From: an uncultured Prevotella sp.
GTDB lineage: Bacteria > Bacteroidota > Bacteroidia > Bacteroidales > Bacteroidaceae
Assembly: GCA_900315775.1 (NCBI GenBank)
Contig: ONAJ01000001.1
Coordinates: 58,945 to 122,944 of the forward strand
Direction: 5' to 3'
DNA: 64,000 nucleotides
Shown here: one piece after another, positions 1-64,000 of the stretch
Layout of the letters: every line of letters begins with the position of its first letter
Position numbering within the stretch: position 1 is the first letter of the stretch
Program-made: the position numbers and the translations under genes
The notes under the pieces: model-generated
Told to the model about the DNA's origin: nothing
The model's database searches: none
What the model saw: the letters and a program-made list of their open reading frames with translations, nothing else

Positions 1-144
1 TCCGACGGTATAGTTGAAGCAGAAAAGGGAGTTGACAAGAATTTGCTTAAGTATGCAACTGAAAAGGGAAAGAAAGTGATGAAATATCCTGGCAAGGACA
101 ACTTTGCCGATGCTTATGACAAGTTTTACGACTCCGTTCTATAA
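1..144 (+). CDS. Glycogen/starch synthase, C-terminal end (partial)
   Basis: An open frame enters from before the window and ends at TAA 142-144, leaving 47 residues. The peptide (KGKKVMKYPGKDNFADAYDKFY) looks like the C-terminal tail of the GT5-type glycogen synthase that in Bacteroides and Prevotella lies directly before a DUF4270 lipoprotein gene, and such a gene follows here after 39 bp. The assignment rests on the tail and this gene order; no catalytic motif is inside the window. Confidence 0.65.
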   Translation, partial: SDGIVEAEKGVDKNLLKYATEKGKKVMKYPGKDNFADAYDKFYDSVL

Positions 145-183
145 ACAAAATTAAACATAATAATTCATTAAGGAAAAACTTCA

Positions 184-1650
184 ATGAAAAAATTATATAT
201 ATCTGTCCTCTTGGCACTTGTGGCCATTGGAATCACCTCTTGTGATGACACCACAAATACTGTTGGAAAATCTTTGACGGATAATACCGACATACTCGAA
301 GTTTCTACAAGCATCTATGAAGTGACATCACGCTCATTGAAGACAGATTCAGTACTTTCAAGTAGCACCACAGGTTTTCTTGGAAAGATTATAGACCCGG
401 AAACGTTAGGTGACATCTCCTGCGACTTCATGGCGCAGTTCCACTCGGTAGAAGATTTTGATTTCCCCAATGAGGACGAAATAATCACCGACGACCATAT
501 AGATATCCGTGCTGACTCCTGCGAGATACGTTTGTTCTACAGGTCGTTCTACGGAGACTCTATCGCGAAGATGAAAGTTCAAGTCAGCGAACTCGCGAAA
601 CCACTTGAAGAGGGAAATTACTACTATTCTAATTATGACCCCAGAGAGGAAGGCTATCTGCGTACCGATGCTAATGCGCTTAAGAAGACGAAGATCTACA
701 CCCTTGCCAATCAAGAAGTTAGCGACTCAGTAAAGTCATCATCTTCTTATGTTCGCAGCATTCGTATTCCGCTCAACGACCCTTATACTGACAAGAAGGG
801 AAACACTTACAACAACTACGGTACTTACATCCTTCAGGAGCTGTTTAAGGACTTAAACAACTTCACGAACTCGTATAATTTCGTTCACAATATCTGTCCG
901 GGATTTTATTTCGAGATTCAGGACGGTGTGGGCTCTATGGCTTATATCTCCCTTTGTCAGCTGAATGTTTATTTCCGTGTTATTCCCGACGGCAAGACCG
1001 TTCGCAACACTTCTCTTACATTCTCTGCTACAGAGGAAGTTCTGCAGACTTCAACCATCTCCAACGAGGATGAAATCATTGAGGAGCTGGCTAAGGAAAA
1101 AGAATGTACATACCTGAAGACTCCGGCAGGCATCTTCACTGAGCTTACTCTTCCCATTGACGAGATAATGGCTAACCACAGTGCCGACTCAATAAATACG
1201 GCAAAGATAGTTCTCAACACCATTAACAATAAGTCGCAGATAGAATATGCTTTCGACGACCCCGAGACACTTCTTATGGTTCAGAAAGACAGTCTTTACG
1301 AGTTCTTCGAGAAGAAATATGTTGCCAACAACAAGACGTCATTCTTAGCGGAACTTGATGATAACATATATACTTTCGCAAACATCTCGAACCTCATAAA
1401 GCACCTTTACGACGTTAAGAACTTAAACCTCGAACGCGATCCGAACTGGGTAGCGGAACACGAGAATTGGAATAAGGTTGTGCTTGTTCCTGTAACAACA
1501 ACCTATGTCGCTACGGCGTCGGGTACTACACGCTTAGCTCGCGTAATGAACGATATGAGTCTTACGACCACACGTCTTGTCGGTGGCGAGAATAACCCGT
1601 ATGAAAGTCTGAAGATAAACGTTGTGTATAGTCACTTTAAGGGAAGATAG
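184..1650 (+). CDS. DUF4270 family lipoprotein
   Basis: Predicted outer-membrane or periplasmic lipoprotein of 488 residues. The N-terminus has a lysine pair, a hydrophobic stretch and a lipobox ending at Cys20 (GITSC), so it should be lipidated and exported. The rest is rich in beta-prone segments and charged residues and resembles the Bacteroidota DUF4270 family, whose function is not established. It follows the glycogen-synthase-like gene on the same strand and is probably cotranscribed. The start is the ATG giving the complete signal peptide; an A-rich, weakly purine leader (aaggaaaaac) precedes it. Confidence 0.85.
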   Translation: MKKLYISVLLALVAIGITSCDDTTNTVGKSLTDNTDILEVSTSIYEVTSRSLKTDSVLSSSTTGFLGKIIDPETLGDISCDFMAQFHSVEDFDFPNEDEIITDDHIDIRADSCEIRLFYRSFYGDSIAKMKVQVSELAKPLEEGNYYYSNYDPREEGYLRTDANALKKTKIYTLANQEVSDSVKSSSSYVRSIRIPLNDPYTDKKGNTYNNYGTYILQELFKDLNNFTNSYNFVHNICPGFYFEIQDGVGSMAYISLCQLNVYFRVIPDGKTVRNTSLTFSATEEVLQTSTISNEDEIIEELAKEKECTYLKTPAGIFTELTLPIDEIMANHSADSINTAKIVLNTINNKSQIEYAFDDPETLLMVQKDSLYEFFEKKYVANNKTSFLAELDDNIYTFANISNLIKHLYDVKNLNLERDPNWVAEHENWNKVVLVPVTTTYVATASGTTRLARVMNDMSLTTTRLVGGENNPYESLKINVVYSHFKGR

Positions 1651-1654
1651 CACT

Positions 1655-1771
1655 ATGGCAGACGGTTATCTGGAAAGCAAACTCGAGGAGTACGAGAAGC
1701 GTAAAGCAGCGTGGCTGAAGAAGCAGAAAGGCTCACTTCACAACGCTAAAACGGGCAAACTTAAGAAGTAG
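1655..1771 (+). CDS. 38-residue lysine-rich small protein
   Basis: Short ORF (MADGYLESKLEEYEKRKAAW at the N-terminus, then a Lys-rich tail ending KLKK) starting 4 bp after the DUF4270 stop. Small proteins beginning MADGYLE...YEKRK..W recur in this position in Bacteroides and Prevotella as I remember them, which argues that it is translated. About half of the residues are charged and the N-terminal half could form an amphipathic helix. Its last 39 bases overlap, antisense, the 3' end of the convergent uvrD-type gene. Function unknown. Confidence 0.6.
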   Translation: MADGYLESKLEEYEKRKAAWLKKQKGSLHNAKTGKLKK

Positions 1772-4012
1772 CTGTTTCGTACCCAGATTCTTAAACTCTA
1801 CGGTGGCTTTGGTGTTTTCACCAGAGCCTTCGATTTTTAATACGGTACCCAGTCCGAAACGCTCGTGTTCAATGACACTTCCTTCTTTCAGCGCTGTCAC
1901 AGGGTGTCCCATGTTGTTTCCCGAAGGCTCCACACGGTGTGGTACAATTCGCGGCTTAGGGTCAGCCTTGAACTGAGTAGCCACAGGACGGAAGTTCTGC
2001 TGCTGCGGTTCAAAACTACGTGACGAGCCGAGTGACGACGCTCCCTGGACATTCATCAGCGACGGGTCGATATCCTTCAGGAAACGGCTCTCGGGGTTAA
2101 ACTCCAGTTTGCCATATCTGTATCTGTTCTTTGCACAAGTCAGTATGCAGTGCTTCTCAGCACGTGTTATAGCCACATAGAGCAGTCGTCGTTCCTCTTC
2201 AAGTTCACGTTTCGAGTAGCATGACATCGGGCTTGGGAAGATGTTCTCCTCCATACCCACGACGAACACCGTCGGGAACTCCAGTCCTTTTGCGCTGTGA
2301 ATAGTCATCAGCGTCACTCGTCCGGCATCCTCTTCCTCCTCACCGTCCTCGCTGTCCAGGTCGGTCAGCAGCGCCACCTCTTGCAAGAAGTCCGTCAGCG
2401 CCACCTCATTGCCCCTATCCTCTTCTCGACGACTGTCAACGAAGTCCTGCATACCGCTGAGGAACTCCTCCAAGTTTTCTTGTCGTGCTATTGCCTCCGG
2501 AGTCTTTTCAGAATACAGGTCCTGACTGATTCCCGCCTCCTGTATTATTGCCGCACCGAGAACATAAGCATCATCGTTTGGCAGTCTCACCATGAACGAC
2601 CGCATAAGAAGTCTGAACGCTTCCAGTTTACTCATCGTGCCCTTGCTGACCTCAAGTTTGTGTTTTACCGGGTCGCAGATAACCTCCCAAAGGCTGACAC
2701 CCTCACGTTGTGCCGTTTCTCCTATTTTTGTTATCGTTGTTTGTCCAATACCCCTTGTAGGGTAATTTATGATACGTTTTACTGCCTCCTCGTCGTTAGG
2801 GTTTGCCACAACACGGAAGTAAGCAATTATGTCCTTTATCTCCTTTCGCTGGTAGAAACTCAGTCCGCCGTAAATCCTGTATGGTATTCCCTCCTTGCGC
2901 ATCAACTCCTCAAAGGAGCGGCTCTGCGCATTAGTGCGATATAGGATGGCAAAGTCTGTCCACTGACAACCGTCATTCCTCTTTATTCGTTTTATGTCGC
3001 TGCATACAATGTTCGCCTCCTCCTTGTCGCTATACGCCACCTTCAGGGTCAGTTTCTCGCCCTCGTCATTGCGGCTATACACTTCCTTGTGAATCTGTCG
3101 TTCATTGTGTTTTATCAAGCTGTTGGCAGCCTGCACAATGCGTTGTGTGCTGCGGTAGTTCTGCTCCAGTTTAAACAGTTTCGTGCCAACAAACTTCTGT
3201 TGGAAGTCCAATATATTGTCAATGTTTGCACCTCGGAATCCGTAGATACTCTGTGCGTCATCGCCCACTACACAAACCCTCTGATGTTCCGCCAGCTGCA
3301 GCACTATGCGTTGCTGAACGGCATTGGTGTCCTGGTACTCGTCAACAAGAATATACTGGAACTTATCAGCATACTTGCGACGAATGTCCTCATTGTTGCG
3401 GAAGAGAATATAAGTTAGTGTCAGCAGGTCGTCGAAGTCCATTGCGTTGGCTTGTTTGCATCGTCTTGCGTAAGCCAGATAAATCTGACTAATCATCGGC
3501 ACCTTACTTTCAATGTCGCTACGTATAGCCGTCTGGTCCTGAGCGTAGTCCTCTGCCAGAATAAGGTGGTTCTTCGCCATGCTGATACGGTTATGCACCG
3601 ATGCCGGTTTGTACACCTTATCGTCCAGATTCATCTCCTTGATGATAGACTTCAGCAGCGAGCGACTGTCGGTCTCATCGTATATGGTGAAGTTCGATGA
3701 AAACCCTATATGTTCCGCCTCGTATCTCAGTATTCTTGCAAAGATGCTGTGGAACGTTCCCATCACCAGGTATCGTGCTGTCTCCTCTCCCACCAGTCGT
3801 CCTATGCGCTCACGCATCTCTCGTGCCGCCTTATTGGTAAATGTAAGAGCAAGAATGTTCCAGGGTTTCATGCCCTGCTGCAGCAGGTAGGCTATTTTGT
3901 ATGTCAGCACGCGTGTCTTTCCCGACCCTGCACCCGCTATTACGAGTGATGGTCCTTCGTTATAGACTACCGCCTGTCGCTGCGATTCATTCAGTTGCTC
4001 TAAGAGTTCCAT
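1733..4012 (-). CDS. pcrA: UvrD/PcrA-type ATP-dependent DNA helicase
   Basis: Superfamily 1A 3'-5' DNA helicase of 759 residues, the usual length for PcrA/UvrD, acting in repair and in clearing blocked forks. Visible motifs: Walker A GAGSGKT at 27-33, motif II DEYQ at 224-227, motif III GDDAQSIYGFRGA, motif IV NYRS, and motif VI near VAITRAEKH. The last ~49 residues (from GSVIEHERFGLGTV) match the C-terminal Tudor-like domain that contacts RNA polymerase in PcrA. It starts 7 bp after mtgA and is the last gene of an OmpA-lipoprotein/mtgA/helicase operon. Its 3' end overlaps the small ORF on the other strand. Confidence 0.95.
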   Translation of the reverse strand: MELLEQLNESQRQAVVYNEGPSLVIAGAGSGKTRVLTYKIAYLLQQGMKPWNILALTFTNKAAREMRERIGRLVGEETARYLVMGTFHSIFARILRYEAEHIGFSSNFTIYDETDSRSLLKSIIKEMNLDDKVYKPASVHNRISMAKNHLILAEDYAQDQTAIRSDIESKVPMISQIYLAYARRCKQANAMDFDDLLTLTYILFRNNEDIRRKYADKFQYILVDEYQDTNAVQQRIVLQLAEHQRVCVVGDDAQSIYGFRGANIDNILDFQQKFVGTKLFKLEQNYRSTQRIVQAANSLIKHNERQIHKEVYSRNDEGEKLTLKVAYSDKEEANIVCSDIKRIKRNDGCQWTDFAILYRTNAQSRSFEELMRKEGIPYRIYGGLSFYQRKEIKDIIAYFRVVANPNDEEAVKRIINYPTRGIGQTTITKIGETAQREGVSLWEVICDPVKHKLEVSKGTMSKLEAFRLLMRSFMVRLPNDDAYVLGAAIIQEAGISQDLYSEKTPEAIARQENLEEFLSGMQDFVDSRREEDRGNEVALTDFLQEVALLTDLDSEDGEEEEDAGRVTLMTIHSAKGLEFPTVFVVGMEENIFPSPMSCYSKRELEEERRLLYVAITRAEKHCILTCAKNRYRYGKLEFNPESRFLKDIDPSLMNVQGASSLGSSRSFEPQQQNFRPVATQFKADPKPRIVPHRVEPSGNNMGHPVTALKEGSVIEHERFGLGTVLKIEGSGENTKATVEFKNLGTKQLLLKFARFSVVK

Positions 4013-4019
4013 TGTATCT

Positions 4020-4730
4020 TTATTCTGCAGTTTTCATATCTACATCCTGTCCTTTCTTGGGAAAGAGCGGGATGTAGCGCATTTCTTTCATTATTCTAAA
4101 TTTACGTTTCACCATGTAGTCCGATGGTGTTTTCGACGAGAACCGCCTTGGGTTAGGCAGTGTTGCCGCTATTAGTGCGCAGTTGGCTCTCGTCAGTTCT
4201 TCAGCACTACAGTCGAAGTTCTCGTGTGCTACGGCGTCGGCACCGTAAATGCCGTCACCCATTTCTATGGAGTTCAGATAGACCTCCATTATTCTGTGTT
4301 TTCCCCATACCAGTTCTATGAGTACGGAGAAGTATGCTTCCAGTCCTTTCCTCAGCCACGAACGTCCTGGCCACAGGAAAACGTTCTTTGCTGTTTGTTG
4401 TGTTATCGTGCTTGCACCATGTTTGTTCTTATGGTCAAGATTGTGTATTGCCGCCTTTTCTATTGCTTCGTAGTCAAAGCCGTGATGTTTCAAAAACCTT
4501 GCGTCCTCCGAAGCCATAACAGCGACGGGCATCGACGGCGACATCTTGTCGAGTGGCATCCAGTGGTGTTTCAGCTTCAGCGGTTTTCCTTCTTTCTTTT
4601 GTTCTATGCACCTGATGACCATCAACGGGGTGATATATACAGGTATGAATCTAAGAGCCACAACAGCAAGGATGGTGGTACCAAAAAATGCTACCACCAC
4701 CCATTTTGCTATGTTTTTCAGGAGCTTCAT
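4020..4730 (-). CDS. mtgA: Monofunctional peptidoglycan glycosyltransferase MtgA
   Basis: GT51 transglycosylase of 236 residues that polymerises lipid II into glycan strands, without a transpeptidase domain. One membrane helix lies at about residues 10-30. GT51 motifs are intact: SEDARF at 74-79 with the catalytic Glu75, GASTITQQTAKN at 105-116, RKGLEAYFSVLIE, and KHRIMEVYLN. The length fits monofunctional MtgA. The ATG directly abuts the stop of the OmpA-type lipoprotein gene upstream, so the two envelope genes are probably coupled in translation. Confidence 0.95.
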   Translation of the reverse strand: MKLLKNIAKWVVVAFFGTTILAVVALRFIPVYITPLMVIRCIEQKKEGKPLKLKHHWMPLDKMSPSMPVAVMASEDARFLKHHGFDYEAIEKAAIHNLDHKNKHGASTITQQTAKNVFLWPGRSWLRKGLEAYFSVLIELVWGKHRIMEVYLNSIEMGDGIYGADAVAHENFDCSAEELTRANCALIAATLPNPRRFSSKTPSDYMVKRKFRIMKEMRYIPLFPKKGQDVDMKTAE

Positions 4731-5432
4731 TTACTTCAGCTCACCGTTGTTTGCCTTTTCAATCATCTTCTCGCTTGCGTACAGATAAACCTCTACGCGG
4801 CGGTTCTGCTGACGACCAGCCTCTGTATCGTTGCTTGCAACAGGATTCTGCTCGCCACAACCGATGACGTTCTTGAACTGTGCAGAGCTAACACCGAGTG
4901 ATGAGAGATAGTTCTTAACAGCCTGAGCACGCTGCAGAGAGAGGTTAATATTCTTCTGGCGGCTCTCGTCAGCTGAAGAATTGCGCCATCCCTGGTTGTC
5001 AGTATATCCCTGGATGTCGACAGAGCAGAGACCATCGTCCTTAAGCAGCTTTGCAAAAGACTGGAGGTCGCTACGCGATCTGTCGCTGAGGTCTGCCTTT
5101 CCTGATGCGAAGAGGATACCAGCGTCAAAGGTTACCTTGACAGCCTTAAGACCGTTGGCGTCAACAACTTCCTCAACCTTCGCGTTCTCCAGCTGGGCAG
5201 CAGCCTTTGCCTTAACGTTGTCCATGTGCTTACCGATGAGAGCGCCTGCTCCGGCACCTACAGCGGCACCTACAGCGGCACCTACAGCAGTATTACCTGC
5301 GATGTTACCAATGATTGCACCAAGTACTGCACCACCACCTGTTCCGATGAGTGCACCATTACCTGTGTTTGTGCTGCAACTGAGCACTAAAGCCAAACAC
5401 ATTCCAAGTGTTGCTAATTTGATTTTCTTCAT
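4731..5432 (-). CDS. OmpA-family lipoprotein with glycine-zipper segment
   Basis: Lipoprotein of 233 residues resembling YiaD. A signal peptide ends in a lipobox at Cys19 (LVLSC). Residues about 26-68 form a Gly/Ala-rich glycine-zipper stretch, and about 105-225 form an OmpA-like peptidoglycan-binding domain, with the typical DIQGYTDNQG and GRQQNRRVEVYL motifs. It probably anchors the outer membrane to the cell wall, which fits its place as first gene of an operon with mtgA. A -7 box lies upstream at 5474-5481. Confidence 0.93.
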   Translation of the reverse strand: MKKIKLATLGMCLALVLSCSTNTGNGALIGTGGGAVLGAIIGNIAGNTAVGAAVGAAVGAGAGALIGKHMDNVKAKAAAQLENAKVEEVVDANGLKAVKVTFDAGILFASGKADLSDRSRSDLQSFAKLLKDDGLCSVDIQGYTDNQGWRNSSADESRQKNINLSLQRAQAVKNYLSSLGVSSAQFKNVIGCGEQNPVASNDTEAGRQQNRRVEVYLYASEKMIEKANNGELK

Positions 5433-5473
5433 AATTGATATACTTTAAAGTAATTAAAAACCTAATTTGGCGA

Positions 5474-5481
5474 CAAAAATA
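5474..5481 (-). promoter_or_regulatory. -7 box for the OmpA-lipoprotein/mtgA/pcrA operon
   Basis: TATTTTTG on the - strand fits the Bacteroidota -7 consensus TAnnTTTG and would give a leader of about 38 nt. No TTTG -33 box is seen at the expected spacing. Confidence 0.4.
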
Positions 5482-5525
5482 CAAAATTATTATGAATAAT
5501 ACATTATAAATAATTAATTATTTTG

Positions 5526-5533
5526 TACCTTTG
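5526..5533 (+). promoter_or_regulatory. -7 box for proS
   Basis: TACCTTTG on the + strand, about 35 bp before the proS ATG, fits TAnnTTTG. The upstream region is AT-rich without a clear TTTG -33 box. It lies back-to-back with the - strand box at 5474-5481. Confidence 0.5.
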
Positions 5534-5567
5534 CAATCAAAATTAAAGAAAATAAACATAATATACA

Positions 5568-7052
5568 ATGGCAAAAGAACTGAAAGAACTAACCAAGCGA
5601 GCTGAGAATTACAGCCAATGGTATAACGACTTGGTTGTAAAAGCCGACCTTGCAGAACAGTCGGCAGTACGCGGATGTATGGTTATAAAACCCTATGGAT
5701 ATGCAATTTGGGAGAAGATGCAACACCAGCTGGACCTCATGTTCAAGGAGACTGGCGCACAGAACGCTTACTTCCCGTTGCTTATCCCGAAGTCATTCCT
5801 CTCGCGCGAAGCGGAGCACGTTGAAGGCTTCGCCAAGGAGGCTGCTGTAGTAACTCACTATCGTCTTCGTTCTAAGGCAGACAAGAGCGGTGTCGAGGTT
5901 GACCCGACAGCAAAACTCGAAGAGGAGTTGGTTATCCGTCCTACTTCCGAGACAATTATATGGAACACCTACAAGAACTGGATTCACTCGTGGCGCGACC
6001 TGCCCCTCATGTGCAACCAGTGGTGTAACGTCATGCGTTGGGAGATGCGCACTCGTCCTTTCCTTCGCACCTCGGAGTTCCTTTGGCAGGAGGGTCACAC
6101 AGCCCACGCCACACGCGAGGAGGCAGAGCAGGAGGCACAGAAGATGCTCCATGTTTATGCCAAGTTTGCTGAGGAGTGGATGGCTGTTCCCGTTGTTCAG
6201 GGCGTGAAGAGCGAGACAGAGCGTTTCGCCGGTGCTCTCGACACCTACACCATCGAGGCTATGATGCAGGACGGCAAGGCTCTTCAGAGCGGAACGAGCC
6301 ACTTCCTCGGACAGAACTTCGCAAAGGCTTTCGATGTCACCTATTTAAATAAAGAGAACAAGCCCGAATATGTGTGGGCTACGTCGTGGGGCGTCTCTAC
6401 ACGACTCATCGGAGCCCTCATCATGACCCACTCTGATGACAACGGTCTGGTACTTCCTCCACGTCTTGCTCCTATTCAGGTTGTCATCGTGCCTATCACT
6501 AAGGGTGCCGACCAGCTGACAGCAATCAGCGAACGTCTGGAGCCGATAATCAGCGAGTTGCGTTCAAAGGGCATCAGCGTGAAGTACGACGATGCTGAGA
6601 ACAAGCGTCCTGGCTTTAAGTTTGCCGACTACGAGCTGAAGGGTGTTCCCGTTCGTCTCGTCATGGGTGGTCGCGACCTCGAAAACGGCACCGTTGAGGT
6701 GATGCGTCGTGATACTCTTGAGAAAGAGACACGCTCACTCGACGGCATAGCAGAATACGTTGAGAATCTTCTTGTTGACATCCAGAAGAACATCTTCGAG
6801 AAGGCACGCGCCTATCGTGATGCCCACATCTACGAGTGCGACAACTACGAGGAGTTCAAGACACGCATCAAGGAAGGCGGCTTCTTCCTTTGTCCCTGGG
6901 ACGGCACCGAGGAGACCGAGGCTCGCATCAAGGAAGAGACACAGGCTACAATACGCTGCGTCCCCTTCGGTGTAGAACAGAAGGAAGGTCTCGTCGATAT
7001 GGTAACAGGCAAGCCCGCCAAGTGTCGAGTAATCATTGCAAGAGCATATTAA
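5568..7052 (+). CDS. proS: Prolyl-tRNA synthetase, short archaeal/eukaryotic-like type
   Basis: Class II aminoacyl-tRNA synthetase of 494 residues that charges tRNA-Pro. At this length it is the archaeal/eukaryotic-like form, lacking the large editing insertion of the ~570-residue bacterial form; the short form is usual in Bacteroidota. Class II motif 2 is visible around [20 protein letters not shown], and motif 3 around [12 protein letters not shown]. The C-terminal zinc-type domain ends in Tyr (VIIARAY), as is typical of this form. A secreted-protein gene follows 21 bp later. Confidence 0.97.
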
Positions 7053-7073
7053 CCCCCCAAAATAATAAAGAAA

Positions 7074-7988
7074 ATGAAAAGACTAATGTTTTCACTTGCC
7101 TTGGCTACAGTAGTTCTCGCAGCCAGCGCACAGGAGCCTATAAAGGCTAACTTCAAGAAAGGTGACACTCAGACCTTCGTTATCACAGAAGAAAACAACG
7201 TGGCTGGTGCTGTTACAACAACCAACACCAAAGAGATTTGTTATAAGGTCACCCAGGCTGACGACACTAAGGCAACCATAGAGTGCGTTATGACTGCTTT
7301 CGACACCAAATCTACTGGCGACGACAAAGGTGCTGCCGCTATGGACGAGGTAAACCAGATGCTTGCTAAGCTGAAGGACGTTCCCGTGATCATAGAGACA
7401 AATGCCGCTGGTAAGGTAATGAAGATGGTTAACCGCGAGCAGATAGAAGAAAAGATGAACGTTATCATCAAGGAGTTCGTTGACAACATCTTCAAGATGG
7501 CACCAGAGATGGCACAGGCTATGAAGAAGGAAGACATGGAGAAGGCTATGCACGCAAAACTCACAGAGAAAGAGATTCTTGACGAGTTCACCGAGAACAT
7601 CTTCGACCTCTACGACAAACCCATCGCCAACAACTATGAGGAAGTCAAGGACGTTGACGGTCTGCGCCTGAAACTCACCTACACCGTTGCAAACATCTTC
7701 GGCACACAGAATATCACAGCTAAGGGTGTTGTAAACATGACGAAGGAAGAAATCAAGGAAGCCTTCTTCGCACAGATAGACCAAGCTGGTCTTCCCGACG
7801 ACCAGGTCCAGATGATTAAGTCGAACTTCGACCAGTTGGCACTCACAGGAATGGCTAAGATTGAGGCTAACACCAACACAGTATATCAGCTGGATGCCGA
7901 CGGATGGCTCAAGGGCATGAAGGACAATTCGGAGATGAACCTCTTCGGTCAAGCCATAAAACAGAAAACAACAATTTCACGCAAATAA
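7074..7988 (+). CDS. Secreted protein of unknown function (DUF6263-like)
   Basis: 304-residue protein with a Sec signal peptide (MKRLMFSLALATVVLAASAQ, cleavage probably after ASA). The mature part is hydrophilic, with a helical middle rich in Met, Lys and Glu (about residues 95-190) and beta-prone flanks. It resembles Bacteroidota secreted proteins grouped as DUF6263, but this is only a general resemblance. It follows proS closely and is ended by the hairpin at 7995-8022. No enzymatic motif was recognised. Confidence 0.8.
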   Translation: MKRLMFSLALATVVLAASAQEPIKANFKKGDTQTFVITEENNVAGAVTTTNTKEICYKVTQADDTKATIECVMTAFDTKSTGDDKGAAAMDEVNQMLAKLKDVPVIIETNAAGKVMKMVNREQIEEKMNVIIKEFVDNIFKMAPEMAQAMKKEDMEKAMHAKLTEKEILDEFTENIFDLYDKPIANNYEEVKDVDGLRLKLTYTVANIFGTQNITAKGVVNMTKEEIKEAFFAQIDQAGLPDDQVQMIKSNFDQLALTGMAKIEANTNTVYQLDADGWLKGMKDNSEMNLFGQAIKQKTTISRK

Positions 7989-7994
7989 AAAAAG

Positions 7995-8022
7995 TTAAGC
8001 CCTGATGAATTTCAGGGCTTAA
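7995..8022. terminator. Bidirectional terminator hairpin between convergent genes
   Basis: Perfect 11-bp stem (TTAAGCCCTGA, 6-nt loop, TCAGGGCTTAA). In the - direction it is followed by seven T residues, so it terminates the lipoprotein gene at 8047-10203 well. In the + direction the T-run is poorer, but it can still serve the secreted-protein gene. Confidence 0.85.
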
Positions 8023-8046
8023 TTATTTCTCGGAAGTTTTTTATTT

Positions 8047-10203
8047 TCACTTCGTTTCCGACATTCTGATGGTCAACTCCTCCTTGTCGTACTTGTAGCC
8101 GGCGGTGTTGATGTCGGTGTTGCGCCATACTATATTGTAACTGCCGTTGGCGGGAAGTCCCGCATCGGCACCAGCCAGACGCAGCAGCTCGGCAACGTTC
8201 TTGTTGTTCTCGCTTGCCTTCTTCAGGTTGGCTACCAGTCGTCCTAACTCGTCCTGGGTATCGAGGTCAACCTTGCCGTTGACGATGGACTTCTGGTGAC
8301 CGTGCTTGGCAGAATAAAGTACGAACGACTTTGCGTAATACTGTGACAGGTGGCTGAGCAGGAAGTTCTCTATCTTCGTCTTCTGTTCTCCGGTGAGTCC
8401 GCTGCCCTCTATCGTCATGCTCCAGTTCTCCTTGACACGTGGCGGACAGTTCACGCGCTGTATGCGGTCGAAGGTGAAGTTGTTCTCCTGCTTAACCTTC
8501 TGCGACTTTAGGTCGGTGTTGCCGAGTATCTCGTCAATGAAGAATTCACTTGTTTCAAGCACGAATGTCTTTTCGTAAGTCAGCCACTGATCTACCATCG
8601 ACCAGTCGGTCACTATGTCAACGGTCGATTCGTTCGACTTCATGCTCCAAACCCATGCTTGCTGCAGTTCCAGTTCCTTGGTAGCAACGTCCTTGGCAGT
8701 GTTGTGGTGAACGGTGGCGCGGTTTGTAGTCTTCATGCTGTTGTTTATATCGTACTTCCAGTTTAGGCGACCGTCGGTGCTGTTTGTTGTTGCCGTTACC
8801 GCCAGGTCCGGGTTGGTGCGTGCCACGCTTGATGACCACGTTATGTTGCCGCCAACGGTGGCAGTTGGTTTGCCGGCGGAGAAACCTACGTTAGCACCCA
8901 GCGAATAGCTTATGCCGTCGGTGACGGTCTCGCTGCCCGAAGTGGAGTTGACGGGGGCAGACTTCTCAATCCTGGGCTTGGAGTCCTTCATGTAGATGTC
9001 GAGTATAAACTGGCGCAGGTATGGTCCATAGACGCAGGCGCGTGCCCTGGGGTGTTTCTTGGTGGCGGCATTCCACTTGTCCCACTTGTCAGCCTTCCAC
9101 CATTTATCCTCTGCGGTAGGACCGCACTCCAGGTCTTGGTTGTAAAGTTTTACGGTCTGGTTGATGCAATAGTAGTCGGTAGCCTTGCCGAACGAGTAGG
9201 CTGCCCACACTTTGCGGTTCAGCAGCACTTTGTGGTAGCGGCTAATGGTCTTGTCGCCGTCCTTGAATGTTACTATGCCGCCTAACTGCAGGTGGTACTC
9301 CTGAGCTGTGGCTATGTTGTCGATGTATTGTTCTGCCTCGCCGGCACGACTGGCTATAGCCTTGACGGCAGCACGTCGGGCGGCACGCGATGCGGCTTCG
9401 TCGTCGACAGCGTTCATCCACTCGGCACCCTCGTCAGCCTGCAGACCGAAGAGGTTGTCGTTCATCTTCACCGTCTCTTCTATGGTTACAGGCTCGTACT
9501 CCATCGTGTTGTCCTCGTTGACACTAACAATATTGAGATTCTTTGTATAGGTCTCGTTCTCGTGAACGTTGAGCGACTTATAAACCTGGAAGCCGCGCCA
9601 ACCTATAATCTCCAGGCTTTGGTCGTCGGGGTCGGTGTTGTAATCGTCAATGAGTCCCTTGGTGCCGTTGGTTGCCCAGCCGTAAATCCATTCCAGATTG
9701 GTGTAGTCTAAGTTGGCGTACAGGGGCGACGTTATTGTGCCGTTGATGCAGTCGTCGGCTGTCGCCACTATTTTGTCAATCAGGTTTAACTCTTCCTTCG
9801 GAGTGGGCTCAACCATCATCAGCGCACCTCCGTTGATTATCAGTGCCGAGATGGCTACGAGTTCGTCCTGTGTAAGATTTTCAACGCACGACGAGTGTAT
9901 TATGATGTTTTTGAGGTTGATGTCCTGAATGTTCTGCGTGCGGTTTATGGCACGTCTTACCAGTGCTGCGCCCTCGCCGGAATAGTTGGCGTTAAACACA
10001 TAGGTTAGCCCTGTAATCCTGACGTTCATCTTGTCGGCGGTATTGTCATCAGGAATAGAGATTGCCGCGGCCTCGTCGGCAGCTTTGTCGGCATCGCTGT
10101 CTCTTTCTTTGTCATTGCTGTCGCTACACGACGTCAGCGACATGGCGCCACACACTATGATGGCGGCAAGAATCCATAACGATTTACTTTTAATAATCTT
10201 CAT
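8047..10203 (-). CDS. Large lipoprotein, possibly leukocidin-like pore former
   Basis: 718-residue lipoprotein when started at the ATG at 10201-10203, which gives a clean signal peptide and lipobox (MSLTSC). The longer frame would begin upstream of the promoter at 10233-10263, so it is rejected. The N-terminal third follows an acidic linker after the lipidated Cys and looks globular. The middle has a Ser/Gly/Thr-rich alternating segment (around SGSETVTDGISYSLGANVGF and TVGGNITWSSSV) like the amphipathic stem of beta-barrel toxins. A following segment with regular Trp residues (QQAWVWSMKSNES, CPPRVKENWSMTIEG) recalls the leukocidin/hemolysin family. The similarity is weak, and a non-toxin surface role is equally possible. 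Single-gene unit with its own promoter and terminator. Confidence 0.75.
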   Translation of the reverse strand: MKIIKSKSLWILAAIIVCGAMSLTSCSDSNDKERDSDADKAADEAAAISIPDDNTADKMNVRITGLTYVFNANYSGEGAALVRRAINRTQNIQDINLKNIIIHSSCVENLTQDELVAISALIINGGALMMVEPTPKEELNLIDKIVATADDCINGTITSPLYANLDYTNLEWIYGWATNGTKGLIDDYNTDPDDQSLEIIGWRGFQVYKSLNVHENETYTKNLNIVSVNEDNTMEYEPVTIEETVKMNDNLFGLQADEGAEWMNAVDDEAASRAARRAAVKAIASRAGEAEQYIDNIATAQEYHLQLGGIVTFKDGDKTISRYHKVLLNRKVWAAYSFGKATDYYCINQTVKLYNQDLECGPTAEDKWWKADKWDKWNAATKKHPRARACVYGPYLRQFILDIYMKDSKPRIEKSAPVNSTSGSETVTDGISYSLGANVGFSAGKPTATVGGNITWSSSVARTNPDLAVTATTNSTDGRLNWKYDINNSMKTTNRATVHHNTAKDVATKELELQQAWVWSMKSNESTVDIVTDWSMVDQWLTYEKTFVLETSEFFIDEILGNTDLKSQKVKQENNFTFDRIQRVNCPPRVKENWSMTIEGSGLTGEQKTKIENFLLSHLSQYYAKSFVLYSAKHGHQKSIVNGKVDLDTQDELGRLVANLKKASENNKNVAELLRLAGADAGLPANGSYNIVWRNTDINTAGYKYDKEELTIRMSETK

Positions 10204-10232
10204 CTTCGTTCGTTTTTTTCTTTTTCGCGCTG

Positions 10233-10263
10233 CAAAAGTACTAATTATTATAAGAATAACAAA
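10233..10263 (-). promoter_or_regulatory. Promoter of the 8.0-10.2 kb lipoprotein gene
   Basis: On the - strand: TTTG at 10263-10260, a 19-bp spacer, then TACTTTTG at 10240-10233. This is a full match to the Bacteroidota -33/-7 consensus. It predicts a leader of about 26 nt to the ATG at 10203 and so fixes the start of that gene. Confidence 0.75.
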
Positions 10264-10269
10264 AAAAAT

Positions 10270-10330
10270 GAGCCGTATTCTCGTCACCCACGAGAGCCGT
10301 TCTCGTCACCCACGAGGCGTATTCTCGTTC
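10270..10330. repeat. 22-bp tandem repeat with palindromic cores next to a -33 box
   Basis: Two full units (10270-10291, 10292-10313) and a partial third (10314-10330). Each full unit carries most of the 15-bp inverted repeat CTCGTCACCCACGAG (10280-10294 and 10302-10316), and the third keeps only its first half. The array begins 6 bp upstream of the -33 TTTG of the lipoprotein gene and lies beyond the nqr terminator, so it looks like a regulator-binding array and not part of the nqr transcript. Confidence 0.7.
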
Positions 10331-10337
10331 AAAACAA

Positions 10338-10366
10338 AAGAAGGTCAGTGTGATGCTGACCTTCTT
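10338..10366 (-). terminator. Terminator of the nqr operon
   Basis: 11-bp stem (AAGAAGGTCAG with CTGACCTTCTT, 7-nt loop), 27 bp after the nqrF stop in the - direction and followed by a T-rich tail (TTGTTTT). The + direction also has a T-rich tail, but no + strand gene needs it. Confidence 0.85.
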
Positions 10367-10392
10367 CTTTTATGTAATACGGAGTAATGGTG

Positions 10393-11661
10393 TTATCCTC
10401 CGAAGTTGTCGTACATAATGCTTTCGGGTTCTACGCCGAGTGAGTCGAGCATTTGTACTACGGCGTTGGACATTGGTCCAGGACCGCACATGTAGTACTC
10501 GACGTCTTCTGGTGCTTCGTGATCCTTAAGATATGTATTGAGCATTACCTGATGGACGAATCCTGGAGTGTATTTTACGCCTGCTGCGTCGGCTGCGGGG
10601 TCTGGGCGGTCGAGTGCGAGGTGGAAGTGGAAGTTGGGGAACTCCTTCTCCAGTCCGAGGAAGTCGTCGAGGTAGAATACTTCGTTCAGTGCACGTGCTC
10701 CATAGAAGTAGTGCATTTCGCGGTCTGTGGTGTGCAGCGTCTTTGTCATGTGCATAATCTGTGCGCGCAGAGGAGCCATGCCGGCGCCACCGCCGACCCA
10801 TATCATTTCCTTCTTTGAGTCGAAGTGTGGGTGGAAGTCTCCGTAAGGACCGCTCATGATTACCTTGTCGCCTGGTTTCAGCGAGAAGATGTACGACGAT
10901 GCTATACCTGGGTTGACGTCCATGAAGCCGCTGCGGTCGGGCTTGAACGGTGGTGTGGCGATACGTACTGTAAGCATGAAAACGTCGCCTTCTGCAGGAT
11001 AGTTAGCCATAGAATAAGCACGTATTGTTGGTTCGGGGTTCTTACACTTGAGTGGGAAGAGACCGAACTTTTCCCAAGAAGGCAGGTACTCGTCGCCGAT
11101 GAGTGACTTGTCGAAGTCCTTGTCGTAGTCGATGCAGTCGAATGCAGGAATCTTTATCTGTGCATACGAACCTGGCAGGAAGTCCATGTGGGCGCCAGCA
11201 GGCAGCTGTACCTTGAACTCCTTGATGAAGGTAGCCACGTTCTTGTTAGAGATGACGGTACACTCGTACTCCTTAACGCCGAGTATTGACTCGTCAACGT
11301 GAATCTTGAGGTCGCCCTTGACTTTGCACTGACAACCGAGACGCCAGCCGGCCTTAATCTCCTTACGGGTGAAGTGAGGCTTCTCGGAGTCGAGAATCTC
11401 GCCGCCGCCTTCGAGAACCTGTACCTTACACTGTCCGCAAGAGGCTTTACCGCCGCAGGCAGAAGGCAGGAAGACGCCGTTCTCGTTGAGTGTTGACATG
11501 AGGCTGTTGCCCTGTGCAACGGAGATGGTGCGGTCGCCGTTAATCTGGATGTTTACGTTACCGCTGGGCGAAAGGTAATTCTTTGCCACGAGCAGGATAA
11601 CTACCAAGAGGAGGATTACTGTGAGAAATACTCCTATGCTATATGAAATAAATTCAATCAT
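10393..11661 (-). CDS. nqrF: Na+-translocating NADH:quinone reductase subunit F
   Basis: Electron-entry subunit of the Na+-NQR complex in the inner membrane: it oxidises NADH through FAD and a 2Fe-2S centre. The 422 residues show an N-terminal membrane helix (about 6-26), a plant-type ferredoxin domain with cluster ligands Cys69, Cys75, Cys78 and Cys110, then an FAD-binding domain (RAYSMANYP) and an NAD-binding domain (GGGAGMAPLRAQ, YYMCGPGPM). The protein ends NFGG, as usual for NqrF. Last gene of the nqrABCDEF operon, 19 bp after nqrE. Confidence 0.97.
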   Translation of the reverse strand: MIEFISYSIGVFLTVILLLVVILLVAKNYLSPSGNVNIQINGDRTISVAQGNSLMSTLNENGVFLPSACGGKASCGQCKVQVLEGGGEILDSEKPHFTRKEIKAGWRLGCQCKVKGDLKIHVDESILGVKEYECTVISNKNVATFIKEFKVQLPAGAHMDFLPGSYAQIKIPAFDCIDYDKDFDKSLIGDEYLPSWEKFGLFPLKCKNPEPTIRAYSMANYPAEGDVFMLTVRIATPPFKPDRSGFMDVNPGIASSYIFSLKPGDKVIMSGPYGDFHPHFDSKKEMIWVGGGAGMAPLRAQIMHMTKTLHTTDREMHYFYGARALNEVFYLDDFLGLEKEFPNFHFHLALDRPDPAADAAGVKYTPGFVHQVMLNTYLKDHEAPEDVEYYMCGPGPMSNAVVQMLDSLGVEPESIMYDNFGG

Positions 11662-11680
11662 ACTGTTCTACCCTCCTATT

Positions 11681-12307
11681 TTAAATGTTAAGACCAGAGA
11701 AACACATCATAGCCATAGCCATAAGACCTACGGTGATGAAAGTAATGCCAAGACCCTGCAGAGGACGTGGAACGTCGCCATACTGCATCTTCTCGCGGAT
11801 AGCGCCGAGCGAAACGATGGCGAGTGTCCAGCCGATACCGGAACCGACGGCATAAACCATTGCGTCCCATACACTTGTTATTGCCTGAGTGTTTGTAGGC
11901 TCGAGGAGGATGCGCTGCTGCATGAAGAGCGAAGCACCCATGATGGCGCAGTTAACGGCTATCAGCGGCAGGAAGATTCCCAGGGCTGCATAGAGCGAAG
12001 GAGAATACTTCTCGACGGTCATCTCGACGAGTTGTACTATACCCGCAATGACGGCGATGAAGAGGATAAAACTGAGGTAAGAGAGGTCAACGCCCTCAAC
12101 CAGGCAGTTCGGACCCAGCACCTTTGTCTGGAGCAGGTAATCAACAGGAACTGTTACGAACAGCACGAAAGTTACTGCCAGTCCTAATCCGATAGATGTC
12201 TTTACAGTCTTCGAAACAGCAAGGTAAGAGCACATGCCGAGGAAGAAAGCGAATATCATGTTATCGACAAATATCGACCTAAAGAATAAACTTATTGCGT
12301 GTTCCAT
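11681..12307 (-). CDS. nqrE: Na+-NQR subunit E
   Basis: Integral membrane subunit of 208 residues with about six transmembrane helices. NqrE and NqrD are homologous, inverted-topology subunits that hold an iron centre between them in the membrane. The start ([20 protein letters not shown]) and the [10 protein letters not shown] segment with its conserved Cys are typical. It begins 3 bp after the nqrD stop. Confidence 0.96.
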
Positions 12308-12310
12308 ATC

Positions 12311-12934
12311 TTATTTCTCCTTATAAAAATATGCACGATGAACCCAAATAACACATCCTACGAGGATGAGCGCCATTGCCGGCATTGTCATCATACCATT
12401 GTTCATATAACCCATATCGTAGCAGGCATCAGGAACGACCTGGAAGCCTAAGAGAGTACCACGTCCGAAGAGCTCACGGAAAGCACCAACGACAACGAGG
12501 ATCATGGCGTAGCCGAGGCCGTTGCCGATACCGTCGAGGAACGAAGGCCAAGGCTTGTTCTGCATGGCGAAAGCCTCGAGACGACCCATGAGGATACAGT
12601 TGGTGATGATAAGTCCTACATAGACAGAGAGCTGAACGCTGACGTCATAGGCGAAAGCTTTCAGTATCTGCGAAACGATGGTTACAAGTGCTGCTACCAC
12701 TACCAGCTGAACGACAATACGAATACGGTTAGGAATGGTATTGCGAATCAGCGAGATGATAACGTTAGCAAAAGCAGTAATAACCGTCACAGCGAGTCCC
12801 ATAACGATGGCGGGCTTCAGCTGCGAGGTAACGGCGAGTGCCGAGCATATACCCAATACCTGAACGAGGATTGGATGGTCGAGGTTCAACGGATTGGTAA
12901 GAGCCTCTTTGTTTTGTTTATTAAATAATGCCAT
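12311..12934 (-). CDS. nqrD: Na+-NQR subunit D
   Basis: Integral membrane subunit of 207 residues with about six helices, partner of NqrE. The family segments NPVLVQVLG-type (here HPILVQVLGICSALAVT) and NCILMGRLEAFAM are clear. The conserved Cys in GICSALAVT corresponds to an iron ligand of the NqrD/E pair in known structures. Lies between nqrC (24 bp gap) and nqrE (3 bp gap). Confidence 0.96.
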   Translation of the reverse strand: MALFNKQNKEALTNPLNLDHPILVQVLGICSALAVTSQLKPAIVMGLAVTVITAFANVIISLIRNTIPNRIRIVVQLVVVAALVTIVSQILKAFAYDVSVQLSVYVGLIITNCILMGRLEAFAMQNKPWPSFLDGIGNGLGYAMILVVVGAFRELFGRGTLLGFQVVPDACYDMGYMNNGMMTMPAMALILVGCVIWVHRAYFYKEK

Positions 12935-12958
12935 AGTAATTTACGATTTGACTATTTA

Positions 12959-13558
12959 CTATTTATTCTGCAGGTTCTTAAGACCCTCTTTCAGCATAGC
13001 ATCGACACCATTTGAGGTCAGTGTGGCACCTGTAACGCAGTCAACCTGCGACTCGGGGTTCTCCACCTTCTTAACGACAGAGAGCACTACACTACCCTGC
13101 TCGTCCCAAATCTTCTTGCCGATGAACTTTTCCTGCCACTCGCGAGAGTCCTTGATTTCAGCACCAAGACCTGCTGTCTCACCTTCGTGGTTGAAGTAAG
13201 CGCCATATACCTTGTCGCCGTCAACAGCGATGTAGCCGCTGATGCCGCCCCAGAGTCCCATACCTTTAAGGTTTACGACGAGAATATCCTTGCCGTCAAT
13301 AGAACAGCAGTATATGTTCTTACCATCCTCTGTCTTCTCGCTTTTTACCACTTCATTATACTTTGCTTCAGCCTCTGCACCGTCAAGGTCGCGGATGTTG
13401 AGCGAATAAAGTATCTGTTTCTTAGTGTCGAGTTCCACGTTCTTGTCCTGCATAGGCTTCAGCGCCTGATAGACGAATGCCAACAAGAAGGCAACAACGA
13501 CAACGAGTATCGCACTATATATAATAATGTACGAATTATTATTTGTGTTCATTTTCAT
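12959..13558 (-). CDS. nqrC: Na+-NQR subunit C (covalent FMN)
   Basis: Flavoprotein subunit with one N-terminal membrane helix (about residues 10-30) and a periplasmic FMN domain. The flavinylation motif TGATLTSNG contains Thr179, the expected attachment site for FMN, which ApbE transfers. At 199 residues it is shorter than the 230-260 I would expect, yet the helix, the domain and the motif are all present. Its ATG overlaps the nqrB stop (ATGA). A second ATG two codons later is an alternative start. Confidence 0.95.
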   Translation of the reverse strand: MKMNTNNNSYIIIYSAILVVVVAFLLAFVYQALKPMQDKNVELDTKKQILYSLNIRDLDGAEAEAKYNEVVKSEKTEDGKNIYCCSIDGKDILVVNLKGMGLWGGISGYIAVDGDKVYGAYFNHEGETAGLGAEIKDSREWQEKFIGKKIWDEQGSVVLSVVKKVENPESQVDCVTGATLTSNGVDAMLKEGLKNLQNK

Positions 13559-14715
13559 TTTTTACCTCCTCTCTTCAAACGTTTTGAGATATTGCGCTCA
13601 ACGACAAAGTGGTCGATAAGCGGAGCAAACATATTACCGAAGAAGATGGCAAGCATCATGCCCTCAGGATAACCTGGGTTCATAACACGAATGATGACTG
13701 CCATAGCTCCAATGAGGAAACCGTAATAGTACTTACCGGTCTCTGTGCGGCACGACGTAACGGGGTCGGTAGCCATGAAGACTGCACCGAAGCAGAAACC
13801 GCCGAGTACCAGGTGCTCGTACCAATGAAGTGTGGAAGCGCCAGTCTGCTCGAAGAGACAAGCCATAAGACCACCGCCGACAAAGACGCTGAGCATAGTC
13901 TTCCAAGAGGCGATGCCCATGTAGAGAAGCATAATACCACCAAGGGCGATAGCTATAACGCTGGTCTCGCCGATGGAACCAGGAATAAGACCGGTTATCA
14001 TGTCGCACAGCGATGCTGTAGGCTCAATGCCCTGACCAACCTGACCAAGAGGTGTTGCTGCTGTGAAGCCGTCGGCAAGGTTGTTACCAAGTCCGATGAT
14101 TGACTCGTCGGCAACCCAGATGTTGTCGCCAGTCATCTTTGAAGGATAAGAGAAGAACAGGAACATTCGCGCTGCAATAGCTACGTTGAAGATGTTCATA
14201 CCTGTTCCGCCGAATATCTCCTTAGCGAAGATTACCGCAAAGGCGCAAGCCAAAGCAAGCATCCACAGAGGACAGCCGATAGGAACAATCAGGGGAATGA
14301 TGATACCCGAAACAAGGTAACCCTCCTGAATCTCCTCGTGTTTCCACTGTGCCCAGGCGAACTCGATGCCGAGACCCACGATGTAGCTGACAAGAATCTT
14401 TGGCAGCACAGCAAGGAAACCGTAGATGAAGATTTCCCAGAAGCCTGCGCTGGCAAGTGTTCCGGCAGCAAGATAGTTCTGATAGCCCACGTTGTACATA
14501 CCGAACAGCATTGCCGGCATCAGCGCGATAACTACCATACTCATGATACGCTTAGAATCGATAGAATCGTGAATATTCACACCATTCTTGGAAGTATCGT
14601 TTGACACGAAGAGGAAGCTCTCGAAACCTTCATAAAGGCTGAAGAAGGGGTGTAACTTGCCGCCCTCCTCGAACTTAGGTCTCGCGTCGTTGAATAATTT
14701 TCTTAGTACATTCAT
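13555..14715 (-). CDS. nqrB: Na+-NQR subunit B (covalent FMN)
   Basis: Main membrane subunit and sodium path of Na+-NQR, 386 residues with about ten helices. The FMN-attachment region reads DGFTAATPLG, with Thr221 as the likely flavinylated residue; the motif is TAAT where SGAT or TGAT is more common. Other family segments are seen (EIFGGTGMNIFNVAIAAR, FMATDPVTSCRTETGKYYYG). It overlaps nqrA by one base and nqrC by four. Confidence 0.97.
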   Translation of the reverse strand: MNVLRKLFNDARPKFEEGGKLHPFFSLYEGFESFLFVSNDTSKNGVNIHDSIDSKRIMSMVVIALMPAMLFGMYNVGYQNYLAAGTLASAGFWEIFIYGFLAVLPKILVSYIVGLGIEFAWAQWKHEEIQEGYLVSGIIIPLIVPIGCPLWMLALACAFAVIFAKEIFGGTGMNIFNVAIAARMFLFFSYPSKMTGDNIWVADESIIGLGNNLADGFTAATPLGQVGQGIEPTASLCDMITGLIPGSIGETSVIAIALGGIMLLYMGIASWKTMLSVFVGGGLMACLFEQTGASTLHWYEHLVLGGFCFGAVFMATDPVTSCRTETGKYYYGFLIGAMAVIIRVMNPGYPEGMMLAIFFGNMFAPLIDHFVVERNISKRLKRGGKK

Positions 14716-16061
14716 TATGCATTCTCCTTTCTGAGGGTGTCGAGTCCCTCTCTAACAATTCGTTGCAATTCCAGTTTAGAAGAATCTACGAACTCAGCAA
14801 GAGCGAAGTCTTCTGGAGAAACCTCGTAAATACCTAACTGCTCCTGACGGTCTATGTCGCCAGTAATAATAGCCTTAACAAGATATTCGGGATAGATGTC
14901 CATAGGAATAACCTTGTCGTACTCGCCACTCATAATCATCTTGCGCTCACCGCCCTTGACACGTGCATCGAGCGCGTACTTCTTGCTGCATAAAAGCCAA
15001 GAGAAGTAGCTGCGGCTAACGGAGAACTGGTTGAAACGCGGGAGTATCCATCCCAGCATCTCGTCGGCATCATCGCCCTCGGGAATTACTGTCACCTCGG
15101 AAGTGTGACCACCAAGATAACCGTCCATGCAAGAACGTGTTCCTGTGAGCGGATTTCCGTCGATAACACGAACGTTGGCGCCCTCAGCAACCTGATTCTT
15201 GAGGATGTCAGAAAGTTTTGTTCCTACGAGGACATCAACATAAGCAGGTTCCTTAACCTCGCTACCTGCAACAGCAACGGTGCGGGTCAGGTTAACCTTG
15301 CCGGTGTTGAACAGGCGACCGAAGAACAGAACGGCTGTAGCGTCAACGGTCCATACTACCTCACCCTTGTTGACGGGGTCAAGGTGGTTTACCTGAACGC
15401 CTACATTACCTGCCGGACACTTGCCGACGAAAACGTTGACCTCAACGTCGTTCATGTCAGCAAGAGCAGAGCCCTTACCCACACCAAGATATGTCTTTGC
15501 AATCTTGGAAAGGGCTGTTAAACCTGCCTGAAAATCGTTCTCCTGTCCTTTTACCTCAAATTCAAAACTGCCTGACAAGGGCTTGTCACGAAGAGCGGAA
15601 ACGAAGATTGCCTTGGGCTGTGTCTCCGGATTTGTGGAAACAGCATAAGGCAACTGGTCGATATAACCAAAGAGACCTGCTTCGAGAAGTGCTTTCTTAA
15701 CAGCTTCGCCGTCAAGTTTCTGCACGTCTTTCTTTCCGAAATCAACATACTGCTGCTCTTTGTCAGCTTTTACCTTAACGCAAAGTACCTTGCGACGCTC
15801 GCCACGTTCCACAGCGACAACTTCGCCGCTTACTGGTGAAGCAAAACGCACATCGGGGTACTGTTTGTTAACAAACAGCGCATCACCGGCTTTAACCTTG
15901 TCGCCTTCCTTGACAACAACCTTCGGAGTTACACCAACGAATGATGACGGCATGAGACCGAAGTCGCTGCCTACAACAACCTGGCGCTTCTCCTCAGGAG
16001 CTTCTCCCTGAAGACGAATGTCTAAACCTTTGCGCAATTTAAATACATGATTAATTGCCAT
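14715..16061 (-). CDS. nqrA: Na+-NQR subunit A
   Basis: Soluble peripheral subunit of 448 residues that interacts with NqrB near the quinone site. The N-terminal block (LRKGLDIRLQGEAP) and the later LDPVNKGEVVWTVDATAVLFFGRLF segment are characteristic. First gene of the operon; a -7 box lies at 16104-16111, about 43 bp before the ATG. Confidence 0.97.
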   Translation of the reverse strand: MAINHVFKLRKGLDIRLQGEAPEEKRQVVVGSDFGLMPSSFVGVTPKVVVKEGDKVKAGDALFVNKQYPDVRFASPVSGEVVAVERGERRKVLCVKVKADKEQQYVDFGKKDVQKLDGEAVKKALLEAGLFGYIDQLPYAVSTNPETQPKAIFVSALRDKPLSGSFEFEVKGQENDFQAGLTALSKIAKTYLGVGKGSALADMNDVEVNVFVGKCPAGNVGVQVNHLDPVNKGEVVWTVDATAVLFFGRLFNTGKVNLTRTVAVAGSEVKEPAYVDVLVGTKLSDILKNQVAEGANVRVIDGNPLTGTRSCMDGYLGGHTSEVTVIPEGDDADEMLGWILPRFNQFSVSRSYFSWLLCSKKYALDARVKGGERKMIMSGEYDKVIPMDIYPEYLVKAIITGDIDRQEQLGIYEVSPEDFALAEFVDSSKLELQRIVREGLDTLRKENA

Positions 16062-16103
16062 AAAATTTATGATAAGAATTATTTCGAATTTTCAAATTGC
16101 GTG

Positions 16104-16111
16104 CAAAAATA
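16104..16111 (-). promoter_or_regulatory. -7 box for the nqrABCDEF operon
   Basis: TATTTTTG on the - strand fits TAnnTTTG and gives a leader of about 38 nt. No TTTG at the -33 position. Confidence 0.45.
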
Positions 16112-16176
16112 CTCATTATTTTTTAATTTTTAGTTAAATAATCATGGGAAAATACTTTTATATTGACTTTTTAATG

Positions 16177-16184
16177 TAATTTTG
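16177..16184 (+). promoter_or_regulatory. -7 box for tamB
   Basis: TAATTTTG on the + strand, 60 bp before the proposed TTG start of tamB. The -33 position has no clear TTTG, so support is partial. Confidence 0.4.
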
Positions 16185-16244
16185 TCGGGCTATTTGGGAA
16201 GTATGAAAAATATTGTAAAGTGGAGTTAGCATTAAAACGCACAT

Positions 16245-19200
16245 TTGAAAGTTGTAAAATATATAGTTAACGGACTGATTTGGGCTGTTTTTGGCTTATT
16301 GATGGCTCTTTATGTATTGCTGCACATTCCGGCAATACAGGGGTTTATTGGCAACAAAGCTGCCGTTATCCTCGGGGAAAAACTCGGAACACGTGTCATC
16401 ATAGACAAGGTTGACCTAAGTAGCTGGGGAAACATTATACTCAAGGACTTTACACTTTTCGACCAGAATGGAGATACTCTTCTTACGGCATCGCACCTGA
16501 GTGCGGGTGTGGACATCTACCCGTTGACGAAGGGCAGAGTGTCTATATCGTCGGCACAGCTCTTCGACATGGATGCCAGACTGTACAAAAAAGACGACAA
16601 ACACCCTGCTAACTTCCAGTTTGTCATAGACTCGCTTGCGTCGAAAGATACGACATCGACCCCGCTCGACATCAAGATAGCATCAGTAATTATCAGAAGA
16701 GGTAAGCTGCGTTACGACCAGTTGGACAAGGAAAGAACACCAAACGTCTTCAACACCTCGCATCTTGACATCAGCAATCTGAATGCATATCTTATGGCAC
16801 CGAGAATTACCGACGACGAAATTACAGTCATGATGAAACGACTGTCGGTAACAGAGGCTTCGGGACTTGTGGTTGACAATATAAGTTTCCGCCTGGACGC
16901 CAACAATAAACATGCAAGCATAAAAAACCTGAAGATTGACATGCCTAAGTCTTCGTTGTCGGCAGAGAAAATAACGGCAGACTACGACATGAAGGATGGC
17001 AACATAATAACGCACTCACTATTGTATAACTGTAGCATTGATGACACACATATAACTCCCTCTGACTTAGCGTCTATACTTCCTGTACTTAAACATTTCA
17101 AAGAACCCGTAAACATCACCGCTAATGTGTCAGGAACGGGCTCCGGAATTACTGTACACCAACTAACAACAACCACCGATGGAGCAAGAGCTGACGTCTT
17201 TGGATACTTGAACTTCGAAAAGGACTGGAACGTACAAATTAAGGATTTTGCTGTCAGCAAAGATTTTATCGATTTCACCGCAAAAAAACTACGCGAAGAG
17301 AATATTGTCATTCCCGAGCAGATAACAAAACTGGGAACGCTAAACGTAAAAGGAAATGTTGGTGAGACGGGAAAATTATTATATGCTAATGCCACCATAT
17401 TGTCGGATGCCGGTGACGCCACAATAGACTTCAACAACAGTCCAGGCCACTTAAAGGCAGAGGTGAAAACTGACGGTTTCAACGTGGGTGAGATACTCGG
17501 TAACGGACTGGGAAGATTTGCCGGAGAGATTAAGGCAGAAGGTAATCCGAACGGAGCGATGGACCTTAACGGCAAGGTAGATCTTGCACTTTCAGACAAC
17601 AGTACGGCTTTCGACTTCAACATTGACGCCCACGTTAGCGGAAAAACGCTGAATACGCTGAATGGCGACATAAACATATCTAATTTAGGTATCACGTCGA
17701 AAAACAAAAACTATTTCTCTGAACACCTGAACATTCATGCAGAGAATAACAAGACGACGCACCAGCTGCACATAAACAGCGATTTCGCAGACATCAGTAT
17801 AAACGGAATTATTGACTTTGCCACAGTACCGCAGAGTCTTGCCAACTATGTAGGAAGACGCATCTCTACCCTACCAGGACTGCCCGGAATGACCAACGAT
17901 AAGAAAAATGACTTTACTGCCTCGGTTGTAGTGTATAATACGGAGATACTCCGCACGCTGCTGGACATTCCGCTTACCATATCAGAACCGCTGAATATGG
18001 ATATGGCGCTACATGACGACACGTCGGAACTGAGTCTTAAAGCCTCGATACCGTCGTTTACCTACGACGACACTAATTATAAAGATGTGTTTGTAGATAT
18101 ATCCACTGAGGACTCTATTCGTTTGGATGCACAAATAATCAGGGTTGGAGACAACAACAGAAACTTTAAACTTGTAGCTGATGTGGCGGCGACAAATAAC
18201 GAGCTAATCTCCAGCATATCGTGGGATAATAATCACGAGAATAAGGACGTTAGATTCGTAGGAACGCTGAACAGCAGCACGGAGTTCTTTAAAACGGACG
18301 ACGACAAAGATGCGGTTCACCTGCGAGTACACACATCGGACATTTCCATAGGAGACACTATATGGACCATAGAACCATCGGATGTGGTGTATAGAAAAAA
18401 GTACCTTATGGTGGATAATTTCTCCGTAAAGCACAACGATCAGCATATAAATATCGACGGTATAGCATCGGAAAACACTGAAGACTCCATAACTGTTGAC
18501 CTGCACGACATGAATGTGGCTTATATCCTCGACCTTGTTAACTTCGATATTGTTGAGTTCAGCGGTCTTGCCTCCGGAAGAGTATTTGCTAAAGGACTGC
18601 TCTCGGAAATTAATGCCTGGGCTGACCTCGTTGTGGAAGACTTTAAGTTTGAAAACGGCAGACTGGGAATCCTTGAGGCTCACGCTGACTGGGATAACAA
18701 TGAACAGATGATAAACATCAAAGCGCTTGCAAACGACGAAGCGGACAGAAGGACCGACATCAACGGATATGTATCAATAGCCAAAAACTATATTGACCTA
18801 AACATTGAAGCGGAGAACACAAGACTGGAGTTTCTGAAGTCGTTCTGCAGCTCTTTCCTTGACAAGCCTGATATCTCGGCAAGAGGAAGAGCCCGTCTGT
18901 TTGGCGACCTGAGCGACGTAAACCTGACCGGAGACCTCGAGGCAAGCGGAAGCATGTATATCACTACGACGGGAGTGACATATAATTTCCATAATGCAAA
19001 GATTTACGCAGAGCCTAACGAGATATATCTTATCAATGACAGCGTGTCGGACATCTATGGAAATAAAGGTGTCGTTAACGGAGCACTACACCACCAGAGC
19101 TTGACAAACCTTACCTTCGACCTTGATATTGACGCTAACAAAATGCTGTGCTACGACTTCGACAACTACTATGGAAACAGCTTCTACGGCAGAATATTTG

Positions 19201-20387
19201 CTACAGGAAGATGTACTATTGAAGGCAGAGAGGACAGAATAAACTTCGAAATAAATGGTACTCCTAACAGAAACTCCTTCATAGAATATAATGCTGCAAG
19301 TCCCGACGAGATAAAAAACAGCGATTTTATCGAGTGGCGCGACAAGGAGGATGTAATATGGCAGATGGCTTTAAGAAGAAATTCTCCGACAAAGGAACAG
19401 CAAAACAACAAAATAGATACGGCCACAGAGATAAGCCTGAACTTTATAGTTAATATTAATCCGGATTTCACGCTCAGGATCTTAATGGATGAAAATAGTG
19501 GCGACTACATTGCGCTGAACGGTGACGGAGTGATAAACTCCAAATACTCTAATAAGGGCTCGTTCGACATGTTTGGCAATTATATTGTGGATCACGGTAT
19601 ATATAAGCTAACCATTCAAAATGTCATAAAGAAAGATTTCCAGTTCCTTCAAGGTTCGACAATTACCTTTGGAGGCGACCCGTATCTGGCTCCTCTTAAT
19701 ATGAAGGCGCAATATACCGTAAACGGAGTGTCGCTGGCAGACCTGCAGATAGGAAACTCTTTCTCGTCGAATAATGTGCGTGTAGATTGCATGATGAATA
19801 TTACGGGAACGCCACAGGCTCCACACGTGGATTTTGACTTTGACCTGCCAACCGTGAACAGCGATGCAAAACAAATGGTGCGATCTGTAATAAACAGCGA
19901 GGAAGAACTGAACCAGCAAGTAATATATCTTCTCGCCGTAGGACGTTTCTATGCTGGTAACAGAAACAACAACGCTGCCGAGGAGAATGCACAACAAAGT
20001 CAGACGTCGCTGGCAATGTCGAGTCTGTTAAGCGGCACAATATCGCAACAGATAAACAACGTGTTGTCATCGTGGTTTAACAATAACAACTGGAACTTTG
20101 GTGCAAACATCTCAACGGGTAATGAAGGTTGGAACAATGCGGAATATGAAGGAATACTCAGCGGACGAATGCTAAACAACAGACTTCTTGTAAACGGACA
20201 GTTCGGCTATCGTGACAATGCAAAGACAGCTACGACTTCGTTTATAGGCGACTTCGACATTAGGTACCTACTCTTCCCAAATGGCAACCTGGCTGTAAGG
20301 GTTTACAACCAGACTAACGACAGATACTTCACGAAGAACAGTCTTAACACCCAAGGACTGGGCATTATCATAAAACGCGACTTTTAG
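16245..20387 (+). CDS. tamB: TamB-like translocation and assembly module protein
   Basis: AsmA-like/TamB protein of 1380 residues. TamB proteins span the periplasm as a long beta-taco groove and help outer-membrane protein assembly or lipid transport. One N-terminal membrane helix lies at about residues 6-29, followed by over 1000 residues of beta repeats and a C-terminal DUF490-type domain ending GLGIIIKRDF. No ATG is available upstream: the frame opens with TTG at 16245, which gives the family-like start MKVVKYIVNGLIW. An in-frame eight-residue ORF (ATG 16203, TAG) precedes it. The 3' end overlaps the convergent DUF2400 gene by four bases. Confidence 0.92.
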   Translation: MKVVKYIVNGLIWAVFGLLMALYVLLHIPAIQGFIGNKAAVILGEKLGTRVIIDKVDLSSWGNIILKDFTLFDQNGDTLLTASHLSAGVDIYPLTKGRVSISSAQLFDMDARLYKKDDKHPANFQFVIDSLASKDTTSTPLDIKIASVIIRRGKLRYDQLDKERTPNVFNTSHLDISNLNAYLMAPRITDDEITVMMKRLSVTEASGLVVDNISFRLDANNKHASIKNLKIDMPKSSLSAEKITADYDMKDGNIITHSLLYNCSIDDTHITPSDLASILPVLKHFKEPVNITANVSGTGSGITVHQLTTTTDGARADVFGYLNFEKDWNVQIKDFAVSKDFIDFTAKKLREENIVIPEQITKLGTLNVKGNVGETGKLLYANATILSDAGDATIDFNNSPGHLKAEVKTDGFNVGEILGNGLGRFAGEIKAEGNPNGAMDLNGKVDLALSDNSTAFDFNIDAHVSGKTLNTLNGDINISNLGITSKNKNYFSEHLNIHAENNKTTHQLHINSDFADISINGIIDFATVPQSLANYVGRRISTLPGLPGMTNDKKNDFTASVVVYNTEILRTLLDIPLTISEPLNMDMALHDDTSELSLKASIPSFTYDDTNYKDVFVDISTEDSIRLDAQIIRVGDNNRNFKLVADVAATNNELISSISWDNNHENKDVRFVGTLNSSTEFFKTDDDKDAVHLRVHTSDISIGDTIWTIEPSDVVYRKKYLMVDNFSVKHNDQHINIDGIASENTEDSITVDLHDMNVAYILDLVNFDIVEFSGLASGRVFAKGLLSEINAWADLVVEDFKFENGRLGILEAHADWDNNEQMINIKALANDEADRRTDINGYVSIAKNYIDLNIEAENTRLEFLKSFCSSFLDKPDISARGRARLFGDLSDVNLTGDLEASGSMYITTTGVTYNFHNAKIYAEPNEIYLINDSVSDIYGNKGVVNGALHHQSLTNLTFDLDIDANKMLCYDFDNYYGNSFYGRIFATGRCTIEGREDRINFEINGTPNRNSFIEYNAASPDEIKNSDFIEWRDKEDVIWQMALRRNSPTKEQQNNKIDTATEISLNFIVNINPDFTLRILMDENSGDYIALNGDGVINSKYSNKGSFDMFGNYIVDHGIYKLTIQNVIKKDFQFLQGSTITFGGDPYLAPLNMKAQYTVNGVSLADLQIGNSFSSNNVRVDCMMNITGTPQAPHVDFDFDLPTVNSDAKQMVRSVINSEEELNQQVIYLLAVGRFYAGNRNNNAAEENAQQSQTSLAMSSLLSGTISQQINNVLSSWFNNNNWNFGANISTGNEGWNNAEYEGILSGRMLNNRLLVNGQFGYRDNAKTATTSFIGDFDIRYLLFPNGNLAVRVYNQTNDRYFTKNSLNTQGLGIIIKRDF

Positions 20388-21124
20388 TTGTTTACCCCGT
20401 AGCCGAAAAGTGCGAAGTCGCCCTTGAGAGGGTCCTCGGGGAAAATCTCCGCAAGGGTTTTAGTAAGTCTGATGGCGGTACTCATCGTCGCAGTCTTACT
20501 GTTTAACAGTCCTAAGCGTACAGACTGTTGAAGCACATGGGTGTCAAGAGGGATGATAAGGGTGCGACGATCTATAAATTTGCTCCATAAACCTAAGTCA
20601 ACGGGCGAATCGGAACGAACCATCCAACGCAAGAACATACAAAGACGTTTGCAGGCTGATTTCGTATCTTTTGGAACGACCTGGGTGGCTCCTTCGGCAG
20701 CAAACCATTCACACAAAGAGCTGACAGCCGACAAACCATCGTTACCGCTTTCTTTGACAAAAGTACCTAACGACTCATATTCAACAAGAAGCTTCTGCAG
20801 AGCACGAAGAAAGGTATTCATCGTCCGATAGGAATACAAACGATAAAAACTACCCATTTCATCGTCGCGGAAAGATGTCTCAAAAGCACCCTGCTTAACC
20901 CATTCATAGATATCGCCTTCTGCATGGTCTAACATCCAACTTATCTTGGGAAGGAACTGCGCCCTGCTGCCATAACTTAAAGAAGATGCCACAAAGGCGG
21001 TAGTTTCCTGATTGTACGCCCCTTTCACTTGGTGCATAAAGCATGACGGATCGCCATCAAGAAACGCTTTCGTCTCGTATTGTTGTGCATAAATGCACAG
21101 GAGTTCTGCTACTTTATTTTCCAT
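20384..21124 (-). CDS. TIGR02757/DUF2400 family protein
   Basis: Protein of 246 residues when started at the ATG at 21124 (MENKVAELL). The longer frame reaching 21223 runs through the divergent promoter region and is rejected. The family is found mainly in Bacteroidota and Epsilonproteobacteria. Its segments (SSLSYGSRAQFLPKI, SGNDGLSAVSSLCEWF, VDLGLWSKFIDRRTLIIPLD, PEDPLKGDFALFGYG) suggest a helix-hairpin-helix DNA-glycosylase-like fold, but no activity is known to me. The -7 box at 21133-21140 implies almost no leader. Confidence 0.88.
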   Translation of the reverse strand: MENKVAELLCIYAQQYETKAFLDGDPSCFMHQVKGAYNQETTAFVASSLSYGSRAQFLPKISWMLDHAEGDIYEWVKQGAFETSFRDDEMGSFYRLYSYRTMNTFLRALQKLLVEYESLGTFVKESGNDGLSAVSSLCEWFAAEGATQVVPKDTKSACKRLCMFLRWMVRSDSPVDLGLWSKFIDRRTLIIPLDTHVLQQSVRLGLLNSKTATMSTAIRLTKTLAEIFPEDPLKGDFALFGYGVNN

Positions 21125-21132
21125 TCCAAGTG

Positions 21133-21140
21133 CAAAGGTA
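21133..21140 (-). promoter_or_regulatory. -7 box for the DUF2400 gene
   Basis: TACCTTTG on the - strand, ending 8 bp before the ATG. Transcription would begin within a few bases of the start codon, i.e. a leaderless mRNA. No -33 TTTG seen. Confidence 0.5.
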
Positions 21141-21160
21141 ATATAATTTGTAAGAATAAT

Positions 21161-21192
21161 TTTGTATTTTCCCAATATTTTTCTTAACTTTG
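21161..21192 (+). promoter_or_regulatory. Promoter of the DUF5686-addA-addB operon
   Basis: TTTG at 21161-21164, a 20-bp spacer and TAACTTTG at 21185-21192: full -33/-7 consensus. The box ends 5 bp before the GTG at 21198, which implies a leaderless or nearly leaderless mRNA and excludes the ATG at 21162. Confidence 0.7.
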
Positions 21193-21197
21193 CATTC

Positions 21198-23225
21198 GTG
21201 AAAAGATTAGCTATATTATTCATACTACTTTTAACATTTTCTTATGCTAATGCTGACTCAGAGGGATACGATTCTCCTATTCTCTCTAAGATGTGGCATT
21301 ATGCAGAAAGTGTGAAGCATATCGACACCTTGGGCATCGGCGAAAGCAGGACAGCATACATTCAGTATAGGTACAACACTATAAAAAGGAATGCGCTGTT
21401 GTTGATGGTTCCAAGACTTTTCGACATTGCGCATGGACGCAGAGAATATGCTGGAGAGGTAATTATTAAGGCGAAAAAGAGAGATAACCGCACCTTCGAC
21501 TTAGTAAAACAGCTGGACGTGAGCACGGTGCCACATCATACTGATGCCTTGCCGTCAATTCAAACATATTTAAAACCGGATATCTACAACGAAAAGATTT
21601 TTGTTGATAGAATAATGTCTCCATTTAACTATGACAACAGGGTGTTCTACAAATACAGCACAGAAGAGTTGGTTGATGGTGTTGTTGAGGTGACATTCAA
21701 ACCAATAACCATGAACACTCAGTTGGTGAAGGGACGCTGTATCGTTGACCATGAAACCGGAAAGATTGCGTGGTTCGAGTTCTTTGGCGAGTTTGACATG
21801 ATAGGATTCCGTGTTAAAGGAATTATGGACGAAGGACATAACAGTATTTACGTTAAAGATATCGACGTGGAAACAAGAATGTCGCTGTTGGGAAACAAAC
21901 TGCAATCGTACCTTCATGCGGACTTTAACATACCGGAACTGCTACCCGACAGTGTTACCGACTGTACGAGTTTTAAGGTAGCAGAAGAGGTACGCCCCAC
22001 TCCACTTCCCGAAGAGAACCAACGCATATACGACGCCTTCAACTTAGCTGAAGAAAAGGAAGAAGAAAAAGAAGAGGAGGAAAGCGAAAAGAAAGTAAAA
22101 TTCACTAATTCGCTGAAGAAAATCGGAGAAAGTCTGATATTCCAAACGAATGGCAGCTTCAGCAGTAACCGAGGAAACCTTAGCATTTCCCCAATAATAA
22201 ACCCTCTGTCTTTTGGGTATAGTAGCCAGAGAGGTGTTTATTATCGCATGTCAATGAATATCAATTATGACTTCTCTGAAAAGAAAGCGTTGTCGCTCAA
22301 CGTCAACGGAGGTTACTCGTTTAAACAAAAACTCATCTACTACTCAATACCGCTTCGATTCACTTATAACAATCTAAGAAACGGATATGTTGAATTCGTT
22401 GTGGGTAATGGTAACAGAATAACAAACTCGGAAATTCTGAAGAAAATAAAAGATGAGACAGCGGAACGAATAAAATGGGACCAGATGGACCTTCAGTATT
22501 TCAAGGACTTCCGTCTGGACCTGAATACTAATTACGACTTGTCAGAGTATTGGAGTATCCAGCCTGGTATAACGTATCACCGTCGTAGCGCAGTAAACAA
22601 AAGTGGTTTTATCCTTGCAGGAAAGCCCTATGTATATTACTCTACTGCTCCGCGCTTTGCCGTCAAATGGCGACCGATGGGATATAACGGAATGTATATC
22701 AGTATTGACCACGAAATAAGCAAAAAGGATTTCTTGGGTTCTGATTTCAGCTATGATAGAACGGAAATTGATGCTATGTGGAAATATAATATGAAAAGAA
22801 TGAAATGTCTGTCTTTGCGCGGCGGTATGGGTTTCTACGCGAAGAGAGAGGATGACACGTATTTCTTGGACTATACTAATTTCGCACAGAACAATATTCC
22901 TGGCGGTTGGAATGACAACTGGACAGGCGACTTTAAACTGTTGGATGCCAACTGGTACAACGCCTCTAACTACTATGTCAGAGGAAATATAACATACGAA
23001 AGTCCCTTGCTGCTGGTATCAAGACTACCATTTGTAGGACGTTTCATAGAAATGGAACGTATATACTTAAATATTCTGTCGGTAGAGAAGATAACACCTT
23101 ATAACGAATGGGGATATGGATTTAAAAACAGATTATTCTCGGCAGGTGCTTTCGTAGCTTTCAGAAATTATAAATATCACGGTGTGGGTGTCAGATTCGA
23201 ACTTGAACTTTTCAACAGATGGTAA
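21198..23225 (+). CDS. DUF5686-family outer-membrane-type protein
   Basis: Protein of 675 residues started at GTG 21198, which gives a standard signal peptide (VKRLAILFILLLTFSYANA, Val read as Met). The upstream ATG at 21162 would add 12 residues but overlaps the promoter. The N-terminal part matches the DUF5686 family. After an acidic Glu/Lys-rich linker (about residues 279-304), the C-terminal half is beta-strand-rich with regular aromatic residues, and the chain ends in FELELFNRW, with a terminal aromatic as in outer-membrane barrels. Its last codons overlap the addA ATG by 7 bp. Function unknown. Confidence 0.88.
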   Translation: MKRLAILFILLLTFSYANADSEGYDSPILSKMWHYAESVKHIDTLGIGESRTAYIQYRYNTIKRNALLLMVPRLFDIAHGRREYAGEVIIKAKKRDNRTFDLVKQLDVSTVPHHTDALPSIQTYLKPDIYNEKIFVDRIMSPFNYDNRVFYKYSTEELVDGVVEVTFKPITMNTQLVKGRCIVDHETGKIAWFEFFGEFDMIGFRVKGIMDEGHNSIYVKDIDVETRMSLLGNKLQSYLHADFNIPELLPDSVTDCTSFKVAEEVRPTPLPEENQRIYDAFNLAEEKEEEKEEEESEKKVKFTNSLKKIGESLIFQTNGSFSSNRGNLSISPIINPLSFGYSSQRGVYYRMSMNINYDFSEKKALSLNVNGGYSFKQKLIYYSIPLRFTYNNLRNGYVEFVVGNGNRITNSEILKKIKDETAERIKWDQMDLQYFKDFRLDLNTNYDLSEYWSIQPGITYHRRSAVNKSGFILAGKPYVYYSTAPRFAVKWRPMGYNGMYISIDHEISKKDFLGSDFSYDRTEIDAMWKYNMKRMKCLSLRGGMGFYAKREDDTYFLDYTNFAQNNIPGGWNDNWTGDFKLLDANWYNASNYYVRGNITYESPLLLVSRLPFVGRFIEMERIYLNILSVEKITPYNEWGYGFKNRLFSAGAFVAFRNYKYHGVGVRFELELFNRW

Positions 23226-26200
23226 ACCTTACAGTATATAAAGCAAGTGCAGGAAGTGGAAAGACTTTTACGTTGGCAACAGAATACATAAAGTTGCTGA
23301 TTGAGAATCCACTTGCATACAGAAATATTCTCGCCGTAACATTTACCAACAAGGCTACGGAAGAAATGAAACAACGAATACTGTGGCAACTCTACGGAAT
23401 AAGCAAACAGCTACCATCGTCGGAAAGTTACATAAAAAATGTATGCGAAAGTCTTGATATAAGTAGAGAAAAGGCAAGCAAACAAGCAGCACGTGCTCTG
23501 CATGAACTGGTACACAACTATAGCTATTTTAGAGTCGGAACAATTGACGCATTCTTCCAGAATGTACTGAGAAACCTCGCAAGAGAACTGGACCTTACCG
23601 CTAATCTGAGGGTAGAACTGAACGACAAGCAGATAATGGAACAGGCTGTCGATGAGATGACGGCAGAACTTAAACCCGAGGATAAAGTGCTGAAATGGAT
23701 TATCAGCTACATAACGGAAAATATTCAGGACGACAAATCGTGGAACGTCTTCGGACAGATAAAGAACTTCGGAAAAACAATCTTTGAAGATACTTACAAG
23801 GAGGAAAGTGAGATTCTTAACCAAAAACTTGGTGAGAAAGGTTTCTTTGAAAGATATACAAACGACATAAGGACTATCCGACAAGAGGCTGAGGAAAGAA
23901 TGGGAATGTATGCGAAGTCATTCTTCGACATCCTGGAGCAGAATAGTTTAACAGCCGAAGACCTTTCTGGCAAGAATAAAGGAATTGTAAGCTATTTTAG
24001 AAAACTTCAAAGCGGTAAGTTCAGTGATAAAGACTGTTGGAATAAAACATTAGAAAAGCACTTGGACGATGCTGAGGCATGGGTTGCAAAAACGCATCCG
24101 GACAGATATGACATATTAGGAATTGTTGAGGCACAACTGATGCCGCTGCTTAAAAATGCTGAAAATGAAAGAGGTAAACAATGGATGCTGATGGAATCAG
24201 CAAATAAAACACTTCAGCATCTTAACAAGTTACGACTACTTGCATATATAGAAAATAAGGTGCGTAGCATGAACGAGGACGCAAACAGATTTTTGCTTAG
24301 CGATACGCAGAAACTGTTACACGACCTTATTGACGATAGCGATAGCCCCTTTATTTTCGAGAAAATAGGTACACAACTGGAACACATCATGATTGATGAA
24401 TTCCAGGATACAAGTGTTATACAGTGGAACAACTTCAAAGTCTTGCTTATGGAGATCATGAGTCATAAAAACTCAAGAAACCTTATCGTTGGCGACGTGA
24501 AACAGAGTATATATCGCTGGCGTAATGGAGACTGGAGACTCCTTAATGACATAGAACAGAATTTTGACCCGGGAATTGTAAAGGTACGTTCGTTACATAC
24601 TAACTACAGAAGTGAGAAAAACATCATAGACTTCAACAACTGGTTCTTCAAGAAAGCATCAGAGATAGAATATGCCAATGAGATGAACATTAATCCTGAG
24701 GAGGCAGAACAGTTGAAGAGAGCTTATTATGACGTTGAACAGGAGGTGCCAAATGAAAAGAAGGGAAACGGATATGTCAAGATAGAACTACTGTCGGGCG
24801 AGGACTATGATGAAAACATGATGAAGTCCACGGAAACGGCTGTCACAAGACTACTGCAGGCGGGAGTACAACAGAAAGATATTGCCATTCTGCTCAGAGC
24901 GAATAAGAATATTCCTGTTATTGCTGATTACTTTATGCGAAACCACCCAGAGCTTAAACTTGTAAGCGATGAGGCTTTCCGACTTGATTCTTCGTTGGCG
25001 GTAAATATTATTATCGCTGTTCTAAAGCTGGTTTATTCGCATAATGACTTGCTGACACGCACCTTCGTTGAAAAGGTATGCGGAAAAGTGGACATCGATG
25101 TAAATTCATATAAAACGCTGCCATTAAAGGAAATGGTAGAGAAAATATGCCAGGACTTCAATATCGCAGATATGAAGGAACAAAGCGCTTATGTCAGCAC
25201 TTTCTTCGATCAACTAACGAAATTCATTGACGACTTTGGCTCTAATCTGCACCTGTTCTTAAGAGAATGGTATGAACATATCTGTAAGAAAACTATTCAA
25301 AGTGACGAAACGGATGGTATAAGACTACTGTCTATCCATAAATCAAAAGGACTGGAATTTCATAGCGTCATAATTCCATACTGTGATTGGAAACTTGAAC
25401 TCTCAAACACCTTGTGGTGCAAGCCAAAGGAGGCTCCTTTCAATGAATTGCCTGTGGTACCGGTGGACTATAGCAGCAAGCTGATGGAGACAATATACAG
25501 CGAGGACTATAAACGAGAACATCTACAAAATTGCGTAGATAATCTTAATCTACTATATGTGGCATTTACCAGGGCTTGTAAGAACCTTTTTGTCATAGGA
25601 AAATCAAACTCTTCGGGCACAAGAAGCACAATCATTGAGCAAGTAATAGGTGACGTTGAATACGAAGTTGGCAATGACGTTTGTGCATATAATAATAAAG
25701 AGGAAGAAAAGAATGTAATGCTGATACCCACAAGAATTGATTCCTTCAATGTACCCGCTGAATTCAGACAAAGTAATAAAAGTAGAGATTTCATCGTTGG
25801 AGAAAACGAGGATGAGAAAAATATGTATATTAAACTGGGTACTGTGTTACACAATATATTTTCAAATATACGAACTCTTGACGACATTCCCAAGGTAATA
25901 CAAGAAATGGAATTCGAAGGAATACTATATAACGACGACATAAGTGTTGAACACCTGAGAAAAATGCTTAGCAAACGACTGGAAACAACGCAGGTAAAGG
26001 AGTGGTTTAGTCCGAAGTGGCGACTCTTCAACGAATGTGCTATCCTTTCTGTTAATGCCGACGGAGAGGTCATAGAACGACGTCCGGATAGGGTTATGAC
26101 TGATGGAGAGAAGACAATTGTCGTTGATTTTAAATTCGGAAAGCCTCATGAAGAATATCATAATCAAATAAAGTCGTATATGCAGCTGTTAAGAGATATG

Positions 26201-26269
26201 GGAATGCCTTGCGTGGAAGGATTTCTATGGTACGTTTACGCAAATAAAATTGAGGAGGTTAAACAATGA
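23219..26269 (+). CDS. addA: AddA-like helicase-nuclease (UvrD/RecB family)
   Basis: Helicase and nuclease subunit of an AddAB-type double-strand-break resection complex, 1016 residues. Walker A ASAGSGKT lies at 9-16, motif II IDEFQDT from about 392, helicase motif V near LLSIHKSKGLEFHSV and motif VI near LLYVAFTRACKNLFVIG. A RecB-type nuclease domain sits at the C-terminus (RPDRVMTDGEKTIVVDFKFG) with the D970-x-K972 catalytic pair and a QIKSYMQLL motif. It overlaps the next gene by four bases (ATGA), and that gene encodes the AddB-like partner. Confidence 0.93.
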   Translation: MVNLTVYKASAGSGKTFTLATEYIKLLIENPLAYRNILAVTFTNKATEEMKQRILWQLYGISKQLPSSESYIKNVCESLDISREKASKQAARALHELVHNYSYFRVGTIDAFFQNVLRNLARELDLTANLRVELNDKQIMEQAVDEMTAELKPEDKVLKWIISYITENIQDDKSWNVFGQIKNFGKTIFEDTYKEESEILNQKLGEKGFFERYTNDIRTIRQEAEERMGMYAKSFFDILEQNSLTAEDLSGKNKGIVSYFRKLQSGKFSDKDCWNKTLEKHLDDAEAWVAKTHPDRYDILGIVEAQLMPLLKNAENERGKQWMLMESANKTLQHLNKLRLLAYIENKVRSMNEDANRFLLSDTQKLLHDLIDDSDSPFIFEKIGTQLEHIMIDEFQDTSVIQWNNFKVLLMEIMSHKNSRNLIVGDVKQSIYRWRNGDWRLLNDIEQNFDPGIVKVRSLHTNYRSEKNIIDFNNWFFKKASEIEYANEMNINPEEAEQLKRAYYDVEQEVPNEKKGNGYVKIELLSGEDYDENMMKSTETAVTRLLQAGVQQKDIAILLRANKNIPVIADYFMRNHPELKLVSDEAFRLDSSLAVNIIIAVLKLVYSHNDLLTRTFVEKVCGKVDIDVNSYKTLPLKEMVEKICQDFNIADMKEQSAYVSTFFDQLTKFIDDFGSNLHLFLREWYEHICKKTIQSDETDGIRLLSIHKSKGLEFHSVIIPYCDWKLELSNTLWCKPKEAPFNELPVVPVDYSSKLMETIYSEDYKREHLQNCVDNLNLLYVAFTRACKNLFVIGKSNSSGTRSTIIEQVIGDVEYEVGNDVCAYNNKEEEKNVMLIPTRIDSFNVPAEFRQSNKSRDFIVGENEDEKNMYIKLGTVLHNIFSNIRTLDDIPKVIQEMEFEGILYNDDISVEHLRKMLSKRLETTQVKEWFSPKWRLFNECAILSVNADGEVIERRPDRVMTDGEKTIVVDFKFGKPHEEYHNQIKSYMQLLRDMGMPCVEGFLWYVYANKIEEVKQ

Positions 26270-28920
26270 AAACATTTCTTGAAAGTGTAGCAGAAGACTT
26301 GCTCAACAAGTTTAGCACGAACCTTGCCGACGTTGCTATAGTTTTCCCGAACAAACGTGCTGCCCTATTTCTCAACGAGTATCTTGCACGTAAAGCCCAG
26401 AAACCAATATGGAGTCCTGCATATATTACCATTAGCGAACTGTTCAGACAACAATCGACGTTGGCTGTCGGCGATCAGATAAAACTTATATGCGACTTAC
26501 ATAAAAGTTTTGTTAAGATTACCGGTATAAATGAAACCCTTGATCATTTCTTCTCGTGGGGACAATTGCTGCTTTCTGACTTCGATGATATCGATAAAAA
26601 TATGGCTGATGCTAAACAGGTATTTAGCAATATCAGCAACCTTCACGAATTAGACGATGTGGATTATCTATCTGACAACCAGAGGAAAGCATTAAAATCG
26701 TTCTTCTCAACATTTAATGAGGAACACGAGAGTGAACTGCGTCAACGCTTCCTTCAGCTATGGAGTAGGTTTGAGGAAATTTATAATGATTACAAAGATA
26801 GATTAAATAAGCAGAACATAGCCTATGAAGGTATGCTGTATAGAGAGGTCGCTAATAAAGAAACCTTCTCCCTACCCTACAAAAAATACGTTTTCATCGG
26901 ATTTAATATGCTCCAAAAGGTAGAACAAAAACTGTTTTCAATACTTGAAAAAGAAAATAAGGCTATGTTCTACTGGGATTTCGACAGTTATTACATGAAT
27001 GATAACGAGGCAGGACACTTTATAAAAGAATATCTCGAAAAATTCCCTAACGAACTGAATAACAGAGATGAAGATGTTTATTCGAACCTTGTAAAACAAA
27101 AAAATATAACCTACATTAGTTCACATACTGAGGACTTGCAAGCGAGATATATTGCGCAATGGATTAACGAGAACAATAGAGCTAACGATGGACGCAAGAC
27201 TGCTATTGTAATGTGTGACGAATCGTTGCTGACAACGGTTGTTCATTGTTTGCCTGAAAATATTAGGGATATAAACATAACCACAGGTTTCCCTCTAAAA
27301 CAGACTCTTGTTGCTACGACAATAATTCAAGGATTAAAGGATAAAAGTGTCAAAGAAATAATAAAGAGTCTTCTTGACAGCAGAGAAAGTGTTGCAAATG
27401 AAGAGTCTGATACTAAAAAACAATTCGAGGCAGAAGCGTTATTCAGGGCATATACCCTACTTAATAGAATTGATAAGCTCATTGATGACGGCGACCTTAA
27501 AGTGGACAACATAACACTACAAAGACTTGTGAGTCAGATAATTGGAACTACAACAATTCCATATCATGGAGAACCGATAAAAGGTATTCAGATTATGGGA
27601 GTTCTTGAAACCAGAAATCTGGACTTTGACCACGTCATATTACTCTCTTGCAACGAAGGAAACATGCCTAAAGGACTTAACGACTCGTCGTTTATTCCTC
27701 ACTCAATAAGAAAAGCATTCGAACTCACTACGGTAGAACATAAAACATCCATTTACTCTTACTATTTTCATCGACTATTGCAACGGGCAAAAGATATTAC
27801 AATATTGTATAATAACTCTACAGAGGATGGACATACTGGAGAGATGAGCCGATTTATGCTACAATTGTTAGTGGAAAGTAATCATGACATCAAACAGAAA
27901 GCTCTATTTGCAGGACAAGAACAAAACCTTAAACTGCCAAAAACAATTATAAAGGATAAGAATATAGAAATAGCGCTAAACAAAATTAGCAGCATCTATC
28001 CTACTTCCATAAACAGATATCTAAGATGTCCATTACAATTCTACTATCGCGACATCTTAGGACTTGACGAATTAGAGGATGACGAAGAAGGCACTATTGA
28101 TAATAGAAGTTTCGGAAACATATTCCATAGAGCCTCGCAGCTTGTTTACGAAGATCTAAAAACACGTGTAAATCATGATTATTTTACAAATAATGATTTG
28201 GAGCTTCTGGACAAACATCCTGAGTTAATAGTACTTTCTGTTGATAAAGCTATAAGAGAAGAACTCTTTGATAATGCAGCCGAGATGCCGCAGTTGAACG
28301 GTATTCAGACAATCAACAGAGAAGTTATCATTCACTATATTCATAGACTTATAGAAATTGACAAGAAACTTGTTCCTTTTAAAATCATAGGTACAGAACA
28401 AAAAGTAAATAAAAAGATAACTATTAAGACATCAAACGGAAGCAAAGAGATAAATATAGGCGGATTCATCGACAGACTTGATAAAATCACAGATACAGAA
28501 ACTGGTGAAATAAAAATTAGAGTCGTTGACTATAAGACTGGTTCAAAGGCTTTTAAGAACAACATTGTCGATATTAACGAAATATTCTCGCAAAAAATGA
28601 TTGGTGAGAAACATTCTGACTACTATCTGCAGACCATGCTTTATTCATTGATGGTTCGCAATAGTGACAAATGGAACAAAGATGGTTTACCAGTAATACC
28701 GGCACTATTGTTTATACAACACACCGCTGGTGAGAAATATGACCCGACACTGTGTATTAACAAGGAAAAGATAAGCGATATAAAGGAATTTGAGGCGCAG
28801 TTTACAAAAGAAATAACAAAGCTGCTCGAAGAATTGTTTGACACATCTGTATCATTTATTCCTACTGACGACAGGAAAAGCTGTACTATCTGTCCTTACA
28901 AGCAACTTTGCTTTAACTGA
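26266..28920 (+). CDS. addB: AddB-like PD-(D/E)XK nuclease subunit
   Basis: 884-residue partner of the preceding AddA-like protein. The C-terminal nuclease domain shows GGFIDRLDKI and VVDYKTG (Asp755, Lys757). Cys588 (RYLRCPLQFYYRD) with Cys873, Cys876 and Cys882 (CTICPYKQLC) form the four-cysteine pattern that holds a 4Fe-4S cluster in AddB. The helicase motifs are degenerate, as expected for AddB. The coding region is clearly more AT-rich than genes in the rest of the window. Its last 8 bases overlap the convergent glycosyltransferase gene. Confidence 0.9.
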   Translation: MKTFLESVAEDLLNKFSTNLADVAIVFPNKRAALFLNEYLARKAQKPIWSPAYITISELFRQQSTLAVGDQIKLICDLHKSFVKITGINETLDHFFSWGQLLLSDFDDIDKNMADAKQVFSNISNLHELDDVDYLSDNQRKALKSFFSTFNEEHESELRQRFLQLWSRFEEIYNDYKDRLNKQNIAYEGMLYREVANKETFSLPYKKYVFIGFNMLQKVEQKLFSILEKENKAMFYWDFDSYYMNDNEAGHFIKEYLEKFPNELNNRDEDVYSNLVKQKNITYISSHTEDLQARYIAQWINENNRANDGRKTAIVMCDESLLTTVVHCLPENIRDINITTGFPLKQTLVATTIIQGLKDKSVKEIIKSLLDSRESVANEESDTKKQFEAEALFRAYTLLNRIDKLIDDGDLKVDNITLQRLVSQIIGTTTIPYHGEPIKGIQIMGVLETRNLDFDHVILLSCNEGNMPKGLNDSSFIPHSIRKAFELTTVEHKTSIYSYYFHRLLQRAKDITILYNNSTEDGHTGEMSRFMLQLLVESNHDIKQKALFAGQEQNLKLPKTIIKDKNIEIALNKISSIYPTSINRYLRCPLQFYYRDILGLDELEDDEEGTIDNRSFGNIFHRASQLVYEDLKTRVNHDYFTNNDLELLDKHPELIVLSVDKAIREELFDNAAEMPQLNGIQTINREVIIHYIHRLIEIDKKLVPFKIIGTEQKVNKKITIKTSNGSKEINIGGFIDRLDKITDTETGEIKIRVVDYKTGSKAFKNNIVDINEIFSQKMIGEKHSDYYLQTMLYSLMVRNSDKWNKDGLPVIPALLFIQHTAGEKYDPTLCINKEKISDIKEFEAQFTKEITKLLEELFDTSVSFIPTDDRKSCTICPYKQLCFN

Positions 28921-29932
28921 AAAGCTCTGAATAGCGGTGAATTCGTTTAATATAGTATTTCCAAAGAATACTGAAATCATATCTTTCTGGTACACGAGCT
29001 ACTAATCGTTCTGATTGTAACTTCTCTCGATCAGCCTTAAAGAGAGGTTTCATCTTATGGAAATCACGACGGGCACGAAAGATTGCCTTGAAATCACCCA
29101 CATTAGCATTAAACACAAGTGTCTGGAAAGCAGCGACATAGTCCAACACTTTGCGAACCCTCATAACATGACAAAGTTCACCGTCAGGAAGACACTTGTA
29201 AAGCATCAACAGGTTATTTCTGAAATTAAGGTATGTCTTCCGAGGATTGCCTTTCGGAAGTGTTCCACCACCAAGATGATATACCTTACTGTCAGGGAGA
29301 CATACCACCTTTCTGTCGTAAAGGCGCAACCTCCAGCATAGGTCAATCTCTTCATTATGAGCAAAATAGCGGGCATCCAAACCTCCAACTTTCCAATAAT
29401 CTTTTGAACGAATCATAAGACAAGCTCCTGTTGCCCACAACACTTCTTTTGGTGTATCGTACTGTCCCTCGTCTTGTTCGATGGATTCGAATATTCTTCC
29501 TCTGCAGAAAGGATATCCATATTTATCAATGAAACCGCCACATGCTCCAGCATATTCAAAAGAATTGTTATTAACAACAGAGAGAAGCTTAGGTTGACAT
29601 GCAGCAACTTCCTGATGCGAATCCATATATTCTATAAGTGGCACAAGCCAATGAGAAGTTACTTTGACATCGCTATTTAAAAGGATATAATATTCTGCAT
29701 CTATCTGAGCAAGAGCTTTGTTATAACCTTCTGCAAATCCGAAATTTTTATTAAGGACTATTGTCCGGACTTTTGGATAGTTATCACCTAACCATTGTAG
29801 GGAGTCATCGGTAGAAGCATTATCAGCAATAATTACCACAGCATTATCAAGGGAATGCTCCAGGACTGTAGGAAGATACTCCTCAAGCATCTTCCTGCCA
29901 TTCCAATTAAGAATAACTATTGCTGTCTTCAT
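28913..29932 (-). CDS. Family 2 glycosyltransferase (WbbL-like)
   Basis: GT2 enzyme of 339 residues that probably transfers a sugar, often rhamnose, during surface polysaccharide assembly. The nucleotide-sugar motifs are visible: IVILNWNGRKMLEEYL at the N-terminus, ADNASTDDS, NFGFAEGYNKAL, ILLNSDV (the DxD-like metal site), and ATGACLMIRS with HNEEIDLCWRLR further on. No membrane helix is evident. It starts 1 bp after the carB stop, so it is in the carAB transcription unit; the first gene of that run is a polysaccharide export lipoprotein, which fits an envelope role. Confidence 0.9.
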   Translation of the reverse strand: MKTAIVILNWNGRKMLEEYLPTVLEHSLDNAVVIIADNASTDDSLQWLGDNYPKVRTIVLNKNFGFAEGYNKALAQIDAEYYILLNSDVKVTSHWLVPLIEYMDSHQEVAACQPKLLSVVNNNSFEYAGACGGFIDKYGYPFCRGRIFESIEQDEGQYDTPKEVLWATGACLMIRSKDYWKVGGLDARYFAHNEEIDLCWRLRLYDRKVVCLPDSKVYHLGGGTLPKGNPRKTYLNFRNNLLMLYKCLPDGELCHVMRVRKVLDYVAAFQTLVFNANVGDFKAIFRARRDFHKMKPLFKADREKLQSERLVARVPERYDFSILWKYYIKRIHRYSELFS

Positions 29933-29933
29933 A

Positions 29934-32900
29934 TCAATATTCTCCCCACGCTTTAATGTCTATATCGTCAAGTTTCACTTTACAAAATGCATTTATAAAA
30001 GCAGAAGCAAGACGACTGTTGGTAATTAATGGAACATTAAGGTCAATAGCGGCACGACGAATCTTATAACCATTAGTGAGTTCGTGTGCACTAAGGTCCT
30101 TCGGAATATTCACTACCATATCAATCTCATGATTATGAAGCATATCAAGAGCCTGAGGCTTTGATTCTGGCTCTGATGGCCAATACACGAGAGTGTTCTC
30201 AATTCCATTATCTGCGAGATAACGACTTGTTCCTCCTGTTGCATACAACTCATAGCCGTTATCTACAAGTTGTCGTGCCGCATCCAGCATTTCTGCTTTT
30301 TGTTTTGCAGAACCAGTGGATAGAAGTATGCGTTTCTTCGGAATACGATGACCAACAGAAAGCATTGACTTAAGAAGTGCTGTATTTGTATCGTCACCAA
30401 GACATCCCACCTCGCCTGTTGAAGCCATATCGACACCAAGAACGGGGTCGGCCTTCTGCAAACGGTTGAAAGAGAACTGGGATGCCTTAATACCGACATA
30501 GTCGAGGTCAAACAGATTCTTATGAGGCTTTTCAACGGGTAAGCCAAGCATTATTTTCGTAGCCAGCTCAATAAGGTTTATTTTCAACACCTTTGATACG
30601 AAGGGGAAAGAACGTGATGCACGAAGATTACACTCAATAACCTTAATATCGTTTTCCTTGGCAAGGAACTGAATGTTGAATGGACCGCTGATGTGAAGTT
30701 CTTCGGCAATTTTTCTGCTGATAATCTTTATTCTGCGAACCGTCTCGACATAAAGTTTCTGAGGTGGGAACTGAATAGTTGCGTCACCAGAATGGACTCC
30801 GGCAAACTCTATGTGCTCACTGATTGCATAGGCAATTATCTCACCATTGCGAGCTACGGCATCCATCTCAACCTCTTTTGCATGTTCTATAAACTGACTT
30901 ACCACAACGGGATGGTCTTCACTTACATTGGCAGCCAACTGAAGGAAACGTTCCAACTCTTCCATATTAGAACATACATTCATGGCAGCACCAGAGAGAA
31001 CGTATGATGGACGCACCAAAACAGGGAAGCCTACCTGATCGATAAACTTATGAATATCATCCATTGACGTAAGTGCACTCCACGCAGGCTGGTCAATACC
31101 ATTTCGTCCCAACATGCTTGAGAACTTTGCACGGTCCTCAGCGCCATCAATATCCTGAGCACTTGTTCCCAATATTGGCACTTTCTGTTCATCAAGTCTT
31201 ACAGCGAGATTATTAGGAATCTGTCCGCCTGTAGAAACAATTACTCCGTGCGGCTGTTCTAATTCTATTATATCCATAACGCGCTCAAAGGTGAGCTCGT
31301 CGAAGTATAACCTGTCACACATATCGTAATCTGTAGATACCGTTTCTGGATTATAATTTATCATTACGGAACGATATCCTTCCTTACGAATAGTGTTTAG
31401 AGCCTGAACGCCGCACCAGTCGAACTCTACTGACGAACCAATTCTATATGCTCCCGAGCCAAGAACTATTACAGATTTTTTGTCATCAACGAAACTGATG
31501 TCGTGTGCTATTCCCGAATATGTTACATACAGATAGTTTGTTTGTGCAGGATATTCTGCAGCAAGGGTATCAATCTGTTTCACAACAGGAAGTATTCCAA
31601 GTTGCTTGCGAATAGAACGGATCTCAAGTCCTGCTTTAGCCATATTCTTAGAACGTTCTTCCAAGCCTACAGCACGAGCTATCTGGAAGTCGGTAAAACC
31701 ATATATTTTTGCTTCAAGTAACAATTCTGCAAATCCATCAATACTCACTAAATCTGTCGTTGAAGCACATTTCTTCAGGCGTTCATCGACATCAATAATA
31801 TTCTTCAGTTTCTGAAGGAACCATTTGTCTATTTTGGTCAATTCATGAATACGCTCAATAGTATATTGAGGATGGTGCATCGCCTTTGAAATAATGAAAA
31901 TACGCTTGTCGGTAGGCTCTTTCAGCGCAGCATCAATATCGGGTATTTCAAGTTCTTTATTCTCTACGAAACCATGCATTCCCTGTCCAATCATTCGAAG
32001 ACCTTTCTGTATTGCCTCTTCAAATGTTCGTCCAATAGCCATTACCTCACCTACAGATTTCATTGACGAACCCAATTCCCTGTCAACTCCACGGAATTTT
32101 GACAAGTCCCAACGAGGAATCTTACAAACTACGTAGTCAAGAGCAGGCTCAAAAAATGCGCTTGTTTCTTTTGTTACAGAATTTTTTAGCTCAAATAATC
32201 CGTAACCCATTCCAAGTTTTGCTGCTACGAATGCAAGAGGGTATCCTGTCGCTTTAGAAGCAAGCGCTGAGGAACGTGACAGACGAGCATTTACCTCTAT
32301 AACACGATAATCCTCGCTTACAGGGTCAAAAGCATACTGTACATTACACTCGCCTACGATACCAATATGACGTATAATCTTAATAGCGAGTGCGCGAAGT
32401 TTGTGATACTCTGAATTGGTTAGAGTTTGTGAAGGAGCAATTACTATTGACTCGCCGGTATGAATTCCGAGTGGGTCAAAGTTCTCCATGTTACAAACAG
32501 TAATACAGTTATCATACCTGTCGCGAACAACTTCGTATTCTATCTCTTTCCAACCTTTTAAAGACTTTTCTACAAGCACCTGGGGAGAAAATGAGAAAGC
32601 TTTTTCTGCAAGTTTGTTAAGTTCTTCTTCATTGTCACAAAAACCACTTCCAAGTCCGCCCAAAGCATATGCAGCACGGATGATGACAGGATAGCCTAAC
32701 TGCTTTGCCGCATTACGAGCCTGTTCTATTGTTTCACATGCTTCACTTTTTATGGTTTTTACATCTATCTCGTCGAGTTTCTTAACAAATAACTCACGAT
32801 CCTCTGTGTCGATAATTGCCTGGACAGGAGTTCCAAGTACTTCAACACCATATTTCTCTAAAATACCGTTCTTGTATAGTTCGACGCCACAGTTTAGAGC

Positions 32901-33179
32901 AGTCTGACCTCCAAAAGAAAGAAGAATTCCATCAGGACGTTCTTTCTGGATTACTCGCTCTACAAAATACGGCTGTACGGGCAAATAGTAAATCTGATCA
33001 GCAACACCCTCTGACGTTTGTACTGTTGCAATGTTAGGATTGATGAGTACCGTTTCAACACCTTCTTCACGTAAAGCCTTAAGTGCTTGAGAACCACTAT
33101 AGTCAAATTCTCCTGCCTCACCAATTTTTAATGCTCCAGAACCGAGGAGCAGCACTTTCTTTATATTGTCTTTTTTCAT
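29934..33179 (-). CDS. carB: Carbamoyl-phosphate synthase large subunit
   Basis: 1081-residue large subunit that makes carbamoyl phosphate from ammonia, bicarbonate and two ATP, for pyrimidine and arginine synthesis. The two homologous ATP-grasp halves begin at KVLLLGSGALKIGEAGEFDYSG and at VIVLGSGAYRIGSSVEFDWCG. The C-terminal allosteric (MGS-like) domain begins near RILLSTGSAKQKAEML. Full-length for the family. It overlaps carA by four bases. Confidence 0.98.
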   Translation of the reverse strand: MKKDNIKKVLLLGSGALKIGEAGEFDYSGSQALKALREEGVETVLINPNIATVQTSEGVADQIYYLPVQPYFVERVIQKERPDGILLSFGGQTALNCGVELYKNGILEKYGVEVLGTPVQAIIDTEDRELFVKKLDEIDVKTIKSEACETIEQARNAAKQLGYPVIIRAAYALGGLGSGFCDNEEELNKLAEKAFSFSPQVLVEKSLKGWKEIEYEVVRDRYDNCITVCNMENFDPLGIHTGESIVIAPSQTLTNSEYHKLRALAIKIIRHIGIVGECNVQYAFDPVSEDYRVIEVNARLSRSSALASKATGYPLAFVAAKLGMGYGLFELKNSVTKETSAFFEPALDYVVCKIPRWDLSKFRGVDRELGSSMKSVGEVMAIGRTFEEAIQKGLRMIGQGMHGFVENKELEIPDIDAALKEPTDKRIFIISKAMHHPQYTIERIHELTKIDKWFLQKLKNIIDVDERLKKCASTTDLVSIDGFAELLLEAKIYGFTDFQIARAVGLEERSKNMAKAGLEIRSIRKQLGILPVVKQIDTLAAEYPAQTNYLYVTYSGIAHDISFVDDKKSVIVLGSGAYRIGSSVEFDWCGVQALNTIRKEGYRSVMINYNPETVSTDYDMCDRLYFDELTFERVMDIIELEQPHGVIVSTGGQIPNNLAVRLDEQKVPILGTSAQDIDGAEDRAKFSSMLGRNGIDQPAWSALTSMDDIHKFIDQVGFPVLVRPSYVLSGAAMNVCSNMEELERFLQLAANVSEDHPVVVSQFIEHAKEVEMDAVARNGEIIAYAISEHIEFAGVHSGDATIQFPPQKLYVETVRRIKIISRKIAEELHISGPFNIQFLAKENDIKVIECNLRASRSFPFVSKVLKINLIELATKIMLGLPVEKPHKNLFDLDYVGIKASQFSFNRLQKADPVLGVDMASTGEVGCLGDDTNTALLKSMLSVGHRIPKKRILLSTGSAKQKAEMLDAARQLVDNGYELYATGGTSRYLADNGIENTLVYWPSEPESKPQALDMLHNHEIDMVVNIPKDLSAHELTNGYKIRRAAIDLNVPLITNSRLASAFINAFCKVKLDDIDIKAWGEY

Positions 33180-34249
33180 AATGCCTTAATAAAACGGTCA
33201 AACATAAATTCTGTGTCAACAGGACCACTACATGCCTCTGGGTGGAACTGGCTACTAAACCACGGATTAACATTGTGTTGTATTCCCTCGTTAGAGCCAT
33301 CATTCATGTTTACAAAAAGTTCACGCCAGTCTTTTCCAAGTTTTGTGGCATCTACAGCATATCCGTGATTCTGACTTGTTATATAACAATGGTCTGTGCC
33401 TACTTCGCGAACAGGTTGATTGTGTGAACGATGTCCATATTTCAACTTGTAAATTGTCGCACCTGCAGCCTTAGCCAGGAGTTGGTTACCCATACATATA
33501 CCACATATCGGTTTTCGACTTGAGTTCATATATTTTCGAAGAACAGTTACAGCATCCTCACACATATCTGGGTCGCCAGGACCATTTGCTAAGAACAAAC
33601 CATCAAAGTCCATCGAGGTGTAGTCATAATTCCACGGAACTCTGATAACTTCAACACCTCTATCTATAAGACAACGAATAATGTTGTGCTTTACACCACA
33701 ATCTACAAGAACGACACGTTTTCCTGCTCCCTCATTATATTTGATAATCTCTTTACATGAAACTTTATCTACCCAGTTAACTCCCTCGTATGAAGCCTCG
33801 GGAATATTATTTGGTTCATCATCGAAAATTATCTTTCCCATCATTACTCCTTGTTCACGAAGAACCTTTGTCAACTGACGAGTGTCTATACCTGTTATTC
33901 CAGGAACATGCTCTCTCTTCAGCCAGTCACCAAGACTTTCTACTGCATTCCAATGACTATATTCCTTGCTGTAGTCGCTAACGATTATTGCAGATGCATA
34001 GATTTTATCACTCTCCATGAATGTTGCAAGACCGTTCGGTTCCATCGTAAAAGGTGTAACTCCATAGTTTCCGACAAGGGGATAAGTTAAAGTCATTAAC
34101 TGTCCGGCATACGAAGGGTCCGTTAGTGACTCAGGGTATCCCATCATTGCAGTGTTGAATACAACTTCACCAGCTACAGGTTTCACATATCCAAAAGATT
34201 TCCCGTGGAAAGTTGTACCGTCATCAAGAAGTAATGTAACTTTTCTCAT
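33176..34249 (-). CDS. carA: Carbamoyl-phosphate synthase small subunit
   Basis: Glutamine amidotransferase subunit of 357 residues that supplies ammonia to CarB. The start is ATG 34249 (MRKVTLLLDDGTTFHG); the 14-residue upstream extension would run into the preceding gene and is not family-like. The class I triad region is visible: GICMGNQLL holds the nucleophilic Cys, and SQFHPEA holds the His-x-Glu pair. It lies 7 bp after the purF-like gene. Confidence 0.97.
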   Translation of the reverse strand: MRKVTLLLDDGTTFHGKSFGYVKPVAGEVVFNTAMMGYPESLTDPSYAGQLMTLTYPLVGNYGVTPFTMEPNGLATFMESDKIYASAIIVSDYSKEYSHWNAVESLGDWLKREHVPGITGIDTRQLTKVLREQGVMMGKIIFDDEPNNIPEASYEGVNWVDKVSCKEIIKYNEGAGKRVVLVDCGVKHNIIRCLIDRGVEVIRVPWNYDYTSMDFDGLFLANGPGDPDMCEDAVTVLRKYMNSSRKPICGICMGNQLLAKAAGATIYKLKYGHRSHNQPVREVGTDHCYITSQNHGYAVDATKLGKDWRELFVNMNDGSNEGIQHNVNPWFSSQFHPEACSGPVDTEFMFDRFIKAL

Positions 34250-34256
34250 ATATAAT

Positions 34257-36092
34257 TTAAAATTTTGTCTCGTTTTGATAAACATTCTCAATATAATTCA
34301 CATAAGCCTGATTAACCAGTTTAATTCCTCCCGGAGTAGGATACTTGCCTGTGAAATACCAGTCACCCTTATGTTCGGGACACGCCTCATGGAGTCCTTC
34401 TATCGACTGGAAGACTATCTCTACAGGTGTTTTCATTCCTGCAGGACGTAGTATTTCCACTATTTTACCGTTAATTTCCTCTATGGTAAAAGGCTTGTAA
34501 ATTTCTCTGACACAGTTTTTCATCTGTTCCTTAGGCTTTGTCAACTCGCTCTTACATGCATGATAGGTAGCATCAATGAGTTTATGCATACCACGTTCCT
34601 TGAGAAGTTCAATAGTCGCACGGAAAGCACAAAACTCCTCCAAGCGTGCCATATCAATACCGTAATAGTCCGGGTATCTTATCTGCGGTGAAGAGCTAAC
34701 CATCACTATTTTTTTTAATTTTAATCGATCTAGTATTTTAAATATGCTCTCCTTAAGAGTGGTTCCTCTTACTATACTATCGTCAATTATAACAAGATTA
34801 TCCTTATGTGGTACAACACTTTCATAAGTTATGTCGTACACATGACTTGCAAGATCGTTTCGAGAGTTTCCTTCAGTAATGAATGTACGCAGTTTGATAT
34901 CCTTCCATGCAACCTTCTCAGAACGCACGTAAGTGTGTAGTATGTTCTCAAGTTCTTCTTTTGTAGGCACATGATCCATAGATGATATCTTGCGGATTTT
35001 TTGTTCGTTAAGATATCTCTTGAACCCATTCAACATTCCATAGAAAGCAACTTCTGCAGTATTTGGGATGAACGAAAACACGGTATTCTCAACATCTGCA
35101 TTTATTGCTTTAAGAATTGGCTTCGTAAGTTGTTCTCCAAGTTTCTTACGTTCTTTGTAAATATCTCTGTCCGAACCTCTACTAAAATATATTCTTTCAA
35201 AGGAGCATTTGGAATCACCTTTTTGTTCTATTATTTGTTTTAAGGAGCATTCTCCTGCCCTATTAACTATCAACGCACATCCTGCAGGCAACTCCTCTAT
35301 ATCTTCGCATTCCAAGTCAAACGTTGTTTGTAATACAGGACGTTCACTTGCTAATACAACCATTTCTTCATTTTTATAATAGAATGCGGGACGTATTCCC
35401 CAGGGATCACGCATAGAGAACATTTCGCCACTTCCTGTCATTCCACACATTACGTATCCTCCGTCGAAGTACTGCATGGTTGTCTCTAATACATTACTCA
35501 TTTGGACATGGGCGTCTATATAGTTTGTTATATCCGTTCCTTCAAGTCCAAGTTCTTTAGCCTCAACGAAATTGCGTTCTACTTCCCTGTCAAGTCTGTG
35601 TCCCATCAGCTCCAGCGTAATATAACTGTCACTATATATTCGTGGATATTGTCCTTGTGAAGCAATTTTATCAAATATCTCATCTATATTTGTCATGTTA
35701 AAGTTTCCACAAAGACAAAGGTTTTTTGCTTTCCAATTATTTCTTCTAAGAAATGGATGAACATAATTCAAACCGCTTTTTCCGGTCGTAGAATATCTCA
35801 GGTGTCCCATGTAGATGTCTCCGGCAAAGTCTTTATTAACTTTAGAAAAGATTTCCGTAATCGCATCTTTTCCTTCTGCGCGTTCACGAAACATATATTC
35901 CTTTCCTGGTGTTGTATTCAGCTTTACACTTGCAATACCAGCACCTTCCTGCCCGCGGTTATGCTGCTTTTCCATCATCAGGTATAGTTTGTTAAGCCCA
36001 TAAGCCCACGTGCCGTACTTTGCTTTATAATAATCTAATGGTTTAAGCAATCTTATCATTGCGACACCACATTCATGTTTCAGTTGCTCCAC
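34257..36092 (-). CDS. Amidophosphoribosyltransferase-family protein (long PurF-like)
   Basis: 611-residue PurF-like protein with an N-terminal Ntn glutaminase and a C-terminal phosphoribosyltransferase domain (PRPP motif VIIDDSIVRGTT). In purine synthesis PurF turns PRPP and glutamine into phosphoribosylamine. It is longer than classical PurF (about 470-510), with extra sequence in both domains, as in a second PurF-like group of Bacteroidota. The start is GTG at 36092, directly after an in-frame TAA; it is needed because the nucleophile Cys8 (HECGVAMI) lies before the first internal ATG. Exposing Cys8 would need removal of seven residues. It precedes carA by 7 bp, so purine and pyrimidine entry steps are linked. 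Confidence 0.85.
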   Translation of the reverse strand: MEQLKHECGVAMIRLLKPLDYYKAKYGTWAYGLNKLYLMMEKQHNRGQEGAGIASVKLNTTPGKEYMFRERAEGKDAITEIFSKVNKDFAGDIYMGHLRYSTTGKSGLNYVHPFLRRNNWKAKNLCLCGNFNMTNIDEIFDKIASQGQYPRIYSDSYITLELMGHRLDREVERNFVEAKELGLEGTDITNYIDAHVQMSNVLETTMQYFDGGYVMCGMTGSGEMFSMRDPWGIRPAFYYKNEEMVVLASERPVLQTTFDLECEDIEELPAGCALIVNRAGECSLKQIIEQKGDSKCSFERIYFSRGSDRDIYKERKKLGEQLTKPILKAINADVENTVFSFIPNTAEVAFYGMLNGFKRYLNEQKIRKISSMDHVPTKEELENILHTYVRSEKVAWKDIKLRTFITEGNSRNDLASHVYDITYESVVPHKDNLVIIDDSIVRGTTLKESIFKILDRLKLKKIVMVSSSPQIRYPDYYGIDMARLEEFCAFRATIELLKERGMHKLIDATYHACKSELTKPKEQMKNCVREIYKPFTIEEINGKIVEILRPAGMKTPVEIVFQSIEGLHEACPEHKGDWYFTGKYPTPGGIKLVNQAYVNYIENVYQNETKF

Positions 36093-36145
36093 TTCTTAGT
36101 TATTTTATATTTTCAGTTTTTATACATTTATATATATATTAGCAA

Positions 36146-36184
36146 AAATCGGTAACGTCGAGGTTATTCGACAGTTACCGATTT
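36146..36184 (-). terminator. Terminator or attenuator overlapping the glmS stop codon
   Basis: Outer stem of 11 bp (AAATCGGTAAC with GTTACCGATTT), an inner 5-bp stem (GTCGA/TCGAC) with a one-base bulge, and a 6-nt loop. In the - direction a T-run follows. The glmS TAA (36166-36164) lies at the loop, so the last codons of glmS form the left arm. As purF-like lies only 71 bp further, it may reduce, not stop, transcription into purF-carAB. Confidence 0.75.
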
Positions 36185-38008
36185 AGCAAGGTTTCTTGGT
36201 TGGTCAACATTCTTTCCTTTGCAGACTGCGACGTGATAAGCCAACAACTGCAACGGGATGGTAGCTATCAAAGGTTCCAAACACTCAAGCGTCTTAGGTA
36301 ACTCAATAACTTCATCGGCAATTCGGCTTATGGTGTCATCACCTTTACTAACAATAGCAATAACTCGTCCTTTTCTAGCTTTTATTTCCTGAATGTTTGA
36401 CAACACTTTCTCGTACATATTATTATGTGTCGCTATAACCACAACAGGCATATCAGAATCGATAAGTGCTATCGGACCATGTTTCATCTCTGCTGCTGGA
36501 TAGCCTTCAGCATGTATGTAACTTATCTCTTTTAACTTCAAAGCACCTTCAAGGGCAACAGGGTAACTGAATCCTCGTCCAAGATAGAGGAAGTTTCGTG
36601 CATACGTGAAAGTTCTTGCAAGATCTTCAACTCTTGAGTTAACATTAAGAACCTCACGAATCTTTTCTGGTATTTGTGCCAGTTCCTTTACTATTGAAAC
36701 ATATTCTTCATTAGAGATAGAACCCTTTTCTTTTGCGAGTGCTAAAGCAAGCATCGTTAATACAGTAACCTGTCCTGTAAATGCTTTTGTTGAAGCGACA
36801 CCAATCTCTGGTCCCACATGAATATAACTTCCAGTGTTTGTTGCTCTTGGTATGCTTGAACCGATAGCGTTACATATTCCATATATGAATGCGCCTTTCT
36901 CTTTGGCCAACTCTACCGCTGCAAGTGTATCCGCTGTCTCGCCACTCTGAGATATAGCTATTACGACATCATCAGACGTTACGACAGGATTTCGATAGCG
37001 AAATTCCGAAGCATATTCTACCTCGACAGGTATTCTACAAAGATTTTCTATTACTTGTTTACCTATAAGACCTGCATGCCACGATGTACCACAAGCTACA
37101 ATAACTACACGTTTGGCGTTTAGCAGAGCCTGTTTGTGGTCAATAACAGCACTAAGAGTAACGTTGTTTGTGTCAACATTAATTCTTCCACGCATGCAGT
37201 TAGTAAGACATTCTGGCTGTTCAAAAATCTCTTTTAACATGAAGTGCGGATAACCGCCCTTCTCTATTTGTCCAAGATTTAAGTCAACGGTCTTTATCTC
37301 CGGTGACAATTTTCTGTTAAGGATACTAACTACTTTCAGTTCCTCACCAAGTTTCATAACAGCAATATTACCATCTTCCAGATAAACCATCTGATCGGTA
37401 TATTCTATTATAGGACTTGCGTCGGAACCCAAGAAAAATTCTCCATCACCGACACCTACTACCAACGGACTTTGCTTGCGTGCTGCTATTATAGTGTCAG
37501 GATTACGCTTGTCAACGATAGCTATTGCATAAGCGCCGATAACTTCGTGTAGCGCCAACTGAACAGCTGTTAGAAGATCCAATCCCTTGCGATTCTGTAT
37601 ATATTCTACGAACTGCACTAATACTTCTGTGTCAGTATCGCTACTGAACTCCACACCTTTTGCATGAAGATTCTTCTTCAGATCAGCGTAGTTCTCTATA
37701 ATACCATTGTGTATAATAGCAAGGTTCTTTGACTCTGAATAGTGAGGATGTGCATTAACTGTTGATGGCTCTCCGTGTGTTGCCCAACGAGTGTGAGCTA
37801 TGCCAACACATCCACTTACGTCTTTGTCGGCACAATAGTCTTCAAGATCGCTTACCTTTCCCTTAGTCTTATAAACACTGAGATCATTCTTCTGGTTAAT
37901 AAGTGCTACTCCAGCACTGTCATAACCACGATACTCCAAACGCTTAAGACCTTTTATAAGGATAGGATAAGCGTCCTTTTTACCTATATAACCAACAATA
38001 CCACACAT
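36164..38008 (-). CDS. glmS: Glutamine-fructose-6-phosphate aminotransferase (isomerizing)
   Basis: 614-residue enzyme that makes glucosamine 6-phosphate from fructose 6-phosphate and glutamine, the entry to peptidoglycan and LPS amino sugars. The N-terminal Ntn glutaminase begins MCGIVGYIG with the catalytic Cys2. Two SIS isomerase domains follow (ISQSGETADTL and the EGYPAAEMKHGPIALI region), and the chain ends PRNLAKSVTVE as expected. It starts 6 bp after a polysaccharide export gene. No glmS ribozyme is possible upstream because of this short gap. Confidence 0.98.
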   Translation of the reverse strand: MCGIVGYIGKKDAYPILIKGLKRLEYRGYDSAGVALINQKNDLSVYKTKGKVSDLEDYCADKDVSGCVGIAHTRWATHGEPSTVNAHPHYSESKNLAIIHNGIIENYADLKKNLHAKGVEFSSDTDTEVLVQFVEYIQNRKGLDLLTAVQLALHEVIGAYAIAIVDKRNPDTIIAARKQSPLVVGVGDGEFFLGSDASPIIEYTDQMVYLEDGNIAVMKLGEELKVVSILNRKLSPEIKTVDLNLGQIEKGGYPHFMLKEIFEQPECLTNCMRGRINVDTNNVTLSAVIDHKQALLNAKRVVIVACGTSWHAGLIGKQVIENLCRIPVEVEYASEFRYRNPVVTSDDVVIAISQSGETADTLAAVELAKEKGAFIYGICNAIGSSIPRATNTGSYIHVGPEIGVASTKAFTGQVTVLTMLALALAKEKGSISNEEYVSIVKELAQIPEKIREVLNVNSRVEDLARTFTYARNFLYLGRGFSYPVALEGALKLKEISYIHAEGYPAAEMKHGPIALIDSDMPVVVIATHNNMYEKVLSNIQEIKARKGRVIAIVSKGDDTISRIADEVIELPKTLECLEPLIATIPLQLLAYHVAVCKGKNVDQPRNLAKSVTVE

Positions 38009-38014
38009 ATAGAT

Positions 38015-38815
38015 TTATTTTCTCAGAATATTAACAACCAGTGATGCTACAGAAACGAGGACTCCCACTGCAGACATTGTAAGCGTTGTTACCTGACCGA
38101 TACTTGCATTCTGTGCCTTCACCTTATTGGGCTCAACATATACAATGTCGTTCTGCTGCAAGTAATAGTATGGAGAATTGATAATGTTTGCATCGTTAAG
38201 GTTCAATATGTGAACACTTTTCTCACCTGTAGCATCCTCGCGGATAAGCATCACATTGTCGCGCTTACCATATATTGACAAGTCGCCTGCCTGAGCCAAA
38301 GCCTCAAGAATACTCATCTTTTCTGTAGATACAGAGAATGTTCCTGGGCGATTTACTTCACCCATAACAGAGATTCTGAAACTCGACATTCTAACAGTCA
38401 CAACAGGCTTTTCTGTGTCAGCCATGTAAGGTTTAATCTTTGCTGTAATAAATTCCTCACACTGACGTACTGTCATTCCGGAAACATTAACCATTCCTAT
38501 TACAGGGTAGTTAATATTGCCATTATTGTCAACAAGGTATGTCTGAAGTGTGACACCTCCTGTATTCAGATTTCCAGTACTGTTAAGAGTGTTAGATATA
38601 GACAAGTTAAAAGGTATTGCTGCCTTTGGATCAGTTGTTGAAACTGTAATTGTCAACATATCTTTTGGCATGATGCGTGCATCATACAAGCCTTTTGACT
38701 CGGCGAGACTAACCTCGTTAACATTTTGGAAATAAGCAACCTTCTTTGTGCTTGCGCAACTGCCAAGCATCACTACTATTGCAACAGCAACGAATGGATA
38801 AAATATTTTCTTCAT
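38015..38815 (-). CDS. Polysaccharide export lipoprotein (Wza/BexD family)
   Basis: 266-residue outer-membrane export protein for capsule or exopolysaccharide. The signal peptide ends in a lipobox at Cys20 (MLGSC). The Poly_export domain follows (YDARIMPKDMLTITVSTTDP) and then one SLBB-like domain (VRMSSFRISVMGEVNRPGTFSV). A C-terminal hydrophobic helix (about 240-262) could be the membrane-spanning segment. First gene of the operon with glmS. The Wzc-like partner usual next to such genes is absent here. Confidence 0.93.
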   Translation of the reverse strand: MKKIFYPFVAVAIVVMLGSCASTKKVAYFQNVNEVSLAESKGLYDARIMPKDMLTITVSTTDPKAAIPFNLSISNTLNSTGNLNTGGVTLQTYLVDNNGNINYPVIGMVNVSGMTVRQCEEFITAKIKPYMADTEKPVVTVRMSSFRISVMGEVNRPGTFSVSTEKMSILEALAQAGDLSIYGKRDNVMLIREDATGEKSVHILNLNDANIINSPYYYLQQNDIVYVEPNKVKAQNASIGQVTTLTMSAVGVLVSVASLVVNILRK

Positions 38816-38849
38816 ATTACTTTTTAATGAATTCCTTTAAAAAACGTTG

Positions 38850-38881
38850 CAAAGGTATTAAAAATAAATTAGACAAACAAA
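38850..38881 (-). promoter_or_regulatory. Promoter of the export lipoprotein-glmS operon
   Basis: On the - strand: TTTG at 38881-38878, a 20-bp spacer and TACCTTTG at 38857-38850. Full consensus; leader of about 30 nt. Confidence 0.7.
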
Positions 38882-38901
38882 TATTTTTTAGATATTATAA
38901 A

Positions 38902-38932
38902 AAATCCCGATGATTTTTTGTCACCGGGATTT
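38902..38932 (-). terminator. Terminator after uxaC
   Basis: 12-bp stem (AAATCCCGGTGA with TCATCGGGATTT in the - strand RNA, one G-U pair), an 8-base loop and a T-run on the - strand, 7 bp after the uxaC stop. Confidence 0.82.
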
Positions 38933-38938
38933 ATATTA

Positions 38939-40345
38939 TTAGAACTTGAAATAATTCTTAGCGTTGTTATAACTGATGTCCTCAACCATTCTGTAAAGAC
39001 TTTCCTTGTCGTCAGGAATAAGTCCGCGCTCCACATCATTACCGATGAGGTTACACAGCAGACGACGGAAATACTCATGACGTGGATAGCTCAAGAACGA
39101 ACGAGAGTCGGTGAGCATACCAACAAATCTGCTCAGCAGTCCAAGTACTGAGAGTGCGTTCATCTGGCGCTCCATACCATCAAGCTGATCATTGAACCAC
39201 CATCCTGAACCGAACTGAATCTTACCAGGACAAGAACCATCCTGGAAGTTTCCAAGCATTGTTGCTATAACTTCATTAGCACATGGATTAAGCGTATATA
39301 AGATAGTACGTGTGAGTTTTCCTTCCATATTCAACTCGTTGAGGAAGTGACTCATAGCTTTTGCTGTGGTGAACTCACCGATAGAGTCGAAACCTGTATC
39401 AGCGCCAAGCTTGTTATACATGAGAGTATTATTATCACGAATAGCTCCATAGTGGAACTGCTGTGTCCATCCTGCGTCATTGTCCATTTCTGCGCAAAGT
39501 TTCAGGAAGCAGTGCTTGTACTGACGAATCTCCAGATTTGAAAGAGCCTGCTTGCGCATAGCTTTCTCAAAGATTGTCTCTATCTGACTGTCTGTATAAG
39601 GCTCATCATAGAACTCTTCAATACCATGATCTGACAGACGGCTACCTTGAGCATGGAAGAAATCATGACGCTTCTGAAGAGCATCCATCATGTCCTTAAA
39701 GTTGTTGATAGTAACACCCGCAACCTCGCCGAGTTGATTTACATAGTCAGCATACTCTGGTTTTTCAATGTTCATAGCCTTGTCAGGACGCCATGCAGGA
39801 ATCATTCGTGGGTCATCCTTTGCCTTGTTTCGTGCATATTCAATATGGTTGTGCAGGTCGTCAACGGGGTCGTCTGTTGTACAAACTGTCTCTACGTTGT
39901 AGCGACGCATAAATCCACGTGCTGTATATCCTGGCTGGTTGAGTTTTTCGTTACACTCGTCGAAAATTTCTCGTGCTGTTTTTGGTGACAGTTGTTTTTC
40001 AATACCGAAGGCAGTCTTCAACTCAAGGTGTGTCCAGTGATATAGCGGGTTGCGGAAAGTATATGGTACCGTTTCTGCCCACTTCTCAAACTTTTCCCAG
40101 TCAGTGGTGTCCTTGCCTGTACAATAACGTTCTTCAACGCCGTTAGTACGCATTGCACGCCATTTATAGTGGTCACCACCAAGCCAAAGCTCAGTAATAC
40201 TCTTAAACTTGTGGTCATTAGCAACCATTTCTGGAATCAGGTGACAGTGATAGTCGATGATGGGCATCTTAGCCGCATGATTGTGATAGAGATCCTGCGC
40301 AGTAGCTGTGTCAAGCAGGAAATTCTCATCCATAAATTTTTTCAT
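38939..40345 (-). CDS. uxaC: Glucuronate isomerase
   Basis: Uronate isomerase of 468 residues that converts glucuronate to fructuronate (and galacturonate to tagaturonate), the first step of uronic acid catabolism. The N-terminal IDYHCHL motif provides the metal-site histidines of this amidohydrolase-type barrel. TVCTTDDPVDDL and GSGWWFNDQLDGM are family hallmarks. It has its own promoter and terminator and no uronate-pathway neighbours here. Confidence 0.97.
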   Translation of the reverse strand: MKKFMDENFLLDTATAQDLYHNHAAKMPIIDYHCHLIPEMVANDHKFKSITELWLGGDHYKWRAMRTNGVEERYCTGKDTTDWEKFEKWAETVPYTFRNPLYHWTHLELKTAFGIEKQLSPKTAREIFDECNEKLNQPGYTARGFMRRYNVETVCTTDDPVDDLHNHIEYARNKAKDDPRMIPAWRPDKAMNIEKPEYADYVNQLGEVAGVTINNFKDMMDALQKRHDFFHAQGSRLSDHGIEEFYDEPYTDSQIETIFEKAMRKQALSNLEIRQYKHCFLKLCAEMDNDAGWTQQFHYGAIRDNNTLMYNKLGADTGFDSIGEFTTAKAMSHFLNELNMEGKLTRTILYTLNPCANEVIATMLGNFQDGSCPGKIQFGSGWWFNDQLDGMERQMNALSVLGLLSRFVGMLTDSRSFLSYPRHEYFRRLLCNLIGNDVERGLIPDDKESLYRMVEDISYNNAKNYFKF

Positions 40346-40382
40346 AATATTGACTGTTTTAGTAATTTAATTCAAATCTCTG

Positions 40383-40390
40383 CAAAGGTA
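40383..40390 (-). promoter_or_regulatory. -7 box for uxaC
   Basis: TACCTTTG on the - strand gives a leader of about 34 nt. No TTTG at -33; a weaker or activated promoter would fit a sugar-acid catabolic gene. Confidence 0.5.
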
Positions 40391-40486
40391 ATAATTTCGA
40401 CGCGTATTTCTATTAACTAGGTATTTCTTTTTAATTTTTTTAATATAAAAGTACAGGAGAAATTATAATGTTTAGATAGAAATTAG

Positions 40487-40494
40487 TACATTTG
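40487..40494 (+). promoter_or_regulatory. -7 box for ansA
   Basis: TACATTTG on the + strand, about 50 bp before the ansA ATG. No clear -33 box. Confidence 0.5.
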
Positions 40495-40544
40495 CACCAA
40501 CAATATTAACTCGATGAAACATATATACACATACAAGAATTACT

Positions 40545-41573
40545 ATGCAAAACAAAGTTTTATTGATATACACCGGCGGAACAATAGGTATGGGGCGTAA
40601 CCCTAAGACGGGAGCTCTGGAGCCTCTGGACTTTGAACACCTCATTGTTAGTATACCTGAATTGGAGTCGTTGAATGTGGATATCGACGTCTATCAGTTT
40701 CAACCTCCTATAGACTCAAGTGATATGACACCGCAGCTGTGGGCACAACTTGTCAATATCATCACAGAACGTTATGCGTTATATGATGGTTTTGTCATTC
40801 TTCATGGTACCGACACTATGGCATACACCGCTTCTGCCTTGTCTTTTATGTTGGAGAATCTTACTAAACCTGTCATCCTCACAGGCTCACAGCTACCCAT
40901 AGGTCAACTTCGAACCGATGGCAGAGAAAACATTATAACAAGTATTGAGTTGGCTACAGTCCGGAACGATGACGGCACAATGCGCATCCCAGAGGTATGT
41001 ATTTATTTCAGTGGCAGACTATTACGCGGAAATCGCTCTACAAAGATCAACGCTGACGGTTTCAATGCTTTTGACTCCTTCAACTACCCTCATTTGTGTG
41101 ATGCTGGTGTTAACTTTCATTTCCATGATCATCACATCCTTACACCCGATATTTCGCGTCCACTTACATCACACACCAAACTCGACTCCAACGTCATAGT
41201 ATTCTCACTATTCCCCGGGGTTGAAGAGAATATTGTTCGTCATATCATTGATGCTCCGGAATTGCGAGGCATAGTAATGCGAACCTATGGTAGCGGCAAT
41301 GCCCCACAACGTCCTTGGCTACTCCGCCTTCTTAGCGAGGTGACCCTTCGTGGTGTTACAGTTGTCAACATAAGTCAATGTGTTTCAGGACAAGTGGAAA
41401 TGTCACGCTACGACACAGGCTGTCATCTCCTTGATGCCGGCGTTGTCAGCGGTTATGACTCCACCGTAGAAGCTGCTGTAACAAAACTCATGCACTTACA
41501 GGCACGTTATGACGACGCTGAAACAATCCGTAGTATGATGAACAAATCATTAGCAGGAGAAATTACAATATAA
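40545..41573 (+). CDS. ansA: Type I asparaginase
   Basis: 342-residue L-asparaginase that hydrolyses asparagine to aspartate and ammonia. The two catalytic threonine motifs are intact: YTGGTIGMG near the N-terminus and LHGTDTMAYTAS in the middle. No signal peptide is seen, so it is the cytoplasmic type I enzyme. kdsB follows after 23 bp, probably in the same transcript. Confidence 0.96.
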   Translation: MQNKVLLIYTGGTIGMGRNPKTGALEPLDFEHLIVSIPELESLNVDIDVYQFQPPIDSSDMTPQLWAQLVNIITERYALYDGFVILHGTDTMAYTASALSFMLENLTKPVILTGSQLPIGQLRTDGRENIITSIELATVRNDDGTMRIPEVCIYFSGRLLRGNRSTKINADGFNAFDSFNYPHLCDAGVNFHFHDHHILTPDISRPLTSHTKLDSNVIVFSLFPGVEENIVRHIIDAPELRGIVMRTYGSGNAPQRPWLLRLLSEVTLRGVTVVNISQCVSGQVEMSRYDTGCHLLDAGVVSGYDSTVEAAVTKLMHLQARYDDAETIRSMMNKSLAGEITI

Positions 41574-41596
41574 TCGAACAAAAAATCTAAAATATA

Positions 41597-42340
41597 ATGA
41601 AAACAATAGCAATAATTCCCGCACGATATGCCTCCACTCGTTTCCCAGGCAAACCTCTTGCAATACTTGGGGGCAAACCAGTAATCCAACGTGTCTATGA
41701 ACAGGTAACTACTGTTCTCGATGAAGCCTATGTAGCCACCGACGACGAACGTATATATAATAAGGTACAGGAGTTTGGTGGACGAGTTGTAATGACATCG
41801 CCAAATCACAAAAGCGGCACAGACCGCGTTGAGGAAGCTGTGCAGAAGATTGGTACCGACGCTGACATCATCATAAATGTTCAGGGTGACGAACCTTTCA
41901 TACATCCTTCACAGATAGAAGCACTTATCAAGTGTTTCGACGATCCGACGACACAAATAGCAACACTTGGCAAACCTTTTGACAACGATGCCGACATATC
42001 GTTGCTTGACAACCCTAACTCTCCTAAGATTGTTGTTGACAATAATAGCTTTGCACTCTATTTCTCACGCAGTGTAATACCTTTCATTCGTGGCGTTGAA
42101 CACAATCAGTGGCTCGGTAAATACCCATTCCTGAAACATCTCGGTATATATGCATATCGAACTCAGGTGCTTCACGAAATAACACGTCTACCACAAAGCA
42201 GTCTGGAACTTGCCGAAAGTCTGGAACAACTTCGCTGGCTACAAAATGGCTATCGCATTCGTGTCGGAACAACAAACATAGAGACTGTTGGCATCGACAC
42301 TCCAGAGGATCTTCAGCGTGCCGAGGACTATCTAACATAA
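41597..42340 (+). CDS. kdsB: 3-deoxy-manno-octulosonate cytidylyltransferase
   Basis: CMP-KDO synthetase of 247 residues that activates KDO for the lipid A core. The N-terminal IPARYASTRFPGKPL nucleotide-binding motif, VQGDEPF, and the ESLEQLRWL segment with GIDTPEDL near the end are diagnostic. Second gene of the ansA-kdsB unit, ended by a hairpin at 42343-42371. Confidence 0.97.
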   Translation: MKTIAIIPARYASTRFPGKPLAILGGKPVIQRVYEQVTTVLDEAYVATDDERIYNKVQEFGGRVVMTSPNHKSGTDRVEEAVQKIGTDADIIINVQGDEPFIHPSQIEALIKCFDDPTTQIATLGKPFDNDADISLLDNPNSPKIVVDNNSFALYFSRSVIPFIRGVEHNQWLGKYPFLKHLGIYAYRTQVLHEITRLPQSSLELAESLEQLRWLQNGYRIRVGTTNIETVGIDTPEDLQRAEDYLT

Positions 42341-42342
42341 AT

Positions 42343-42371
42343 AAAGGGAACCACAGGAGCGGGTTCCCTTT
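42343..42371 (+). terminator. Terminator after kdsB
   Basis: 10-bp stem (AAAGGGAACC with GGTTCCCTTT) and a 9-base loop, followed by a T-run, 2 bp after the kdsB stop. Confidence 0.88.
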
Positions 42372-42387
42372 TTCATTTCTGTGTTAG

Positions 42388-42459
42388 AAAAAAAAATTGA
42401 TTGTCTCACGACAACCAATCTTTAGTTAACCTTAATAATCTAATACCATGAAAAACACG
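42388..42459 (-). ncRNA. Candidate small RNA, about 72 nt
   Basis: On the - strand a full promoter (42463-42494) is followed about 40 nt downstream of the predicted start by a 9-bp hairpin (UUGGUUGUC, loop GUGA, GACAAUCAA) and nine U residues. One pair of the stem is G-U in the - strand RNA but A-C in the + strand, so the structure favours transcription on -. The hairpin spans 42397-42418 and the U-tract 42396-42388. The stretch before it (GGTATTAG...AAGGTTAAC) carries no useful ORF on this strand. The conclusion is inferred from promoter plus terminator only. Confidence 0.5.
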
Positions 42460-42462
42460 TTA

Positions 42463-42494
42463 CAAAAGTAGTGTATTTTCTTTTAATTTGCAAT
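42463..42494 (-). promoter_or_regulatory. Promoter of the candidate small RNA
   Basis: On the - strand: ATTG at 42494-42491 (TTG core), a 20-bp spacer and TACTTTTG at 42470-42463. Located after the stop of the DUF3256 gene, so it cannot serve that gene. Confidence 0.5.
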
Positions 42495-42520
42495 AAAACT
42501 ATATAAAAAAGTTCAAATAT

Positions 42521-43156
42521 TTAATATTCGTTAAAGATTTTCCCGTCCCATTTAAAATTTCTTTGCAAAATTATTTCATTAACTTGCTTTCTATCATCAG
42601 CATTCAACATCGGCAAAGAGAGGTCAAAATGTATAACTGGCTCTTCACGAGAGAACTCTGCCGACACCATAATTGGGTCTATATAGGTAAGAAGTTCTGC
42701 ATATCGTTCTTCCGTAATAGAGTCTGGACGATGAGTAAAGTATGATAAAATCTTGTCATTTTCAGGTAATGCAATCTTATCCTTCAGTAGGTTCCATTCA
42801 GAATCATAAAACCTAACAACACTCTCTGCTGCAGGAGCACTTACAGTATTAATAAGGCATACTATTGAGGTGCTGTCTGTGGTTGGAAGAAGACGCAACT
42901 GAAGGGTTGATGATTGAGAAAGTCTTATCAATGCACAATCATTTGTAAACCAAAGTATTGATGATACTCCGTTTAATTTATTATTTATACCTTCATCCTT
43001 ATTGGAAATTGCTTCGGTAACCATCGCTTGACGTTCATTCTTATCAAGATACTCACATAGAGTATCAGGCATATTTACAAAGACATCAAGAGACTTTTGT
43101 GAGAATGCCAGAGAAGGCATCATAGAGACTAAAATTAATATGAAAAATCTTGTCAT
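42521..43156 (-). CDS. DUF3256 family secreted protein
   Basis: 211-residue exported protein when started at ATG 43156, which gives the signal peptide MTRFFILILVSMMPSLAFSQ. The longer frame to 43189 overlaps the -7 box at 43187-43194 and is rejected. The mature protein resembles the Bacteroidota family DUF3256: small, beta-rich, with no catalytic motif recognised. Single-gene unit, divergent from purU. Confidence 0.82.
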   Translation of the reverse strand: MTRFFILILVSMMPSLAFSQKSLDVFVNMPDTLCEYLDKNERQAMVTEAISNKDEGINNKLNGVSSILWFTNDCALIRLSQSSTLQLRLLPTTDSTSIVCLINTVSAPAAESVVRFYDSEWNLLKDKIALPENDKILSYFTHRPDSITEERYAELLTYIDPIMVSAEFSREEPVIHFDLSLPMLNADDRKQVNEIILQRNFKWDGKIFNEY

Positions 43157-43186
43157 ATTGCGAGTAATATTTATTAATGTTTGGTG

Positions 43187-43194
43187 CAAAGATA
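43187..43194 (-). promoter_or_regulatory. -7 box for the DUF3256 gene
   Basis: TATCTTTG on the - strand gives a leader of about 27 nt to ATG 43156. No -33 TTTG found. Confidence 0.5.
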
Positions 43195-43248
43195 ATATTT
43201 TTTACTATTTAATTTTGAATTTCTTACCATTATTTAAATAAAAATTTG

Positions 43249-43256
43249 TATCTTTG
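43249..43256 (+). promoter_or_regulatory. -7 box for the purU-his-lys-fbp operon
   Basis: TATCTTTG on the + strand, 25 bp before the purU ATG. No TTTG at the -33 position. It is the only clear promoter seen before the ten-gene run ending at 53070. Confidence 0.5.
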
Positions 43257-43280
43257 CCCCGTTTTTAATAAGGAAAAAAG

Positions 43281-44144
43281 ATGAAACCTACAGCAATATT
43301 GCTTTTGCACTGTCCTGATAAACCAGGTATTATTTCGGAGATAACACGATTTATTACTGATAACAAGGGAAATATTGTGTACTTGGATCAGTACGTAGAT
43401 CGACAGGACGGTATGTTTTTTATGCGAATAGAATGGGAGCTCGACGGCTTTCTCATTCCTCGTGACAAGGTGCGAGAATACATTTCAACACTGTATGCCA
43501 AACGTTATGGTATAACATTCAACCTCTATTTTAACGACGAAAAGCCCAGAATGGCTATCTTTGTTTCAAAGATGAGTCACTGTCTCTACGACCTTCTGGC
43601 GCGTTACAAGGCAGGAGAATGGGAAGTTGAGATACCTTGTATTATCAGCAATCACGAGGATTTAAGATATGTCGCAGAACAGTTTGACATCCCCTACTAT
43701 GTGTGGAGCATTAACAAAGACCACTCAAACAAGGAAGAAGTAGAGAAGGCGGAAATGGAACTGTTACGCGAGAAGAAGGTAACATTCATTGTTCTGGCAC
43801 GTTATATGCAGATAATATCTGACGAGATGATAGCGCAGTACCCGCATCACATAATTAATATACACCACTCCTTCCTACCAGCCTTTGTTGGTGCCAAACC
43901 GTACCACCAGGCGTGGGAACGTGGTGTGAAGATTATAGGTGCCACAAGTCACTATGTAACTGCAGAACTCGATGCAGGACCAATAATTGAACAGGATGTG
44001 GTACGTATAACCCACAAGGATACTCCAGAGTCACTTGTGCTAAAAGGAAAAGACCTTGAAAAGATTGTGCTTTCACACGCAGTATCAAAGCATATACAGA
44101 GAAAAATCCTGACCTATAAGAACAAAACAATTATCTTCAGTTGA
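43281..44144 (+). CDS. purU: Formyltetrahydrofolate deformylase
   Basis: 287-residue enzyme that releases formate from 10-formyl-THF, balancing one-carbon pools and feeding formate to purine synthesis. An N-terminal ACT domain (LLLHCPDKPGIISEITRFI) is followed by the formyltransferase-type domain with the HHSFLPAFVGAKPYHQAWERG signature and a GATSHYVTAELDAGPII motif. First gene of the operon; its TGA overlaps the hisH ATG by one base. Confidence 0.96.
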   Translation: MKPTAILLLHCPDKPGIISEITRFITDNKGNIVYLDQYVDRQDGMFFMRIEWELDGFLIPRDKVREYISTLYAKRYGITFNLYFNDEKPRMAIFVSKMSHCLYDLLARYKAGEWEVEIPCIISNHEDLRYVAEQFDIPYYVWSINKDHSNKEEVEKAEMELLREKKVTFIVLARYMQIISDEMIAQYPHHIINIHHSFLPAFVGAKPYHQAWERGVKIIGATSHYVTAELDAGPIIEQDVVRITHKDTPESLVLKGKDLEKIVLSHAVSKHIQRKILTYKNKTIIFS

Positions 44145-44746
44145 TGGTAGCAATTGTAAAATATAATGCGGGAAACATATATTCGGTGATTAATGCACTG
44201 AGACGCATGGGAGTTGAGCCTATGCTTACTGACGATGCCGAGAAGCTTCGTCGTGCAGACCGTATTATATTCCCCGGACAGGGAGAAGCGAGTACCGCTA
44301 TGAGCTACCTGCGAGAACGAGGACTTGATGAGATAATAAAATCACTACGTCAGCCAGTACTCGGGATATGCATAGGGCAACAACTTCTATGTCGTCACTC
44401 TGAAGAAGGCGATGTAGATTGTCTTGGAGTATTCGACGTTGATGTACGTCGTTTTCAGCCACAGAATCACGAAGACAAAGTGCCTTGTATGGGGTGGCAA
44501 GAAATAGAACTTACACACAATGCTACTCCAAAGAATGGAGACTTGTTCAGAGGATTACAAAAGCCTTGGGTGTATTTCGTACATTCTTACTATGTGCCTT
44601 TGTGCAACGAGACAGTAGCTGTGGCAGACCACATACTGCCTTATTCTGCTGCACTTCAGAAAGATAATTTTTATACATGTCAGTTCCACCCCGAAAAGAG
44701 CGGGCTGGCAGGAGAACAGATAATAAAGAATTTCTTAGAACTATGA
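44144..44746 (+). CDS. hisH: Imidazole glycerol phosphate synthase, glutaminase subunit
   Basis: Glutamine amidotransferase subunit of IGP synthase, 200 residues, working with HisF at the branch of histidine and purine synthesis. The start is ATG 44144 (MVAIVKYNAGNIYSV); the TTG three bases earlier is less likely. GICIGQQLLC carries the nucleophilic Cys and CQFHPEKSG carries the His-x-Glu pair. Overlaps hisA by four bases. Confidence 0.96.
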   Translation: MVAIVKYNAGNIYSVINALRRMGVEPMLTDDAEKLRRADRIIFPGQGEASTAMSYLRERGLDEIIKSLRQPVLGICIGQQLLCRHSEEGDVDCLGVFDVDVRRFQPQNHEDKVPCMGWQEIELTHNATPKNGDLFRGLQKPWVYFVHSYYVPLCNETVAVADHILPYSAALQKDNFYTCQFHPEKSGLAGEQIIKNFLEL

Positions 44747-45444
44747 TAGAGTTAATCCCAGCTATAGATATCATCAACGGACAGTGTGTACGCCTTACCA
44801 AGGGAGACTATTCACAGAAGACTGTGTACAATGACAATCCTGTCGTTGTGGCACAACATTTTGAGCAGTTGGGATTTAAACGTCTGCACATAGTCGATCT
44901 TGACGGAGCAAAATCAAAACATATCGTCAACGACGAGGTCTTAAGACGTATAACATCCGAGACAAAGCTCATTGTTGATTTCGGTGGTGGAATAAAAACC
45001 GACGACGACATAGAGAAGGCCTTTGCTGCTGGAGCGAGTATGGTGACAATAGGCTCCGTAGCTGTCACCGACAGGGAACGCTTCATAGGATGGCTACAGA
45101 AATATGGAGCTGACAAGATTATCCTTGGAGCCGATGTTCGTGGTGGAATGATTAGCATAAACGGATGGAAAGAAGACTCTCAACAGGAGTTGCTTCCATT
45201 CCTAAAATACTATGTTGACAAAGGTGTAAAGAACGTACTCTGCACGGAAATATCAAGAGACGGCACACTCTCGGGACCAGCAATGGACTTGTATCGAAAA
45301 GTAATGGCAGAATATCCCGAAATACATCTCATAGCAAGCGGAGGGGTTTCGTCTAACGAAGACATAGAGGCACTTGAGGCTGCAGGAATACCTGCCGTAG
45401 TGTTTGGAAAAGCATTTTATGAAGGTAAGATAACGTTTAAATAA
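44743..45444 (+). CDS. hisA: ProFAR isomerase
   Basis: (Beta/alpha)8-barrel isomerase of 233 residues, step four of histidine synthesis. The start is ATG 44743 ([18 protein letters not shown]); the 22-residue longer frame lies inside hisH and is not family-like. The catalytic Asp in PAIDI, the phosphate-binding DFGGGIK and IASGGVSS loops, and GADVRGG are all visible. It overlaps hisH by four bases and hisF by one. Confidence 0.97.
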
Positions 45445-46202
45445 TGATAGCAAAGAGAATTATACCTTGTTTAGACGTGAAGAATGGTGAAACGGTGAAA
45501 GGCACCAACTTCATAAACCTGAGAAGCGCAGGCGATCCTGTCGCTCTCGGGAAGGCATACTCTGATGCAGGTGCCGACGAGTTGGTATTCCTTGATATCA
45601 CCGCATCACACGAAGGACGCAAGACGTTCACAGATATGGTGACGCGAGTGGCTCAGGAACTGAACATCCCCTTCACTGTGGGTGGCGGAATAAACACCGT
45701 AGAGGATGTCGAAAGACTGCTAAGTGCTGGCGCTGACAAGATAAGCATAAACTCTGCAGCGCTGCGACGTCCGGAGCTTATAAACGAAATAACAGAGAGA
45801 TTCGGCTCACAGGTATGCGTCGTCGCCATTGATGCCAAACAGGAAAGCGACGGCACGTGGCGGTGCTACCTCAACGGCGGCAGAGTGCCGACAGAGCGTG
45901 GACTCTTCGAATGGGCACAGGAGGCAGAAGAGCGTGGAGCCGGAGAGATACTCTTCACCAGTATGGATCACGACGGGGTTAAGGAGGGCTTTGCCAACGA
46001 TGCTCTTGCAGAACTTGCCCAGCGACTCACAATACCCGTCATAGCCAGCGGAGGAGCAGGAAAGAAAGAGCACTTCCTTGATGCTTTCAAGAAGGGGAAG
46101 GCTGACGCAGCACTTGCTGCCAGCGTGTTCCATTTCGGTGAGATTTCCATAGCAGAATTAAAGAAATACTTAAAAGACGAGAATATTAACGTTAGAATAT
46201 GA
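45444..46202 (+). CDS. hisF: Imidazole glycerol phosphate synthase, cyclase subunit
   Basis: 252-residue (beta/alpha)8-barrel cyclase, partner of HisH. The start [15 protein letters not shown] carries the catalytic Asp of CLDV, and [13 protein letters not shown]-type (here [14 protein letters not shown]) carries the second. Half-barrel duplication is visible in the phosphate loops VGGGINT and IASGGAG. It overlaps hisIE by four bases. Confidence 0.97.
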
Positions 46203-46840
46203 AAATAGACTTCGACAAAATGGGTGGACTTGTTCCGGCAATAATCCAAGATGCAGATACCAAGACGGTGCTGATGCTTGGATTTATGAACCAGGAGGCT
46301 TACGACAAAACCTTGGAGACAGGACGTGTAACCTTCTGGAGTCGCTCACGACAATGTCTGTGGACAAAAGGAGAGACAAGTGGAAACTTCCTCGAACTCG
46401 TTAGCATAAAGAACGATTGCGATAACGATACGCTACTTGTCAAGGTGCATCCACACGGACCCACGTGTCACACGGGGACAGACACCTGTTGGGGTGAAGA
46501 GAACACCGGTTCTCCCCTACTCTTCATCAATGAACTGCAGAGGTTCATTGAGAAACGCCACGAGGAAATGCCGGAGGGTTCATACACAACACGTCTCTTT
46601 ACCGACGGAGTGAGCAGAATAGCCCAAAAAGTTGGCGAGGAGGCATTGGAGACTGTCATTGAAGCCGTAAGCGGAACAAACGAGAAACTGTCATACGAAG
46701 CGGCAGACATGATATACCACCTATTAGTGTTGCTTACTGCAAAGGGAATGAACATTAACGACATCGCCCAGGAACTGCAGAAAAGACACGATCCTAACTG
46801 GGACAAACAACGTAGAGAACAAAAAGCAAAGAAACAATGA
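46199..46840 (+). CDS. hisIE: Bifunctional PR-AMP cyclohydrolase / PR-ATP pyrophosphatase
   Basis: 213-residue fusion for steps two and three of histidine synthesis. The N-terminal HisI part (about 1-115) shows [24 protein letters not shown] and the zinc-site CHTGTDTCW. The C-terminal HisE part (about 116-205) shows [22 protein letters not shown] and [14 protein letters not shown]. It overlaps ftsE by four bases. hisG, D, C and B are not in the window. Confidence 0.97.
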
Positions 46841-47547
46841 TAATAGATTACAAAAACGTAAACATCTATCAGGACCAGGACCTGGTGCTGAGAAATGTTG
46901 ATTTCCACGTCGATGACGGAGAATTCATTTACATCATCGGTAAGGTGGGTTCCGGAAAATCAACTTTACTGAAAACAACTTATCTTGAAGTTGACATCGA
47001 CAGCGGCGAAAAAGCCAAAGTGTTAGGACGCGACATCATGAAGCTGCGTCGTAAGGATATCCCCGCCCTGCGTAAGGAGATGGGAATCATCTTCCAGGAC
47101 TTCCAGCTGTTACACGACCGTACCGTCCACAAGAACCTGCGATTTGTGCTGAGGGCAACAGGATGGAAGAAGAAAAACAGTGCCGAGATAGAACAGCGTA
47201 TTGACGAAGTGCTGAAGGCTGTGGGTATGGAAGATAAGAAAATGAAGATGCCCCACGAGTTGTCTGGTGGAGAACAGCAACGTGTTGCTATAGCACGTGC
47301 GCTGCTTAACAATCCTAAGGTAGTTCTTGCTGACGAACCTACTGGAAACCTTGACCCCGAAACTGCAGAGAACATTGTAAAGCTACTTAAAGATATCAGT
47401 CTTAAAGGTACTGCCGTAGTTATCACTACTCATAACATTAACATGATTGACAAGTATCCAGGAATTGTTTATCAGTGTGTTGATAACGAGATAAAGGAAG
47501 TAACTAAGGAATATCAGAAAATAGAGCTTAACGGAGAAGAAGTATAA
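46837..47547 (+). CDS. ftsE: FtsE-like ABC transporter ATPase
   Basis: 236-residue ABC ATPase of the FtsE/LolD group. Walker A is GKVGSGKST at 35-43, followed by the Q-loop ([14 protein letters not shown]), the signature [14 protein letters not shown], Walker B ([13 protein letters not shown]) and the switch His (TTHNINM). FtsE with FtsX controls cell-wall hydrolases at division; no ftsX is adjacent, and in many Bacteroidota the two are apart. The last 30 residues after the core are unusually acidic and lysine-rich. Enclosed in the his/lys operon. Confidence 0.88.
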
Positions 47548-47566
47548 AACAAAAAACATAAAGGCT

Positions 47567-48886
47567 ATGAAGGTAATGAAATTTGGCGGTACATCCGTCG
47601 GCTCACCAGAGAGAATGAAAGGTGTAGCAGAGTTGGTAACCAAAAGCGAAGGAACCACTTTCCTGGTCCTTTCAGCTATGTCCGGAACAACAAACTCATT
47701 GGTTGAAATATCTAATTACCTCTATAAGAAGAACGTTGATGGAGCCAATGAGGTTATCAACAGATTAGAGGATAACTACATGGAGCATGTAGAAAAGCTT
47801 TACTCTACTGATGAATACAAGCAGAAGACAAGAGAATTCCTCAAGGAGGAGTTTAACTATCTGCGCTCTTTCACAAAGGACCTGTTTACAAGTTTCGAGG
47901 AGAAAAGTATCGTTGCTCAGGGAGAAATCATGAGTACCAATATGATGGCAAACTACATGCAGGAGAAAGGCATCGACGCCGTACTGCTGTCTGCACTTGA
48001 CTTTATGAGAACCGACAAGAATGCAGAGCCTGATCCTAATTATATAAAGGAAAAGTTAAACAAGATTCTTGCCGACAACGAAGGTCATCAGATTTATATC
48101 ACCCAAGGTTTCATCTGCCGTAATGCTTATGGTGAGGTTGACAACCTGCAGCGTGGAGGTTCTGACTACACGGCATCCCTCATTGGTGCCGCCATAGAAG
48201 CTGAGGAGATACAGATATGGACCGACATCGACGGTATGCATAACAACGACCCTCGTGTTGTTGAGAAGACTGAGGCTGTAAGACAGCTCCACTTTGAAGA
48301 AGCAGCCGAATTGGCTTACTTTGGAGCAAAGATTCTCCATCCTACATGTGTTCAGCCAGCCAAGTATGCCGGCATTCCCGTACGTCTGAAGAACACTATG
48401 GAACCTGAGGCTCCCGGAACAATTATCGACAACGTCAAGGTACGCGGAAAGATAAAAGCTGTTGCAGCAAAAGACAACATCTATGCTATTAAGATTAAGT
48501 CGTCGAGAATGCTTCTCGCAACAGGTTTCCTCCGCAAGGTCTTTGAGATTTTCGAGAGTTACCAGACCGCTATCGATATGGTGGCTACATCAGAAGTCGG
48601 CGTATCAATGAGTATCGACAACGACTCTCATCTTAACGAAATTGTTGACGAGCTGAAGAAATACGGAACAGTTACTGTTGACTCCGACATGTGTATCATC
48701 TGCGTTGTAGGCGACCTCGACTGGAGCAACATCGGTTTTGAGACTATAGCTACCGATGCTCTGAAGAACATCCCTGTACGTATGATCTCATACGGAGGAA
48801 GCAACTATAACATCTCGTTCCTTATCCGTGAATCAGACAAGAAACGTGCTTTGCAGGCACTTAGCGACACCCTGTTTAACAAATAA
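47567..48886 (+). CDS. lysC: Aspartate kinase (monofunctional)
   Basis: 439-residue kinase for the first step of the aspartate pathway. The N-terminal KFGGTSVGSPERM motif binds ATP and aspartate, and GGSDYTASLIGAA is the second hallmark. Two C-terminal ACT domains (from about residue 300) probably bind lysine for feedback control. No homoserine dehydrogenase is fused. It is next to lysA, so this copy probably serves lysine and diaminopimelate supply. Confidence 0.95.
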   Translation: MKVMKFGGTSVGSPERMKGVAELVTKSEGTTFLVLSAMSGTTNSLVEISNYLYKKNVDGANEVINRLEDNYMEHVEKLYSTDEYKQKTREFLKEEFNYLRSFTKDLFTSFEEKSIVAQGEIMSTNMMANYMQEKGIDAVLLSALDFMRTDKNAEPDPNYIKEKLNKILADNEGHQIYITQGFICRNAYGEVDNLQRGGSDYTASLIGAAIEAEEIQIWTDIDGMHNNDPRVVEKTEAVRQLHFEEAAELAYFGAKILHPTCVQPAKYAGIPVRLKNTMEPEAPGTIIDNVKVRGKIKAVAAKDNIYAIKIKSSRMLLATGFLRKVFEIFESYQTAIDMVATSEVGVSMSIDNDSHLNEIVDELKKYGTVTVDSDMCIICVVGDLDWSNIGFETIATDALKNIPVRMISYGGSNYNISFLIRESDKKRALQALSDTLFNK

Positions 48887-48895
48887 GAAGTCCAA

Positions 48896-50053
48896 ATGAA
48901 AGGTACTTTCCCCATAGAGAAATTCAGTAGGCTACAGACACCATTCTACTATTACGATACAGAACTGTTACGAACCACCCTTCGTGCTATCAACGAAGAG
49001 GCTGGTAAGCACCAGCGCTTTCAGGTACACTATGCCGTAAAGGCTAATGCAAATCCAAAGGTGCTGAACGTTATCTGTCAGGCAGGACTTGGTGCCGACT
49101 GCGTCAGTGGCGGAGAAATAGAGGCTGCATTAAAGGCCGGATTCCCTTCAAACAAGATTGTCTATGCGGGAGTAGGTAAAAGCGACTGGGAGATAAACCT
49201 TGGACTCGATGCCGGCATCCTGGCTTTCAATGTTGAGAGCATTCCCGAACTTGAAGTCATCAACGAACTGGCTGCGCAGAAGAACACCGTAGCAAAGGTG
49301 GCATTCCGCATAAACCCCAATGTTGGTGCTCATACTCATGCTAACATCACCACAGGACTTGCCGAGAATAAGTTCGGAATAGCTATGCGCGATATGGAAG
49401 ATGTCATAAACTATGCCGCATCGCTGAAGAATGTCGTCTTTACAGGACTTCATTTCCACATAGGAAGTCAGATTCTCGAGATGGATGACTTCAAAGCATT
49501 GTGTAATCGCATTAACGACCTGCAAGACCAACTGGAGATGCACCACATCGTAGTGGACAGCATAAACGTAGGCGGAGGACTCGGCATAGACTATAATCAC
49601 CCGAACCGTATGCCTATACCAGACTTCAAGGCGTATTTTGACACCTATGCTAAGTTCCTGAAACTTCGTCCGCACCAGACGTTGCACTTTGAACTTGGAC
49701 GCGCTGTTGTAGCACAGTGTGGAACGTTGATAACAAGAACTCTCTATGTAAAACAAGGTGATTTCAAACAATTTGCTATCGTTGATGCCGGAATGACGGA
49801 CCTTATTCGCCCTGCGCTGTATAACGCTTATCACAAGATAGAGAACATCACAAGCAACGAACCCGTTGAGACCTACGACGTCGTAGGACCCATTTGTGAG
49901 TCAAGCGACGTCTTTGCAAAGGCCATAGACCTTAACAAGACTCATCGTGGCGATCTTATAGCAATTCGTTCGGCAGGAGCCTACGGAGAAATCATGGCTT
50001 CCGGGTACAACTGTCGTCAGTTGCCTAAAGGATATATTACAGAGGAATTATAA
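48896..50053 (+). CDS. lysA: Diaminopimelate decarboxylase
   Basis: PLP enzyme of 385 residues that decarboxylates meso-diaminopimelate to lysine. The PLP lysine is Lys49 in YAVKAN. GLHFHIGSQI, GGGLGIDY, and the second-subunit loop GPICESSDVFAKAI with Cys are all present. It starts 9 bp after lysC and is followed at 6 bp by the GT-like gene. Confidence 0.96.
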   Translation: MKGTFPIEKFSRLQTPFYYYDTELLRTTLRAINEEAGKHQRFQVHYAVKANANPKVLNVICQAGLGADCVSGGEIEAALKAGFPSNKIVYAGVGKSDWEINLGLDAGILAFNVESIPELEVINELAAQKNTVAKVAFRINPNVGAHTHANITTGLAENKFGIAMRDMEDVINYAASLKNVVFTGLHFHIGSQILEMDDFKALCNRINDLQDQLEMHHIVVDSINVGGGLGIDYNHPNRMPIPDFKAYFDTYAKFLKLRPHQTLHFELGRAVVAQCGTLITRTLYVKQGDFKQFAIVDAGMTDLIRPALYNAYHKIENITSNEPVETYDVVGPICESSDVFAKAIDLNKTHRGDLIAIRSAGAYGEIMASGYNCRQLPKGYITEEL

Positions 50054-50059
50054 GTAAGA

Positions 50060-51088
50060 ATGAAAGTATTACACTTCAATACTAACGATAAATACAAAGA
50101 CTTCAAACAAAAATTCAACGCGGAGAAGCCTGACATAGTCCACATTCACGACGTGTGGAGTTTTAAGGTGTGTTGTGTAGAACGCTATGCTCGAAAGAAC
50201 CGAGTACCCATAGTATTGTCACCAGGACGACAGCTGATGCCTTGGCACGTGCAGCACCACTACTTCATAGAGAAACTCCCTATGATAATACTCTTCGTCA
50301 AACGACTTATCCAGAATGCTGAAGCTATTCAGGTAAACAAAAAGCAGGAGAAAGACGTCCTGATAGAACAAGGATGGAACGAGCGGGTGGAACATACAAA
50401 CCAGATTGAAGAGCTCTACAAGAAGGTGATGGATTCCAACGCCTTCCTCTACTTTACCGAGAGAGAGAAGAAGGTGGAGAACACCTTACTCCGACTCGGA
50501 CTGTCACGCGACGAGGATAGCGCTATCGTAACGACAGACAGCGTGTCGCTGGTTCGTGAGATTGGTCCAGGTTCTTGGAGGAATATCGCCATTCATGCTT
50601 ACGACGAGAATATTACTGACGTGATAATCACGGGCATAAGGTCACTTCTCATGAGTTCTCCCCTGCCCGACGTCACTAACATAGCCCGTTTTAAGAGTAC
50701 TATCATCAAGGACAACTCGCCGCTGCCTATTGACACACCGCTGATGAAACGTAATCTGTTTAATGAAGTTGCCGACGAAAAGCATGCTAAGCAGGAAGAG
50801 AAGACTATCACCATAGCACTGATAAACACCATCTATCTTATCCAGAAGAAGAACATCTCGCGCAGAGCACTCGCCGACCTCTATACGCTGCTTCGTTTCA
50901 CTAATTATAATGAGGTGCGGTTGGAGCAGATGCTACAGATAATGAAACTCAAGAAACCTGCAGCACGAATACTGCAGATTCTCAGCGAGACAATAGGACT
51001 CGAAGAGGGATTCATGCCTTTCGAGCCCGTCAACGACAAGAAAACACAATTAATGAAGAAGACCTTAAATAATATAAATGTACAATGA
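50060..51088 (+). CDS. Protein with GT4-like N-terminus, unknown function
   Basis: 342-residue protein. Residues about 1-110 resemble the acceptor half of a family 4 glycosyltransferase (KPDIVHIHDVWSFKVC at 23-38, then VPIVLSPGRQLMPWH). The second Rossmann half, with the sugar-nucleotide site (E-x7-E), is not recognisable: it is replaced by charged, mostly helical sequence (about 115-330) with KKQEKD and KKNISRRALADLYTLL segments. It may be a diverged or non-catalytic relative. It overlaps the fbp start by four bases, and the gene order lysA-this-fbp may be conserved in related genomes. Confidence 0.75.
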   Translation: MKVLHFNTNDKYKDFKQKFNAEKPDIVHIHDVWSFKVCCVERYARKNRVPIVLSPGRQLMPWHVQHHYFIEKLPMIILFVKRLIQNAEAIQVNKKQEKDVLIEQGWNERVEHTNQIEELYKKVMDSNAFLYFTEREKKVENTLLRLGLSRDEDSAIVTTDSVSLVREIGPGSWRNIAIHAYDENITDVIITGIRSLLMSSPLPDVTNIARFKSTIIKDNSPLPIDTPLMKRNLFNEVADEKHAKQEEKTITIALINTIYLIQKKNISRRALADLYTLLRFTNYNEVRLEQMLQIMKLKKPAARILQILSETIGLEEGFMPFEPVNDKKTQLMKKTLNNINVQ

Positions 51089-53070
51089 GTAAACATCGTG
51101 AAGACATAGAACGCGATATGCGCTACTTGCAACTCTTGGCACAGTCGTTTCCTACTATTGCCGACGCAAGTACTGAGGTAATAAACCTACAGGCTATACT
51201 TAATCTTCCGAAAGGAACAGAACACTTCCTCGCTGACCTTCATGGAGCCTACGAGGCTTTCCAGCATGTAATAAGAAATGCCTCGGGAAACATTAAACGA
51301 AAAGTAAACGAGATATTCGGCAACGAATTAAGAGAAAGTGAGAAACGCAACCTGTGTACACTGATATACTACCCGGAACAGAAACTCGAGTTGGTGAAGC
51401 AGTCCGAGAATGACCTCGACGACTGGTATCGCACTACTATTCACCAACTGGTAAGGGTCTGTCGTGAAGTGTCGAGTAAATACACTCGTTCCAAGGTACG
51501 CAAGGCATTACCGCAGGACTTCTCGTACATCATACAGGAGCTCCTTCACGAAAGCACTGAAGATAATGACAAGGCTGCCTACGTGCGAGTTATTATTGAT
51601 ACCATTATCTCTACACGTCGTGCCGACGACTTCATAGTAGCCATAAGTCACGTCATCCACCGCCTTGCTATCGACAAGCTGCACATCCTTGGCGACATCT
51701 TTGACAGAGGACCTGGTGCCCACCTTATTCTCGACATGATGCGACAGTATGAGAACTGGGATATAGAATGGGGAAACCACGATGTCCTGTGGATGGGAGC
51801 ATGTGCCGGTAACGATGCCTGCATCTGTAACGTGATACGTTTGTCGCTACGCTACGGCAACCTTGTTACTCTCGAGGAAGGCTACGGCATAAACCTCGTG
51901 CCGCTTGCCACTTTCGCTATGGAGACCTACGGCGACGACCCCTGTGCGGAGTTCATGCCTAAGACTAATGGTGGTGCCGAGACACTTGATGAGAAACGTG
52001 CCCGACTGACAGCGCAGATGCACAAGGCTATTGCCGTTCTGCAGTTCAAGATAGAGAATCAGATATTTGAACGACACCCTGAGTGGAACATGACTGACAG
52101 GTCGCTGTTCAGGAATATAGACTTCGAGAAACATACCTGTACTATTGACGGTAAGGCGTACGCTATGACAAGCTGCAACTTCCCGACAATAAATCCTGAC
52201 GACCCTAATGCGCTGACACCCGAGGAGCAAGAACTCATGTCGCGCCTTCACCACTCGTTCCTCATCAGCGAGAAACTGCAGAAGCATATCCGCATGTTGC
52301 TTTCTCACGGATGTATGTTCAGCGTCATAAACAACAATCTGCTCTTCCACGCTGCCGTTCCGCTCAACGACGACGGAACGATGAAAGAGGTTCTGCTCTA
52401 CCCCGACAGGAAATATAGCGGACGAGAGCTGATGTACCAGACGGGAATGCTTATACGTACTGCATTCCAGGAAGACTCCGACCCGTCTGACCGCGCCTAT
52501 GCACGCGACTATTTCCTATATCTGTGGTGCGGTCCCGACTCTCTGCTGTACAACAAGTCTAAGATGGCTACCTTTGAACGTTATTTCCTTACCGACAAGG
52601 AGACGCACCACGAGGAGAAAGGTGCGTACTTTAAGTTGCGTGATAACGAGAAAGTCATCGAGGGCATCCTTGATGCTTTCGGGGTAACAGGAAAACAAAG
52701 ACATATTATTAACGGACACGTACCCGTTCATGCAGCAAGTGGCGAGAACCCTATAAAGGCAAACGGAAAGCTAATGGTTATTGACGGAGGTTTCTCACAG
52801 GCTTATCATGCAACGACAGGTATCGCAGGCTACACCCTCGTATATCACAGTAGAGGCTTCGAACTCGTACAGCACGAGCCTTTCACGAGTACGGAGGACG
52901 CCATCATTCGCGGTTCCGACATTAAGAGTACAATGCAGATTGTGGAGATGTCAAGTCGCCGAATGCTTGTCTCGGATACCGATATGGGAGATGAACTGAA
53001 GAAACAAGTAACCGACTTAAAGAAACTACTCTATGCCTACAGGCACGGATACATAAAAGAGAAGCAGTGA
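51085..53070 (+). CDS. fbp: Fructose-1,6-bisphosphatase, class III
   Basis: 661-residue gluconeogenic phosphatase of the Firmicutes/Bacteroidota class III, unrelated to class I. Calcineurin-like metal motifs are visible: FLADLHGAYEAF near residue 45, HILGDIFDRGPGAH, and EWGNHDVLWMGA. Length fits the family. Last gene of the operon; its TGA lies inside the loop of the terminator at 53056-53082. Confidence 0.97.
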   Translation: MSKHREDIERDMRYLQLLAQSFPTIADASTEVINLQAILNLPKGTEHFLADLHGAYEAFQHVIRNASGNIKRKVNEIFGNELRESEKRNLCTLIYYPEQKLELVKQSENDLDDWYRTTIHQLVRVCREVSSKYTRSKVRKALPQDFSYIIQELLHESTEDNDKAAYVRVIIDTIISTRRADDFIVAISHVIHRLAIDKLHILGDIFDRGPGAHLILDMMRQYENWDIEWGNHDVLWMGACAGNDACICNVIRLSLRYGNLVTLEEGYGINLVPLATFAMETYGDDPCAEFMPKTNGGAETLDEKRARLTAQMHKAIAVLQFKIENQIFERHPEWNMTDRSLFRNIDFEKHTCTIDGKAYAMTSCNFPTINPDDPNALTPEEQELMSRLHHSFLISEKLQKHIRMLLSHGCMFSVINNNLLFHAAVPLNDDGTMKEVLLYPDRKYSGRELMYQTGMLIRTAFQEDSDPSDRAYARDYFLYLWCGPDSLLYNKSKMATFERYFLTDKETHHEEKGAYFKLRDNEKVIEGILDAFGVTGKQRHIINGHVPVHAASGENPIKANGKLMVIDGGFSQAYHATTGIAGYTLVYHSRGFELVQHEPFTSTEDAIIRGSDIKSTMQIVEMSSRRMLVSDTDMGDELKKQVTDLKKLLYAYRHGYIKEKQ

Positions 53071-53082
53071 TTGCTTCTCTTT
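53056..53082. terminator. Terminator with fbp stop codon in its loop
   Basis: 11-bp stem (AAAGAGAAGCA with TGCTTCTCTTT) and loop GTGAT containing the fbp TGA (53068-53070). T-rich sequence (TTATTTTTG) follows on +; on - four T residues follow, so it may also serve the DUF3127 gene. Confidence 0.85.
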
Positions 53083-53090
53083 ATTTTTGC

Positions 53091-53504
53091 TTAGAACGGT
53101 AAGTCGTCAGCCGCTGCCTCACCACCGGCAGGTGCCGGAGCGAAAGGAGCCGCATCAGCTGGTGGCGGAGGGAAAGCTCCTTCTACGGGAGCAGCCTGCG
53201 CACCTTGTGCTGCAGCCTGTGCTGCCATCGGGTCAATACGCTCTACACGCCAAGCGCTAATATCGTTAAACCAACGTCCCTGGTACTCATGACTGTCAAT
53301 GTCAATACTTACTCTGAGCTCCTCACCAGGCTGAATGTTCATCTGCTTCAAACGGTCTTCACCGAAAACCCTGAAGCAGCACTTACGTGGGTACTGGTCG
53401 TGTGTCTCAATAACAAATTCCTGTGACTTCCATGCATTGCCGGTACGGGTTGATACACCGCCGCGCTCGGGCAATACAGCAATAATTTTTCCTTCTATTT
53501 CCAT
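53091..53504 (-). CDS. DUF3127 protein with SSB-like acidic tip
   Basis: 137-residue protein. Residues 1-92 match the Bacteroidota DUF3127 family, an OB-fold-like small domain (EIEGKIIAVLPERGGVST, CFRVFGEDRL). An Ala/Pro-rich linker (about 93-130) follows, and the chain ends ADDLPF. The linker plus acidic tip is the architecture of single-stranded DNA-binding protein, whose DDDIPF-type tail recruits repair enzymes. It is divergent from dnaN. Role in DNA transactions is inferred. Confidence 0.85.
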   Translation of the reverse strand: MEIEGKIIAVLPERGGVSTRTGNAWKSQEFVIETHDQYPRKCCFRVFGEDRLKQMNIQPGEELRVSIDIDSHEYQGRWFNDISAWRVERIDPMAAQAAAQGAQAAPVEGAFPPPPADAAPFAPAPAGGEAAADDLPF

Positions 53505-53536
53505 TATAAAATCTCGTTAATTATGTTTTCAGCCAA

Positions 53537-53544
53537 CAAAATTA
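53537..53544 (-). promoter_or_regulatory. -7 box for the DUF3127 gene
   Basis: TAATTTTG on the - strand gives a leader of about 29 nt. No -33 TTTG at the expected distance. Confidence 0.45.
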
Positions 53545-53583
53545 GTAAATTAGTTCTAAAATAAGAAACTTTTTCTACTTTTT

Positions 53584-53615
53584 TTTGCTTATCAAATCTC
53601 TTTTTCGTAACTTTG
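53584..53615 (+). promoter_or_regulatory. Promoter of the dnaN operon
   Basis: TTTG at 53584-53587, a 20-bp spacer and TAACTTTG at 53608-53615: full consensus. Leader of about 50 nt to the dnaN ATG. Confidence 0.7.
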
Positions 53616-53669
53616 TGCTCAATTATGGAACTAATTGTGAGAAACAAAAATAATTAAATACTAGTATCA

Positions 53670-54794
53670 ATGAGACTTACATTATCAAGCTCGGCTCTTA
53701 ACAGCCGCCTCGCTACCTTGTCAAAGGTAATCAACAGCAAAAACAGTTTGGCTATTCTCGACTGTTTCTTGTTTGAAGTAAATAACCAACAACTCATCAT
53801 CACCGCTTCCGACAGCGAGAACATGATGCGTACAAGCATCGCTCTCGACTCTGCCGACAGTGAAGGAAAGTTTGCTATTAACAACCAGACTATCCTTGAC
53901 GCAGTAAAGGAGTTGCCTGAGCAGCCTCTCACTCTCGACGTTGACCTGCAGGCAATGACGGTAAAGGTGATTTATCAGAATGGTATCTACAACTTCACAA
54001 CACAGAATGCTGAGGAGTATCCAACAAGCCTGTCTATCGACAACGACGTGACAAGTCTTACAATGAAGTCTTCTGTCCTTGCAGACAATATCACACGTAC
54101 TATCTTTGCTACCGCTAACGAGGAGCTTCGTCCCGTTATGAACGGTATCTACTTCGACCTCACTCCTGAGGCTTTGGCTATCGTTGCCAGCGACGGACAC
54201 AAACTCGTACGTAACCGCAACAACGCCATCCGCACTCTCGAACATAAGTCTTTCATCCTGCCTAAGAAGCCGGCAACACTGCTGAAGAACACTCTCGACA
54301 AGGATGACAGCGAAGTAGTAATCCGTTTCGACGAGCGCAATGCAGAGATAAAGTTCGGCAACACTACTCTTCAGTGCCGCCTCATCGAGGGACGTTATCC
54401 TAATTACAACTCAGTAATTCCACAGGACAACCCCAACGAGCTCACTATAGACCGCAAGACTCTCATGGGTGCGTTACGCCGCGTACTGCCGTTTGCAAGC
54501 GAGAGCAGCCAGCTCGTTCGTCTGCACCTCGAGAATGGCAAGATTGAAGTGTCTTCTGAAGACATCGACTTCGCTACAAGCGCTAAGGAGGAGATTGCAT
54601 GCGACTACTCTGGCGACAGCATGAACATAGGTTTCAAGGGTTCTTCGCTTAACGAGATTCTTAATAACCTGTCAAGTGCAGAAGTTACCCTGCAGTTAGC
54701 AGACCCCTCACGTCCATGTCTTATCGTGCCTGTTGAGCAGCCCGAGGACGAAGAAATCCTTATGCTCATCATGCCAATGTTGCTTAACGACTAA
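53670..54794 (+). CDS. dnaN: DNA polymerase III beta sliding clamp
   Basis: 374-residue processivity clamp, a dimeric ring with three similar domains per chain. The N-terminus (MRLTLSSSALNSRLATLSKVI), the middle ELRPVMNGIYFDL and DGHKLVRN segments, GRYPNYNSVIP, and the C-terminal end (EILMLIMPMLLND) are typical. It heads an operon with an exonuclease, coaBC, porD and recN and is not beside dnaA. Confidence 0.97.
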   Translation: MRLTLSSSALNSRLATLSKVINSKNSLAILDCFLFEVNNQQLIITASDSENMMRTSIALDSADSEGKFAINNQTILDAVKELPEQPLTLDVDLQAMTVKVIYQNGIYNFTTQNAEEYPTSLSIDNDVTSLTMKSSVLADNITRTIFATANEELRPVMNGIYFDLTPEALAIVASDGHKLVRNRNNAIRTLEHKSFILPKKPATLLKNTLDKDDSEVVIRFDERNAEIKFGNTTLQCRLIEGRYPNYNSVIPQDNPNELTIDRKTLMGALRRVLPFASESSQLVRLHLENGKIEVSSEDIDFATSAKEEIACDYSGDSMNIGFKGSSLNEILNNLSSAEVTLQLADPSRPCLIVPVEQPEDEEILMLIMPMLLND

Positions 54795-54803
54795 TATTCT
54801 TTT

Positions 54804-55616
54804 ATGAAATTAAACCTTACAAAGCCCCTTGTTGTCTTCGATTTGGAGACAACGGGGCTTGACCTTGTTAATGACAGGGTCATTCAGATATCTTATATTA
54901 AAGTTTTTCCTGACGGTAAGGAAGAACGCGAGAACTTGTTTGTTAATCCCGAGAAGCCAATCCCTGCTGAGGTTGAGGAACTGACACATATCACTAACGA
55001 TATGGTAAAGGACCAGCCGACGTTCAAACAGCTGGCTGCCAAGTTAAACGAGAAGTTTACTGGCTGCGACTTTGCTGGATACAACTCCAACAACTTCGAT
55101 ATCCCTATGCTTGCGGAGGAGTTCCTTCGTGCCGGCATAGACTTCGACTTCTCACGCTGTCGTCTTATCGACGCTATGACAATCTTCAAGAAGATGGAGC
55201 GTCGCAACCTTGCTGCCGCGTATAAGTTCTATTGTGGCAGAAAGATGGAAGAAGACTTCCAGGCGCACCGTGCTGACCAGGATACAGAGGCAACACTTCG
55301 TGTCCTTATGGGAGAGCTCGATATGTACGCTCCTGGCAAGCAGGAAGAGCCGGAACGTCAGCTCAACAACGACATGAACGAGTTGGCTGAGTTCTCAAAG
55401 ACTAACGACAATGTAGATTTTGCCGGACGCATCATCATGAAGGACGGCAAGGAGACATTCAACTTCGGCAAGTACAAAGGATGGGCTGTTGCTGACGTGC
55501 TCCATCGCGACCCGGGTTACTACAGTTGGATGCTCTCAAGCGACTTTACATATAATACAAAACAAGTATTGACGAGAATACGTCTTCGCGAGTTTAACAA
55601 CAAGAATCATGCTTAA
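54804..55616 (+). CDS. DnaQ-like 3'-5' exonuclease
   Basis: 270-residue DEDDh exonuclease. The acidic and His residues are visible: VVFDLETTG (Asp, Glu), NSNNFDIPML (Asp) and AHRADQDTEATLRVL (His, Asp). A C-terminal extension (about 205-265, FNFGKYKGWAVADVL...SWML) resembles the DUF3820 module found behind such exonucleases. It may be the Pol III epsilon proofreading subunit or a related nuclease; its place after dnaN supports a replication role. It overlaps coaBC by 8 bp. Confidence 0.9.
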   Translation: MKLNLTKPLVVFDLETTGLDLVNDRVIQISYIKVFPDGKEERENLFVNPEKPIPAEVEELTHITNDMVKDQPTFKQLAAKLNEKFTGCDFAGYNSNNFDIPMLAEEFLRAGIDFDFSRCRLIDAMTIFKKMERRNLAAAYKFYCGRKMEEDFQAHRADQDTEATLRVLMGELDMYAPGKQEEPERQLNNDMNELAEFSKTNDNVDFAGRIIMKDGKETFNFGKYKGWAVADVLHRDPGYYSWMLSSDFTYNTKQVLTRIRLREFNNKNHA

Positions 55617-56832
55617 AGGTAAACACATAGTACTGGGCATTACGGGAAGCATTGCTGCTTACAAGTCTTGTCTTATCATCCGCGAACTGATAAAGAAGGG
55701 TGCTGAGGTTCAGGTGGTCATAACACCTGCGGGCAAGGAGTTCATCACACCGATAACACTCTCTGCCCTAACCCACAAACCCGTTGTTAGCGAGTTCTTC
55801 TCACAGCGTGACGGCACGTGGAACTCCCACGTTGACCTCGGACTGTGGGCCGACGCTATGCTTATAGCACCAGCGACAGCAAGTACCATAGGAAAGATGG
55901 CTCACGGCGTTGCTGACAATATGCTCATTACTACATACCTTTCAATGAAAGCACCCGTATTCGTTGCTCCCGCAATGGATCTCGATATGTATGCTCACCC
56001 GTCAACACAGAACAATCTCGACATTCTGCGTTCCTACGGCAACATAATTATTGAGCCGCAGAGCGGTTTCCTCGCAAGCGGATTAGAGGGAAAAGGACGA
56101 ATGGAAGAGCCGACAGTAATCGTAGAGAAACTCGAAGAAGCCCTCTCTAATCACTCCTCTCTCCTCTCTTCTCACTCCTCTCTCCTCTCTCCTCTCTCCT
56201 CTAAAATTTTAATCACCGCCGGTCCTACCTACGAGAAAATAGACCCCGTCCGTTTCATAGGCAACTACTCAAGTGGCAAGATGGGCTTCGCCCTCGCTGA
56301 GGAGTGTGCGCGTCGCGGCATGCAGGTAACGCTCATTGCGGGTCCTGTAAGTCTTGAGTGTTCTTCGTCTATAAAACGCATTGATGTGGAGAGCTGCGAG
56401 GAGATGTACAATGCCGCCATTGAGGAATTCCACAACGTCGATGCCGCCATACTCTGTGCTGCTGTTGCCGACTATCGTCCGGCAGAAGTGGCCGACACCA
56501 AGATAAAGCGTCACGACGACGAGGACCTTACTCTCCGTCTGCTCCCCAACAAGGACATCGCGGCAGAGTTAGGACGTCGCAAGCAGCAGAACCAGAGACT
56601 CATCGGCTTTGCTCTCGAGACTAACGACGAAGAGATAAATGCGCAGAAGAAACTCGCTAAGAAGAACTTCGACTTCATTGTCCTCAACTCCACGAGGAAC
56701 GAAGGCACCACCTTCCGTTCTGACGACAACCAGATAAGTATTATCTCTGACAACGGGAAGAAGGACTTCGCAAAGAAGCCGAAGTCGGAAGTAGCACGCG
56801 ATATTATTGACGAATTAGAACGTATTCTATGA
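55609..56832 (+). CDS. coaBC: Phosphopantothenoylcysteine decarboxylase/synthetase
   Basis: 407-residue bifunctional coenzyme A enzyme. The N-terminal flavoprotein decarboxylase (CoaC, about 1-180) shows ITGSIAAYK and the active-site His in NSHVDLG. The PxMNxxMW-type motif reads PAMDLDMY, and the substrate flap reads LASGLEGKGRM, with Ser in place of the usual Cys. The C-terminal synthetase (CoaB, about 202-407) starts ILITAGPTYEKIDPVRFI and has the AAVADYRP and KIKR motifs. The linker between them (about 180-201) is a low-complexity SSLLS repeat made by a 7-bp tandem array at 56154-56202. Confidence 0.95.
   Translation: MLKGKHIVLGITGSIAAYKSCLIIRELIKKGAEVQVVITPAGKEFITPITLSALTHKPVVSEFFSQRDGTWNSHVDLGLWADAMLIAPATASTIGKMAHGVADNMLITTYLSMKAPVFVAPAMDLDMYAHPSTQNNLDILRSYGNIIIEPQSGFLASGLEGKGRMEEPTVIVEKLEEALSNHSSLLSSHSSLLSPLSSKILITAGPTYEKIDPVRFIGNYSSGKMGFALAEECARRGMQVTLIAGPVSLECSSSIKRIDVESCEEMYNAAIEEFHNVDAAILCAAVADYRPAEVADTKIKRHDDEDLTLRLLPNKDIAAELGRRKQQNQRLIGFALETNDEEINAQKKLAKKNFDFIVLNSTRNEGTTFRSDDNQISIISDNGKKDFAKKPKSEVARDIIDELERIL
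56154..56202 (+). repeat. 7-bp tandem array in the coaBC linker
   Basis: Seven exact consecutive heptamers: six CTCCTCT and one CTTCTCA (56168-56174). A degenerate unit CTAATCA (56147-56153) precedes them. Read in frame the array gives a 7-residue peptide period (SSLLS...). It lies exactly between the two enzyme domains. Confidence 0.9.
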
Positions 56833-57740
56833 AACGATATTTAGCTATATTACTAATCATAATTCTCAATTCACAATTCTCAATTATAAATTCACAGGAG
56901 CTCCAGGCTACTGTGAACATCAACCATCAGCAGATACAGGGTACCGACGTGTCTGTCTTTGAGAATCTCAAGCAGACGCTCGAGCAGTTTATCAACGATA
57001 AACAGTGGACTTCACTGCAGTTCCAGAAGAACGAGCGCATAGTATGTAGCTTTAATATTACAGTCACCAAATACGACAAGAGCAATAACATCTTCACCTG
57101 TACGGCGCTGATTCAAGCTTCGCGCCCTATCTACAATGCGGCATACAGCACCACAATATATAATAATAAGGATGCCAACTTCGACTTCGAGTTTGCGCAG
57201 TTCGACCAGCTTAACTTCAACGAGGAAGAGATAGACAACCAGCTCACGGCACTTCTGGGCTACTATGCCTACCTTATTATAGGCCTTGACCTCGAGACCT
57301 TCTCGCCTATGGGTGGCGAAGACATCCTTCAGCGCTGTATGAATCTTGTCAACAACGCCCAGTCACTACAGTTCGTGGGTTGGAAAGCCTTTGAGGATTC
57401 ACGTAACCGCTTCGCCATAATCAACGACTATCTCGACGGAGCGCTGGCACCCTTCCGTCAGCTGCAGTACGACTACTACCGTCTCGGACTCGACGAGATG
57501 GCGAACAATGCTGACCGAGGACGCACAAACATCACTACGGCTCTTGAGGAGAACCTTAAGAAGGCGCACGAGAATCGTCCGCTCAGTCTGTTGCCGCAGA
57601 TATGGCTCGACTACAAGAAAGACGAGATTGCTAATATATATAAAGGTAAAGGAACACAGAAGGAGAAGGAGTCGGTTTACGACATAGTGTTCAACATCAA
57701 TGCTTCACAGAACAGCACTTGGGAAAAGATTAAAGAATGA
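56829..57740 (+). CDS. porD: Type IX secretion protein PorD (DUF4835)
   Basis: 303-residue periplasmic or outer-membrane-associated protein of the DUF4835/PorD family, an assembly factor of the type IX secretion system. Family segments include the YLIIGLDLETFSPMGGEDIL and LLPQIWLDYKKDEI regions. A signal peptide is present, but its C-terminal half (ILNSQFSIINSQ) is encoded by a 7-bp tandem array at 56862-56896. It overlaps coaBC and recN by four bases each; the order coaBC-porD-recN is common in Bacteroidota. Confidence 0.9.
   Translation: MKRYLAILLIIILNSQFSIINSQELQATVNINHQQIQGTDVSVFENLKQTLEQFINDKQWTSLQFQKNERIVCSFNITVTKYDKSNNIFTCTALIQASRPIYNAAYSTTIYNNKDANFDFEFAQFDQLNFNEEEIDNQLTALLGYYAYLIIGLDLETFSPMGGEDILQRCMNLVNNAQSLQFVGWKAFEDSRNRFAIINDYLDGALAPFRQLQYDYYRLGLDEMANNADRGRTNITTALEENLKKAHENRPLSLLPQIWLDYKKDEIANIYKGKGTQKEKESVYDIVFNINASQNSTWEKIKE
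56862..56896 (+). repeat. 7-bp tandem array in the porD signal peptide
   Basis: Five consecutive heptamers: ATTCTCA, ATTCACA, ATTCTCA, ATTATAA, ATTCACA. They encode ILNSQFSIINSQ in the porD frame. Confidence 0.88.
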
Positions 57741-59413
57741 TAACACAACTGACGATAAAGAATTACGCCCTTATCGACTCCCTCGATATGGAGTTTCATA
57801 AGGGCTTCTCTGTAATAACTGGTGAAACGGGAGCCGGAAAGAGCATCATCCTCGGTGCTATAGCTCTGCTACTCGGACAGCGTGCTGACTCCAAGACGGT
57901 AAAGAGCGGCGAGTCGCGATGCATCATCGAGGCACACTTCGACCTCAGTCGCTACAACATGGAGGACTTCTTTACCGAGAACGACATAGACTACGACACA
58001 TCAGACACCATACTCCGCAGAGAACTGACTTCGGCAGGAAAGAGTCGTGCTTTTATCAACGACACTCCCGTCGGACTTTCCGTTATGCGCCAGCTCGGAC
58101 AACAACTTGTTGACATTCATTCACAACACCAGAACCTGCTCCTGCAGGAGGAGGACTTCCAACTTAATGTTGTCGATGTTATAGCCAACAACCACGAACT
58201 ACTGCAACAATACAAAGCAAAGTATAACGAGCTTCACGCTGCCGAGAGAGAACTTGAGTCGCTGAAGCAGGCACTCCAGAAGGCGTCAAACGATGAGGAC
58301 TTCCTTCGTTTCCAGCTTCAGGAACTTCAGGATGCCAACCTCGAGGAAGGCATGCAGGAGGAACTGGAACAGGAAGCCGAGATGCTCTCGCACGCAGAGG
58401 AGATAAAGTCGGCACTCTACGAGGCAGACACCCTCCTTACGGGTAGCGAACAGTGTATCGTGGACCAGCTGAAGAACGCCCTTCGTCCGCTGTCACGCAT
58501 CACCGACGTATATCCTAAGATAGCAGAAGCCGTAGAGCGACTCGAGAGTGCCCACGTAGAGATAAAGGACATAGCACAGGAGATTGGCAGCGCTGCTTCG
58601 CAGGTAGATTACGACCCGCAGCGTCTTGAGATTGTCAACTCCTCGCTCGACACCATTTATTCGCTGCAGAAGAAACACCACGTAGAAAGCGTGGACGAAC
58701 TGATAGCTCTGCGCGACAATATGGAGAAGCAGCTGCAGCAGATAGAAAACAGCGACGAAGCGTTAGCAGAACAGGAGCAGACGGTGAAACGTCTTCTCGA
58801 CGAAGCGCTTCAACTTGCCAACAAGCTCTCTGCAACCAGAAAGAAGGCTGCTGCCAACATCGAGAAAGAGATGCGTGAGCGCCTTGTTCCGTTAGGAATG
58901 CCTAACGTGCAGTTTAAGGTCTCGCTGAGCCAGCCTCACCAGGCACAACTAACGTCAACGGGAATGGATGCTGTGGAGTATCTCTTTACCGCAAACACAG
59001 GAACGCCCCTGCAGCCCGTTAGTCAGATAGCCTCGGGAGGTGAGATAGCGCGAGTCATGCTGGCGCTGAAGGCTATGATAAGCGGAACAGTAAAGCTGCC
59101 CACAATAATCTTCGACGAGATAGATACGGGAGTCAGCGGAAAGATAGCCGAGAAGATGGGACACATCATGCGCGAGATGGGACAACAGGAGCGCCAGGTT
59201 ATCAGCATTACTCACCTACCCCAGATAGCTTCTCTCGGCAGCACTCACTACAAAGTATATAAGGAAGATACGCCCGAAGGCGCCAAGACCTTCATGCGTC
59301 TGTTGTCGAAAGACGAGCGTATCAACGAGATAGCACAGATGCTCAGCGGTAGCGACATCACCGAAGCAGCTATCAACAATGCGAAAGACCTAATGAATAA
59401 AGCCAACCCCTAA
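57737..59413 (+). CDS. recN: DNA repair protein RecN
   Basis: SMC-like ATPase of 558 residues for double-strand-break repair. Walker A GETGAGKS is at 29-36, a long coiled-coil middle covers about 155-365, and the C-terminal half has the signature IASGGEIARVMLALK and Walker B PTIIFDEIDTGVSG, then SITHLPQIAS. Last gene of the dnaN operon; its TAA lies in the loop of the terminator. Confidence 0.97.
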   Translation: MITQLTIKNYALIDSLDMEFHKGFSVITGETGAGKSIILGAIALLLGQRADSKTVKSGESRCIIEAHFDLSRYNMEDFFTENDIDYDTSDTILRRELTSAGKSRAFINDTPVGLSVMRQLGQQLVDIHSQHQNLLLQEEDFQLNVVDVIANNHELLQQYKAKYNELHAAERELESLKQALQKASNDEDFLRFQLQELQDANLEEGMQEELEQEAEMLSHAEEIKSALYEADTLLTGSEQCIVDQLKNALRPLSRITDVYPKIAEAVERLESAHVEIKDIAQEIGSAASQVDYDPQRLEIVNSSLDTIYSLQKKHHVESVDELIALRDNMEKQLQQIENSDEALAEQEQTVKRLLDEALQLANKLSATRKKAAANIEKEMRERLVPLGMPNVQFKVSLSQPHQAQLTSTGMDAVEYLFTANTGTPLQPVSQIASGGEIARVMLALKAMISGTVKLPTIIFDEIDTGVSGKIAEKMGHIMREMGQQERQVISITHLPQIASLGSTHYKVYKEDTPEGAKTFMRLLSKDERINEIAQMLSGSDITEAAINNAKDLMNKANP

Positions 59414-59427
59414 GGATTGGCTTTATT
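59396..59427. terminator. Terminator with recN stop codon in its loop
   Basis: 11-bp stem (AATAAAGCCAA with TTGGCTTTATT) and a 10-nt loop containing the recN TAA (59411-59413). A T-rich tail follows on +. The convergent gene ends at 59454, so the hairpin may act for both strands. Confidence 0.85.
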
Positions 59428-59453
59428 TATTTTAAGTCTTGGTCAATCGTTAC

Positions 59454-62400
59454 TTACTTAACCAGCACCTTCTTACCGTTTACAATTACAATTCCCTTGT
59501 AGTCCTTGCCTACGCGCTGACCAGCGAGGTTATAGTAATCATAATTCTTCATTCTCAATTCCGAATTCTCAATTGAACGGATTCCGTCAGTAACAGCCTT
59601 AACAGTCATCTTCATGTCCTTAGTTACAGTAACAGTATATTGACCTGCAGGAAGCTTAACAGTACCGTCAACCTTTGTCAAAGCATATTCAGCATTGATT
59701 TCAGGAACAATGTTGCCAGCCTCAAGTGCCCAACGGTGAGAACCGTTCAGCTCATCCCAGTTTGCGCAGTCGTTCTTGTCAGCAAATGCGAAGTAGTGCT
59801 CGCTTTCTGGAGAATTAACCTCGTAAGTCCAAGCCTGTATTGTCTCGTCGAATGGCAGCTCTGCATTGTTAGCATAGGCCCAATCTTGGTTACCACCAAG
59901 GAGATACAGATGCTCAACTGTTGGAGCTACAGTACGCTCAGTCTTCAGGAGAGTAACGAATGTTGCTGTGTTACCATTGCGTCCGAGATAGAGCTTGTCA
60001 TAGTCAGCCTCAAGAGTGAATTTCTCCACTGCAGGATCATTAGCTGAAACTCTACCATTTACAAACTGCTGTGTTGTGAAGAGAACAACAGGGGCGGCAG
60101 TTCCATCAAGTGTGAAGATATCAACAGCCGACTTCTTTGTTTCGTCAGAGTTGTTGAATGCACCAGCAATAGAAATAACGTCACCAGCCTTGAAGCCACC
60201 GTCAATTTCAATTGTAGCGTAGTTACTGTTCAGAGCACCTTCTGTTGTGTATCCGTTAGCGAACTTAATACCTTTAACTTCATCAGTATTAGTGTGAATC
60301 TTAACAGCCGCGTCCATCTCTGTAGTACCACCAATAGTAATACCTGCAGCAGTTGTTGGATAGTCAATGTATGCTGGAAGAGTTGGAGTAACCTCACCAG
60401 TAACAGTCATCTTCAAGTCCTTAGTAACAGAAATCTTATATGAGCCGGCACCAAGCTGAACATTACCCTCGAATACTGAAACAAGCTGGTATTCTGCATT
60501 GATTTCAGGAGCGATGTTACTCTCGCCGATAGCAAAGCGATGACCTGCTTTGAATGAATCCCAGTCACCATTTGTAAACTGCTGGTCAGCAAAAGAGAAG
60601 TTTACAACATCTGTAGAAGCATAGTCATACTCGAAAGCCTGAGTCTCTTCATTCCAAGTCATCTCAACCATTGCATCCAATTTCCAGTCATTGAGGTCAC
60701 CAATAAGGTAAAGCTTCTCAACTGTTGGAGTTGCAGCCTTTGCAGTTACAACAACATTCTTGATTTCCCAAGTACCACCTTTGTTAGCCTCAGTATTTGA
60801 ATAACGGAAAGCAATTCTAATCTTTGCGTTATTGTAAGCAGAAAGGTCAATATCGCCAGACTCTACCCAGTTGAAGTTCTCATTTGTAACGTGATTTGGA
60901 ATAGCTACAGGAGTCCATTGTGCACCATCTTCTTCAAGCTTAACGAACAGCTGAGCCTCCTCAGCTACAGTACCGAAGTATCTTCCAGCATGAGAGAATG
61001 TCAGAACTGCATCCTGCTTATTTGTCAAATCAATAACAGAAGAAACTAAATCGAATGAACCAACAACTTCTTTATTGTATGCAGTACCATAAGCGCAGTT
61101 ATACTGACTATTGTAACTCCAAACGTTAGGAGCCTCTGTTGCGAAGCCGTCAAGACCTTTAGCCATAGGAGCATAGAATACTGTTCCTTCTGGAGCAAGC
61201 TCACCAGAAATAGTAACCTTCATGTCCTTAACGCTGATAGTATAAATACCTGCAACAAGCATGATAGTACCATCACCCTTTGTAAGTTCAAACTCTGTGT
61301 CGAGTGTTGGAGCACCGTCAATGTTTGCTATGTAGTAGCGGTGGTTTGTATTGAAGTCTGTCCAATATGGATCAGCAGCAGCCTCTTCTGCAGTCTGCTG
61401 GTAGTCAGCAATTGCAAAATAAGACAATGGCTTTGTAGCAACATACTGATATGTGTAAGTTTGTGTATCAGCGTTGTAAGCCATCTCGTCCATTGCTGTG
61501 GGGTCCCAAGGAGTTGTTGTACCGTCACCGATAACATAGAGCTTTGGCTGCTCTGGAGCAACTTCACCTTCCCACTCTATTTCTACTGAAGCAAGATAGA
61601 GAGCATTGGCTTGTGATCTGATACCGACGTACTCATAATCATCAGTAACTTCAAGTGTGGAAACAAGCTCTGTTGCATCATCTATATTCAATTCAGCTAA
61701 CATAGTTCCTTGGTTAGTTCCATAAAGGTCTGTCGGAGCTTCGTAAGCAGTGTTGCTGCCATAAATTTGAACTTTACGTCCTGCAGCTGTATTATCTGCC
61801 CAATTAAGAACAACCTTCTTCAGTTTACCACCGGAAGTCGTAGAAACTATACCTGAATTACTATTAGATGAACGTAATTGTATTGCCGCTGTATTACCCG
61901 CAGACATATTTGCAGCATATATAGCATTCGATGTGAAGGTCTTACCTGTAAAGTTAGCATAAGAATTGCCTCCTGTTGCAGTAGCACCAAGACCAACAGA
62001 TGTCAGCACGTCGGTAACTGTGCCTACTGGAGTTGGTGGAGGTGTAGGAGTTTCAGCACGAGTGATTGTCAGCTCAAGGATACAAGTTCCTGTATTACCG
62101 GAACGACCTATGAATAACTTCTCAGCATCAGCTGTCAGTGTAAATGTCTGAGCTGTGGGCTCTACAGATGTGTCATTAGTGTTAAGGAAGTTATCTGTTG
62201 TCCACAAATTTGTCTTATTTTGGTCGTAGAAAGCAATAGCAGCATTCTTTTCAGATGCATTGTTATAGCAACCAGTAATGGAGATAACATCACCTGACTT
62301 GAAGCCACCTTCAACGGAGAGTTCAGCATAGTATTTCTCGTTGTCATCCATTTTGATTGACTTGCCGAACTTAATACAGTCCGTACTAACATTCTTTACT

Positions 62401-62582
62401 TTCACAGTAGAATAAGACACGTCAGTTGTCTCAGTTGTTCCTTCGCCTTCTGTGGCAGGCTTTAAGGAAACCAACGTAATTCCATCCTTTGTTGTAGGAT
62501 AGTCAATTAATTTCGTCGTTTCCTGCGCATTCACCACTATGGAGAACAGCGCAAGGGTTAGAAATGTGAATAATTTTTTCAT
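59454..62582 (-). CDS. Large modular secreted protein with C-terminal sorting-like tail
   Basis: 1042-residue exported protein (signal peptide MKKLFTFLTLALFSIVVNAQ). Internal repeats: an A module (about 24-178 and 732-891; IDYPTT...ITL start, GGFKxGDVISI core, LFIGRSGNTGT-type end), and a C module of about 108 residues (348-462, 624-731, 892-997; start LYLIGDxxDW, AEYxL middle, end KDMKMTV). A cleaved-adhesin or jelly-roll-like domain lies at about 466-623. The C modules resemble the SusE/SusF-type Ig/carbohydrate-binding folds, so glycan binding is possible but unproven. The last 25 residues (YYNLAGQRV...NGKKVLVK) match the short C-terminal tail common on Prevotella secreted proteins, probably for type IX export. 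Confidence 0.85.
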   Translation of the reverse strand: MKKLFTFLTLALFSIVVNAQETTKLIDYPTTKDGITLVSLKPATEGEGTTETTDVSYSTVKVKNVSTDCIKFGKSIKMDDNEKYYAELSVEGGFKSGDVISITGCYNNASEKNAAIAFYDQNKTNLWTTDNFLNTNDTSVEPTAQTFTLTADAEKLFIGRSGNTGTCILELTITRAETPTPPPTPVGTVTDVLTSVGLGATATGGNSYANFTGKTFTSNAIYAANMSAGNTAAIQLRSSNSNSGIVSTTSGGKLKKVVLNWADNTAAGRKVQIYGSNTAYEAPTDLYGTNQGTMLAELNIDDATELVSTLEVTDDYEYVGIRSQANALYLASVEIEWEGEVAPEQPKLYVIGDGTTTPWDPTAMDEMAYNADTQTYTYQYVATKPLSYFAIADYQQTAEEAAADPYWTDFNTNHRYYIANIDGAPTLDTEFELTKGDGTIMLVAGIYTISVKDMKVTISGELAPEGTVFYAPMAKGLDGFATEAPNVWSYNSQYNCAYGTAYNKEVVGSFDLVSSVIDLTNKQDAVLTFSHAGRYFGTVAEEAQLFVKLEEDGAQWTPVAIPNHVTNENFNWVESGDIDLSAYNNAKIRIAFRYSNTEANKGGTWEIKNVVVTAKAATPTVEKLYLIGDLNDWKLDAMVEMTWNEETQAFEYDYASTDVVNFSFADQQFTNGDWDSFKAGHRFAIGESNIAPEINAEYQLVSVFEGNVQLGAGSYKISVTKDLKMTVTGEVTPTLPAYIDYPTTAAGITIGGTTEMDAAVKIHTNTDEVKGIKFANGYTTEGALNSNYATIEIDGGFKAGDVISIAGAFNNSDETKKSAVDIFTLDGTAAPVVLFTTQQFVNGRVSANDPAVEKFTLEADYDKLYLGRNGNTATFVTLLKTERTVAPTVEHLYLLGGNQDWAYANNAELPFDETIQAWTYEVNSPESEHYFAFADKNDCANWDELNGSHRWALEAGNIVPEINAEYALTKVDGTVKLPAGQYTVTVTKDMKMTVKAVTDGIRSIENSELRMKNYDYYNLAGQRVGKDYKGIVIVNGKKVLVK
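59544..59571. repeat. 7-bp tandem array before the C-terminal tail
   Basis: Four consecutive heptamers on the + strand: ATTCTTC, ATTCTCA, ATTCCGA, ATTCTCA. On the - coding strand they encode the linker IENSELRMKN between the last repeat module and the C-terminal tail. Confidence 0.82.
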
Positions 62583-62621
62583 ATTAGATTTGATTTAGTT
62601 AATAAAAATAGGTTTACTTTG

Positions 62622-62653
62622 CAAAGATAAATATTACTAATTAAAGTTCCAAA
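62622..62653 (-). promoter_or_regulatory. Promoter of the large secreted protein gene
   Basis: On the - strand: TTTG at 62653-62650, a 20-bp spacer and TATCTTTG at 62629-62622. Full consensus; leader of about 36 nt. Confidence 0.72.
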
Positions 62654-62767
62654 CAATTTAAGATTTATTTTACAATAAATCAAAGTTCGCGCACACGCAC
62701 ACGAAAGATGGTTTTTAGGATTTCTCAATTTTTATTTTTCAAAAAAAAGTGTCATCCGTCATGCTGC

Positions 62768-62868
62768 AAACCATAGGTTTTCCCCGACCAAAGCATAGGT
62801 TTTCCCCGACCAAACCATAGGTTTTCTCCGACCAAACCATAGGTTTTCTCCGACCAAACCATAGGTTT
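62768..62868. repeat. Five 13-bp palindromes at exact 22-bp spacing
   Basis: AAACCATAGGTTT at 62768-62780, 62812-62824, 62834-62846 and 62856-62868, and one single-mismatch copy (AAAGCATAGGTTT) at 62790-62802. Each repeat unit is 22 bp, two helical turns, so the five sites face the same side of DNA. Spacer text is TCCCCGACC or TCTCCGACC. Confidence 0.92.
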
Positions 62869-62915
62869 ACTTTGGACAAGCATACACGTCAATTTACTTT
62901 GGATAAGCATACGCG
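62866..62915. repeat. Pair of 23-bp direct repeats
   Basis: Copies at 62866-62888 and 62893-62915, 27 bp apart, beginning TTTACTTTGGA and ending AAGCATAC(A/G)CG, with two differences. They continue the palindrome array inside the inverted-repeat element. Confidence 0.8.
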
Positions 62916-63050
62916 CTGCCAATCCAAATGTAAAGATTTTTTAATGACGGCTGACACTTTTTTTCGAAAATTAAAATTTCCATAATCCTAAAAAAGGTAT
63001 GTTTTAAACCTTTGTTTTCCTGCGTGGTGTCAGGCGCTTAATACATTTCT

Positions 63051-63078
63051 CTAACCACTAACCTCTAACCACTAAAAA
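63051..63078. repeat. 7-bp tandem array, intergenic
   Basis: Four consecutive heptamers: CTAACCA, CTAACCT, CTAACCA, CTAAAAA. They run directly into the hairpin at 63076-63103. Confidence 0.82.
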
Positions 63079-63103
63079 GCCTCGACCGAGTGGCCGGGGC
63101 TTT
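63076..63103. terminator. Hairpin, probable terminator
   Basis: 9-bp stem (AAAGCCTCG with CGGGGCTTT, one T-G pair) around a 10-nt loop. In the - direction it is followed by TTTTTAG, so it could end the Bro-type transcript. A larger inverted repeat (63129-63157, GACATAGCTCAAGC with GCTTAGCTCTGTC) and a second CGGGGCTTTT (63168-63177) lie between it and that gene. Confidence 0.5.
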
Positions 63104-63291
63104 GACTTCGTCTAACCCCCTCACGCTCGACATAGCTCAAGCAAGCTTAGCTCTGTCCTCGCTTAATCGGGGCTTTTAATTTAAATTATTTGTCGTCATA
63201 ATGTCCATATATTTGATTTTTATGTCATTTATGACATTGAAATCGAATACAAGATGTGACGAGGGACAGGTCAACTGATACATCTTCATCT

Positions 63292-64000
63292 TTATTTGTC
63301 TTCTTGTTGGGATTCTTCTTTTTCGGGCAGTAAATAATCGCTGGCTTTATCCTTAGTAATGACACTACGACCCAGTTTGCTCTCCAACTGTTTGCGTGCT
63401 GCCTTTGCCACGCTGCCGCCTTCTCTTGCAACTTGTGTCTGAGCGTTGAAGCCCTTAGGGTCACGTTCTTTCGAGATTTCTGTGGCAGAAGCCTCCGCCA
63501 AGATATTAAGGGCTATCTCCAGGTTGGTCATATTGTCGCGCAGGTTCTCCTTCTTCAACCCCTTGTAATGCTTATATCGCTTGGTGGTAAAGCCGCTCCA
63601 TTCACGTGTGATGATATCCGTCAGCGAGGCATATTCCAACCCTTCTTTGACGCCTGTCCGCTTCCACTCGTCAGTCAGTTCCTTGCGCACCTCTATTGAC
63701 TTGATACGCTGGTTAATCCAAGCCTCGCTATAGCCTAAGCGCCTATAGTCAACAATAGCCTGTTCGATGCTCAGTTCAGGGTCTTGCATTTGGTCGAGAC
63801 GCTGGCTAGCCACCTGTGCCATCCACTGTTTGAAGGGTTCTGCCTTTTTAGAAGGGATTGACTGTATAATGCGGAAGATACCCTGTTGCGTTGCGCAATT
63901 GACCCTCTGTTTACCACCTGCTGTCTGAACGGAAAGGGGGGTGACAATTTGTCCCCACCCTTTGGCAAGTTCAGGGTCACGCTTCTTCATTTTTTTGATG
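63292..64000 (-). CDS. Bro-N/antirepressor-type protein, C-terminal part (partial)
   Basis: The frame is open to the window edge, so the N-terminus is missing; the in-frame ATG at 63990 is probably internal. The visible 236 residues match the conserved part after the Bro-N domain in Bacteroidota proteins: RIIQSIPSKKAEPFKQWMAQV, SEAWINQRIKSIEVRKELTDEW, GLKKENLRDNMTNLEIALNI and ATEISKERDPKGF. Bro-N proteins are phage-antirepressor-like DNA-binding proteins, often at the edge of accessory regions. The tail is highly charged. It marks a change from housekeeping to possible accessory DNA. Confidence 0.8.
   Translation of the reverse strand, partial: IKKMKKRDPELAKGWGQIVTPLSVQTAGGKQRVNCATQQGIFRIIQSIPSKKAEPFKQWMAQVASQRLDQMQDPELSIEQAIVDYRRLGYSEAWINQRIKSIEVRKELTDEWKRTGVKEGLEYASLTDIITREWSGFTTKRYKHYKGLKKENLRDNMTNLEIALNILAEASATEISKERDPKGFNAQTQVAREGGSVAKAARKQLESKLGRSVITKDKASDYLLPEKEESQQEDK

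Follow-up and report, generated by a model that had tools for sequence, protein, structure and literature searches.

How arrays of tandem seven-base units come to lie inside protein-coding genes, and whether they grew where they stand or were brought there, is the question raised by this locus. The window, that is the whole stretch of 64,000 nucleotides analysed here from an uncultured Prevotella sp., had been described from its letters as holding four 7-bp arrays, three of them within genes. Tandem Repeats Finder recovers all four as real, one of them weak. The first, with the unit CCTCTCT (GGAGAGA on the opposite strand; 56142..56207, + strand), lies in coaBC (phosphopantothenoylcysteine decarboxylase/phosphopantothenate-cysteine ligase; 55609..56832, + strand) and encodes SNHSSLLSSHSSLLSPLSSK in the CoaC-CoaB interdomain linker, between the Pfam domains Flavoprotein (aa 5-178) and DFP (aa 198-379); the program gives period 7 at 56142-56202 with 8.7 copies and a score of 87. 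In an AlphaFold model of moderate quality (mean pLDDT 74) the pLDDT falls below 50 at residues 182-195, which weakly suggests that the array residues form a flexible linker. The second array, with the unit AATTCTC (56852..56896, + strand; period 7 at 56857-56896, 5.7 copies, score 38), encodes IIILNSQFSIINSQ at aa 10-22 in the signal-peptide region of a porD-like gene (56829..57740, + strand), ahead of its DUF4835 domain (PF16119, aa 23-301, E 3.4e-108). The weak one, of the AATTCTC family (59539..59574; 59543-59574, 4.6 copies, score 36, 72% matches), directly precedes the C-terminal NYDYYNLAGQRV segment of a large secreted-type protein (59454..62582, - strand), a 1042-aa ORF without any Pfam family at E 0.001. 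A pattern search, counted by hand, places the AATTCTC unit at 52 genome sites including this one.

The fourth array is intergenic (63046..63080; period 7 at 63051-63075, 3.6 copies, score 43), has the unit CTAACCN (TTAGNGG on the opposite strand), terminates in CTAAAAA and is one of the 29 sites of the TTAGNGG family in our reduced set. It is adjoined by an end motif (63028..63047) which reads GAGAAATGTATTAAGCGCC on the opposite strand and has seven matches at six places in the 464-kb sample, beside TTAGNGG and CTCGTAC/GAGATAC-type arrays. Read by eye, a terminator-like inverted repeat (63075..63104) touches the array, and stretches resembling it occur at other places in the genome. Besides, two more short period-7 rows are detected in the window by Tandem Repeats Finder, at 12939-12965 (score 38) and 24526-24540 (score 30).

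The four arrays of the window are a local sample of something that extends over the whole of this rumen-type Prevotella genome. Counting arrays of at least 21 nt with 76% self-match, the window itself has three of period 7, none of periods 4, 5, 6, 10 and 11, one each of periods 8 and 9, and two of period 12. Across 464 kb of the genome we found 35 strict period-7 arrays against 0-4 for every other period from 4 to 12. An excess over 5-, 6- and 8-bp arrays had been set beforehand as the test of the idea, and it is present, with 34 strict period-7 runs in 400 kb sampled and 0-4 for each of the periods 4-6 and 8-13. A looser scan of the 464 kb gives 65 period-7 arrays, 22 of which lie inside predicted genes, among them those for CoaBC, DHFR, TrpE, an M3 peptidase and a PurL-type protein. 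The sequence-only reading assigned all arrays to the + strand, read in the pyrimidine-rich orientation, which holds for the four of the window but is a local feature, as the sense strand of the in-gene arrays in the genome sample is C-rich in 12 cases and G-rich in 10; in the secreted-type gene, encoded on the - strand, it is the G-rich one. A MAG artefact is an unlikely source of the arrays, because a 75-bp array is also found in Prevotella sp. P2-180 (L158), whose record is not labelled MAG, and because the reading frames are open.

For the origin of the arrays we lean towards spreading by copy-and-insert followed by 7-bp slippage, which fits better, though not conclusively, than independent slippage at each site. 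On this view the arrays would belong to families of very short dispersed elements, each family specific to a genome; the elements would mostly measure about 30-60 bp, have a body of 3-5 imperfect tandem heptamers and be copied to new genome sites in either orientation. The arrays would arrive ready-made at their sites. The most likely route is ectopic copying, not a dedicated transposase, and it could run either through microhomology-type template switching or through short single strands inserted during replication or repair. Later 7-bp slippage would add or remove units, and the unit sequences would drift. Coding copies would survive where the sense strand is stop-free, the frame is kept and the site is a loop, a linker or a signal peptide. 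The earlier suggestion of a heptamer element that spreads and is tolerated in linkers thus gains support from unit recurrence, end sequences and absence from most orthologues, while its slippage-born version fits less well but keeps some weight, as TrpE may hold a local seed.

That version, in which the arrays arose where they are by expansion of chance heptamer doublets, with easily slipping heptamers, 7-nt loops that evade mismatch repair and selection purging the arrays that break genes, is a serious but rather unlikely rival. Several observations are in line with such growth: 14- and 21-bp higher-order patterns are visible by eye within arrays, the unit of 113 of 138 arrays lacks G on one of the strands, a property that could promote slippage, units of different genomes have one loose profile in common, and period-8 arrays also occur in relatives (13 of 80 loci). 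Loss of mismatch repair as the cause was rejected, as MutS_I was found in the Prevotella genome and in 12 of 13 others, the miss being G216, which is 68% complete. Unit recurrence within and between genomes differs. Two arrays of the Prevotella genome have the same unit in 9.0% of pairs, compared to 1.1% between genomes and 1.15% for isolated heptamer doublets (n=30), and the value is 9.1% when arrays with similar flanks are taken out (61 of 65 left). Elsewhere, same-unit pairs make up 6.4% in G216, 3.2% in G169 and 9.4% inside the same 20-kb locus. Against spreading, the difference shrinks when one mismatch is allowed, to 12.5% within the Prevotella genome, 7.5% between genomes and 3.7% for doublets. 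The number of units in GGAGAGA arrays is highest at 4-5 and not at 2-3 (2:1, 3:5, 4:11, 5:11, 6:2, 7:3, 8:1), and the identical order GGAGAGA-GGAGTGA-GGAGAGA-GGAGAGA is found at 7 of 34 GGAGAGA sites, both of which speak against growth in place; nevertheless, two of these seven sites lie in homologous cassettes.

The ends of the arrays also bear on this choice, as some unit families have a common end sequence. GAGA followed by A/T letters stands at the right end of 16 of 34 GGAGAGA, 15 of 29 TTAGNGG and 4 of 12 GGTGCGA arrays. Their left ends have it in none, none and one case, and random 12-nt windows in 0.6%. Counting only arrays without similar right flanks, the motif is left at 12 of 27, 6 of 15 and 2 of 9, respectively. 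For GGAGAGA it is partly built in, since 18% would match if random sequence followed the unit. In TTAGNGG the motif lies outside the unit, and with similar flanks strictly removed its 6 of 15 stand against 0 of 15 at the opposite end, which slippage explains poorly. On the other side, the motif is almost confined to these families, with 1 of 16 AATTGAG, 0 of 9 AATTATG and 1 of 38 arrays of other units, and no mobilising gene was identified. Similarity of the near flanks exceeds permutation on both sides of TTAGNGG and on the right side of TTGAG and TTATG, and no such excess is seen in GGAGAGA or GGTGCG. The sign of target-site duplication is weak and not clear (left/right identity 3.54 against 3.34 +/- 0.09 shuffled, z ~2.2, 138 sites).

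The sequence-only reading named full conservation in all orthologues as an outcome that would speak against it, and this is not what we see for CoaBC, DHFR and TrpE; the arrays are lineage-specific at the orthologous sites compared. The GGTGCGA array of TrpE is absent from 29 of 29 relatives and adds a net 7 aa (21 nt). At its position the relatives have a GAGGGTGCCGA-like sequence, which may be the native seed that would favour slippage. For DHFR, extra residues at the array loop occur in 3 of 30 sequences: the Prevotella copy, one with a clear CTCAGCC array and one irregular. Among 106 distinct CoaBC orthologue linkers seven have period-7 arrays, with differing units and on either strand; a second CoaBC loop has period 7 in 2 of the 75 cases extracted, a number that contributes little. 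Related species carry other seven-letter repeats at other places. When the M3 peptidase is aligned with the best solved relative, the array region faces two gaps, one of 4 and one of 14 residues. Against insertion, ArgRS shows no net gain over its best solved relative, and the best whole-query match has 70% DNA identity, so that no closer relative provides a clean empty site.

A bolder version of copying, in which the arrays form a Bacteroidales-wide class of minimal mobile DNA, marked by a variable heptamer body and short constant ends without any fixed sequence, driven by a dedicated 7-nt-step mechanism, each lineage reinventing the units and rewriting surface loops of essential enzymes, is in our view doubtful. 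Quite improbable is the derivation of the arrays as solo arms of a MITE-like array-palindrome-array composite mobilised by an IS transposase. Some intergenic copies do consist of an array, a AGTACTAAGCGCTTAGTACT-like palindrome and an inverted array, and TTAG-like left ends occur at 20 of 29 TTAGNGG and 12 of 34 GGAGAGA arrays, partly as an inherent feature of the TTAGNGG unit. However, the capped core is found at only six places compared to 65 arrays in 464 kb, the two arms often come from different unit families, and target duplication is not clear over the 138 sites. As a general account the composite was rejected, covering only some intergenic copies. With regard to terminal inverted repeats of the MITE or IS type, the right-end motif is absent at the left end. 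Least probable of all is a dedicated enzyme, such as a telomerase-like reverse transcriptase adding templated 7-nt repeats that are later integrated: the strict 7-nt step, the constant end with variable unit number, the strand-asymmetric repeats and the precedent of DRT10 defence, in which tandem-repeat synthesis exists in bacteria according to part of PMC12632851, are in its favour, but RVT_1 has no match at E 0.01 in the 98%-complete Prevotella genome (the control search was positive in 3 of 14 known genomes, and divergent enzymes could escape the model), and the numerous units per genome would demand numerous templates.

Heptamer repeats are known from other bacteria. The STRR of cyanobacteria are tandem heptamers at many dispersed genome sites, and the hmw genes of Haemophilus have phase-variable 7-bp repeats at few loci with a regulatory effect. 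The Prevotella arrays have the capacity to slip in common with hmw, whereas their sites are many, degenerate and without evident switch. The likeness to STRR drawn from the letters was a fair one, as shown by the 35 strict and 65 looser arrays in 464 kb. The accompanying statement that no description in Bacteroidota is known does not hold, since passages of MacGregor (2015; PMC4679880) report TAACTGA repeats in Beggiatoaceae, Cyanobacteria and five Bacteroidetes; an account of heptamer arrays in Prevotella was not found among open-licence papers. Like STRR and TAACTGA repeats, the Prevotella arrays are tandem heptamers at many sites with patchy distribution over lineages, and mixed heptamers in some genomes and 7-nt-step indels between strains are also common to both. 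In contrast, the Prevotella units differ and are largely genome-specific, an end motif is common to some families, and TAACTGA, the sole published unit compared, is not among the 22 majority units of the 65 arrays. TAACTGA repeats within ORFs are placed mostly at protein ends in that part of PMC4679880, whereas several of the 22 in-gene Prevotella arrays lie in interior loops of conserved enzymes.

In this respect they resemble the Rickettsia palindromic elements, which the review PMC2229807 presents as short dispersed repeats, tolerated in frame in conserved genes and also intergenic; corresponding in-frame insertions are found here in DHFR, TrpE and CoaBC. Those elements are palindromic, stem-loop forming and 105-146 bp long, unlike the arrays of about 30-60 bp with direct heptamer repeats and many alternative units, in which palindromes occur in a few composites only. 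The GGGAATC and GGGGA(C/T)T heptamers of Xanthomonas and Nostoc likewise form multi-locus families with variable unit number and period-7 over-representation, but have one quadruplex-type unit per lineage (parts of PMC4692102), whereas Prevotella has many units, mostly without G runs, and in-frame coding copies.

If copy-and-insert is true, the arrays would supply the loops of core enzymes with new peptide segments by a route distinct from point mutation, ordinary indels and domain shuffling, an idea that is testable because a given protein holds differing insertions in related species. The arrays also bring into focus why it is heptamers, precisely, that bacteria in several phyla amplify. Bacteroidales genomes rich in arrays, with units varying by genome, offer a comparative set for tracing the copying agent. 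Phage carriage was rejected, as the two patterns searched are rare in 2.9 million viral contigs (40 stretches of exact (AATTGAG)3 and 7 of exact (GGAGAGA)3). Over the order, the AATTGAG search was positive in 52 of 393 genomes, with a control pattern that is not clean, being itself a heptamer unit of which some genomes have many copies (287 matches in G541). Loose arrays were few in samples of three genomes, with three in 25 kb of G541, two in 94 kb of G763 and five in 60 kb of G759.

The source Prevotella genome (2.34 Mb, 98% complete, 40 contigs) is rich in 7-bp arrays, and in the DNA sampled these outnumber arrays of 5, 6 and 8 bp, as the sequence-only reading required. In twenty 20-kb stretches taken from 17 of its contigs, strict runs (self-match of 85% or more over 28 positions) numbered 34 at period 7 and 0, 0, 1, 4, 1, 0, 1, 1 and 0 at periods 4, 5, 6, 8, 9, 10, 11, 12 and 13, respectively, while 12 and 5 runs fell on the multiples 14 and 21. 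With the window included and a short-period filter applied, period 7 gave 35 runs versus 0-4 for the others. A looser scan of the combined 464 kb found 65 arrays, which extrapolates to about 330 per genome, a density that may be too high because all sampled contigs had already given matches. The four arrays first described in the window lie where they had been placed: those in coaBC (56154-56202), in the signal-peptide region of the porD-like gene, N-terminal to its DUF4835 domain (56862-56896), and in intergenic DNA (63051-63078) are clear, and that in the large secreted protein (59543-59574) is weak (72% matches).

The majority units of the 65 arrays include GGAGAGA (14), AATTGAG (10), TTAGNGG-type (10), AATTATG (8) and GGTGCGA (4). 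Pairs of arrays from one genome share an identical unit in 9.0% of cases in the source genome, 6.4% in G216 and 3.2% in G169 (two other genomes picked for high first-look counts), compared with 1.1% of pairs between different genomes and 1.15% of pairs among 30 isolated heptamer doublets of the source genome; for pairs from one 20-kb locus the value is 9.4%. When arrays whose flanks are similar are dropped, 61 of the 65 remain and sharing is 9.1%. The contrast weakens with one mismatch allowed, to 12.5% within the own genome, 7.5% between genomes and 3.7% among the doublets. An identical order of variant units recurs at 7 of 34 GGAGAGA sites (two of these belong to homologous cassettes), and unit number in this family peaks at 4-5. 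We infer that the arrays probably spread within genomes rather than arising independently.

Array ends were compared at 147 sites, enriched for the families searched for, which became 138 once identical outer flanks were removed. A right end of GAGA followed by A/T letters, present in 0.6% of random windows, closes 15/29 TTAGNGG, 4/12 GGTGCGA and 16/34 GGAGAGA arrays, in the last of which GAGA comes from the unit itself and chance expectation is 18%. At the left end the motif occurs in 0, 1 and 0 arrays, and at the right end it is rare elsewhere (AATTGAG 1/16, AATTATG 0/9, other units 1/38). Some copies have a larger neighbouring module in common; after similar right flanks were dropped, the motif remained in 12/27 GGAGAGA, 6/15 TTAGNGG and 2/9 GGTGCGA arrays. 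AATTGAG sites continue into ATTATGATTA within 28 nt in 12 of 31 cases. Near-flank similarity within families exceeded permutation on both sides for TTAGNGG and on the right for TTGAG and TTATG, and did not for GGAGAGA and GGTGCG. Target duplication at array sites gave no clear signal.

Gene calls by a home-made finder (coding fraction 0.888) place 22 of the 65 arrays in genes, one of them in a frame truncated by the stretch end, and 43 outside. Of the arrays whose unit has stops on both strands, 0/23 lie in genes, versus 22/42 of the remainder, a difference partly built in because an array of this kind closes an open frame; of four in G169, two were called inside genes. Hosts identified by Pfam include DHFR, ArgRS, TrpE, a PurL-type protein (GATase_5 and AIRS_C), an M3 peptidase, an ABC-F-like ATPase, CoaBC, GT87, MFS and a TonB-dependent protein.

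Conservation in all orthologues, which the sequence-only reading had set against a spreading or slippage-born element, was not seen in TrpE, DHFR or CoaBC, and array presence is lineage-specific at the sites compared. Among 30 TrpE loci compared (own and best 29; 75 genomes gave a match), the own array, read as DIEVRGARYEVRGAK, is shared by 0/29 relatives, all of which carry a native ELDEGADPI-type loop there (net +7 residues); L447 has a different array at another position. These loci contain 2 runs at period 7, 6 at period 9, 1 at period 6 and none at others from 4 to 12, and the array could have grown from native sequence of the kind GAGGGTGCCGA. The DHFR loop (30 loci, own and best 29, from 113 genomes with a match) is short in 27/30; the other 3/30 have 11-12 additional residues at one identical place. 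In the own gene these come from the GGAGAGA array, in L343 from a CTCAGCC array running in the opposite sense and in L317 from an irregular sequence. The best 80 CoaBC relatives from named genomes belong mostly to Prevotella and other Prevotellaceae, and many are ruminant-derived. From 139 CoaBC loci, 10 of which gave no linker, we obtained 106 distinct linkers, and 7/106 have at least 16/21 matches at period 7 (period 6, one; period 8, two; others, none): TCTCTCC in the window, GAGAGGA on the other strand in the close relatives L083 and L084, CAACGCT (L123), GACCCTC-like (L126), GAAGATG (L082) and CATCCAG (L141). Opposite the M3 peptidase array region, the nearest solved structure has two gaps, of 4 and 14 residues. 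No net insertion was found for the ArgRS array, and coding arrays are therefore not always added segments.

Other units are prominent in G169 (8 strict arrays in 180 kb) and G216 (20 in 142 kb). Across 100 relatives' loci (1.86 Mb; 80 named records and 20 further stretches), strict arrays numbered 40 at period 7, 16 at 8, 7 at 9, 6 at 12 and 0-3 at others from 4 to 11, and the 80 named loci held a period-7 array in 24, a period-8 array in 13 and a period-6 array in one; arrays are therefore patchy among genomes, and some also make 8-mers. Some relatives (L124, L127, L132, L143, L145 and others) have degenerate 8-bp arrays, and seven is thus not a universal period. The 92 distinct units of 219 arrays fit one rotating, strand-free profile, TC(A/T)N(A/C)(A/C)(C/T), at 65.3 versus 44.8 ± 2.5 for letter-shuffled units (20 shuffles, maximum 50.4). 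In two order-level genomes, G541 and G763, a control pattern of three AGTTAAG units had 287 and 176 matches; sampled stretches held few arrays, so these matches may cluster in few long arrays.

Period 7, recurrence within genomes, the end motif of some families, lineage-specific presence at the sites compared, both orientations and tolerance in coding sequence are established. Ready-made arrays would be copied into new sites and afterwards change by slippage in 7-nt steps, their units may drift, and selection would act for reading frame and loops. For the copying we favour an ectopic process at replication or repair. The reasons are that the sites show no clear target duplication, that no reverse transcriptase of the RVT_1 family turned up in the own genome, that native sequence is partly replaced and not only added to (DHFR and TrpE comparisons), and that viral contigs seldom contain either of the two array patterns searched for.

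In cyanobacteria, heptamer repeats are known as STRR. Heptamer repeats are also described in Xanthomonas and Nostoc (PMC4692102) and in Beggiatoaceae, cyanobacteria and five Bacteroidetes (PMC4679880), and Rickettsia palindromic elements are described as in-frame dispersed repeats within conserved genes (PMC2229807). The Prevotella arrays behave as both combined, and neither definition fits fully because their units differ from the TAACTGA heptamers (PMC4679880) and from the quadruplex heptamers of Xanthomonas and Nostoc (PMC4692102), and the element, unlike that of Rickettsia (PMC2229807), is non-palindromic.

Some intergenic copies are mosaics in which a terminator-like and a GC-rich hairpin accompany a AGTACTAAGCGCTTAGTACT-like palindrome with inverted arrays on either side, and in paralogous cassettes the genes are alike and the mosaics differ. 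One multi-copy cassette (L052, 7860-8310, with paralogues among L239-L249) encodes a small peptide (MKKDTWKTIIQVVISVLTAALTALGTTSC...), which we take to resemble 'smalltalk' proteins; arrays, palindromes and hairpins form a variable mosaic ahead of its gene. In the window, a 22-bp direct repeat, CAAACCATAGGTTTTCCCCGAC (62767-62868, 4.6 copies, 96% match), lies immediately upstream of the intergenic array, and its core was found in a single place among the own-genome loci scanned. The sole gathering-level Rfam match in the window is BTncRNA_FopS (42387-42458), a Bacteroidetes family of paralogous sRNAs. At L042 (14483-17622), a glycosyltransferase region, six heptamer arrays with five majority units are packed into about 3 kb; two sit in a single gene whose match to glycosyltransferase family 11 falls below the cut-off.
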